DNA of 38,534 bases from an uncultured Fidelibacterota bacterium. GTDB lineage: Bacteria; Fidelibacterota; Marinisomatia; Marinisomatales; Marinisomataceae. The DNA is taken from contig CACGRA010000005.1 in NCBI GenBank assembly GCA_902575395.1, positions 1-38,534 on the forward strand, in the 5' to 3' direction. Position numbers and translations under genes: made by a program. Every line of letters starts with the position of its first letter. Within the stretch, counting starts at the first letter, position 1. The notes under the pieces are model-generated. The model made no database searches. It was given only the letters and a program-made list of their open reading frames with translations, and was not told the DNA's origin. Shown one piece after another: positions 1 through 38,534 of this stretch.

Positions 1-113
1 CAGAGGAAGCACCTGCAGAAGAAGAAGCTCCAGAAGAAGAAGAAGCTCCAGTAGAAGAAGCTCCAGTAGAAGAAGCTCCAGCTGAGGAAGCACCTGCAGA
101 AGAAAAATCTTAA
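1..113 (+). CDS. rpsP: C-terminal end of probable 30S ribosomal protein S16 (5' truncated)
   Basis: Only the last 36 codons are inside the window, read in frame from base 3 to the TAA at 111-113. They encode a tail made almost entirely of Glu, Ala, Pro and a few Val, in units like EEAPA or EEAPV, ending in EEKS. No globular part of the protein is visible. I infer S16 from position: the next genes are khpA, trmD and rplS, the usual companions of rpsP, and S16 proteins of FCB-group bacteria often carry a long Glu/Ala-rich C-terminal extension. The stop codon is 27 bp before the next start. Another protein with an acidic tail cannot be excluded from the sequence shown. Confidence 0.6.
   Translation, partial: EEAPAEEEAPEEEEAPVEEAPVEEAPAEEAPAEEKS
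3..110 (+). repeat. Imperfect 15-bp tandem repeat encoding EEAP[A/V] units
   Basis: The coding strand repeats a 15-base unit of the form gct-cca-gta-gaa-gaa. There are two near-perfect adjacent copies around 48-77 and several diverged copies on either side, where gaa alternates with gag and gct with gca. The repeat stays in frame, so changes in copy number would lengthen or shorten the acidic tail without a frameshift. Confidence 0.75.
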
Positions 114-128
114 GATTTAATATATTAC

Positions 129-136
129 AAGGAGGT
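129..136 (+). promoter_or_regulatory. Strong Shine-Dalgarno sequence for khpA
   Basis: AAGGAGGT lies four bases before the GTG at 141 and is a full match to the anti-Shine-Dalgarno consensus. It supports GTG as the khpA start and shows that this genome uses canonical SD-led initiation. Confidence 0.8.
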
Positions 137-140
137 ATAG

Positions 141-380
141 GTGGAACTGTCTGATCTTATTAAATCTATTGTTATCGAATTAGTAGATAATCCTGAAGAA
201 GTTGATATCAAAGAAGTTGAAACAGATAATCAAATAATTCTTGAATTAAAAGTCGCAAAAGATGATTTTGGTAAAGTTATTGGTAAGAGTGGAAGAAATA
301 TTTCTGCAATTAGAACAGTATTATTTGCTGTTAATGCAAAAAAAGGCGGCAAAAAAGCAAGACTTGATGTTGTTGAGTAG
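141..380 (+). CDS. khpA: KH-domain RNA-binding protein KhpA
   Basis: A 79-residue single-KH-domain protein of the KhpA/YlqC family, which binds RNA and often pairs with KhpB (Jag). The GxxG loop of the KH fold is visible as GKSGRN in the stretch VIGKSGRNISAIRTV, near residues 42-47. The length is that of a minimal KH domain. The start is GTG, placed by the strong SD just upstream. It ends 2 bp before trmD. In many bacteria rpsP-khpA is followed by rimM and then trmD; here rimM is missing from that slot. Identification rests on the motif, the size and the neighbours. Confidence 0.9.
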   Translation: MELSDLIKSIVIELVDNPEEVDIKEVETDNQIILELKVAKDDFGKVIGKSGRNISAIRTVLFAVNAKKGGKKARLDVVE

Positions 381-382
381 AA

Positions 383-1081
383 ATGAATATTTATTTTATT
401 ACACCTTTTCCGGAATCAATTAAAATTCTGATTGAAAATAATATATCTAATCAAGGTATAAAGAAAAAATTAATTGATGTTAATATTGTAAATCTCAGAG
501 ATTTTTCAGATAACGAATATAAGAAAATTGACGATGAACCTTATGGTGGTGGAAGTGGTATGGTAATGATGGCTGAACCATTATTTAAAGCTATCGATTA
601 TTGTATTAAGAAGTGTATTGATAAACCAAAGATAATTTTTCCTTCACCTAAAGGTAAAATTTTAGATCATTCAACTTCAGAATCTTTAAGTAAAGAAGGT
701 TCATTAATTTTTATATGTGGTCATTACAAAGGTATAGATCAGAGAGTAATTGATAAATATGTTGATTTAGAAGTTTCTATAGGTGATTATATTATCTCAA
801 ATGGAGAACTTTCTTCTATGATTATATTTGATTCTATAGCCAGATTAGTCCCAGGAGTGCTGAATGATTTAAATTCAGCAATGACTGATTCTTTTGTTGA
901 CGATTTACTTGATGCTCCTTATTTTACGCGACCAAATGAGATTGATGGATTAAAGGTGCCAGATGTTCTATTGTCAGGTAATCACAAGTCAATTGAAGAT
1001 TGGAAGAATAATAAAAAGATTGAGGATACAAAAAATAAGAGACCCGATCTTTGGAAGAAATATAAAGAAAAGAAAAAATGA
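383..1081 (+). CDS. trmD: tRNA (guanine-37-N1)-methyltransferase TrmD
   Basis: TrmD uses S-adenosylmethionine to methylate G37 next to the anticodon of tRNAs reading CNN and some other codons, which prevents +1 frameshifting. The 232-residue length is typical. The SPOUT-fold signatures are clear: [12 protein letters not shown] near residues 52-63, [10 protein letters not shown], and the knot loop [11 protein letters not shown], where most relatives have SGGE. The C-terminal helical domain contains [16 protein letters not shown]. It starts with ATG 2 bp after khpA, and its TGA overlaps the rplS start as ATGA, implying translational coupling. Confidence 0.97.
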
Positions 1082-1398
1082 GTAACGAGAATACAAATAA
1101 GATTCCAAGTTTTAAACCTGGTGATACATTATCAATTAATGTGAATGTAAAAGAAGGGAAAAAAGTCCGTCAACAGCTTTTTAAAGGAACAGTTATTGCA
1201 AGAAAAGGCTCTGGAATGAGTGAAACAATTACTGTAAGAAAGGTTTCTAATGGTGTCGGCGTTGAAAGAATATTTCCTCTTCATTCTCCTAGTATAGCTT
1301 CTATAAAAGTGGACAAGGTCAACAAAGTTAGAAGAGCTAAATTATACTATCTAAGAAATCTTTCTGGAAAAGCAGCACGATTAGCTGAAAAAAAATAA
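1078..1398 (+). CDS. rplS: 50S ribosomal protein L19
   Basis: A 106-residue large-subunit protein located near the 30S interface. It shows the family core: [14 protein letters not shown] near the N-terminus, then [17 protein letters not shown], followed by SPSIASIKV and the basic end [15 protein letters not shown]. It is slightly shorter than E. coli L19 because the N-terminal helix is shortened. The start codon overlaps the trmD stop (ATGA), so the two are probably translated together. This completes the rpsP-khpA-trmD-rplS unit. Confidence 0.97.
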
Positions 1399-1415
1399 AG
1401 GACTACTAAAAAATA

Positions 1416-2219
1416 ATGTTAATTAGTATGACAGGTTTTGGTCTTGGTCATTATGAAGACAAATCCATCTCAATTGATGTAGAAATCAGATCATTTAATT
1501 CAAGATATTTTGAGTTACAAACAAGGTATTTTGATCTTTCTAGTGAAACAGAGTATAAAATTAGAAAATTTTTAAAAGATCATTTAAAACGAGGGTCTAT
1601 AACATTAAGCATTAAAATTGATTCAAAAAATCAATTCAAAATTAATAATCATAAAATCAATAACCTTCTTCAAGCTTATAAAGAAATAGAAAAGAAATAT
1701 CATATTCATTTAGATTATAATAACCTACTATCTAACAATGATTTAATTAGATTTTCCACATCAAATAAAAGTTTTGACGGCAAAATTATCAAAGCTGTTA
1801 GGATGGCGACAGAGCAAGTAATTTCAATGAGAAAAAAAGAAGGGAAGGATATCCAGAAAGAGTTTATAAAATATATTAAAATTGCCAAAAGAGATTTAAA
1901 AGCTATTGAATCTATTCACTTAAAAGAGATGCATAGATTGTCTAAAAAAAATTCAAAAAATGAATCAAAAATTGAAGAAATAGAAAAAATTAATATTATT
2001 GAAGAGATAGATAGAACAAAAAGCCATTTTAAACAGATAGAGCTTTCTATCAGTTCTAAAGAACTTTCTGGTAAAAAGATTAATTTTATACTTCAAGAGA
2101 TTAATAGAGAATCAAATACAATTTTGTCAAAATTTTTAAATAAAAGGATTGCTAAGTACGCGATTAGTCTGAAAATTCAAGCAGAAAAATTAAGGGAGCA
2201 AATAAACAATATATTATGA
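1416..2219 (+). CDS. yicC: YicC family endoribonuclease
   Basis: A 267-residue member of the YicC/YloC family, proteins that in E. coli have been reported to act as endoribonucleases. The hallmark N-terminus (MLISMTGFG, compare MIxSMTGFG) and the conserved C-terminal region are present: EEIDRTKSHFKQIE, then KKINFILQEINRESNTI and KIQAEKLREQINNI. The middle part is a Lys/Glu-rich helical stretch. It is a little shorter than the E. coli protein. Its TGA overlaps the gmk start as ATGA; yicC-gmk-rpoZ is a very common bacterial gene order. Confidence 0.9.
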   Translation: MLISMTGFGLGHYEDKSISIDVEIRSFNSRYFELQTRYFDLSSETEYKIRKFLKDHLKRGSITLSIKIDSKNQFKINNHKINNLLQAYKEIEKKYHIHLDYNNLLSNNDLIRFSTSNKSFDGKIIKAVRMATEQVISMRKKEGKDIQKEFIKYIKIAKRDLKAIESIHLKEMHRLSKKNSKNESKIEEIEKINIIEEIDRTKSHFKQIELSISSKELSGKKINFILQEINRESNTILSKFLNKRIAKYAISLKIQAEKLREQINNIL

Positions 2220-2776
2220 ATCTTCTTTTTACAATATCAGGCTCTTCGGGTTCAGGTAAAACAACTCTATTAGAGCTTTTATCTCGAGATCTCTCCATTA
2301 ACATTTCTGTATCTCATACCACTAGAGAGAAAAGAGAATATGAAATTGATGGAGTGCATTACCATTTTATAACAAAAGATGAATTTGATAGTTTGATAGC
2401 AGCTGATAAATTCATTGAATATGAAAATGTACACGGTGATTTTTACGGAACAACAAAAGATGTTATAGAAGATTTTCTAAAGGAAGGAAAGCCTCTTTTT
2501 CTAGAGCTAGATGTTAAAGGAGCATTAAATCTTAAAAAATTATATCCCAATGATACATTTTCTATATTTTTATCTGTTCCAATTGATGAATTAGAAAATA
2601 GGCTAATTAACAGGTCTTCAGAATCAGAAGATGAGATAAAGAAAAGATTGAGTAGATTTGACCAGGAAGAGAGCTTAAAAAAAGAATTTGACTATACACT
2701 TATTAATGATAATTTCGAAACCACATTTGAAGAATTAAAAAACACAGTACTTAAGAGGATTAAAAATGGCAATTGA
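2216..2776 (+). CDS. gmk: Guanylate kinase
   Basis: Phosphorylates GMP to GDP with ATP, feeding GTP and (p)ppGpp synthesis. The P-loop GSSGSGKTTL is at residues 9-18. The GMP-binding region SVSHTTREKREYEIDGVHYHF and the lid region with REEx-like Glu/Arg residues (SESEDEIKKRLSRF) follow in the expected order. At 186 residues it is slightly shorter than E. coli Gmk (207). Its end overlaps rpoZ by 11 bp and its start overlaps yicC by 4 bp. Confidence 0.96.
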   Translation: MNLLFTISGSSGSGKTTLLELLSRDLSINISVSHTTREKREYEIDGVHYHFITKDEFDSLIAADKFIEYENVHGDFYGTTKDVIEDFLKEGKPLFLELDVKGALNLKKLYPNDTFSIFLSVPIDELENRLINRSSESEDEIKKRLSRFDQEESLKKEFDYTLINDNFETTFEELKNTVLKRIKNGN

Positions 2777-3062
2777 ACCAATTTCTTTTAAAAAATTATT
2801 GAAAAAAACTGATGATATGTATGAATCTGTAGCAGTTGTTTCTAAAAGAGCAAAACAGATTTTACAAGAAAGAGTATTAAAACAGATAATCGAAGAAAAC
2901 ACCGAACTTTCAGAAGAAGAAGGTGTATTATCAGAACCGATTCATAGAGAAGATATTGATTTTGATAAAGAGGAAAAAGTTACAAGCATTGCTCTTGATG
3001 AATATCTTGAAGGAAACGTAAACTGGAAACATTCAGAAGAGTCTCTTGACGAAGAATCTTAA
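2766..3062 (+). CDS. rpoZ: DNA-directed RNA polymerase omega subunit
   Basis: A 98-residue omega subunit, which latches the C-terminal part of beta-prime and, in proteobacteria, helps form a ppGpp site. The conserved N-terminal helix is visible as DDMYESVAVVSKRAKQI near residues 16-32. The remainder is acidic and low in complexity. Omega is poorly conserved, but position directly after gmk is diagnostic in many genomes. Its start overlaps the end of gmk by 11 bp, and the ung frame begins inside its 3' end. Confidence 0.85.
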   Translation: MAIEPISFKKLLKKTDDMYESVAVVSKRAKQILQERVLKQIIEENTELSEEEGVLSEPIHREDIDFDKEEKVTSIALDEYLEGNVNWKHSEESLDEES

Positions 3063-3840
3063 TGTAAAAAAACAATATCTTTTACAAAATCAGGAATTAT
3101 TTGGATCAGATATATTCTTAGATTTAAATCAAAAATCTACATCATTTAAAAATCCAATAAAAACTTCTAAAACTGTAATAATTGATGATACTTGGTATTA
3201 TGCGCTTGAAGAGGAATTTTCAAAAGATTATTGGAAATCTCTCACAGCAGATATACATGATTTATATAAAAGAAAGACTATATATCCTCATCCTAAAAAA
3301 ATATTTAATGCCTTTGATTCCACGCCTTTAGACAAGGTTAAAGCAGTAATTATAGGACAAGATCCATATCATGGCCCTGGACAAGCTCATGGATTATGTT
3401 TTAGTGTTGAAAAAGACACTAAAATTCCTCCTTCTCTACAAAATATTTACAAAGAATTGAAGTCAGACTTAAATATTGCTATTTCCAATAGTGGAAACTT
3501 ACAGTCTTGGGCAGATCAAGGCGTCTTATTATTAAATAGAGTGCTAACGGTTGAAGCTAACAAAGCAAATTCACATAAAAATATAGGGTGGGAAATATTT
3601 ACCGAAGCAGTTATTAAGATTTTATCAAAAGATTTAAAAAATGTAGTATTTATGTTGTGGGGAAATGAAGCAAAGTCTTTTTCTTCTGTTTTGGATAAAA
3701 ATGTTCATTGTATTCTTTCAGCTTCGCATCCATCTCCATTATCCGCAAATAATGGATTTTTTGGATGTAAACATTTTTCGAAAGCTAATGATTACTTAGC
3801 AAAGCATGGTAAAGCGCCTATAAATTGGGATATATCTTAG
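3046..3840 (+). CDS. ung: Uracil-DNA glycosylase, family 1, with N-terminal extension
   Basis: Removes uracil from DNA in base excision repair. Motif A is GQDPYHGPGQAHG with catalytic Asp about residue 106; motif B is HPSPLS with His about residue 228. SWADQGVLLLNRVLTVE is also typical of family 1. The frame opens at 3022 and its only plausible start is TTG at 3046, inside the rpoZ 3' end; the SD is weak. That start gives 264 residues, roughly 40 more than E. coli Ung, as a tail containing QNQELFGSDIFLDL followed by a Lys/Ser/Thr linker. Start position is moderately certain, function very certain. Confidence 0.93.
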   Translation: MTKNLNVKKQYLLQNQELFGSDIFLDLNQKSTSFKNPIKTSKTVIIDDTWYYALEEEFSKDYWKSLTADIHDLYKRKTIYPHPKKIFNAFDSTPLDKVKAVIIGQDPYHGPGQAHGLCFSVEKDTKIPPSLQNIYKELKSDLNIAISNSGNLQSWADQGVLLLNRVLTVEANKANSHKNIGWEIFTEAVIKILSKDLKNVVFMLWGNEAKSFSSVLDKNVHCILSASHPSPLSANNGFFGCKHFSKANDYLAKHGKAPINWDIS

Positions 3841-3910
3841 CAGGAATCAATTCTGTATTAACGAATAAGCTTGTTACCACCAAAAAAGTGTATTAATGTA
3901 GTCAAATTAG

Positions 3911-3936
3911 AGCTATCAATTACAATGTTGATAGTT
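3911..3936 (+). other. Hairpin in the ung-dnaB gap
   Basis: AGCTATCAA at 3911-3919 pairs with TTGATAGTT at 3928-3936, with one G-T wobble and an 8-base loop. No T-run follows, so it is not a convincing intrinsic terminator. It directly abuts the DnaA-box sequence before dnaB. The rest of the 120-bp gap (3841-3960) is AT-rich, with a possible extra weak inverted repeat near 3841-3855 and no coding potential that I can see. Confidence 0.45.
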
Positions 3937-3945
3937 TGTGGATAA
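3937..3945 (-). promoter_or_regulatory. Perfect DnaA-box 9-mer upstream of dnaB
   Basis: The + strand reads TGTGGATAA, the exact reverse complement of the classical strong DnaA box TTATCCACA. It ends 15 bp before the dnaB ATG. The sequence match is direct; that DnaA binds here and affects dnaB expression is inference. Confidence 0.5.
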
Positions 3946-3960
3946 AATTAAGGCATAAAT

Positions 3961-5322
3961 ATGGCTGATAGTAAAAAAGAAAATAATATCAATTTACAAC
4001 CTCAATCAATTGAGGCAGAAGAAGCTGTTTTAGGAGGAATGATGATTGATGATTCTGCTGCTAATAAGGCAATAGGATTATTACGATCAAGTCATTATTT
4101 CTATAAAGATGCTCATAGAAAAATATTTGATGCAATGCTTGTTCTATCAGAAAAAAGTGATCCTATAGATACCGTTTCAGTTTCTAATGAACTAAAAAAG
4201 AAAAAATTATTAAAATCAATAGGAGGTTTATATTATTTAACAGGTCTTGTTGAAAAAGTTCCTACTGCGGCAAATATTGAGACATATGCATCTATTGTCA
4301 AAGAGAAAGGAATTTTAAGAGAACTGATATCTGCATCTCACTATATGTCAAAAAAAGCTTTTGAATCAGGCGAAGATGTAGCCACTATTCTTGATGAAGC
4401 TGAACAATCAATTTTTAGCCTTAGTCAACAAAAGGATAATCAATTATTTCAACATATAAAACCTATCCTTACTCAAGCAATTAAAAATCTTGAAATTATT
4501 ACTGCTAAAGGAGGAGGTATAGTTGGTGTTCCTTCTGGAATTGTTGATCTTGATAATGTTACTGCTGGTTTCCGTAAGAGTGATTTAATTGTTATTGCTG
4601 GTAGACCTGCTATGGGTAAGACAGCTTTTGCTTTATCAATTGCTAGAAATGCCGCATTAGAAAGCAAAGTTCCGACAGCTATTTTTAGTCTTGAAATGTC
4701 TAGTGATCAATTAGCTCAAAGATTGCTTTCCTCTGAAGCAAAAATAGATGGACAAAAAGCGAGAACAGGAAGATTGCAAACTGCAAGATGGAAAGATATT
4801 ACTATTGCTTCAGGAAAGCTTGCTGATGCTCCGCTTTTTATTGATGATACTCCAGCTTTATCAATATTAGATTTGCGTTCTAGAGCAAGAAGATTAAAGA
4901 GAGAAGAAGGGATTGAGCTTCTTATAGTGGACTACCTGCAATTAATGCAAGGACCAAAGACAGAAAATAGACAACAAGAAATTTCCAGTATAACCCAATC
5001 TTTAAAAGCACTTGCTAAAGAGCTAGATATACCTGTTATAGCGTTATCTCAGCTCTCTAGAGCTGTAGAATCAAGAACAGACAAAAGACCTGTTTTATCT
5101 GATTTACGTGAAAGCGGTGCAATTGAACAAGACGCAGACCTTGTAATATTTCTATATAGACCATGGGTATACAATGAAAAAGACGAAGATAAAGGTTTAG
5201 CATATCTTATAGTTGCAAAACAAAGAAGTGGACCAACACGAACTGTAAAGGCAACATTTATAGACACATATGCTCGATTTGAAAATTACACAGATTGGTC
5301 TGAATCTGAAAATATGAGTTAA
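3961..5322 (+). CDS. dnaB: Replicative DNA helicase DnaB
   Basis: The hexameric 5'-3' helicase of the replication fork, 453 residues. The N-terminal domain (LQPQSIEAEEAVLGGMM) is followed by a linker and the RecA-like C-terminal domain. The latter has Walker A GRPAMGKTAF at about residues 214-223, Walker B LLIVDYLQLM, and the arginine-finger region SQLSRAVESR with SDLRESGAIEQDADLV. No intein interrupts it. It starts with ATG after the only sizeable gap in the left half of the window and probably begins a new transcription unit. The rel gene follows after 2 bp. Confidence 0.98.
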   Translation: MADSKKENNINLQPQSIEAEEAVLGGMMIDDSAANKAIGLLRSSHYFYKDAHRKIFDAMLVLSEKSDPIDTVSVSNELKKKKLLKSIGGLYYLTGLVEKVPTAANIETYASIVKEKGILRELISASHYMSKKAFESGEDVATILDEAEQSIFSLSQQKDNQLFQHIKPILTQAIKNLEIITAKGGGIVGVPSGIVDLDNVTAGFRKSDLIVIAGRPAMGKTAFALSIARNAALESKVPTAIFSLEMSSDQLAQRLLSSEAKIDGQKARTGRLQTARWKDITIASGKLADAPLFIDDTPALSILDLRSRARRLKREEGIELLIVDYLQLMQGPKTENRQQEISSITQSLKALAKELDIPVIALSQLSRAVESRTDKRPVLSDLRESGAIEQDADLVIFLYRPWVYNEKDEDKGLAYLIVAKQRSGPTRTVKATFIDTYARFENYTDWSESENMS

Positions 5323-5324
5323 TT

Positions 5325-7487
5325 ATGCCTTCAGATATTATCTCTTCCAATAATAATCTGATTGATAAAAAGAGCAATGCACTTCTTTCAAGATTAAAAT
5401 CTAAGAAATCAAAGAAAATGGTTAAAAATGCTCTAGAATTTTCTATTAAGATGCATCAAAATCAAAAAAGAAAATCTGGAGAGCCCTATGTTGTTCATTG
5501 TATTGATGTTGCAAATATTTTAATCGATTGGAATATGGATATAACAACTATTGCTAGCGCACTTTTGCACGATACTGTAGAAGATACAGATGTTACAATT
5601 GAAAAAATTAGTGAATCTTTTGGTGATGATGTTGCATTCTTAGTTGATGGAGTTACAAAAGTAGATAACATCATATTTAAATCGGAAGAACACAAGCAAG
5701 CTGAAAATTTTACCAAACTTTTCCTTTCATTGGCAAAAGATTTAAGAGTAATCATCATCAAGTTTGCTGACAGGTTGAACAATATGCAAACTATCGAATA
5801 TTTATCTCCTAAAAAAAGAAAAGAAATTGCAACTGAGACAAAAGAAATTTTTGTTCCCTTGGCTCATAGGCTTGGTATGGCAAGCTTAAAATGGGATTTA
5901 GAAGATTTATCTTTAAGATGTTTAGACCCTAAAGGCTATAAAAGCATAGATAAAAAAATATCTGAATCTTCAAAGAAAAGTTCTGTTGTTATTGATAATA
6001 TTATTAAGCCTGTTAAAAAAGAATTAAAAAAATATAAGATTAAGTCAGATATTTTTGGTAGATACAAATCTATATCTTCTATTTATAGAAAAATACAATT
6101 ACAGAATAAAAAATTTGAAGATATATATGATTTATATGCTATAAGAATTATCGTTGATAAAATTGAGGATTGTTATTTAGCCTTAGGAGTTATACATAGC
6201 ATGTATACTCCTATGCAAGATCGTTTCAAAGATTTTATTGCTACTCCAAAAACTAATGGTTATCAATCTATACATACTACAGTTTTTACTAGCGATAAAA
6301 GATTGACTGAAATTCAAATTAGAACAAAAGAAATGGATAATACTGCTGAAATTGGAATTGCTGCACATTGGCTTTACAAGGGCAGTGAAGAGATGAAAGA
6401 TATAGATAATCAGGTCCCTTGGCTTAGAGATTTACTGTCTATTATGAGTGGAGAAGATTCTGAACCTGAACGTATGATGGAATTATTAAAAATTGATATG
6501 TTTGAGGATGAAATTTTTATTTTTACTCCAAAAGGAGATTTAATTAAGCTCCCAACAGGTTCTACTCCTTTAGATTTTGCATTTGCAATTCACAGCGATA
6601 TTGGATCTACTTGTGTGAGGGCTAAGGTTAATAAAAAGCTTGTACCTTTAAGCTATATTCTAACTAATGGTGACATTGTTGAAGTTGAGACAGACAAAAA
6701 CCAAAAACCAAATAGCGGTTGGTTAAATTTTGTAAAAACTTCAAGAGCTTCTCATGTAATTAACAAATATTTAAGGAATATTGAAATTGAAGAAAGCGTT
6801 AAGATAGGGAACGAAATTTTAGAAAAAGGTTTAAGAAAAGCTAAAATTTATAATCAGTTAAATGATATTAAATCTAGAATTGAAGAAATCAATTATAAAA
6901 ATTTCAATGAATTTTTATCTGATTTGGGAAGAGGTAGGATTATTTTAAAAGATGTTATTGCTCAACTGTTTCCTGATATTAGAGCTTCAAAAAATAAGAC
7001 ATCTTCCGATACAGATTTTCTAAAATCAGCAAGATCTGAATCTGAAGGAATTAATTTAGATGGAGTAAGAAATCTAGTGGTGGACTATGCAAAGTGTTGC
7101 AATCCAATTCCTGGAGACAAAGTAGTGGGTTATATTTCTAGAGGAAGAGGTTTAATTATTCATAGGCCATCTTGTAATAGCTTGTCGTCTTTATCTGGAG
7201 TCAAAGAAAGATTAGTGCCAGTTAATTGGGATATTAAGAAAGATATTTCATTTAAGACTAAGTTACACATAACATGTTTAGACAAAGCTGGAACTCTTCA
7301 TGAAATTACAGAAACAATCGCGAAAGAGAATATTAATATATTAGATGTTAAGACTGATGTTAATATAGGCGGTTCAGCTGACATATGGATTGTTTGCACT
7401 GTTAGAGATTTAAAAAGTCTTAATAATTTAATTAAATCTATTACAAAACTTAAAAATGTAGATGCAGTTGAGAGAGTTTTTTCATAA
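5325..7487 (+). CDS. Bifunctional (p)ppGpp synthetase/hydrolase (Rel/SpoT type)
   Basis: Makes and degrades the stringent-response alarmone. Order of domains in 720 residues: HD hydrolase with HDTVEDT (His82-Asp83) and FADRLNNMQT; synthetase with RFKDFIATPKTNGYQS; TGS domain (IFIFTPKGDLIKLPTGST); a Cys-containing zinc-finger region (YAKCCNPIPGDKVVGY); and a C-terminal ACT domain. The RFKD motif (residues 300-303) is the RxKD type found in bifunctional enzymes rather than the ExDD of RelA, and the HD residues are intact, so both activities are expected. It starts with ATG 2 bp after dnaB and is followed by ruvX after 2 bp. Confidence 0.95.
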   Translation: MPSDIISSNNNLIDKKSNALLSRLKSKKSKKMVKNALEFSIKMHQNQKRKSGEPYVVHCIDVANILIDWNMDITTIASALLHDTVEDTDVTIEKISESFGDDVAFLVDGVTKVDNIIFKSEEHKQAENFTKLFLSLAKDLRVIIIKFADRLNNMQTIEYLSPKKRKEIATETKEIFVPLAHRLGMASLKWDLEDLSLRCLDPKGYKSIDKKISESSKKSSVVIDNIIKPVKKELKKYKIKSDIFGRYKSISSIYRKIQLQNKKFEDIYDLYAIRIIVDKIEDCYLALGVIHSMYTPMQDRFKDFIATPKTNGYQSIHTTVFTSDKRLTEIQIRTKEMDNTAEIGIAAHWLYKGSEEMKDIDNQVPWLRDLLSIMSGEDSEPERMMELLKIDMFEDEIFIFTPKGDLIKLPTGSTPLDFAFAIHSDIGSTCVRAKVNKKLVPLSYILTNGDIVEVETDKNQKPNSGWLNFVKTSRASHVINKYLRNIEIEESVKIGNEILEKGLRKAKIYNQLNDIKSRIEEINYKNFNEFLSDLGRGRIILKDVIAQLFPDIRASKNKTSSDTDFLKSARSESEGINLDGVRNLVVDYAKCCNPIPGDKVVGYISRGRGLIIHRPSCNSLSSLSGVKERLVPVNWDIKKDISFKTKLHITCLDKAGTLHEITETIAKENINILDVKTDVNIGGSADIWIVCTVRDLKSLNNLIKSITKLKNVDAVERVFS

Positions 7488-7489
7488 TA

Positions 7490-7903
7490 ATGATGAAAGT
7501 TATTGGTATAGATTTTGGTTTATCGAAAGTGGGGTTAGCGATTTCAGATCCTTCTGGAATTATTGCACTTCCACTCAAGGTTATCCGTTATAAAAATAAA
7601 GAAGATCTTCTAAGTGAGCTAAAGGATATTTCAAAAGAAAAAAATGTGAATAAATTTGTCATTGGCTATCCTATAAGCATGAATTACAAAGAAAATGAAA
7701 TGACTAAGATTATAGATATTTTTAAACAAGATATGGAAAATATGAATTTTGAAGTTATTCTTGAAGATGAAAGGCTTTCCAGTGAATACGCCAAAAAAAT
7801 TATGATTGAACAAGATGTAAAAGTAAGCAGAAATAAAGAAATGGTTGATTTAACTGCTGCTTCAATAATTTTGCAAACCTATTTAGACAGAAATAAAAAT
7901 TAA
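7490..7903 (+). CDS. ruvX: RuvX/YqgF-type nuclease (putative Holliday junction resolvase; 16S pre-rRNA 5' processing)
   Basis: A 137-residue RNase H-fold protein. Family marks: GIDFGLSKVGLAISDP at the N-terminus with the first acidic residue, KFVIGYPISMN in the middle, LEDERLSSEYA with a conserved acidic pair, and VDLTAASIILQTYL at the C-terminus. E. coli YqgF is tied to pre-16S rRNA 5' maturation and the family is also annotated as a Holliday junction resolvase. Two adjacent ATG codons (7490 and 7493) could both serve as the start. The stop TAA overlaps the lnt start (TAATG). Confidence 0.92.
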   Translation: MMKVIGIDFGLSKVGLAISDPSGIIALPLKVIRYKNKEDLLSELKDISKEKNVNKFVIGYPISMNYKENEMTKIIDIFKQDMENMNFEVILEDERLSSEYAKKIMIEQDVKVSRNKEMVDLTAASIILQTYLDRNKN

Positions 7904-9282
7904 TGAAATACAAAGGAATATTAGCTGCCTTTATATCAGGTGTTTTATTATCTTTATCTTATCCTCCTATTAGTTTAGGTTTTCTTGCATGGTTCTTTTT
8001 TGTTCCTATGTTATATTTCTTAATTAGTTCCATTGATATTAAAGACAATATTTTGTTTATGTTTATTGCTAGTATTGTTAGCAATTTAATTATATTGAAT
8101 TGGATTGCTTTTAATTCTGGCACATCAGTTAGTGTAGGTCTTATATCTTATTTCTCAGCCTGTTTTTATCTAACTATTTTTTGGATATTTTTTGGTGTAG
8201 TAATTTATTTTATTCCTAAAAAATATAAATTATTTTCAGTTCCTTTTGTTTGGGTATTATTTATTGAAATATTAAGAAATTTTGGCCCGCTAGCTTTCCC
8301 TTGGTTAGATTTATCTCTTACTCAATCGAACTATAATATTATTCTTCAATTATCAAGTGTTCATCCAAATGCAATCTCATTTATTTTATTGGCTTTAAAT
8401 GTTTTGGTATATGAGTATTTAAAATCAAAAGAAATTAAATTTTTTGTATACTTTTCTATCATTCTCTGTCTCATATCTGTTTATGGTAAGAGTCAGATTC
8501 AATATTACAAAGATACTCAACCAAAAGATTATATAAATATATCAATAGGGCAACCTGTTATTTTTCCAGATGAAAAGTGGGACAGAGAACTAAAAAAGAG
8601 AAATTTTGATATCATGGATTCGCTTCTTATGCAATCAATAGAAGATAAAGCAGAGATTGTAGTTTGGCCTGAAGTTTCTGTGCCTTCCTATCTCGCAACA
8701 AATGTTAATGATAGATTATTTTTTCATAGTAGAATAATGGATAATAATGCATTCTTAATTCTTGGAATCCCAGAAAGTAGATTTATAAACGGTAAACGTT
8801 TTAGTTATAATAGCGCCATGATTATGTTTCCTGATGGTAATTTTGATATATATCAAAAGATATTTTTAGTTCCATTTGCAGAATATGTTCCATTCTTTAA
8901 ATCTTGGTTAGATAAAATGAATCAATTTGACGATATGGGAAGCTTCACGCCTGGAAGTGAATACAAAGTCTTTCCTGTGAAAGAGTATAATGTTGCAACG
9001 CTTATATGTTATGATTCTAGCAGTCCAAAGATTGTTGATAAGATGGTTAGGAATGGCGCAGATATTTTATTTGTAGTAACAAATGATTCTTATGTTGGTG
9101 AATTTATGCCTTATCAACATTTTGAATTGGCAAAAATAAGAGCAATTGAACAAAGAATTCCTATAATTCAAAGTGCTAACAATGGAATATCCGGTATAAT
9201 TTTACCTTCAGGAGAGGTATTGTATAAATCCCATCTAAATGAAAGAGTAGTGCATACTGAAAGAGTTCCAATTTATGAGTAA
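7903..9282 (+). CDS. lnt: Apolipoprotein N-acyltransferase
   Basis: An inner-membrane enzyme that adds the third acyl chain to bacterial lipoproteins. About seven hydrophobic segments fill residues 1-200. A periplasmic nitrilase domain follows with the catalytic triad in order: Glu257 (VVWPEVSVP), Lys319 (YQKIFLVPFAEYVP, with Glu327) and Cys369 (LICYDSS). Lnt normally has Cys-Tyr-Glu at the last site; here it is Cys-Tyr-Asp. The 459-residue length is a little below E. coli Lnt (512). The start overlaps ruvX and the end overlaps truA. Its presence implies triacylated lipoproteins, consistent with the lipoprotein protease two genes downstream. Confidence 0.92.
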   Translation: MKYKGILAAFISGVLLSLSYPPISLGFLAWFFFVPMLYFLISSIDIKDNILFMFIASIVSNLIILNWIAFNSGTSVSVGLISYFSACFYLTIFWIFFGVVIYFIPKKYKLFSVPFVWVLFIEILRNFGPLAFPWLDLSLTQSNYNIILQLSSVHPNAISFILLALNVLVYEYLKSKEIKFFVYFSIILCLISVYGKSQIQYYKDTQPKDYINISIGQPVIFPDEKWDRELKKRNFDIMDSLLMQSIEDKAEIVVWPEVSVPSYLATNVNDRLFFHSRIMDNNAFLILGIPESRFINGKRFSYNSAMIMFPDGNFDIYQKIFLVPFAEYVPFFKSWLDKMNQFDDMGSFTPGSEYKVFPVKEYNVATLICYDSSSPKIVDKMVRNGADILFVVTNDSYVGEFMPYQHFELAKIRAIEQRIPIIQSANNGISGIILPSGEVLYKSHLNERVVHTERVPIYE

Positions 9283-10012
9283 CAGATATAAAATTGTCAT
9301 TCAGTATGATGGATCCAATTTTCTTGGTTTTCAATCACAAAAAGATTCCAATACAATTCAAAGTAATATAGAAAAGTCACTATCATTTCTTAATAATAAA
9401 AAAGAAATTAAAATTGTAGGAGCTAGTCGAACTGATTCTGGAGTGCATGCTTTAGGGCAAGTTGCTCATTTCGATTTAAATACCGACTTAGATGATAAAA
9501 GTATCAAAAATGCAATCAATGCAAGACTTCCACATGAGATACAAATTATATCTGTTGAAAATGTTTCTGAAGATTTTCATTCTAGATATAATGCAAATAA
9601 AAAAGAATATATTTATCAGTGCACTTTAGATAATAGCCCATTATTAAAATCTAATTATTGGTTTGTTGATAATATTGATATAGATATGTTAAATGAATTG
9701 TCTAGTCTTTTGTGTGGTAGTCATAATTTTTTATCTTTCGCAAAGTTTAATCCAGAGAAAGAAAATACAATGTGTAAGATTTTTGTTTCAAAATGGATTT
9801 TAGAAGATAAAAAGTTATTATATATTGTTGAAGGAGATAGATTTTTACATCATATGGTTAGATATCTTGTAGGTACAATGATTAAATGTGCTCAACACAA
9901 GATAAATAGGGACAATTTCAAAATGTTTCTAGATGAACCAATTAAAGATGCAAAAGTATTTAAAGCTCCTGGAAATGGATTGATACTAAATAAGATTTAT
10001 TATGAAAATTAA
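9275..10012 (+). CDS. truA: tRNA pseudouridine(38-40) synthase TruA
   Basis: Isomerises uridines 38, 39 and 40 of the tRNA anticodon stem-loop. The catalytic Asp is in GASRTDSGVHALGQVAHFD (usual GAGRTDAGVHA). The N-terminal YKIVIQYDGSNFLGFQSQ and the later FLHHMVRYLVGTMI are also family signatures. At 245 residues the length is typical. Its ATG overlaps the end of lnt by 8 bp and its stop overlaps the start of the protease gene by 11 bp. Confidence 0.96.
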   Translation: MSNRYKIVIQYDGSNFLGFQSQKDSNTIQSNIEKSLSFLNNKKEIKIVGASRTDSGVHALGQVAHFDLNTDLDDKSIKNAINARLPHEIQIISVENVSEDFHSRYNANKKEYIYQCTLDNSPLLKSNYWFVDNIDIDMLNELSSLLCGSHNFLSFAKFNPEKENTMCKIFVSKWILEDKKLLYIVEGDRFLHHMVRYLVGTMIKCAQHKINRDNFKMFLDEPIKDAKVFKAPGNGLILNKIYYEN

Positions 10013-11036
10013 AATACTATTTTTAACACTTTTCCTAGTTATTTCTTGTAACAACTCATCAAATGAAAGTTCTAATGGTGATATTTACAACCTAAAACAA
10101 ACAGCTATTACCAATGCTATACAGAAGGCAAGCCCAGGAGTTGTAGGTATTCATGTTGAAACTACGAAATTGGTTAGAGACCGATATGGAAGACCTAGAT
10201 TGTCAGAAGGAGGAGGAGATGGTTCAGGATTCATTGTAAGCAAAGATGGTTATGTTATAACTAATGCTCACAATGTTTCCAGTATTATTGATCCTAACAG
10301 ACGTGGTCAATATAAGCTCTTTGTTACTTTTTCTGGAGGAAGCATGCTTGATGCAAGAATCATTGGTTACGATGCTCAAACTGATATTGCTCTATTAAAA
10401 ATTGATGGAGAAGATTTTCCTTATTGTGCTCTTGGTAATTCTGAAAATTTATCAGTGGGAGAGTTTGTGATTGCTTTAGGTAATCCTTTTAATCTTTTTG
10501 CAGAATCAACAAAAGAACCTATAGCATCTTTTGGTATTATAAGTGCAAGTAATGCAGATTTTGGAGTTCAGTCTAATGGTGTAGTATTGGATAACATGAT
10601 TCAAACAGATGCTGCAGTAAATCCAGGAAACAGTGGAGGTCCTTTAGTTGATGCTAATGGAGATGTAATAGGGATGAATACATTGCGAAGAGATGAATCA
10701 AGCAATATTGGTTATGCTATACCAATTAATAAGATAAAAAATATTGTTGAAGAATTAAAAATAAGAGGATCTATAGACAGAGGAATAGATTTTGGATTGG
10801 GTTTTATTAATCTTTATACCAATCAATTAATGATTAAATATGTTCATCCAAGAGTAGCTTTAGAAACTGATTTATCAGTTTATGACATCGTTTTATCAGT
10901 TAATGATACAAAAGTGTCAAACATAAAGAATTTTTCTGATGTTATTAAAAGAAGTGATGTCAGACCTGGTGATGTGATTAAATTAAAAATTTTAAGGGAT
11001 GATAAGGTTAAAATTGTTAATTTAAAAACCCGATAA
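10002..11036 (+). CDS. HtrA/Deg-type serine protease, predicted lipoprotein with one PDZ domain
   Basis: A 344-residue S1C (trypsin-fold) protease. The signal peptide ends in a lipobox, LVISC with Cys16, so it is probably a lipid-anchored periplasmic enzyme. The triad is His90 (ITNAHNV), Asp128 (AQTDIALLKID) and Ser211 (VNPGNSGGPLVD). One PDZ domain fills residues about 255-344 (GLGFINLY, then VYDIVLSVNDTKV). One PDZ matches DegS more than the two-PDZ DegP/DegQ, but DegS has a membrane helix instead of a lipid anchor, so I assign no symbol. A role in envelope protein quality control is inferred. DUF4321 and tatA follow immediately. Confidence 0.9.
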   Translation: MKIKILFLTLFLVISCNNSSNESSNGDIYNLKQTAITNAIQKASPGVVGIHVETTKLVRDRYGRPRLSEGGGDGSGFIVSKDGYVITNAHNVSSIIDPNRRGQYKLFVTFSGGSMLDARIIGYDAQTDIALLKIDGEDFPYCALGNSENLSVGEFVIALGNPFNLFAESTKEPIASFGIISASNADFGVQSNGVVLDNMIQTDAAVNPGNSGGPLVDANGDVIGMNTLRRDESSNIGYAIPINKIKNIVEELKIRGSIDRGIDFGLGFINLYTNQLMIKYVHPRVALETDLSVYDIVLSVNDTKVSNIKNFSDVIKRSDVRPGDVIKLKILRDDKVKIVNLKTR

Positions 11037-11038
11037 TT

Positions 11039-11317
11039 ATGGCTAAGCGTGATCTTAAATTAATTGTTTTTGGAATCCTATGTGGTGCAATGATTGGTAC
11101 ACTTTTAGGTAATGTTTTTATGTTTTTACTTCCTGAAAGTGCAGTTAAAGATTTTTTCTTAACTTCTATTTTTGAATTTGGATTTGGCTCTTTAGATGGT
11201 ACGCCTATCATAGATTTGGAAATGTTTGCAATTAATTTTGGTGTTTTCTTAAGATTCAATGTTTGCAGTATTATTGGTTTTTCTGTTGCATATTATTTAT
11301 TAAAATACTTTAGATAA
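11039..11317 (+). CDS. Small membrane protein resembling DUF4321
   Basis: A 92-residue protein of unknown function. It has one hydrophobic segment near residues 8-30 (IVFGILCGAMIGTLLGNVF), a middle part with LPESAVKDFFLTS and FGFGSLDG, and a second hydrophobic segment near 66-90 ending in YYLLKYFR. The glycine-rich first helix, the PE-x-VKDFF stretch and the conserved N-x(n)-GF-x-AYYLL end recall DUF4321 proteins. That is recognition from memory and no search was run. It lies between an HtrA-like protease and tatA, which suggests an envelope setting but gives no function. Confidence 0.6.
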   Translation: MAKRDLKLIVFGILCGAMIGTLLGNVFMFLLPESAVKDFFLTSIFEFGFGSLDGTPIIDLEMFAINFGVFLRFNVCSIIGFSVAYYLLKYFR

Positions 11318-11335
11318 AATAAGTGAGGGTTTTTT

Positions 11336-11512
11336 ATGTTTAATTTAGGTACAGGTGAATTAGTAATAATTTTTCTTATTCTTTTGCTTCTTTTCGGAGG
11401 TAAAAGACTTCCTGGTTTAGCAAGAGGGTTTGCTAAATCATTAAGAGAATTCCGTGGTGCATTAGATGACACCAAAGAAGAGATAAGAAAATCTGAAAAT
11501 TCCGAAGAATAG
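11336..11512 (+). CDS. tatA: Sec-independent translocase subunit TatA (58 aa)
   Basis: A very short gene encoding 58 residues. The N-terminus is MFNLGTGELVIIF, followed by a single hydrophobic helix ending in FGGKRLPGLARGF. This is the TatA hinge (FG), an amphipathic helix (ARGFAKSLREFRGAL) and an acidic/charged tail (KEEIRKSENSEE). TatA multimers form the pore for folded twin-arginine substrates. The short length and FG hinge favour TatA over TatB. A good SD (GTGAGGG) lies about 7 bp before the ATG. No tatC is present in the window. gatA starts 6 bp after the stop. Confidence 0.9.
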   Translation: MFNLGTGELVIIFLILLLLFGGKRLPGLARGFAKSLREFRGALDDTKEEIRKSENSEE

Positions 11513-11518
11513 TTACAG

Positions 11519-12877
11519 ATGTCTTCATCTGATTCTTTAAAGGAGAAGCTTTCTTCTGAAAAGAAGAAAATTGCTGATAGTAAAACAAATTCTGTAATAA
11601 GAACTAGGTTTGATAAGCTTTCATCTCAAAAATTTTCCTCTAGCGGCTCTTTGTATGGAAAGAGCGTTCTAATAAAAGACAATATTGCAATTAAAGACGA
11701 AAAATTAACATGTGCGTCTAATTTATTAGGTTCTTACAAATCTCCTTATAACGCAACAGTTGTAGATCGATTAAATGATGCCAGCGCTGCTATTACTGGC
11801 CAGACAAATATGGATGAGTTTGCAATGGGTTCTTCATCTGAGCATTCACGCTATGGAAGCGTTCAAAATCCTTATAATTTAGAAAGAGTTGCTGGCGGAT
11901 CAAGTGGAGGTTCAGCATCTGCCGTAGCTGAAGGTTTGTGTGATATTGCCCTAGGTTCTGATACAGGAGGTTCAGTAAGACAGCCGGCTGCATTTTGTGG
12001 TATATATGGACTGAAACCAACATATGGTAGAGTTTCAAGATATGGTTTAGTTGCACATGCATCTTCATTTGACACTATTGGTATTTTATCAAGAAGCATT
12101 GATGATATAGTTAATACATTTAGTGTCATATCAGGTTTTGATTCAAAAGATACTACATCATCAAAAGAAAAAGTATTAAGTAAAAAAGAATATAACAAAA
12201 GTGCTTTACCAAAAACTGTAGGAATATTAAAAAAAGATGCTCTTTCTGAAATTGATACAGAAATTGCAGAGAATTATGTTGTCATCACAGATTTTTTAAA
12301 GGAAAATGGTGTAAATCTTGTTGAAATTGATTTGCCATATTTAAAATATTGCATTCCTACTTACTACATTTTAACAATGGCAGAGGCATCTTCAAACTTG
12401 TCTCGTTTTGATGGTATCCGATACGGTTCAAGAGAAAAATCAGACAATTTAGATGATACATATATCAAATCTCGATCAAAAGGTTTTGGACCTGAGGTAA
12501 AAAGAAGAATAATGACTGGCACTTATATATTGTCATCAGGATATTATGATGCATATTACTCCAAAGCATTAAAAGTTAGACGTTTAATTAAGAATGAATA
12601 CAATAAATTGTTTTCAAAATTAGACTGTTTGTTCATTCCTACAACTGCCAATCCTCCATTTTATCTTAATAATAGATTAGATGATCCAATGAAGATGTAT
12701 TTATCTGATAGATTTACTGTTCCTTGCAATCTCATTGGTTCTCCATCACTGAATGTTCCTGGAGGAACCACAAATGAAGGTCTGCCTATAGGCTTCCAAG
12801 TTATTGGAGATTCTTTCAAAGAGGAAACTTTGTTCCATTTTGCGCATTCACTATCTAAAGCAAAATTATTTGAATAA
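11519..12877 (+). CDS. gatA: Aspartyl/glutamyl-tRNA(Asn/Gln) amidotransferase subunit A
   Basis: The glutaminase subunit of GatCAB, which supplies ammonia for converting Glu-tRNA(Gln) or Asp-tRNA(Asn) to the amidated forms. The amidase triad is intact: Lys53 (LIKDNI), cis-Ser128 (AGGSSGGSAS) and nucleophile Ser152 (LGSDTGGSVRQPAAFCG). The residue spacing matches known GatA exactly (99 from Lys to Ser). The N-terminus is about 26 residues shorter than in S. aureus GatA, so 452 residues rather than about 485. Neither gatB nor gatC is in the window. The bat operon begins 6 bp downstream. Confidence 0.94.
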   Translation: MSSSDSLKEKLSSEKKKIADSKTNSVIRTRFDKLSSQKFSSSGSLYGKSVLIKDNIAIKDEKLTCASNLLGSYKSPYNATVVDRLNDASAAITGQTNMDEFAMGSSSEHSRYGSVQNPYNLERVAGGSSGGSASAVAEGLCDIALGSDTGGSVRQPAAFCGIYGLKPTYGRVSRYGLVAHASSFDTIGILSRSIDDIVNTFSVISGFDSKDTTSSKEKVLSKKEYNKSALPKTVGILKKDALSEIDTEIAENYVVITDFLKENGVNLVEIDLPYLKYCIPTYYILTMAEASSNLSRFDGIRYGSREKSDNLDDTYIKSRSKGFGPEVKRRIMTGTYILSSGYYDAYYSKALKVRRLIKNEYNKLFSKLDCLFIPTTANPPFYLNNRLDDPMKMYLSDRFTVPCNLIGSPSLNVPGGTTNEGLPIGFQVIGDSFKEETLFHFAHSLSKAKLFE

Positions 12878-12883
12878 TTATAA

Positions 12884-13852
12884 ATGGAATTTTTAAATCC
12901 GAACTTTTTATATCTATTAATTGTCTTAATTGTTTTAATAGCAATGAGGATAGTATTTTTCTCTAAGAGAAATGCTTCGCTACAAGTATCTAACGTAGAA
13001 TCTTTAAAAATATTCTTTAACAAAGGAGCTACGTTCAAAATATTTTTATTAAACAGTCTTTTTGTTATTGCTTTAACTTTTTTGATTGTCTCATTAGCTA
13101 GACCAAGAATCTCTAGTTCTGATAAATTAGTTAAAGTAGATGTTGTTGATATTATACTTGTTTTAGATACAAGCAGTAGTATGTTGGCAGAAGATTTCAA
13201 ACCAAATCGTTTAGAAGCTGTAAAAAAAGCAGCACAAGATTTTATTGAAAATAGGAATGGAGACAGAATAGGTCTTCTTGTTTTTGGTAAAGAAACATTT
13301 ATACAGTGTCCATTAACTATAGACTATAGTGTATTAAGTAATTTATTAACTGAAGTAACAGTTATCGATAGAAAATATGATGGTACAGCAATTGGTATAG
13401 CAATTGCAAATGGGATTAATAGATTGCGCGCAAATGATTCAAAAAGCAAAGTAATTATATTGTTATCTGACGGAAGTAATAATTCTGGTGCCATTGATCC
13501 AATTTCTGCAGCTAAAATGGCAAAAGAATACAATATTAAGATTTATACTATAGGCGCAGGCACTAGACAAGCTGTCACATATATACCTGATAGAGGATAT
13601 ATAAAGAATGAAATTGACGAGGATACTCTTAAAAAAATTGCTGCTGAAACAGGAGGAAAATATTTTAGAGCGATTGATAAAAAGAGCTTGTCTAATGTAT
13701 ATGAAGAAATTAATAAATTAGAGAAATCTGAGATTACAGTAAGTTACTTTACTCAGTATAGAGAAATTTATTTATACTTTCTTTGTGCAGGCTTTATAGC
13801 TCTTATTTTATATGAAGTATTAAATATAATTTATTTTAGAAGAATAATATGA
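12884..13852 (+). CDS. batA: BatA, von Willebrand factor A membrane protein
   Basis: A 322-residue member of the Bat (Bacteroides aerotolerance) family. Two N-terminal hydrophobic segments (about residues 7-28 and 55-75) are followed by a VWA domain. Its metal-ion-dependent adhesion site is DTSSSM at Asp95, with the later MIDAS Thr in DGTAIGIAIANG and LLSDGSNNSG. A C-terminal transmembrane helix is near residues 296-318. It is the first gene of batA-B-C-D-E. Its stop overlaps the batB start. The family has a proposed role in periplasmic stress or cofactor handling, but the molecular function is not established. Confidence 0.9.
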   Translation: MEFLNPNFLYLLIVLIVLIAMRIVFFSKRNASLQVSNVESLKIFFNKGATFKIFLLNSLFVIALTFLIVSLARPRISSSDKLVKVDVVDIILVLDTSSSMLAEDFKPNRLEAVKKAAQDFIENRNGDRIGLLVFGKETFIQCPLTIDYSVLSNLLTEVTVIDRKYDGTAIGIAIANGINRLRANDSKSKVIILLSDGSNNSGAIDPISAAKMAKEYNIKIYTIGAGTRQAVTYIPDRGYIKNEIDEDTLKKIAAETGGKYFRAIDKKSLSNVYEEINKLEKSEITVSYFTQYREIYLYFLCAGFIALILYEVLNIIYFRRII

Positions 13853-14850
13853 TTTTTGAAAACATATCACTTGCCCTTATTTCTATTTTCATAATTTCTG
13901 TTGTATTAATTTTTGGTTATTCTCAAAACAAGTCAAATGCGATTTTTAGTAAAAATAATTTTAATCCAGATTTCTTAAATAGTCTTTTCAGATATGGAAA
14001 TTTTCAATTTATTAGATTCAAGAAGATTCTAATTTATTTATCTTTTTTTATGTTAGCATTCTCAATTTCTGGTTTAAAAATGGGAACTACAGTTAAACCC
14101 ATTGAAAGGAAAGGCATTGATATAATATTCTGCATAGACGTATCAAGAAGTATGGATGCTGAGGATATTAAGCCTTCACGAATTGATAAAGTGAAATTTG
14201 AAATTAATAAGATTATCAATGAATTGTCAGGAGATAGAATCGGAATCGTCGTTTTTTCTGGGTCTAATTTCCTTTATTTGCCTCTAACAATGGATTATGA
14301 TGCAGCTAAATTGTTTGTAAAGAGTATTGATACAGACATGATTTCTTTTAATGGGACAGCAATTGCGCAAGCATTAGATACATCAATTACATCTTTGTCT
14401 AAAGATGATAAGCAAGAAAAGATGATATTTCTATTTTCTGATGGAGAAGACCATTCTGATGATTCAATTGAAGCTATAAAATCTAAGCTAACCGATGATG
14501 TAACAATTCACGTTATTGGCGTTGGAAGCACAGGAGGTTCTTTAATTCCTGTTAGTAAAAATGAAAATAAGGCATTTTTAAAAGATAGTTCTGGCGAATT
14601 GGTAATGACAAAATTAGATGAGAAATTTTTAATTAATATATCAGAGATTGGAAAAGGTAATTTTTTGAGAGTTTCAGCAAATGAATCTATTAGTGATCCT
14701 ATTATAAATATTATTAACACTGGAGAAGAATCATTAATTAGCTCTTATGAATTTTCTGATTATGATTATAAATATCAATATCCTCTATTTTTTGCCATTA
14801 TTTTTCTTTTTGTTAGCTATATTTTACCAACAGGAAACAGAAGAATATGA
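13849..14850 (+). CDS. batB: BatB, von Willebrand factor A membrane protein
   Basis: A 333-residue paralogue of BatA with the same plan: N-terminal hydrophobic segments, VWA domain with MIDAS DVSRSMD at Asp97, GTAIAQALDTSI and FLFSDGEDHSDD, and a C-terminal membrane helix (about residues 306-326). The start overlaps the batA stop (ATGA) and the stop overlaps the batC start (ATGA), so the three are almost certainly cotranslated. Side-by-side VWA paralogues are the signature of this operon type. Confidence 0.9.
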   Translation: MIFENISLALISIFIISVVLIFGYSQNKSNAIFSKNNFNPDFLNSLFRYGNFQFIRFKKILIYLSFFMLAFSISGLKMGTTVKPIERKGIDIIFCIDVSRSMDAEDIKPSRIDKVKFEINKIINELSGDRIGIVVFSGSNFLYLPLTMDYDAAKLFVKSIDTDMISFNGTAIAQALDTSITSLSKDDKQEKMIFLFSDGEDHSDDSIEAIKSKLTDDVTIHVIGVGSTGGSLIPVSKNENKAFLKDSSGELVMTKLDEKFLINISEIGKGNFLRVSANESISDPIINIINTGEESLISSYEFSDYDYKYQYPLFFAIIFLFVSYILPTGNRRI

Positions 14851-15581
14851 AAATATTTTTGATAACAGTATTATTTTTTCATTCGCATCTTAATTCCCAA
14901 GATTCTGGTTATCAAATGTACAAAGATGGAGACATTAATTCTGCGCTCCAATATTATAATACGTTATTAGAGATGGAAAATGAAGACATCTCCAAAGAAA
15001 GCTTGTTGTATAACATAGGTACTATTTATTCAAGCATGAACAGTATTCCTGAAGCAAATTCTGTATTTCAAAAAGCATACAATGATTCCTTAGAAAATTT
15101 TTCATCTGATCTTAGCTATAATTATGGAAATGCACTTTATAGATCGAAAAATCTTGAAAAAAGTTTAAACGCTTATAGAGATGCGCTTTTAAGAAATCCA
15201 AATGATTCTGATGCTAGAAAAAATTATGAATTTGTAAAAAATGAGATTAAAAAAAATAAAAATATGAATAAACAACAAGATCAGAAACAAGATTCTAAGC
15301 AAGATCAAGACAATAAAGAGGATAAAAAAGATCAAAATTCTAATCAAAATGAAAACCAGAATCAAAATCAAAATGATAATAAAAAAAATAATTCAAATAA
15401 TGATGAAAATCCCAATCAAGATGAATCTCCTCAAGTTGATAACAATGAAAGTAATCAAAATCAAGAAATTCAGTCTAATCAAAGCGCTGAAAATATATTA
15501 AATGCTTTAAAAGAAAATGAAAAAGTTAACAAGAAGAGAAAGCAAAAAAAATCTTCTCAAGAATCAGTTAAGGATTGGTAA
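14847..15581 (+). CDS. batC: BatC, TPR protein with Asn/Gln-rich tail
   Basis: A 244-residue protein with an N-terminal signal peptide (ending about HLNSQ) and three TPR-like repeats over roughly residues 20-130. These include YGNALYRSKNLEKSLNAYRDALLRNP and other helices with the usual Ala/Tyr/Leu spacing. Residues about 135-213 are a low-complexity Asn/Gln/Asp/Lys tract, and the end is basic (KKRKQKKSS). BatC proteins usually combine TPRs with a low-complexity tail, so this fits. The stop overlaps the batD start as TAATG. Confidence 0.87.
   Translation: MKIFLITVLFFHSHLNSQDSGYQMYKDGDINSALQYYNTLLEMENEDISKESLLYNIGTIYSSMNSIPEANSVFQKAYNDSLENFSSDLSYNYGNALYRSKNLEKSLNAYRDALLRNPNDSDARKNYEFVKNEIKKNKNMNKQQDQKQDSKQDQDNKEDKKDQNSNQNENQNQNQNDNKKNNSNNDENPNQDESPQVDNNESNQNQEIQSNQSAENILNALKENEKVNKKRKQKKSSQESVKDW
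15251..15486 (+). repeat. Low-complexity tract coding for N/Q/D/K-rich BatC tail
   Basis: The DNA is built from repeated aat, caa, aaa and gat codons, for example short runs of NQNQNQN. It encodes a disordered, strongly polar region of about 78 residues between the BatC TPRs and its basic end. No exact long unit repeats; the bias is compositional. Confidence 0.75.
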
Positions 15582-17278
15582 TGAAAAGACTATTATTTTT
15601 ATTATTATTCTCTTTTTTATTTTCACAAAAGCTCGATACTATAGTAAGTGATCGAGAGATTAGTTTAAACGAATCTATCGATTTCACTATAAAACTTAAT
15701 AATATTGATACCAACCCAGAGGTAAATTTTGATCCAGTATTAGATTATTTTTCGATTATATCAGGTCCAAATATTGGAAGTGAATACAAGTTTATAAATG
15801 GAAAGAAATCTAGCTCTCGTTCTATATCTTGGAGAATTATACCGAAGAAAACAGGTAAAATAACCATACCCGAATTAGAGGTAAAAGTTGGAAAAAATAT
15901 TTATTTAACCAATGAAATTATAATAACTGTTTCTGAACAAGTATCTAATTCAACTAGCAATGATATGTTTCTAAAGATAGAAGTAAGTAATGAGAACGTA
16001 AAAGTAGGTGAACAGATCAATATTAAATATACTTTTTTCACTAGAATAGCATCACGAGTTATAGAAACAGAATTTCCAAGTTATGAAGGTTTTTATGAAG
16101 AAAAATTATATGATCCTTCCGGGAGTAAAATTACTCCTGATAGTTGGAATGATATAGTTATTGATAACTATAAATACAAATCTATCAAATTATATGAAGT
16201 GGCTTTATTTCCGATGTTTGATGGTTCATTTGATCTAGATCCAATGATAATGAAAGTTGAAACAAAAGAAAGTGATCCTTCATTTAAAAGATTATTTTGG
16301 GATGATCCATTCTTTGATACATTTTCTCAAAAAACAAAAGCACGTATTCTTGTTTCAGATAAGAAAACTATTACTGTAAGCCCTTTGAACAATAAGCCTG
16401 ATAGCTTTACTGGTGCTGTAGGATTGTTTGATATTTCTTCTTCTTTGTCTTCTTCGGATGTAGAAAATGGGACCCCTGTTACATTTTATATAAAATTAAA
16501 AGGAGAAGGAAATCTTGATAACATTGGACGACCTAGGATAGATTTTCCAAAAAATCTTGATATTTTTGAAGGAGAAATTACCCAAGAAAGGGATATATCT
16601 GATAAAGTTTCAGGATCAGTTATCTGGGAGTACAATTTGATTCCAAGAAAATCTGGAAAGTATACAATCCCATCTATAAAGTTTCCTTTTTTCGATACAA
16701 GCAGAAACTCATGGAAGAATATTAGAACAAAACCAATTAATTTGAATGTAACCAAAAGTGTTCAAAAAAATTATGATAACAGTAATAATAATATTTTAAT
16801 AGGAAAGGAAATTCGATATATCAAACTAGACGTTCCTAGATGGAATCAATATAATTCAAATAGATTTTATATTATATGCTTATCAATAATATCCATTGCT
16901 TTTATTTTGTTTATATCCCCATTTTTTAGCGTAAAAATTTCTTCATTAATTGAAGAAAAAGCATCAAAATTTAAAAAACATTCTGCACTTTCAAATTCTC
17001 TAACAATGCTATCTTTATCTGAAGATATTCACAGAGATTGTTTGAGTGTTATTAGTACGTTTTTTTATGATAAAGATATGATTAGCTCTATAAATGTTGA
17101 TTCTATAATCCTTGAAGATGAATTGAAAGAAAAGATAGAGCCAAAACATTTAAAAAGATTGAAGTCAATTTTAGAGTATTGCAATCAATATAAATATACT
17201 GATATATCTTCTGGAAAAGATGTAGGAATAAAAGAAAGAATTACAAAATTGTTAACGGAGATTAATCAGTATGTATAG
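15581..17278 (+). CDS. batD: BatD, oxygen-tolerance family protein
   Basis: A 565-residue protein. The ATG at 15581 is preferred to the TTG six bases upstream because AAGGA sits 6 bp before it and it overlaps the batC stop as TAATG. A signal peptide (MKRLLFLLLFSFLFSQ) leads a long, largely beta-strand periplasmic region with repeated Ig-like patterns. Examples are EISLNESIDFTIKLNN, ENVKVGEQINIKYTF and SSDVENGTPVTFYIKLKG. One transmembrane helix follows near residues 424-446, then a cytoplasmic helical tail. This matches the BatD domain architecture. Confidence 0.87.
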   Translation: MKRLLFLLLFSFLFSQKLDTIVSDREISLNESIDFTIKLNNIDTNPEVNFDPVLDYFSIISGPNIGSEYKFINGKKSSSRSISWRIIPKKTGKITIPELEVKVGKNIYLTNEIIITVSEQVSNSTSNDMFLKIEVSNENVKVGEQINIKYTFFTRIASRVIETEFPSYEGFYEEKLYDPSGSKITPDSWNDIVIDNYKYKSIKLYEVALFPMFDGSFDLDPMIMKVETKESDPSFKRLFWDDPFFDTFSQKTKARILVSDKKTITVSPLNNKPDSFTGAVGLFDISSSLSSSDVENGTPVTFYIKLKGEGNLDNIGRPRIDFPKNLDIFEGEITQERDISDKVSGSVIWEYNLIPRKSGKYTIPSIKFPFFDTSRNSWKNIRTKPINLNVTKSVQKNYDNSNNNILIGKEIRYIKLDVPRWNQYNSNRFYIICLSIISIAFILFISPFFSVKISSLIEEKASKFKKHSALSNSLTMLSLSEDIHRDCLSVISTFFYDKDMISSINVDSIILEDELKEKIEPKHLKRLKSILEYCNQYKYTDISSGKDVGIKERITKLLTEINQYV

Positions 17279-18011
17279 AAATCTATTATTAATTATTATT
17301 ATCAGCTCATTTGGTTTTTCTCAAAACATTGATTCTCTTTTTGTTAAAGGAAACAATTATTATAATGATAAAGATTTTTCCAATTCTGTAAAACATTATG
17401 AAAATATTCTTAATCAAGGTCTTTATCATCAAGACTTATATTTTAATCTTGGTAATGCATATTTTAAACTTGAAGATTATGGAAATGCAAGATGGGCATA
17501 TGAAATGGCGTTAGATTTATCGCCCCGCGATGAAGATATTGCATATAATTTGGATATTGCAAAGAGCAGAATACCAAATCTTATTGAACCGCCCGAATTA
17601 TTAATTATAGACTCTTTAAATATGGTATTTGATAACTTTACTTATCGTAATTTTATTTTTTTGACATCTGTGCTAGTATTAATGTCTTCAATTTTATTTA
17701 TTCTATATAAGATTAGACCTTCTAAGTCAAATAGAAGGGTATATTACTTTTTACTTTTCCTTTCATTTATTAGTCTTGCTTTATCGATTGACAGGTTTAT
17801 TTGGATAAAGAATAATAAATTCGGAATTATTATATCAGAGAATGCTGACGCTTATTCTGCGCCATATGTAAATGAAAATATAAAAATTTTCACCCTTTTT
17901 TCAGGCAATAAAGTCCAAGTATCTCAAAACACAAACGAATGGATAGAAATATCTGTAATTGACGGAAGAAAAGGTTGGATTAGAGTGCAAGATGTTAGAA
18001 CTTTAGACTAA
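17271..18011 (+). CDS. batE: BatE, TPR protein with C-terminal SH3-like domain
   Basis: A 246-residue protein. Signal peptide (ending GFSQ), then TPR repeats with DLYFNLGNAYFKLEDYGNARWAYEMAL. Two transmembrane helices lie near residues 122-145 and 155-172. The C-terminal bacterial SH3-like domain spans about 182-243 (GIIISENADAYSAP and GRKGWIRVQDVRTL). This is the standard BatE layout, closing the batA-E operon. It overlaps batD by 8 bp, with CGGAG about 10 bp before the ATG. Confidence 0.85.
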   Translation: MYRNLLLIIIISSFGFSQNIDSLFVKGNNYYNDKDFSNSVKHYENILNQGLYHQDLYFNLGNAYFKLEDYGNARWAYEMALDLSPRDEDIAYNLDIAKSRIPNLIEPPELLIIDSLNMVFDNFTYRNFIFLTSVLVLMSSILFILYKIRPSKSNRRVYYFLLFLSFISLALSIDRFIWIKNNKFGIIISENADAYSAPYVNENIKIFTLFSGNKVQVSQNTNEWIEISVIDGRKGWIRVQDVRTLD

Positions 18012-18012
18012 T

Positions 18013-18429
18013 ATGAAAGCAATACTTATTTTATTATTATTTGGGATAGTTTATAGTCAAGATAACTCTGATTTTATATTACCTTCAGATTTTAGTGATA
18101 GAAAACCAGATTTACCGGATATTATACTTCCAAATTTTAGCGATGATGATTCTGGCTATTCTAATTCTATCAACTTAGATGGATTAGTGAAAGGATATAG
18201 GGTGCAAGTAGCAATATCCGAAAATCAAGAAGATTTAATAGATATAAAAGATAATCTTGAAAAGGTTATCAAAGAAAAAATTTATATACAATTTGAACTC
18301 CCAAACTACAAGTTAAGGGTTGGAAATTTTTCCAGCAGAAAGAAGGCTGAGTTGTATCGCAATAAAATTGTTCGCCTTGGTTATAGATCTGCATGGGTTA
18401 TTCCAACATTGATCGAGTCGGATTCTTAA
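18013..18429 (+). CDS. Small secreted protein with a SPOR-like domain
   Basis: A 138-residue protein with a signal peptide (ILLLFGIVYSQ). After an acidic Asp/Pro/Ser linker, a C-terminal domain of about 75 residues (about 58-133) looks like SPOR. The marks are KGYRVQVAISENQEDL at the start, NYKLRVGNFSSRKKAELYRNK in the middle and GYRSAWVIPT at the end. SPOR domains bind denuded peptidoglycan at division sites, so a cell-wall role is possible. It lies 1 bp after batE, and the yebC start overlaps its stop. Confidence 0.75.
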   Translation: MKAILILLLFGIVYSQDNSDFILPSDFSDRKPDLPDIILPNFSDDDSGYSNSINLDGLVKGYRVQVAISENQEDLIDIKDNLEKVIKEKIYIQFELPNYKLRVGNFSSRKKAELYRNKIVRLGYRSAWVIPTLIESDS

Positions 18430-19157
18430 TGTCTGGACATAGTAAATGGTCAACAATTAAGAGAAAAAAAGGCGCTCTTGATCAAAAAAGAGGAAAATTA
18501 TTTTCTTCAATGGGAAGAGAGATTACAATATCTGCAAGGTTATTTGGAAGTGATATTGATACCAATCCAAGATTAAGACAAGCAATCAAAAAAGCTAAAT
18601 CTATTAATATGCCAAATGCAAATATAGATAAGGCAATTAAAAAAGGTGCTGGTGAGTTAGAAAATGTTGTATATGAAGAAGCGTCTTATGAAGGTTATGG
18701 TCCTAATGGAGTTGCAGTATTTATTGAAGTCATTACTGATAATAGAAATAGAACAGTAGCTGAAATTAGACATGTTTTATCTAAGTTTGGTGGTTCATTA
18801 GGACAAAACGGTAGCGTTGCATGGAACTTTGATAAAATGGGTATTGTTTTTATAGAAGACTCTAATATCTCCGAAGAAGAAGCATTAAATCTCTCAGTAG
18901 AGGTAGATGCAAATGACTTTAAATTTGAAGATAAATTTTTTAAGATATTTTTTGATCACAATGTTCTTTATGAAAAAATTGAATTAATTGAAAATAAAAA
19001 TATTGATATTGACTCTTCATTTATTGAATTAATACCAAAAAATTTTGTAGAAATATCTGATGAAGGTTTCTCTACAATTGAAAAACTTATAGATACTTTG
19101 GATGATTTAGAAGATGTTCAAAATGTTTATTCAAATTATAAAATTAAAGGAAATTAA
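18429..19157 (+). CDS. yebC: YebC/PmpR/TACO1 family protein
   Basis: A 242-residue member of a family annotated as transcriptional regulators; some members have been shown to help translation through proline-rich stretches. The ATG at 18429 is chosen over an in-frame ATG 36 bp upstream because every family member begins MSGHSKWSTIK and because the ATG overlaps the previous stop as TAATG. Other marks are NPRLRQAIKKAKSINMPN and EGYGPNGVAVFIEVITDN with NRTVAEIRHV. It is followed by ruvC with TAATG overlap; yebC-ruvC-ruvA is a common order. Confidence 0.96.
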   Translation: MSGHSKWSTIKRKKGALDQKRGKLFSSMGREITISARLFGSDIDTNPRLRQAIKKAKSINMPNANIDKAIKKGAGELENVVYEEASYEGYGPNGVAVFIEVITDNRNRTVAEIRHVLSKFGGSLGQNGSVAWNFDKMGIVFIEDSNISEEEALNLSVEVDANDFKFEDKFFKIFFDHNVLYEKIELIENKNIDIDSSFIELIPKNFVEISDEGFSTIEKLIDTLDDLEDVQNVYSNYKIKGN

Positions 19158-19627
19158 TGATTATTATAGGTTTTGATCCTGGCTTAGCTCATACAGGCTA
19201 TGCAGTTTTGAATAAAGCTGGAAATGATATTAGTCTCATTGAATGTGGTCTAGTGAGCCCAAAGAGAAATAAGTCGATATCTGAGCGATTATTCACTATT
19301 TTTTCAGAAACCAATCAATTGATTGAGAAATTCTCTCCTGATTTAATAGTAATTGAAAATGTTTTTTATGGCAAAAATGTTCAATCTGCGATTAAGCTTG
19401 GTCAAGCAAAAGCTTCAATTATGCTTTCATCTCAAAAATATCAAGTTGATATGGTAGATTATACACCAAGAGAAATTAAACAATCTATAGTTGGAAATGG
19501 ATCTGCTTCAAAAGAACAAGTTGAATTTATGGTGAAAAAAATTTTTAAATTAGATGATAAAACATTGAAACGTAATGATATATCAGATGCTATAGCTGTT
19601 GCGTGGTGTGGAGCAAATAAAAGGTAA
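19157..19627 (+). CDS. ruvC: Holliday junction resolvase RuvC
   Basis: The dimeric endonuclease that cuts Holliday junctions with RuvAB. All four acidic catalytic positions are recognisable in 156 residues: Asp in GFDPGLAHTGYAV, Glu in LIVIENVFYGKNVQSA, and two Asp in the C-terminal RNDISDAIAVAWC. The loop GNGSASKEQV is also typical. It starts within the yebC stop and is followed by ruvA 3 bp later. Confidence 0.96.
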   Translation: MIIIGFDPGLAHTGYAVLNKAGNDISLIECGLVSPKRNKSISERLFTIFSETNQLIEKFSPDLIVIENVFYGKNVQSAIKLGQAKASIMLSSQKYQVDMVDYTPREIKQSIVGNGSASKEQVEFMVKKIFKLDDKTLKRNDISDAIAVAWCGANKR

Positions 19628-19630
19628 GAT

Positions 19631-20224
19631 ATGATTGAATCAATACATGGTGTAATAGAGAGAAAAGAGCCCACTATGCTTTTTATAAATGCAAATGGTT
19701 TTGTATTTAATCTTTCAATATGTATCAGAGAATATGAAAAACTGCCATCAGTAGGAACTGATATAACTATCTTAACTTATCTTAATGTCAGGGAAGATTT
19801 AATGGAATTGTATGGTTTTATAGATAAAGAAAGAAGAGATTTGTTTATCAATCTTATTTCAGTGTCTGGTATTGGTCCAAGGACAGCTATTAATCTGTTA
19901 TCAAATGCATCAGTTGCAGCATTTAAAGAAAACATTGTAAATGAAGATATAAAGTCTCTTAGTCTTATTCCTGGCATAGGGCCTAAAACAGCACAGAGAA
20001 TTGTGATTGATATTAAAGAAAAAATCGTTGTTACCGGTTCTACAAATCAAGATATAGACAGTTCAAAATTAAATTTCAATGTAGATGATATTTATACTGC
20101 TTTATCATCATTGGGGTATAAAAAGTCTCAAATTGATAAAGTGATAAAGAAGTTAAATCAAGACGGTGATTTTGAAGGCAACATTGAAGATGTTATAAAG
20201 AAAATTTTGAGTATTATAAGATGA
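19631..20224 (+). CDS. ruvA: Holliday junction DNA helicase subunit RuvA
   Basis: A 197-residue junction-binding protein: N-terminal OB-fold (MIESIHGVIE, then LNVREDLMELYGF), two helix-hairpin-helix motifs (VSGIGPRTAINLL and IPGIGPKTAQRIV) and a flexible linker. The small C-terminal domain that contacts RuvB (DDIYTALSSLGYKKSQI) follows. ruvB is not next to it; gcvT starts within the ruvA stop (ATGA). Confidence 0.96.
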   Translation: MIESIHGVIERKEPTMLFINANGFVFNLSICIREYEKLPSVGTDITILTYLNVREDLMELYGFIDKERRDLFINLISVSGIGPRTAINLLSNASVAAFKENIVNEDIKSLSLIPGIGPKTAQRIVIDIKEKIVVTGSTNQDIDSSKLNFNVDDIYTALSSLGYKKSQIDKVIKKLNQDGDFEGNIEDVIKKILSIIR

Positions 20225-21291
20225 CAGATTCTCGTAAGACATCTCTTTACGAAAACCATAAAAAGCTAGGGGCAAAATTAATTCCATTTTCTGGATTTCT
20301 TATGCCCTTGCAATATTCTAGCATCATAGAAGAACACAAACATGTAAGATCAATGGCTGGAATATTTGATGTTAGCCATATGGGAGAATTTTTAGTTAAA
20401 GGAGATAATGCAAAAGAATTTTTACAAAAAGTGACTACAAATGATATTGATTTATTGAAGACTGGAAAAGCACAATATAGTGCAATTTGCAATAAAAATG
20501 GTGGTATCATAGATGATTTATTGATATATAATCTATCTGATTATTATATGTTAGTTGTTAATGCTGCTAATATTGATAAAGATTTTAACTGGCTACAAGA
20601 AAATTTAATTAATGGTGTGGAATTAGAAAATGTATCTGATAATATGGGACTACTAGCAGTACAGGGACCTATCTCTAAAGAAATTTTACTTCCATTATAT
20701 CCTGATATTGATTCTCTTAACTATTATGAAACTTTATTACCTAATAGAGATGGTATTATAGTTGCAAGAACAGGTTATTCTGGTGAATTAGGGTATGAAA
20801 TATATTGTCCAAATGACAAAATAATTGCTTTGTGGGAGCAGCTATTGTTATTAAAAGGTTTGAAGCCAGTAGGTTTAGGTTGTAGAGATTCATTAAGGCT
20901 TGAAATGGGGTATTCGTTATATGGTCACGAATTAGATGAATCAACAACACCTATAGAAGCTGGACTTTCATGGATTACTAAACTGAAAACCAATTTTATT
21001 GGTTCAGACAAAATAAAGAATCCTATTAAAAGAAAATTAATGCCCTTGTTACTAAAGGATCGTGCCATTCCAAGGCAAGGATATAAAATATTTAATGATA
21101 ATGGTGATGAGATTGGAGTTATCACAAGCGGTGGCATGTCACCATCTCTAAATTATGGTATTGCATTAGCATATATCGATTTGCCTTTTGCTGAAGAATT
21201 AGAGTGTTTCAAAATAAAAATTCGTGATAACTTCTTTGATATTTATAAAACAAAACTTCCATTTTATAAAGAAGGAACATATTTAGCATAA
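20221..21291 (+). CDS. gcvT: Aminomethyltransferase, glycine cleavage system T protein
   Basis: Transfers the methylene group from the H-protein aminomethyl-lipoyl arm to tetrahydrofolate and releases ammonia. The 356-residue protein shows FDVSHMGEFLVKG, AICNKNGGIIDDLLIY with the expected catalytic Asp, GYSGELGYEIYCP, LGCRDSLRLEMGYSLYG and a substrate-binding TPIEAGLSW. No gcvH or gcvP is nearby. It is coupled by overlap to both ruvA and ftsK, so co-transcription reflects genome compaction rather than pathway logic. Confidence 0.95.
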   Translation: MTDSRKTSLYENHKKLGAKLIPFSGFLMPLQYSSIIEEHKHVRSMAGIFDVSHMGEFLVKGDNAKEFLQKVTTNDIDLLKTGKAQYSAICNKNGGIIDDLLIYNLSDYYMLVVNAANIDKDFNWLQENLINGVELENVSDNMGLLAVQGPISKEILLPLYPDIDSLNYYETLLPNRDGIIVARTGYSGELGYEIYCPNDKIIALWEQLLLLKGLKPVGLGCRDSLRLEMGYSLYGHELDESTTPIEAGLSWITKLKTNFIGSDKIKNPIKRKLMPLLLKDRAIPRQGYKIFNDNGDEIGVITSGGMSPSLNYGIALAYIDLPFAEELECFKIKIRDNFFDIYKTKLPFYKEGTYLA

Positions 21292-23561
21292 TGAGTAAGA
21301 AATCTGATATTGAAATGAGACTGCAGGCAATTGGATGGTTGTTAGGTTTTTTATCTATATTAATTCTAGGTTCTCTTATTGGTTATGATTCTTCTGAGGA
21401 ACCATCTTTAATTCCTGAAAATATTAATAATCCTTTTAATATTGTTGGAGTTTATACTGGTTATTATTTAGTAAAACTAGGTTTTGGATATGCGTCTTAT
21501 ATTTTTCCATTTATCGGATTAATTATTTCATTTCATTTAATTTCTAATTTCAAATTTGAGCTTTATCGAATTATAAGATATCTAATCACTTTTCTTCTGT
21601 TATCTTCATTAACCCTTGGGTTGATTGAGAATTATCCATCTTTTTCTAGCTATAGATATTCAGGATTATTGGGAGGATTAATTCTCAAATTGCTGTACGA
21701 TTGGATTAGTGTTTTTGGAGTAATTGGTTTGATTGGTTTGCTATGGATATTGTTGATTGGCAGTTTTTTCCGATTAGATTCTTATGAAGTATTTGCTTCA
21801 TTTTCAGCATTGATTAAAAAAGGATTTAATTCTATATCATTCAAAGATTTATTACCAAAGAAAGAAGTGTCAGAGTCTTCAAAAATTATTGAAGATGAAT
21901 CATTTTTAGATAATGTATCTGAGGTTGTAGAAGATGAAAATCAAACGGAAGATAACGAACCTGCTGAAGAAGAGCCTTCACAAGAAGTTGACGAACATTT
22001 GACAGGAGATGCAGATGAAGAAGATTTATCTATAGAAAAAGCTGTAGTTGAAAAAGAAATAGATATTGACAAGAACAGAGAAAAATCAATTATTAAAAAA
22101 GATTGGAAGTTTCCATCTGTTGATTTGTTAGAATCTGTTGTAGATGATTCTGAAGATTTGAGCAATGATTATTTGAAAGAAAGAGCTGAATTTTTAAGAA
22201 GTTCCATATCAACATTTGGAGTGGAAGGTAAAACAGGATCCATAAAAACAGGTCCTATTATTACTTTGTTTGAAATAGAGCCTTCAGAAGGTGTAAGGGT
22301 AAATAAATTTGTTCAGCTTTCTGATGATATTGCAAGAGTAATGGAAGCAGATAGAGTAAGAGTTATAGCTCCTATTCCTGGAACATCTCTTGTTGGCGTT
22401 GAAATTCCAAACAATAATCCACAGACAATTTATCTTAAATCAGTAATCAATTCTGAAAAGTATGACAAATCAGATGCAAAATTAAAACTAGCTATAGGAA
22501 AAGGCACACTAGGAGATATTGCAATTCTTGATTTAGGAGATATGCCCCATTTATTGATTGCAGGAACAACAGGATCCGGTAAATCTGTTTCTCTTAATAC
22601 AATAATTGTCAGTTTGCTATATCAGCTTAAACCAGAAGAGTTAAAGTTTGTTATTATTGATCCAAAGAAAGTAGAAATGAGCCTTTATAAAGGACTTGAA
22701 GAGCATTATTTACTCAAATTTGATGGCATCGACGAATCAATTATTACAAAAAAGGATAATGCTATTCTTGCGCTTAGATCTCTTGAAAAAGAAATGGATT
22801 CTAGATATGATTTATTAGCAAATGAAGGCAAAAGAAATATTGCAGAGTATAATCAAGATATGAAGAAAAAAGGTAATGATTTGATGCCTTATATTGTTTT
22901 GGTTGTTGATGAGTTAGCAGATTTAATGATGTATAGCCCAAGAGACGTGGAAGCTCCTATTGCTAGATTAGCACAATTAGCAAGAGCGGTTGGAATCCAC
23001 CTTGTTATTGCAACACAAAGACCTTCTGTCGATGTTATTACAGGTGTTATTAAGGCAAATTTTGCTGCTAGAATAGCATTCCAGGTTGCTTCAAAGATTG
23101 ATTCAAGAACAATTATTGATGCAGTTGGAGCAGACAAACTTATTGGTAAAGGTGATATGCTTTATCAAAAACCAGGATCATCATCACCTGTAAGATTGCA
23201 TGGGGCATTTATAACGCTTAAAGAAATTGAAGATGTTGTCGGGTATATATCTCAACAACCTAAGCCAACCGAACTGATTCTTGAGACAGTTAAAGATACG
23301 TCAAGCGTATTAAATAGTAATGAAGACGGATTAAATGATGAATTGTTAAACAAGGCAATTGAAATTATTGTAGTCAGCAAACAAGCTTCAATTTCATTAT
23401 TGCAAAGAAGGCTTTCTATTGGTTACTCAAGAGCAGCTCGTTTAATTGATGAAATGGAGCGATTACAAATAGTAGGCCCATTTTCTGGAAGTAAAGCTCG
23501 TGAAATATTAGTCGATGAATCTTACTTAGAAACGATTAAAGATGACGATGAAGAAATATAA
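21291..23561 (+). CDS. ftsK: DNA translocase FtsK/SpoIIIE
   Basis: Septal DNA pump that clears the chromosome at division. In 756 residues: four N-terminal transmembrane helices (residues about 12-165), then an acidic linker rich in Glu and Asp (about 200-260). The motor follows with Walker A GTTGSGKSVS (residues 425-434) and VVDELADLMM, then the family motif LVIATQRPSVDVITG. A C-terminal winged-helix gamma domain (LQRRLSIGYSRAARLIDEME) would read orientation sequences. The short linker is SpoIIIE-like. The start is TAATG-coupled to gcvT. Confidence 0.96.
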   Translation: MSKKSDIEMRLQAIGWLLGFLSILILGSLIGYDSSEEPSLIPENINNPFNIVGVYTGYYLVKLGFGYASYIFPFIGLIISFHLISNFKFELYRIIRYLITFLLLSSLTLGLIENYPSFSSYRYSGLLGGLILKLLYDWISVFGVIGLIGLLWILLIGSFFRLDSYEVFASFSALIKKGFNSISFKDLLPKKEVSESSKIIEDESFLDNVSEVVEDENQTEDNEPAEEEPSQEVDEHLTGDADEEDLSIEKAVVEKEIDIDKNREKSIIKKDWKFPSVDLLESVVDDSEDLSNDYLKERAEFLRSSISTFGVEGKTGSIKTGPIITLFEIEPSEGVRVNKFVQLSDDIARVMEADRVRVIAPIPGTSLVGVEIPNNNPQTIYLKSVINSEKYDKSDAKLKLAIGKGTLGDIAILDLGDMPHLLIAGTTGSGKSVSLNTIIVSLLYQLKPEELKFVIIDPKKVEMSLYKGLEEHYLLKFDGIDESIITKKDNAILALRSLEKEMDSRYDLLANEGKRNIAEYNQDMKKKGNDLMPYIVLVVDELADLMMYSPRDVEAPIARLAQLARAVGIHLVIATQRPSVDVITGVIKANFAARIAFQVASKIDSRTIIDAVGADKLIGKGDMLYQKPGSSSPVRLHGAFITLKEIEDVVGYISQQPKPTELILETVKDTSSVLNSNEDGLNDELLNKAIEIIVVSKQASISLLQRRLSIGYSRAARLIDEMERLQIVGPFSGSKAREILVDESYLETIKDDDEEI

Positions 23562-24096
23562 TATTTTAATATTTCTATTCAGCTTTTTATATCCCCAGAA
23601 TACAGTTTCAGATGACATAATTTCTTTCATAGACAGCTTAAATAATAAAACAATGGTATTATTAGTAGATTCATCAGAACATAAGACCAAGCTCTCAATT
23701 TTAGATGATAAAATTTATTTCGACACTTTTTCTGCAAACAATGATATAGTTACAATAGAAGGAAATGAGATAAAAACATATGACTTTGATAGCCAGGTAA
23801 TCATAATAGAATCTGCTGATGAAACTTTCCTAGATTTATTTTACAAGCAAGGTTTGTTAAAGTATAAAATAACAAATACAGATATCAAAAATTCGCTTTC
23901 GTTGATAACATATAGTTTAGATTCAAGAGTGCTAGTGATTGAATTTGATAATACATTGAAACAAATTATATCTATTGAAATACAAGATGAAGATATTTCA
24001 TTATTAAGCGCAAAGGTGATTGATATAATTAAATTTGATATGCCATTTCTTGCGAATGATTTTGCTTCTTGGCAAATATTAGATTGGAGAGATTAA
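23548..24096 (+). CDS. LolA-like outer-membrane lipoprotein carrier (divergent)
   Basis: A 182-residue protein from the ATG at 23548; an ATG 6 bp upstream is also possible, and both lie inside the ftsK 3' end without a clear SD. A signal peptide (ILIFLFSFLYPQ) is followed by alternating beta-strand segments such as KTMVLLVDSSEHKTKLSIL, then NEIKTYDFDSQVIIIESAD. This resembles the LolA pattern of a short DG-x-W-Y-like stretch followed by a strand. The family is weakly conserved; the call rests mainly on its place directly after ftsK, where lolA often lies, and on the fold pattern. A different periplasmic protein cannot be excluded. Confidence 0.5.
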   Translation: MKKYNILIFLFSFLYPQNTVSDDIISFIDSLNNKTMVLLVDSSEHKTKLSILDDKIYFDTFSANNDIVTIEGNEIKTYDFDSQVIIIESADETFLDLFYKQGLLKYKITNTDIKNSLSLITYSLDSRVLVIEFDNTLKQIISIEIQDEDISLLSAKVIDIIKFDMPFLANDFASWQILDWRD

Positions 24097-24102
24097 TTAG
24101 AT

Positions 24103-24645
24103 ATGTTTGATACAATATTTTTAGATCGAGATGGTACAATTAACGGTGATCCACTAGGATATATTAACAGCTTGTCTGATTATCATTTTTACGATTATAC
24201 ATTTGAAGCACTAGATATATTAAAAAAATATTCTAACAATCTTGTTATTGTTACCAATCAATCTGGATTGGCAGAAGGTAAACTTGATATTAATAATCTA
24301 AATGAAATACATCATTTTGTACGTGAAGAATTTGAAAAAAGAGACTTGAATCTAAGAGCAATTTACTTTTCTCAAGATTATCATGAAGATTTTAATTCAA
24401 TGCGAAAACCAGGGATTGGGATGTTTTTAAAAGCAAAAGAAGAACTAGATATTGATTTAAAAAATAGTTTGATGATTGGAGACTCAATAGTTGATATACA
24501 GGCTGCAGAAAGAGCAGAAATGAAGTCTATTTTTCTTCTTTCAGGCCAAGGAAAATCATATTTAGAAGATGTTAAAAGAGATTATAAACCTAATTTAATT
24601 GCAAGAGATTTATTACATGCAGCAAAGGAGATATCATCAATATAG
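24103..24645 (+). CDS. HAD-superfamily phosphatase resembling GmhB
   Basis: A 180-residue HAD hydrolase close to D,D-heptose 1,7-bisphosphate phosphatase, which acts in lipopolysaccharide core heptose synthesis. Motif I is DRDGTIN with Asp8 and Asp10, then VTNQSGLAEGK, MRKPGIGMFLKAK with the conserved Lys, and GDSIVDIQAAERA. GmhB and the HisB N-terminal domain usually hold a zinc loop of Cys and His residues just before the RKP motif. Here that stretch reads IYFSQDYHEDFNSMRKP with no Cys, so the metal site is missing. The heptose substrate is therefore an inference. It overlaps the start of ddl. Confidence 0.75.
   Translation: MFDTIFLDRDGTINGDPLGYINSLSDYHFYDYTFEALDILKKYSNNLVIVTNQSGLAEGKLDINNLNEIHHFVREEFEKRDLNLRAIYFSQDYHEDFNSMRKPGIGMFLKAKEELDIDLKNSLMIGDSIVDIQAAERAEMKSIFLLSGQGKSYLEDVKRDYKPNLIARDLLHAAKEISSI
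24624..24630 (+). promoter_or_regulatory. Shine-Dalgarno for ddl
   Basis: AAAGGAG ends five bases before the ATC at 24636. It lies inside the 3' end of the upstream phosphatase gene. It is well placed for 24636 and too far from the first canonical start codon in the frame, a GTG at 24681. Confidence 0.65.
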
Positions 24646-25520
24646 GTGTCATATATGGTGGAGATTCTTCTGAGAGAGAAGTGTCTATTAATTCCGGAAA
24701 AGCAATCATCAATGCTTGTGAAAAATTAGGATACAATGTTCAGGGTTTTGATGGTTTTGACGAGTCAATTCTTAATCAGAAATTTCATTTTATCTTTTTA
24801 GCGCTTCATGGAACATTTGGAGAGGATGGATCCATACAAAAAATTTTAGAACAAAATAATATAAAATACAATGGATCTAATTCTATATCTTCAGAACATT
24901 GTTTTGATAAAAACTTCACAAAAATCCTTGCAAAGAAAAATAATATTTTAACACCAGAATGGCTATTAGTTGATAACAAAGAAGATCCAAATATATCAAA
25001 CATAAGTTTTAAACCTATAGTTAAACCTAATAAAGAAGGCAGTACCATAGGATTTAGCTTGGTTGAGGATATCAATAGCCTTGACATTGCAATAGATGAA
25101 TCTCTGAAGCATGGAGAAAATTCGTTAATAGAAGAATATATTTCAGGCAGAGAAATTACTGTTTCTGTATTAGGAAATGAATCTTTGCCAATAATTGAAA
25201 TCAGGCCTCATTCTGATGTTTATGATTACAAATCTAAATACACTAAAGGAGAGTCTGATTATATATGTCCAGCAAACCTTGATGATTCTTTATCAAAAGA
25301 TATCCAAGATACTGCATTGAGAATTCACAATTTGCTAGACTGTAAAGTATACTCCAGAGTTGATTTTAGACTAGATAAAGAGAATAGGTTTTGGCTATTA
25401 GAAATCAATACTTTACCAGGAATGACAGAAACAAGCCTATTTCCTATGGCAGCAAAAGTTATTGGTTTAAATTTTGAAGATTTGATTGATAAGATTATTA
25501 AATTATCTTTAGAAAAATGA
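24636..25520 (+). CDS. ddl: D-alanine--D-alanine ligase, apparent ATC start
   Basis: ATP-grasp enzyme that makes the D-Ala-D-Ala dipeptide of peptidoglycan. Family marks: NIGVIYGGDSSEREVSI at the very N-terminus, FLALHGTFGEDGSIQ, VKPNKEGSTIGF and YDYKSKYTKGESDYICPA. Metal-binding residues are in SRVDFRL and LEINTLPGMTE. The first canonical start, GTG at 24681, would remove the conserved GGDSSERE nucleotide-binding stretch. The frame is open from 24594 and contains no ATG, GTG or TTG before 24681. An ATC at 24636, 5 bp after AAAGGAG, gives a full-length 294-residue protein, so I place the start there. Function is certain; the start is inferred. Confidence 0.88.
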   Translation: MNIGVIYGGDSSEREVSINSGKAIINACEKLGYNVQGFDGFDESILNQKFHFIFLALHGTFGEDGSIQKILEQNNIKYNGSNSISSEHCFDKNFTKILAKKNNILTPEWLLVDNKEDPNISNISFKPIVKPNKEGSTIGFSLVEDINSLDIAIDESLKHGENSLIEEYISGREITVSVLGNESLPIIEIRPHSDVYDYKSKYTKGESDYICPANLDDSLSKDIQDTALRIHNLLDCKVYSRVDFRLDKENRFWLLEINTLPGMTETSLFPMAAKVIGLNFEDLIDKIIKLSLEK

Positions 25521-26902
25521 TATTAAAACTTTACAATTCAACTACATCACAAAAAGAAGATTTTAAATCAATATCACCAAATATAGTATCGATGTATTGT
25601 TGTGGTCCAACCGTATATGATGCTCCTCATTTAGGCAATTTTAGAACTTTTGTTTTTTACGATCTGGTAAAACGCGTATTAATTCAAAATGGATTTGAAG
25701 TAAATCAAGTAATTAATATTACAGATATTGATGATAAGATAATTGATAAAGTAAATAGTGGAGCAATAGGATATAAAGAACTAACTGCTAAATTTAATGA
25801 CATGTTTTTACAACATTCGTTGTCTTTAAATATCCAAGAAGCTAATCAATATCCAAAAACATCCGATCATGTTGAAGCAATGATTGGTTTTATTAAGGCA
25901 TTGATTGATAAAGAATATGCTTACAATGTGGATGGGAATATATTTTTTGATACAGAAAAGTATAGCAAATACGGAAAATTTGTAAATATAGAGAATATAG
26001 ATAGATTAGAATCTGAAGATGATGGTCTAGGTAAGAAGAATCAAAAAGATTTTGCATTATGGAAGACTTGGAAAGAAGAAGATGGCGATATTACATGGGA
26101 ATCAGAATGGGGAAAGGGAAGGCCAGCTTGGCATACTGAATGTGCCGTATTGGCTACACAATCACTTGGAAAGACAATTGATATTCATTGTGGTGGTGTT
26201 GATTTAAAATTTCCTCATCATGAAAATGAATCTGCACAAGTAGAAGCGCTTTTAGATAGCGTTTTTTCAAATTATTGGCTTCATTCAGAACATTTGATAC
26301 TAGAAGAAGAAAAAATGAGCAAATCATTAGGAAACATTTTAAATATTGGTGATTTATTAAATCAATATTCTGCAGAAACAATAAGATTATTTTTATTGTC
26401 ATCACATTATAGATCAAAAATATACTTTTCTGATGAAAAGCTAAGCGATTCTTCTAAAATGATTGATAAAATTAATCGTTTTGTTAAATCTGTTGGGTTG
26501 GATACTTTGGATCATAATGGCGACACAAATCCTTCAGGTGATTATTTAAGATTTGTAGAATCTTTAAATGATGATTTGAATACACCAGAAGCATTAGGAA
26601 TATTTTTTGATTTTATTAATAAAAAAAATAAGAAAATTCATGAAGATTCATTATCTGAAGAAGATATAGAAGAATCAAAAAAATTTATTTTAGGTTTTAA
26701 TTCAATTTTTCAAATTATACATCCATCTGTTTTAATCGATGAAGAAGTTCCTGAAGAAGTGCAGAAATTAGCCTTTATCAGAGAAGGAATGAGAGATAAA
26801 AAGAATTGGGAAGAAGCAGATAGATTAAGAGAAGAAATCGAAAAAATGGGTTGGTTAATTGAAGACTCAGAATCCTCTCAGAAGCTCGTCAGAAAGAAAT
26901 AA
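25517..26902 (+). CDS. cysS: Cysteinyl-tRNA synthetase
   Basis: Class I synthetase that charges tRNA-Cys. The HIGH-type motif reads PHLGN in CCGPTVYDAPHLGNFR, and the KMSKS loop is EEKMSKSLGN. Zinc ligands are recognisable: Cys29 in the first motif, Cys in AWHTECAV and His/Glu in GGVDLKFPHHENE. The C-terminal anticodon-binding helical domain ends with EEADRLREEIEKMGW. The length of 461 residues is normal. Its start overlaps the ddl stop (ATGA). It is the last protein gene before the tRNA cluster. Confidence 0.97.
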   Translation: MILKLYNSTTSQKEDFKSISPNIVSMYCCGPTVYDAPHLGNFRTFVFYDLVKRVLIQNGFEVNQVINITDIDDKIIDKVNSGAIGYKELTAKFNDMFLQHSLSLNIQEANQYPKTSDHVEAMIGFIKALIDKEYAYNVDGNIFFDTEKYSKYGKFVNIENIDRLESEDDGLGKKNQKDFALWKTWKEEDGDITWESEWGKGRPAWHTECAVLATQSLGKTIDIHCGGVDLKFPHHENESAQVEALLDSVFSNYWLHSEHLILEEEKMSKSLGNILNIGDLLNQYSAETIRLFLLSSHYRSKIYFSDEKLSDSSKMIDKINRFVKSVGLDTLDHNGDTNPSGDYLRFVESLNDDLNTPEALGIFFDFINKKNKKIHEDSLSEEDIEESKKFILGFNSIFQIIHPSVLIDEEVPEEVQKLAFIREGMRDKKNWEEADRLREEIEKMGWLIEDSESSQKLVRKK

Positions 26903-26903
26903 T

Positions 26904-26931
26904 TTGTTTTCTTAATTATTTTAGTTATATT
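26904..26931 (+). promoter_or_regulatory. Putative promoter of the tRNA-tuf unit
   Basis: A -35-like TTGTTT (26904-26909) is separated by 16 bp from a -10-like TATATT (26926-26931). The -10 matches the sigma-70 consensus at five of six bases, the -35 at three. It lies in the only gap upstream of the tRNA cluster, so a promoter is expected here. Sequence support alone is modest in AT-rich DNA. Confidence 0.4.
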
Positions 26932-26946
26932 TCGTCGTTTTTTGCC

Positions 26947-26960
26947 TACGCGCACGCGTA
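26947..26960 (+). other. GC-rich perfect inverted repeat in the tRNA leader
   Basis: TACGCG at 26947-26952 and CGCGTA at 26955-26960 form a perfect inverted repeat with a 2-base centre. It is inside a GC-rich island of about 20 bp in otherwise AT-rich intergenic DNA, just downstream of the putative promoter and 13 bp before the first tRNA. It could be an operator, a leader hairpin or a processing signal. The function is unknown. Confidence 0.5.
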
Positions 26961-26973
26961 CGGGTAAGTGTAT

Positions 26974-27046
26974 GCCGGTGTAGCTCAGTTGGTAGAGCAG
27001 CTGATTTGTAATCAGCGGGTCGGGGGTTCAAATCCTCTCGCCGGCT
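26974..27046 (+). tRNA. tRNA-Thr (anticodon TGT)
   Basis: A complete cloverleaf: acceptor GCCGGTG pairs with CGCCGGC. The D-arm is GCTC-x-GAGC, and the anticodon stem GCTGA/TCAGC encloses loop TTTGTAA with anticodon TGT. A GTTCAAATC T-loop is present. CCA does not appear to be encoded: the other tRNAs here also lack it, and the CACCA after the discriminator is out of register. Confidence 0.95.
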
Positions 27047-27114
27047 CACCAATTTTAGGTAAAGAGTTATTTGAAAATTTTTCCTTCTCAAGGATCAGAG
27101 AAAGTAGGGATTGA

Positions 27115-27197
27115 GGGGATATGGCCGAGCGGTCAAAGGCAGCAGACTGTAAATCTGCCGACGTAAGTCTACGGAGGTTCGAATCCTTCTATCCCCA
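27115..27197 (+). tRNA. tRNA-Tyr (anticodon GTA)
   Basis: A class II tRNA of 83 nt with a long variable arm. Acceptor GGGGATA pairs with TATCCCC. The anticodon stem GCAGA/TCTGC encloses loop CTGTAAA, anticodon GTA. GTTCGAATC T-loop. CCA is not encoded. A 68-bp spacer separates it from the preceding tRNA-Thr. Confidence 0.95.
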
Positions 27198-27208
27198 CAA
27201 AAAGCATT

Positions 27209-27281
27209 GCGGGTGTAGCTCAGCTGGTAGAGCATCAGCCTTCCAAGCTGAGGGTCGCGAGTTCGAATCTCGTCGCCCGCT
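27209..27281 (+). tRNA. tRNA-Gly (anticodon TCC)
   Basis: Acceptor GCGGGTG pairs with CGCCCGC. The anticodon stem TCAGC/GCTGA encloses loop CTTCCAA, anticodon TCC. GTTCGAATC T-loop. CCA is not encoded. It starts 11 bp after tRNA-Tyr. Confidence 0.95.
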
Positions 27282-27294
27282 CAATAAGCTTCAT

Positions 27295-27367
<73 letters not shown>

Positions 27368-27415
27368 CAAAAAAAAGAAAGAAAAAGAATTTTTATTTAA
27401 ATAAGGAGAAAGAAA

Positions 27416-28600
27416 ATGGCTAAAGAGAAGTTTGATAGAAGTCTTCCTCACTGCAATATTGGTACAATTGGTCACGTTGACCATGGTAAAACCACGTTGA
27501 CAGCTGCTATTACAAAAACCCAATCTGACTTGGGATTAGCAGAAGGACGTGATTTTGATTCTATTGATAATGCACCTGAGGAGAGAGAAAGAGGTATTAC
27601 TATCCAAACAGCACACGTGGAGTATAAGACTGCAAATCGTCATTATGCGCACGTTGACTGTCCTGGACACGCTGATTATATCAAAAATATGATTACTGGA
27701 GCTGCTCAGATGGATGGTGCTATTCTTGTGGTTAGTGCTGCAGATGGTCCTATGCCTCAAACTCGTGAACACGTTTTATTAGCTCGTCAGGTTAATGTTC
27801 CTAGTATTGTAGTTTTCATGAACAAAGTTGACCAAGTTGATGATCCTGAGCTATTAGAACTAGTTGAAATGGAATTAAGAGAGCTTTTAAATGAGTATGA
27901 ATTTGACGGCGACAATACTCCTATCATCAAAGGAAGTGCTTTAAAAGCGCTTGAAGGTGATGCAGATGCTGCTAAAGCTATTGGTGAGTTAATGGAAGCT
28001 GTTGATACACATATTCCTCAACCAGAACGTGCTATTGATAAACCATTCCTAATGCCAGTTGAAGACGTATTTAGTATCACTGGTAGAGGCACTGTTGGAA
28101 CAGGTAGAATTGAGTCTGGAATTGTAAAAGTTGGTGATGAAGTTGAACTAATTGGTTTAGGTTCTGATAAAACAACTACTATTACAGGCGTAGAAATGTT
28201 CCAAAAAGAACTTGATGAAGGTCAAGCAGGTGACAATGCTGGTTTGTTAATGAGAGGTGTTGAAAAAGATGAACTAAAAAGAGGTATGGTTGCTGCTGCT
28301 AAAGGATCAATTACTCCTCATACAAAGTTCAAAGCAAACGTATATGTGTTGAAAAAAGATGAAGGCGGTAGACATACTCCATTCTTTAACAACTATAGAC
28401 CTCAGTTTTATTTTAGAACAACTGATGTGACTGGAGTTGTTACATTGCCAGAAGGAACTGAAATGGTTATGCCTGGAGACAATGTTGAAATGTCTGTAGA
28501 GCTTATTACACCAATTGCTATGAATCAAGAGCTTAGGTTCGCTATTAGAGAAGGCGGACATACTGTAGGCTCAGGTGTTGTTACTGAAATTACTGAATAA
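27416..28600 (+). CDS. tuf: Elongation factor Tu
   Basis: GTPase that carries aminoacyl-tRNA to the ribosome. 394 residues with G1 [11 protein letters not shown]3 DCPGHADY, G4 NKVD and G5 GSALKAL, then beta-barrel domains 2 and 3 ([13 protein letters not shown], and the end [14 protein letters not shown]). AAGGAG lies 7 bp before the ATG. The codon usage looks more selected than in neighbouring genes (more CGT and GGT), as expected for a highly expressed gene. It sits in the order tRNA-Thr, Tyr, Gly, Thr, tuf. Confidence 0.99.
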
Positions 28601-28605
28601 TCGTA

Positions 28606-28770
28606 ATGGCAGGAAATAGCAAAAGAGCAATTGTAAGACTGGAGAGTACTGCAGGAACAGGATATCGTTATACTGTTACTAAGAGTAAAACTAGACATCC
28701 TGATAAAATAGAGTATAAAAAATATGATCCTGTAGCTCGAAAGCATGTTGTTTTTAAAGAAATAAAATAA
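28606..28770 (+). CDS. rpmG: 50S ribosomal protein L33, cysteine-free form (54 aa)
   Basis: A short gene directly after tuf. The 54-residue product begins [19 protein letters not shown] and continues [23 protein letters not shown], ending [10 protein letters not shown]. This is the L33 pattern (GTGYRYTTxKNxxxxPxKLExKKYxP). The Cys-x2-Cys zinc ribbon found in one L33 class is absent, so this is the C-minus, zinc-independent type. It precedes tRNA-Trp and secE, a frequent order. Confidence 0.93.
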
Positions 28771-28775
28771 CAAAT

Positions 28776-28848
28776 AGGTGAGTAGCTCAATTGGTAGAGC
28801 ACCGGTCTCCAAAACCGGGGGTTGCGGGTTCAATTCCTGCCTCACCTG
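28776..28848 (+). tRNA. tRNA-Trp (anticodon CCA)
   Basis: Acceptor AGGTGAG pairs with CTCACCT, with G as discriminator as expected for tRNA-Trp. The anticodon stem CCGGT/ACCGG encloses loop CTCCAAA, anticodon CCA. GTTCAATTC T-loop. It lies 5 bp after rpmG and 15 bp before secE. CCA is not encoded. Confidence 0.95.
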
Positions 28849-28863
28849 CAACAAAAGGAAGGT

Positions 28864-29046
28864 ATGTTTAAAGCGGTAAAAGATTTTTTAAATCAAGTGT
28901 ACTTAGAAATGAATAAGGTTTCTTGGCCATCCTATTCTGAATTAAGAGGTTCAACATACTTGATTCTTATCTTTTCTCTCCTATTTGTTATTTTTCTTTT
29001 TGGAATTGATTGGTTAGTAAAAGAGCTAGTGAGTGTATTGTTATGA
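28864..29046 (+). CDS. secE: Preprotein translocase subunit SecE (60 aa)
   Basis: A single-helix clamp of the SecYEG channel. The ATG at 28864 is preferred over an in-frame ATG 42 bp upstream because that one is inside tRNA-Trp, while AAGGAAGG directly precedes 28864. The 60-residue product has the conserved amphipathic part FLNQVYLEMNKVSWPSYSEL followed by a C-terminal transmembrane helix (about residues 30-55). Its stop overlaps the nusG start (ATGA). Confidence 0.95.
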   Translation: MFKAVKDFLNQVYLEMNKVSWPSYSELRGSTYLILIFSLLFVIFLFGIDWLVKELVSVLL

Positions 29047-29573
29047 ATTGGTATAGTTTAAGAGTTATATCAGGAAAAGAGGAAAAAATTAAAAGCTCTA
29101 TATTTAGAGAGCTCGAATATGTTCCTGAAATAGCAAAAGGTATTGAAGAAATACTGATTCCAACTGAGAATGTTGTAGATATTAAAAACGGAAAGAAACA
29201 AGTGAAAAAGAAAGTATTTTTTCCTGGATATGTTTTAGTAAAAATGGATATGAACAACGAAAATAAATTTTTTATTGAAAATATTGATGGTGTTATGAGC
29301 TTTGTTGGCACTAAAGAAAGTCCGCAGCCTTTAAAAGCTAATGAAATTGATAGACTTGTTGGATCAATCGATAGCGAAGATGCTGATGTGACTGATATTG
29401 AAATACCATTCAAAGTAGGAGATTCTGTAAAAGTAATTGATGGTCCTTTTAAAGATTTTGATGGATTGATTCAAGAGATTAATGATAAAAATAGAATAAA
29501 AGTTAATGTTAACATATTTGGTCGTCCAACACCGATAGAATTGAGTTTTAATCAAATAGTTATTGATAATTAA
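29043..29573 (+). CDS. nusG: Transcription termination/antitermination factor NusG
   Basis: RNA polymerase-associated elongation factor. The ATG at 29043 overlaps the secE stop and gives the family start [15 protein letters not shown]; the longer in-frame option begins within secE and lacks homology. 176 residues: N-terminal NGN domain with [10 protein letters not shown] and GVMSFVGT, then a C-terminal KOW domain [19 protein letters not shown]. rplK begins 1 bp after the stop. Confidence 0.97.
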
Positions 29574-29574
29574 A

Positions 29575-30003
29575 ATGGCAACAAAAGAAATAGAAACTTT
29601 AATAAAATTGCAAATTCCAGCTGGACAGGCAAACCCTGCTCCTCCTGTTGGTCCTGTGTTGGGTCAACATGGATTGAATATTATGGATTTTTGTAATGCA
29701 TTTAATGAAAAAACAAAAGAATTACAAGGAACTTTAACTCCTGTTGTTATAACAGTTTATAAAGATAGATCTTTTACATTTGAAATTAAATCTCCACCTG
29801 CATCAACGTTGATAATGAAAGAGCTAAAGCTTAAAAAAGGTTCTCAAGAACCTAATAAAGATAAAGTGGCAACAATTACTATTGCACAATGTAAGAAGAT
29901 TGCAGAAATGAAAATAAAAGATTTAAATGCGCATAATTTAGACCAAGCAGCAGAAATGATTGCTGGGACTGCAGTTAGCATGGGTATTGAGGTAGAAAGA
30001 TGA
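29575..30003 (+). CDS. rplK: 50S ribosomal protein L11
   Basis: Base of the stalk at the GTPase-associated centre. The ATG at 29575 gives the typical 142 residues; an in-frame ATG 12 bp upstream lies in nusG. Family marks: [22 protein letters not shown] (N-terminal proline-rich loop), [13 protein letters not shown], then the C-terminal rRNA-binding domain ending [11 protein letters not shown]. The start codon of rplA overlaps its stop (ATGA). Confidence 0.98.
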
Positions 30004-30683
30004 ATAAAAAGACAAAATTTTCAAAATTAGTAAATGAGAAAATTGATTCATCAAAAACATATACAATTGATGAAGCAGTTTCTATTATCATGGAATTTAA
30101 AAGAGCGTCTTTTGTAGAATCTGTTGATGTTGCCTATAATTTAGGAGTTGATCCTAAGCATGCAGATCAAAATATAAGATTAAACTTAATGTTGCCCCAT
30201 GGAGCAGGTAAAGAAGTTACAGTATTGGCTCTTGTGAATGCAGACAAGGAAAAAGAAGCACAAGATGCAGGAGCAGATTTTGTTGGAAATAAAGATTATC
30301 TGGAAAAAATAAAAGGTGGATGGACAGATGTAGATAAAATTGTAGTCACTCCAGATTTGATGGCTGAAATAGGCAAATTAGGTAAAATTTTAGGACCTAA
30401 GGGTTTGATGCCTAATCCAAAAGCTGGAACAGTCACTAATGATGTTGCAAAATCAGTAAAAGAATTAAAAGCAGGTAAAATTGATGTAAGAGTTGAAAAG
30501 AATGGAATTCTTCATTCTTCTATTGGAAAAACATCATTTTCTGAAGATAATTTAAAAGAAAATTTTAAGGTTTTTCATAATGCAGTAATGAGTGCAAAAC
30601 CTAATTCTTTTAAGGGAACATTTTTGAATTCAATAAGTTTGTCTTCAAGTCTTGGACCAGGTATAAAAGTAGGGGTTGAATAA
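30000..30683 (+). CDS. rplA: 50S ribosomal protein L1
   Basis: L1 stalk protein, also a translational repressor of its own operon in E. coli. The 227-residue length is normal. The conserved core is visible as [37 protein letters not shown] and [13 protein letters not shown]. The 1-bp nusG-rplK gap leaves no room for a separate L1-binding leader, so if autoregulation exists its site must lie in coding sequence. Confidence 0.98.
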
Positions 30684-30685
30684 TT

Positions 30686-31204
30686 ATGCCAAGTGTTAAA
30701 AATATAGATTCAGTTAAGGAATTAACTGTTAAGCTTGAAAAAGCAAAAGCTGTTTATTTCACTGATTATTTAGGTTTAGATGTTGTAAGCGTTACAAAGT
30801 TAAGAAAAAACTTTGTTGAGAAAGATGTTGAATTCACAGTTGCAAAAAATACTTTAATTAAGTTAGCTGCGAAAGAATTGGGTATTTCTGGTGTTGATGA
30901 ATTTCTAAAAGGGCCTACAGCGCTTGCGTTTAGTTATGATGAACCAACTGATCCTGCAAAAGTGATTAAAGAATTTTTAAAAGATTTTGATAAGCCTTCA
31001 GTTAAAGGTATGATATTTGATGGTGAAATATTTGCATCAGATCAATTTGATAGAGTTGCCAACCTTCCTTCTAAAGAGCAATTGTTGTCAAAACTGGTTG
31101 GAATGCTTAATTCTCCAATGTCAAAATTAAGCAGCACCTTAGGTGGTTCTGTTTCAGGCTTATTAGGAACACTTACACAATTAGAATCAAAGAAAGGTAG
31201 TTAA
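30686..31204 (+). CDS. rplJ: 50S ribosomal protein L10
   Basis: Holds L7/L12 dimers on the stalk base. 172 residues: N-terminal rRNA-binding domain ([20 protein letters not shown] and [10 protein letters not shown]), GPTALAF, and a C-terminal helix for L7/L12 binding ([19 protein letters not shown]). It starts 2 bp after rplA. rplL starts 1 bp after it. Confidence 0.97.
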
Positions 31205-31205
31205 A

Positions 31206-31592
31206 ATGAGTACTAAAAGAGAGGATGTTTTAAAGTATCTTGAAGAAGCAAATATGATTGAAATATCTGAGCTTGTTAAAGATATTGAAGAGAAGTTTGG
31301 CGTAACAGCTGCAGTTCCAGTTGCGGCCGCTGCTTCAGGTGGAGCCACTGATGGTGGTGATGCAAGTGAAGGTGCTGAAAAAAGCACTATGGATGTAATT
31401 CTAGCATCTGCTGGTGGCTCAAAAATTGGGGTCATTAAAGTTGTTAGAGGGATAACTAATTTAGGATTAAAAGAAGCTAAAGAATTGGTTGATTCTGCTC
31501 CTAAGCCTATTAAAGAAGGCGCTTCAAAAGAAGAGGCTGAAGATATTAAGTCTCAACTAGAAGAAGCAGGTGCAACAGTAGAGTTAAAATAA
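31206..31592 (+). CDS. rplL: 50S ribosomal protein L7/L12
   Basis: Multi-copy stalk protein that recruits translational GTPases. 128 residues: N-terminal dimerisation helices, an Ala/Gly-rich hinge (about 38-60) and the C-terminal domain with [26 protein letters not shown]. Its stop codon lies inside a hairpin at 31582-31601. The gap to the rpoB start is 46 bp, the largest inside this ribosomal/RNA polymerase block. Confidence 0.98.
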
Positions 31593-31601
31593 TTTTTAAC
31601 T
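31582..31601 (+). other. Perfect hairpin over the rplL stop codon
   Basis: AGTTAAAA (31582-31589) and TTTTAACT (31594-31601) are exact inverse complements with a 4-base loop that carries the first bases of the rplL TAA stop. It is an 8-bp, mostly A-T stem with no T-run after it. This is the place where enteric bacteria have a partial terminator and an RNase III site. Confidence 0.55.
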
Positions 31602-31625
31602 GATATATTAATTAACCAATTTTTT

Positions 31626-31630
31626 GGAGG
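31626..31630 (+). promoter_or_regulatory. Shine-Dalgarno that fixes the rpoB start
   Basis: GGAGG lies 8 bp before a TTG at 31639. The earlier in-frame TTG at 31624 overlaps the SD itself and cannot use it, so 31639 is the better start. Confidence 0.7.
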
Positions 31631-31638
31631 AAAGCTTT

Positions 31639-34600
31639 TTGAATAAATCAAATAAGTTAAACACAAGACATAATTTTGAGAAAATAAAAACAGGCGTAGA
31701 ATTGCCTGATTTACTTGATTTGCAAGTTGGATCTTTTCGTGATTTTTTACAGGAAGATGTTGATCCAAATAAAAGAGAAATGTTTGGATTGCACGAAGCG
31801 TTTGTATCTATCTTTCCGCTTCAGGATAATCATGAAAACTATATCTTAGAATACAATAGTTATTCAATTGAAAAACCAATGTATTCACCAAGAGAATGTG
31901 CAAATAGAGGTATAACATATAGTGTTCCTCTTAAAGTTAAACTTACGCTCAAGATTACTGATGAAAACGACAAAAAGAAGATAATTGATAAACTGCCTCA
32001 AGATGTCTATTTCGGTAATATTCCTTATATGACTGATAAAGGCACATTTATTATTAATGGCGCTGAAAGAACTATTGTTACTCAATTACAAAGATCTCCT
32101 GGTGCATTTTTTGATCAAACGTTCCATCCAAATGGTGCAAAATTATATAATGCAAGAATTATTCCAATTCGCGGTTCTTGGATTGATTTTACAACAGATA
32201 TTAATGATGTTCTTTTTACTATTATTGATAGAAAAAGAAAGTTTCCAGCTACACTTTTATTAAGATCTCTTGGATTTAGTTCTGATGAAGATATATATAA
32301 TGCTTTTGGCTTATCTATCGATTTAGATATTGCAAAAATTAATAAAGAAGATTATGCAAAATATATCCTTGTAGAAGATATAGTTGATGTAAATACAGGT
32401 GAATTATTTGCTGAAAGCGGAAAAGAGCTTAATGATGCTATTGTTAAAGCTTTAAAAGACAACAAGACAAAAACTGTAAAAGTTGTCGATATCAAAGATA
32501 ATATCGATAGCATGATGATAAGCAATACCATACGCAAAGATCCTACAAAATCTACAGAAGAAGCTCTTATGAAAGTTTATTCTTTATTAAGAGGAAGCGA
32601 TGCTCCTAATCCGGAAGCAGCACAAAAATTTATTGATAGAATGTTTTTCCATCCTAAAAAATATGATTTAGGTCAAGTTGGTAGATATAGACTGGATAAA
32701 CAGTTTAATTTAAATAACAAAGATAAAGATTCGGTTCTTACACATGATGATTTCATCATTGTTATAAAATACCTTATTCTTATGCGAAAAGGATTAAAGT
32801 CTCCAGATGATATAGATCATTTAGGAAATAGAAGGGTTAGGACAGTAGGAGAACAGCTTAAAGTTCAATTTAACTCTGCTTTAGCTAGAATGGTTAGAAC
32901 TGTCTATGAAAGAATGAACTTAAGAGAATCAGAAACTATTACTCCTCAGGATTTAATTAATTCTAGACTTGTTACCACTGTTATTAATACATTTTTTGGA
33001 ACAAGTCAATTGTCTCAATTTGGAGATCAAACTAATCCTTTAGCAGAAATTACTCATAAAAGAAGAATATCTTCTTTAGGTCCAGGAGGTTTATCTAGAG
33101 AAAGAGCTGGGTTTGAGGTTAGAGATGTTCACTATACTCATTATGGAAGACTTTGCCCTATTGAAACTCCTGAGGGTCCTAATATTGGACTGATTTCTTC
33201 TTTGGCTTTAATGGCAAGAATTAACAAACATGGTTTTATTGAAGCTCCTTATAGAAAAATTGATAATAAGGCTATTAGCAATAATATTGAATTTTTATCC
33301 GCAGATGATGAGGATAGAGCTAATATTGCTCAATCTGGACTAAATGTTAAGAACGGAAAAATTTCTGATGAAAAGCTAAGAGTTCGATCTAAGGGTGATT
33401 TCCCAATCATTGATTCGGAAAATGTGCAATATGCTGATATTGTACCAAATCAAATTCTTAGCGTTGCCGCTGCTCTTATACCTTTTGTAGAACATGATGA
33501 TGCAAATAGAGCACTTATGGGTTCAAATATGCAACGCCAATCAGTTCCTTTATTAAGAACGGAATCTCCAATTGTTGGTACAGGTATTGAAAAGAAAGTT
33601 GCTGTAGACTCCAAGGCAGTTGTTTTATCTCCAGTTTCTGGAAAAGTAATTTATGTAGACTCAAAGAAGATTGTTATTCAAGACAAGAATTTTTCTTCTT
33701 TAGCTACACTTAAAGAAGGAGAAGATCTTTGCACTGTTGATTTGCTTAAATATTCACGATCTAATCAAAATACTTCTTATAATCAAAAAGCAATTGTTGG
33801 AGAAGGTGATCAAGTTAAAGCTGGACAAGTAATAGCTGATGGTGCTTCGACATCAAACGGTGAACTATCTCTTGGAAAAAATGTTTTGGTGGCTCTTATG
33901 CCTTGGAATGGATACAATTTTGAGGATGCTATCGTAATAAGCGAGAGATTGGTTAAAGAGGATGTATTTACATCTGTGCATATTAATGAAATTGAATTAG
34001 AAGTTCGTGATACTAAAAGAGGAAAAGAGGAATTAACTCCTGAGATTCCAAATGTAAGCGAAGAGTCAACTGGACAATTGGATGAAGATGGTTTAATAAG
34101 GGTTGGAGCAATTGTAAATGAAGATGATATTTTAATAGGAAAAGTAACACCTAAAGGTGAAACAGACCCTTCTCCTGAAGAAAAACTCCTTAGAGCTATT
34201 TTTGGAGAAAAAGCAGGAGATGTCAAAGATGCATCTAAGAAAGCAGAGCCTGGCGTAAAGGGAGTTGTTATAAACACAGATTTATATGAAAAAACTTCTA
34301 AGCAGTCTAGAGCAAAAGTAAATGAATTAATTAAAGAACTACAAAAGAAAAACAGAGAAGATAAACGTTCTTTAAGAGCAAGTAGAGATAGCGCTATTAA
34401 AACATTATTAAATAATAAAGCTTCTTTAGGTATAAAGTCTCGTAGAGAAGATAAAGTTTTAGTTAAAAAAGGAACTAAGCTTACCCAAAAGAAATTGGAT
34501 TCACTTAACTTTGAAATTTTTTCTCTGAATGAACCTTGGATTTCTGGAGAAAAAACTTGGGAAAAGATTTTGTCAGCTTTCACATCTTTTGATAAAAATT

Positions 34601-35397
34601 TATTGGAACTTGACCAAAATCTTGAATCGAATATATTTAAACTCAAAGAAGGAGATCAGTTACAGCCAGGCATACTTAAACTTGCAAAAGTTTATGTAGC
34701 AAATAAGAGAAAAATTTCTATCGGAGATAAAATGGCTGGTAGACATGGTAACAAAGGTGTCGTTGCAACAATTGTTCCTGAAGAAAATATGCCTTTCTTA
34801 GAAGATGGAACTCCAGTAGATATATGCTTAAATCCAATGGGCGTTCCATCTAGAATGAATTTAGGGCAACTTTATGAGACAATGTTAGGTTGGGCAGGAC
34901 ATATTTTAGGTGAAAAATATGAGACTCCTGTGTTCAATGGTGCAACTCCAGAAGAAGTTCAAGAAAGAATGAAAAAAGCCGGGTTGCCATCTTCTGGAAA
35001 AGTAACTCTTTTTGATGGATTAACAGGAGAGAAAATTGATAACCCAGTTTTAGTTGGATATATGTATATAATGAAATTATTCCATATGGTTGATGATAAG
35101 ATGCATGCAAGATCCACTGGGCCTTATTCTCTTGTAACGCAACAACCTTTAGGAGGTAAAGCACAATTTGGAGGTCAAAGATTTGGAGAAATGGAAGTCT
35201 GGGCTCTTCAAGCTTATGGCGCTGCCCATGTTTTGAGAGAAATTTTAACAATTAAATCTGATGATATTGATGGAAGATCAAAAGTTTATAGTGCTCTTGT
35301 TAAAGGGGAAGATTTACCTGCACCAACTGTTCCTGAAGCATTCAATGTATTTATGAAAGAAATACAAGGGCTTGGTTTAGATATAGAATTAGATTAA
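31639..35397 (+). CDS. rpoB: DNA-directed RNA polymerase beta subunit
   Basis: Catalytic subunit of RNA polymerase, 1252 residues from the TTG at 31639. Key regions: ERTIVTQLQRSPGAFFD, the rifampicin region QLSQFGDQTNPLAEITHKR, RDVHYTHYGRLCPIETPEGPN, SIGDKMAGRHGNKGV and the C-terminal EMEVWALQAYGAAH. Rifampicin-contact positions equivalent to E. coli Asp516, His526 and Ser531 are Asp463, His473 and Ser478, all wild type. Residues about 880-1010 form a charged, helical lineage-specific stretch between conserved regions. Translation presumably couples to the rplL message; rpoC starts 17 bp downstream. Confidence 0.98.
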   Translation: MNKSNKLNTRHNFEKIKTGVELPDLLDLQVGSFRDFLQEDVDPNKREMFGLHEAFVSIFPLQDNHENYILEYNSYSIEKPMYSPRECANRGITYSVPLKVKLTLKITDENDKKKIIDKLPQDVYFGNIPYMTDKGTFIINGAERTIVTQLQRSPGAFFDQTFHPNGAKLYNARIIPIRGSWIDFTTDINDVLFTIIDRKRKFPATLLLRSLGFSSDEDIYNAFGLSIDLDIAKINKEDYAKYILVEDIVDVNTGELFAESGKELNDAIVKALKDNKTKTVKVVDIKDNIDSMMISNTIRKDPTKSTEEALMKVYSLLRGSDAPNPEAAQKFIDRMFFHPKKYDLGQVGRYRLDKQFNLNNKDKDSVLTHDDFIIVIKYLILMRKGLKSPDDIDHLGNRRVRTVGEQLKVQFNSALARMVRTVYERMNLRESETITPQDLINSRLVTTVINTFFGTSQLSQFGDQTNPLAEITHKRRISSLGPGGLSRERAGFEVRDVHYTHYGRLCPIETPEGPNIGLISSLALMARINKHGFIEAPYRKIDNKAISNNIEFLSADDEDRANIAQSGLNVKNGKISDEKLRVRSKGDFPIIDSENVQYADIVPNQILSVAAALIPFVEHDDANRALMGSNMQRQSVPLLRTESPIVGTGIEKKVAVDSKAVVLSPVSGKVIYVDSKKIVIQDKNFSSLATLKEGEDLCTVDLLKYSRSNQNTSYNQKAIVGEGDQVKAGQVIADGASTSNGELSLGKNVLVALMPWNGYNFEDAIVISERLVKEDVFTSVHINEIELEVRDTKRGKEELTPEIPNVSEESTGQLDEDGLIRVGAIVNEDDILIGKVTPKGETDPSPEEKLLRAIFGEKAGDVKDASKKAEPGVKGVVINTDLYEKTSKQSRAKVNELIKELQKKNREDKRSLRASRDSAIKTLLNNKASLGIKSRREDKVLVKKGTKLTQKKLDSLNFEIFSLNEPWISGEKTWEKILSAFTSFDKNLLELDQNLESNIFKLKEGDQLQPGILKLAKVYVANKRKISIGDKMAGRHGNKGVVATIVPEENMPFLEDGTPVDICLNPMGVPSRMNLGQLYETMLGWAGHILGEKYETPVFNGATPEEVQERMKKAGLPSSGKVTLFDGLTGEKIDNPVLVGYMYIMKLFHMVDDKMHARSTGPYSLVTQQPLGGKAQFGGQRFGEMEVWALQAYGAAHVLREILTIKSDDIDGRSKVYSALVKGEDLPAPTVPEAFNVFMKEIQGLGLDIELD

Positions 35398-35414
35398 AAG
35401 AAAGAAGAAAATAA

Positions 35415-38400
35415 ATGCATAAAAGAAAAAATAGTATTTCATTAAAATTAGCTTCACCTGAAAAAATTCTTGATAATTCATTTGGAGAAGTTCTAAAACC
35501 AGAAACCATTAATTATCGTTCTTATAAGCCAGAAAAAGATGGTTTATTTTGTGAAAAAATATTTGGTCCAGTCAAAGATTTTGAATGTCATTGCGGTAAA
35601 TATAAAGGCATAAGATATAGAGGAATTATATGTGATAGATGTGGTGTTGAAGTTACAACAAAAAAAGTACGTAGAAATAGAATGGGACACATCACTTTAG
35701 CTGTTCCTGTTGTTCATATATGGTTTTTAAAATCTATTCCAAGTAAGTTGAGTTATATATTAGGTAAGAGCGCTAAACAATTGGAAAGCGTAGTATATTA
35801 CGAAAACTATCTTGTCATCAATCCTGGAAAAAGTAAATGGAAAAAATTTGACTTAATTGATGAAGAAGAATATTATAAAATGGAATCTGAATTTGGATAT
35901 GAAGCTGTATCCCAAGAAGAAAGAGAAGAAGAATCGTACTTTTATGCATCAATGGGTGGTCAAGGTATTAAAGATGCATTATCAGAAATTGACCTATTAG
36001 ATTTAAAAAACGAACTTGAACTCATAAGCAATACAACTAAATCTCAACAAAAGAAAGAAGATGCATTAAAAAGATTGAAAGTTATCAAAGATTTTGCTGA
36101 AGATCGTACAAATAAACCTGAATGGATGGTTGTGTCTATTTTACCAGTTATGCCTCCAGAATTGAGACCCTTGGTTCCTCTTGAAGGTGGAAGGTTTGCT
36201 GCTAGTGATCTTAATGATTTATATAGAAGAATTATCATAAGAAATAACCGCTTGAAACAGTTAATGGATATTCAAGCACCTGAAGTGATATTAAGAAACG
36301 AAAAAAGAATGCTTCAAGAATCTGTAGATGCACTCTTTGACAATACAAAAAGAAAGACTGCTATAAGAAGCGGTTCAAAACGTCCTTTAAAATCAATTTC
36401 TGATATGTTAAGAGGAAAACAAGGTAGATTTAGACAGAATCTTCTTGGAAAACGTGTTGATTATTCTGGAAGGTCTGTAATTGTTGTTGGCCCTGAATTA
36501 AATATGACTGAATGTGGAATTCCTAAAAATATGGCTTTAGAGCTTTTTAAGCCACACCTTATAAGAGAGCTTACAAGAAGAGATTTAGCAGCAACTCCTA
36601 GAAGTGCAAAGCTAATGATTGAGAATAAAGAGAAAGTTGTATATGAAATTTTAGAAAATGTTGTAAAAGACCATCCAGTTCTTTTAAACAGAGCACCAAC
36701 TTTGCATAGATTAGGTATTATTGGGTTTCAACCTGTTTTAATAGATGGTAAAGCTATTAGAGTGCATCCATTGGTATGTTCTGCATTTAATGCTGACTTT
36801 GATGGTGACCAAATGGCTGTACATGTTCCATTGTCAATAGAAGCTCAATTAGAGGCTAGAGTTTTAATGATGGCAAGTCAGAATATTTTACATCCAGCTA
36901 GCGGAAGACCAATCACTTTACCTTCTCAAGATATGATTCTTGGGTGTTATTATCTAACAAGCAAGAAAGAGAAGCAAAAAGGTGAAGGAAAGATATTTGG
37001 ATCTATTGATGAAGTTAAACTTGCTTATGAAAACAAAAAAGTAGACTTACATGCTATTGTAAATGTACGACATGATGGTCAATGGTATAAAAATACTACA
37101 GTTGGACGTGCCATATTTAATAGCATTATTCCTTCTGAATTAGGTTACTATGATGAGATGATTTCAAAGAAAAGATTAAGTTATATTATTGGTGATTCAT
37201 TTGTTAAAGCAGGAAATGACAAAACTGTTAGGTTATTAGATGATCTTAAGAGTCTTGGTTTTTCAGTTGCTACAAAAAGTGGAACTTCAATATCAACTAG
37301 CGATATCCTTATTCCAGAGATGAAAAATAAAATAATTGATGAAGCTAGAAACGAAGTAGAAAAGGTTCAAGCTAGATTTAATAGACATATTCTAACTGAA
37401 GGCGAGAGATATAATAAAGTTATCGATATTTGGACAAAAGCTACCAATGATGTTAAAGATGCAATGATGAAAGGCATTAAATCAGATGAAGAAGGATTTA
37501 ATTCTGTATTTATGATGGCTGACTCAGGAGCTAGAGGTAGTGAAGATCAGATTAAACAGTTAGCTGGTATGAGAGGCCTAATGGCAAAACCAAGAAAGTC
37601 TATGATTGGCGGTGGAGAAATTATAGAAAATCCAATTATGTCTAACTTTAAAGAAGGTCTTTCTGTTATGGAATATTTCATATCAACTCATGGTGCAAGA
37701 AAAGGTCTAGCAGATACCGCATTAAAGACTGCAGATGCAGGGTATTTAACTAGAAGATTAGTTGATGTTGCACAAGATGTAGTTGTTTCTGAAGATGATT
37801 GTAAAACAATTAATGGTATTACAATTTCAGATTTAAAGGAAGGAGAAGAGATTATTGAACCTCTTTCTGAAAGAATATTAGGAAGAACTTCGTCAGAGAA
37901 TATTGTGATTGATGGTGAAACAGTTATTAAATCAGGAGAAATATTTGATGAAGAGAAAGCTTCAATTATATCTAAAAATAATATATCAACTGTTAAGATT
38001 AAATCTGTTCTTACTTGTGAAACAAGAAGAGGGGTTTGTGCGCAATGTTATGGTTGGGATTTAACTAGAAGAGAGACAGTAAATAAAGGCACAGCTGTTG
38101 GTATTATAGCAGCTCAAAGTATAGGTGAACCAGGGACTCAGTTAACATTAAGAACTTTCCATATTGGAGGTACTGCAACTAGGATTGTTGAAGCATCCGA
38201 TATGAAAGCAAGATTCAATGGTAAAATTCAATTTAATGATCAGTATGAATCAGCTTCAACTATCGATGAAGACGGTGATAAAGTTACAAGATGTATGTCT
38301 AGAGATGGAAAATTAGCTATTGTTGATTCTAAAGGTAATATTTTAGATGAATCTAATATTCCTTATGGTGCAAATGTAAATGTTTTAGATGAAGGAAAGG

Positions 38401-38534
38401 TTAAAAAGGGAGACACTCTTTTTTCTTGGGATCCATACACAGATCTTATTCTTGCTAGACAATCTGGCTATGTTAGCATGAAAGATTTTATTGAAGGAGA
38501 CACTTATCATGAAGAAGCTGTTGAAGGCGGTAAA
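35415..38534 (+). CDS. rpoC: DNA-directed RNA polymerase beta-prime subunit (3' truncated)
   Basis: Runs from the ATG at 35415 to the right edge without a stop; 1040 codons are visible of an expected 1300-1450. The N-terminal zinc site is FECHCGKYKG with ICDRCGVEV. The active-site Mg motif NADFDGDQMAVH has its Asp residues at 461, 463 and 465. Then come the trigger loop and bridge helix (ADSGARGSEDQIKQLAGMRGL) and the second zinc site, which uses a distant Cys in SEDDCKT and CETRRGVCAQC. A beta-barrel-like insertion (GKIQFNDQYES) begins near the edge. Confidence 0.98.
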   Translation, partial: MHKRKNSISLKLASPEKILDNSFGEVLKPETINYRSYKPEKDGLFCEKIFGPVKDFECHCGKYKGIRYRGIICDRCGVEVTTKKVRRNRMGHITLAVPVVHIWFLKSIPSKLSYILGKSAKQLESVVYYENYLVINPGKSKWKKFDLIDEEEYYKMESEFGYEAVSQEEREEESYFYASMGGQGIKDALSEIDLLDLKNELELISNTTKSQQKKEDALKRLKVIKDFAEDRTNKPEWMVVSILPVMPPELRPLVPLEGGRFAASDLNDLYRRIIIRNNRLKQLMDIQAPEVILRNEKRMLQESVDALFDNTKRKTAIRSGSKRPLKSISDMLRGKQGRFRQNLLGKRVDYSGRSVIVVGPELNMTECGIPKNMALELFKPHLIRELTRRDLAATPRSAKLMIENKEKVVYEILENVVKDHPVLLNRAPTLHRLGIIGFQPVLIDGKAIRVHPLVCSAFNADFDGDQMAVHVPLSIEAQLEARVLMMASQNILHPASGRPITLPSQDMILGCYYLTSKKEKQKGEGKIFGSIDEVKLAYENKKVDLHAIVNVRHDGQWYKNTTVGRAIFNSIIPSELGYYDEMISKKRLSYIIGDSFVKAGNDKTVRLLDDLKSLGFSVATKSGTSISTSDILIPEMKNKIIDEARNEVEKVQARFNRHILTEGERYNKVIDIWTKATNDVKDAMMKGIKSDEEGFNSVFMMADSGARGSEDQIKQLAGMRGLMAKPRKSMIGGGEIIENPIMSNFKEGLSVMEYFISTHGARKGLADTALKTADAGYLTRRLVDVAQDVVVSEDDCKTINGITISDLKEGEEIIEPLSERILGRTSSENIVIDGETVIKSGEIFDEEKASIISKNNISTVKIKSVLTCETRRGVCAQCYGWDLTRRETVNKGTAVGIIAAQSIGEPGTQLTLRTFHIGGTATRIVEASDMKARFNGKIQFNDQYESASTIDEDGDKVTRCMSRDGKLAIVDSKGNILDESNIPYGANVNVLDEGKVKKGDTLFSWDPYTDLILARQSGYVSMKDFIEGDTYHEEAVEGGK

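Follow-up and report, generated by a model that had tools for sequence, protein, structure and literature searches.

Where does translation of the gene for D-alanine–D-alanine ligase (ddl), an essential enzyme of the cell wall, begin, when its reading frame offers no canonical start codon ahead of the conserved N-terminus? The question is raised by a window of 38,534 nucleotides, a contig (C5) of a Marinimicrobia MAG (G000; 752,782 bases, 72.7% complete) from a genus of oceanic bacteria with small genomes. An earlier note on this DNA had proposed that ddl starts with ATC, behind a good Shine–Dalgarno (SD) sequence. Its description of the site was borne out: the ddl frame is open from 24594, no in-frame ATG, GTG or TTG occurs until the GTG at 24681, and the SD motif ends 5 nt before an ATC codon (Table 1). 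A second ATC lies directly 5′ of the proposed start, at 24633–24635, and is not conserved in relatives.

The protein read from 24636, with the predicted N-terminus (M)NIGVIYGGDSSER, scores above the cut-offs of two Ddl profiles, PRK01372 (339.4 bits, cut-off 243) and TIGR01205 (286.9 bits, cut-off 245.65), and Ddl relatives in the PDB, e.g. 1iov, align with it from residue 3. The closest named relatives by Ddl identity are Candidatus Marinimicrobia MAGs (91, 78 and 78%). One Ddl match, and with it one copy of ddl, was found in G000. The start of ddl is overlapped by 10 nt of the 3′ end of the upstream gmhB-like gene, which scores 139 bits with PRK08942, below the cut-off of 178, and above the cut-off of TIGR01656 (histidinol-ppas domain). 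The gene downstream of ddl, at 25517, appears from a reading of its translation to encode cysteinyl-tRNA synthetase.

Table 1. Features at the start of ddl, in window coordinates
Feature	Position	Strand	Basis or remark
gmhB-like HAD phosphatase (heptose-bisphosphate phosphatase family), upstream gene	24103..24645	+	Profile matches
TAA, final in-frame stop upstream of ddl	24591..24593	+	Sequence
Shine–Dalgarno AAAGGAG	24624..24630	+	Pairs with the 16S tail at −8.9 kcal/mol, a strength reached by 3.1% of the 577 canonical-start genes of G000
ATC start codon of ddl (proposed)	24636..24638	+	ATC/ATT in 22/24 genus genomes
ddl, D-alanine–D-alanine ligase, 294 aa	24636..25520	+	Ddl profile and Pfam matches, PDB alignment
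TAG stop of gmhB	24643..24645	+	6 nt downstream of where an ATGA overlap would put the stop
First canonical codon (GTG) of the ddl frame, not accepted as the start	24681..24683	+	Frame and profile loss

The note had also argued that a start at the GTG would truncate the protein, and this holds: the N-terminal strand and the GGDSSERE loop are lost. The score of the Ddl profile falls from 339.4 to 309.7 bits (a loss of 29.7) and that of the N-terminal Pfam domain from 71.1 to 42.1 bits (a loss of 29), the Glu of SSERE being removed. A complete N-terminal domain, with its GG-x-S-x-E motif, requires a start at 24636 or close to it.

The start codon across the genus and the order

Alignment with relatives, the check that the note had suggested, was carried out with 24 genomes of the genus. 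The codon aligned with 24636 is ATC in 6, ATT in 16 and ATG in 2 of them, i.e. ATC or ATT in 22 of 24; the DNA of 23 loci was read, and the 24th, in G013, is known from a pattern match alone. Besides the window genome, the ATC/ATT group includes the MAGs UBA2980, Ct9H_300m.P24 and ERR598971_bin.15. In G013 the gene (G013:C2:67724-68621) is split over two separate frames, probably owing to an assembly frameshift. The two genomes with ATG, G009 and G022, have no strong SD and carry an ATGA overlap with the upstream gene. The ATC-start reading is thus supported more strongly than had been proposed, since ATC/ATT proves to be a trait of the whole genus. What the note had held to be the main alternative, a one-base change from ATG to ATC through an assembly, sequencing or single-strain error, has in its favour that the window comes from a MAG of only 72.7% completeness; it is refuted by the presence of ATC or ATT at the same codon in 21 further genomes, and we give it practically no chance.

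In all 23 loci read (21 ATH and 2 ATG) an in-frame stop lies 1–17 codons upstream with no canonical start in between; in one locus (L003) the stop, TGA, is immediately 5′ of the ATT start. The codon preceding the start is highly variable among relatives (ATC, AAC, TGA, TCA, AGT, ATT, AAG, AAA, AAT, CTT), and the start codon itself is ATC, ATT or ATG only. Since ATC/ATT is aligned in 22 of 24 genomes while its neighbour varies so freely, its presence at the start is not a matter of chance. The genomes are related, and the count therefore stands for long conservation, the number of independent events being much below 22.

Standard gene callers must choose the first canonical codon, which in the window is the GTG, and translation from that codon has this much to recommend it. 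However, the distance to the first canonical codon ranges from +14 to +141 codons among the 21 ATH loci read, and starting at that codon would deprive most of them of large parts of the N-terminal domain, with no other copy of the gene found in G000. The residues removed are conserved and match those of solved Ddl enzymes. A start at the first canonical codon is accordingly extremely improbable.

Outside the genus, the start codon aligns with the ATG or GTG of ddl in six of the seven outgroup loci read; in the seventh (L024) an ATG start lies two codons before the aligned codon. A pattern search of the rest of the order (106 genomes) matched an ATG/GTG/TTG start in 50 and an ATH start in 2, both of the latter also offering an in-frame ATG, one or two codons upstream; the 54 genomes that matched neither pattern are uninformative. 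The ddl gene of the genus shows the marks of a conserved AUH start: ATH where homologues have ATG/GTG, no canonical start available, and conservation across species. The same alignment bears on the neighbouring near-cognate codons, ATC at 24633 and ATA at 24642 or 24651, which are in frame and close to the SD and might serve as the start in place of 24636. The first of them is unconserved, the other two are more distant from the SD, and 24636 is singled out by its alignment with the ATG/GTG of the outgroup and with the ATG of G009 and G022; we consider their use improbable.

The overlap with gmhB and the Shine–Dalgarno sequence

In all seven outgroup loci read, and in both genus genomes with ATG, the stop codon of the upstream gene overlaps the start of ddl by 4 nt in the form ATGA or GTGA. 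This type of stop is missing from the 21 ATH loci, in which the end of the upstream gene is shifted 6 or 12 nt downstream; gmhB extends 10–16 nt beyond the A of the ATH codon in every one of them and ddl lies in the −1 frame of gmhB. Such an arrangement would suit a programmed −1 frameshift, by which Ddl would be made as a GmhB–Ddl fusion with no start of its own, and in two loci (L016 and L017) a possible slippery heptamer, TTTAAAA, stands just 5′ of the ATT. In the other 19 of 21, however, no X_XXY_YYZ site occurs within the possible window, which in L003 measures only 10 nt; a slippery heptamer is thus not a conserved feature of the overlap in the ATH loci. Frameshifting would also leave the SD, the restriction to ATH and the ATG relatives unexplained, and we judge it very improbable overall, less firmly so for L016 and L017.

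The proposed start at the ATH codon is accompanied by a distinctive SD. The 16S tail of G000 is CCTCCTTT, and the duplex energy is between −5.3 and −10.2 kcal/mol in all 21 ATH loci; where the start is ATG the two values are −3.1 and −2.7, and the medians for canonical-start genes are −2.0 in G000 (n = 577), −2.25 in G019 (n = 754) and −2.20 in G023 (n = 533). Two loci (L021 and L023) have an SD of different sequence, TTGGAGGT, which at −10.2 is at least as strong. The SD is of medium strength in the large ATT clade, at −5.6 in most loci and −5.3 in G019, where 25% of the canonical genes of that genome are as strong. Measured from the end of the motif, the spacing to the start codon is 5–6 nt in 20 ATH loci and, by the motif found there, 8 nt in the remaining one, L016. 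We read this as compensation, a weak codon going with a strong SD and a strong codon with a weak one, a contrast that belongs to the genus, as outgroup ddl SDs vary from −1.0 to −7.6. Conservation of the SD may in part be due to the overlapping codons of GmhB.

In a tree of 30 Ddl rows, G009 and G022 make up a single clade nested in the genus, with a clade of 11 ATT rows as its sister; these 13 rows together have a support of 100/97, and the tree does not resolve the base of the genus. Two changes would suffice on this tree, which allows both one gain followed by one reversion and two gains. The occurrence of ATG in two genomes of the genus indicates that the weak start is not indispensable. 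The loci make up an evolutionary series, consisting of the ATGA/GTGA overlap of the outgroup, ATH with a strong SD in most of the genus, and ATGA with a weak SD in two genomes, and this series bears on how AUH starts arise or revert.

Probable initiation at AUC/AUU and its known counterparts

Across the loci compared, ATC/ATT is conserved, has no canonical alternative, follows a strong SD and occupies a site unlike the ATGA/GTGA overlap of the outgroup. From these sequence comparisons we put the probability that AUC/AUU is the genuine start of ddl at about 0.88, and we infer that it is used in vivo. In the window, ddl would be translated from the AUC at 24636, the 30S subunit being placed on it by pairing of AAAGGAG with the 16S tail CCUCCUUU. 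An unusual initiator tRNA was considered and rejected: three tRNAs of G000 have the anticodon CAT, and one of these has ordinary initiator features, a C1:A72 mismatch and a GGG/CCC anticodon stem. Since the initiator is ordinary, fMet-tRNA (anticodon CAU) is expected to read AUC/AUU with a third-position mismatch, and Ddl would begin with fMet. The RNA around the ddl start of the window folds no better than shuffled sequences (z 1.16).

In E. coli, IF3 discriminates against mismatched start codons and thereby controls infC. By disfavouring such codons IF3 would make the ddl start a weak one, with an output of perhaps a tenth of that of AUG, as in comparable Staphylococcus cases; the start would respond to the level of IF3, and the strong SD would partly offset the weakness of the codon. 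The AUH start probably limits Ddl, and we find it rather likely that Ddl expression is both weak and IF3-sensitive. The discrimination by IF3 and the control of infC are also stated in PMC13009471, according to which, in poor medium, conserved AUU/AUA starts with extended SDs in S. aureus reach about 10% of the output of AUG. In the light of these measurements from other bacteria, a lowered or tuned expression of Ddl, as the earlier note had imagined it, is plausible.

Several known systems resemble ddl in part. The infC gene (AUU in E. coli, AUA in S. aureus, ATT in Listeria) likewise has an ATH start behind a strong SD, but it encodes IF3 itself and its AUU serves autoregulation, whereas ddl encodes a metabolic enzyme. 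The E. coli pcnB gene, according to Binns and Masters (2002), reportedly starts with AUU, an inefficient start codon that limits expression; it shares the AUH start with ddl and differs in being another gene, the ddl start lying within the gmhB overlap. In S. aureus, ccpN (AUA) and cvfC1 (AUU) also combine a conserved non-canonical start with a strong SD; unlike the start of ddl, which is deduced from the sequence of an enzyme gene, theirs, with a measured output of about 10% of that of AUG, were mapped by Ribo-Ret and belong to a regulator and a small protein (PMC13009471). The infC (ATT) and rnhC (ATC) starts of Listeria are fixed and experimentally confirmed, rnhC being, like ddl, a conserved gene with a fixed ATC start, and they were studied within one species, whereas the ddl start is followed across the species of a genus (PMC13068326). 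Literature searches combining ddl with start codon, or Marinimicrobia with start codon, found nothing on topic, as judged from the lists of results. Conserved AUH starts with strong SDs are thus known in E. coli, Staphylococcus and Listeria, and those of ddl and uvrC in this phylum look new. With them, the few genes for which such starts are known would come to include one for an enzyme of peptidoglycan synthesis, and uvrC, from a phylum with hardly any cultured members.

The same start type in infC, uvrC and other genes

The same start type seems to recur in the genus at infC and uvrC and at few other genes, the count for other genes being a lower bound. A match to infC was found in 17 of the 24 genomes, and the 16 loci read (L034–L049) start with ATT in 15 cases and ATC in one (L034). 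The seventeenth, in G020, a genome that is 95% complete (L050, G020:C2:29207-29665), was left out; it has six internal stops. No infC match is present in the remaining 7 of 24 genomes.

For uvrC, with a search pattern that also permitted ATG, GTG and TTG, the start is ATH in all 21 matched genomes of the genus (8 ATA, 2 ATC and 11 ATT; 3 of 24 unmatched). Of 106 outgroup genomes searched, the three that matched all have ATG, equally far from the conserved motif. The G000 gene (L070, G000:C9:9374, minus strand) is identified by TIGR00194 (500 bits, cut-off 285.45). Its first canonical codon lies 92 codons downstream, past the GIY-YIG domain at 14–90. G009 and G022, which have ATG in ddl, still have ATC in uvrC. 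In G016 the N-terminus of uvrC occurs on two contigs, G016:C1:3259 and G016:C8:1210, in slightly different versions.

A genome-wide scan compared stop-to-stop frames of G000, G019 and G023 (725, 963 and 629 kb, incomplete) and yielded 635, 417 and 593 clean reciprocal best pairs. The first candidate list consisted mostly of antisense shadows and chance upstream similarity and was later cleaned. In 92 pairs some alignment extended 8 codons or more beyond any canonical start in the 5′ direction; most of these pairs proved on inspection to be short stretches beside ATG, overlaps or shadows. The long convincing cases are infC, uvrC, ddl, prfB, which we take to be the known RF2 frameshift, and malate synthase. 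An ATT start for the last (G019 C2, G023 C4) could not be confirmed, as the pattern matched 2 of 24 genomes, one of them with TTA, and G019 itself was unmatched. A codon-position filter left six pairs, one of uvrC, two of infC and three short stretches running into ATG. The filter dropped all three ddl pairs, and the evidence for ddl is instead the comparison of aligned loci. The scan is blind to genes with an AUH start and an ATG within 8 codons, hence the lower bound.

These genes bear on the one rival still alive, which concerns the meaning of the ddl start and not its existence. The start may be real and have no regulatory meaning, ATG having drifted to ATH in a streamlined lineage where a good SD made this tolerable, or ATH having been kept because it removes the TGA of gmhB and so lengthens or decouples that gene. 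The missing ATGA-type stop and the later end of gmhB fit this explanation, as does the strong SD of every ATH locus. Against it, a single mutation would yield ATG, and yet ATH has been kept while Ddl diverged to identities as low as 52%; moreover, a cause specific to gmhB is at odds with the same start type in uvrC and infC. We regard a start devoid of regulatory meaning as quite possible. A bolder reading gives the start a regulatory role: infC, ddl and uvrC would be a small regulon defined by the identity of the start codon, in which IF3 represses infC and, via AUU, AUC and AUA starts, the genes of an enzyme for cell-wall precursors and of a nuclease for DNA repair. If this were true, free IF3, and with it the growth state, would tune wall synthesis and excision repair with no transcription factor involved; such a regulon is speculative and, in our estimation, unlikely.

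For annotation the consequences are more immediate. Gene callers limited to ATG, GTG and TTG would cut short the Ddl of every one of the 21 ATH loci read, and the UvrC of G000 would lose its GIY-YIG domain; given such gene calling, the Ddl and UvrC proteins of this genus in databases are likely to be shortened.
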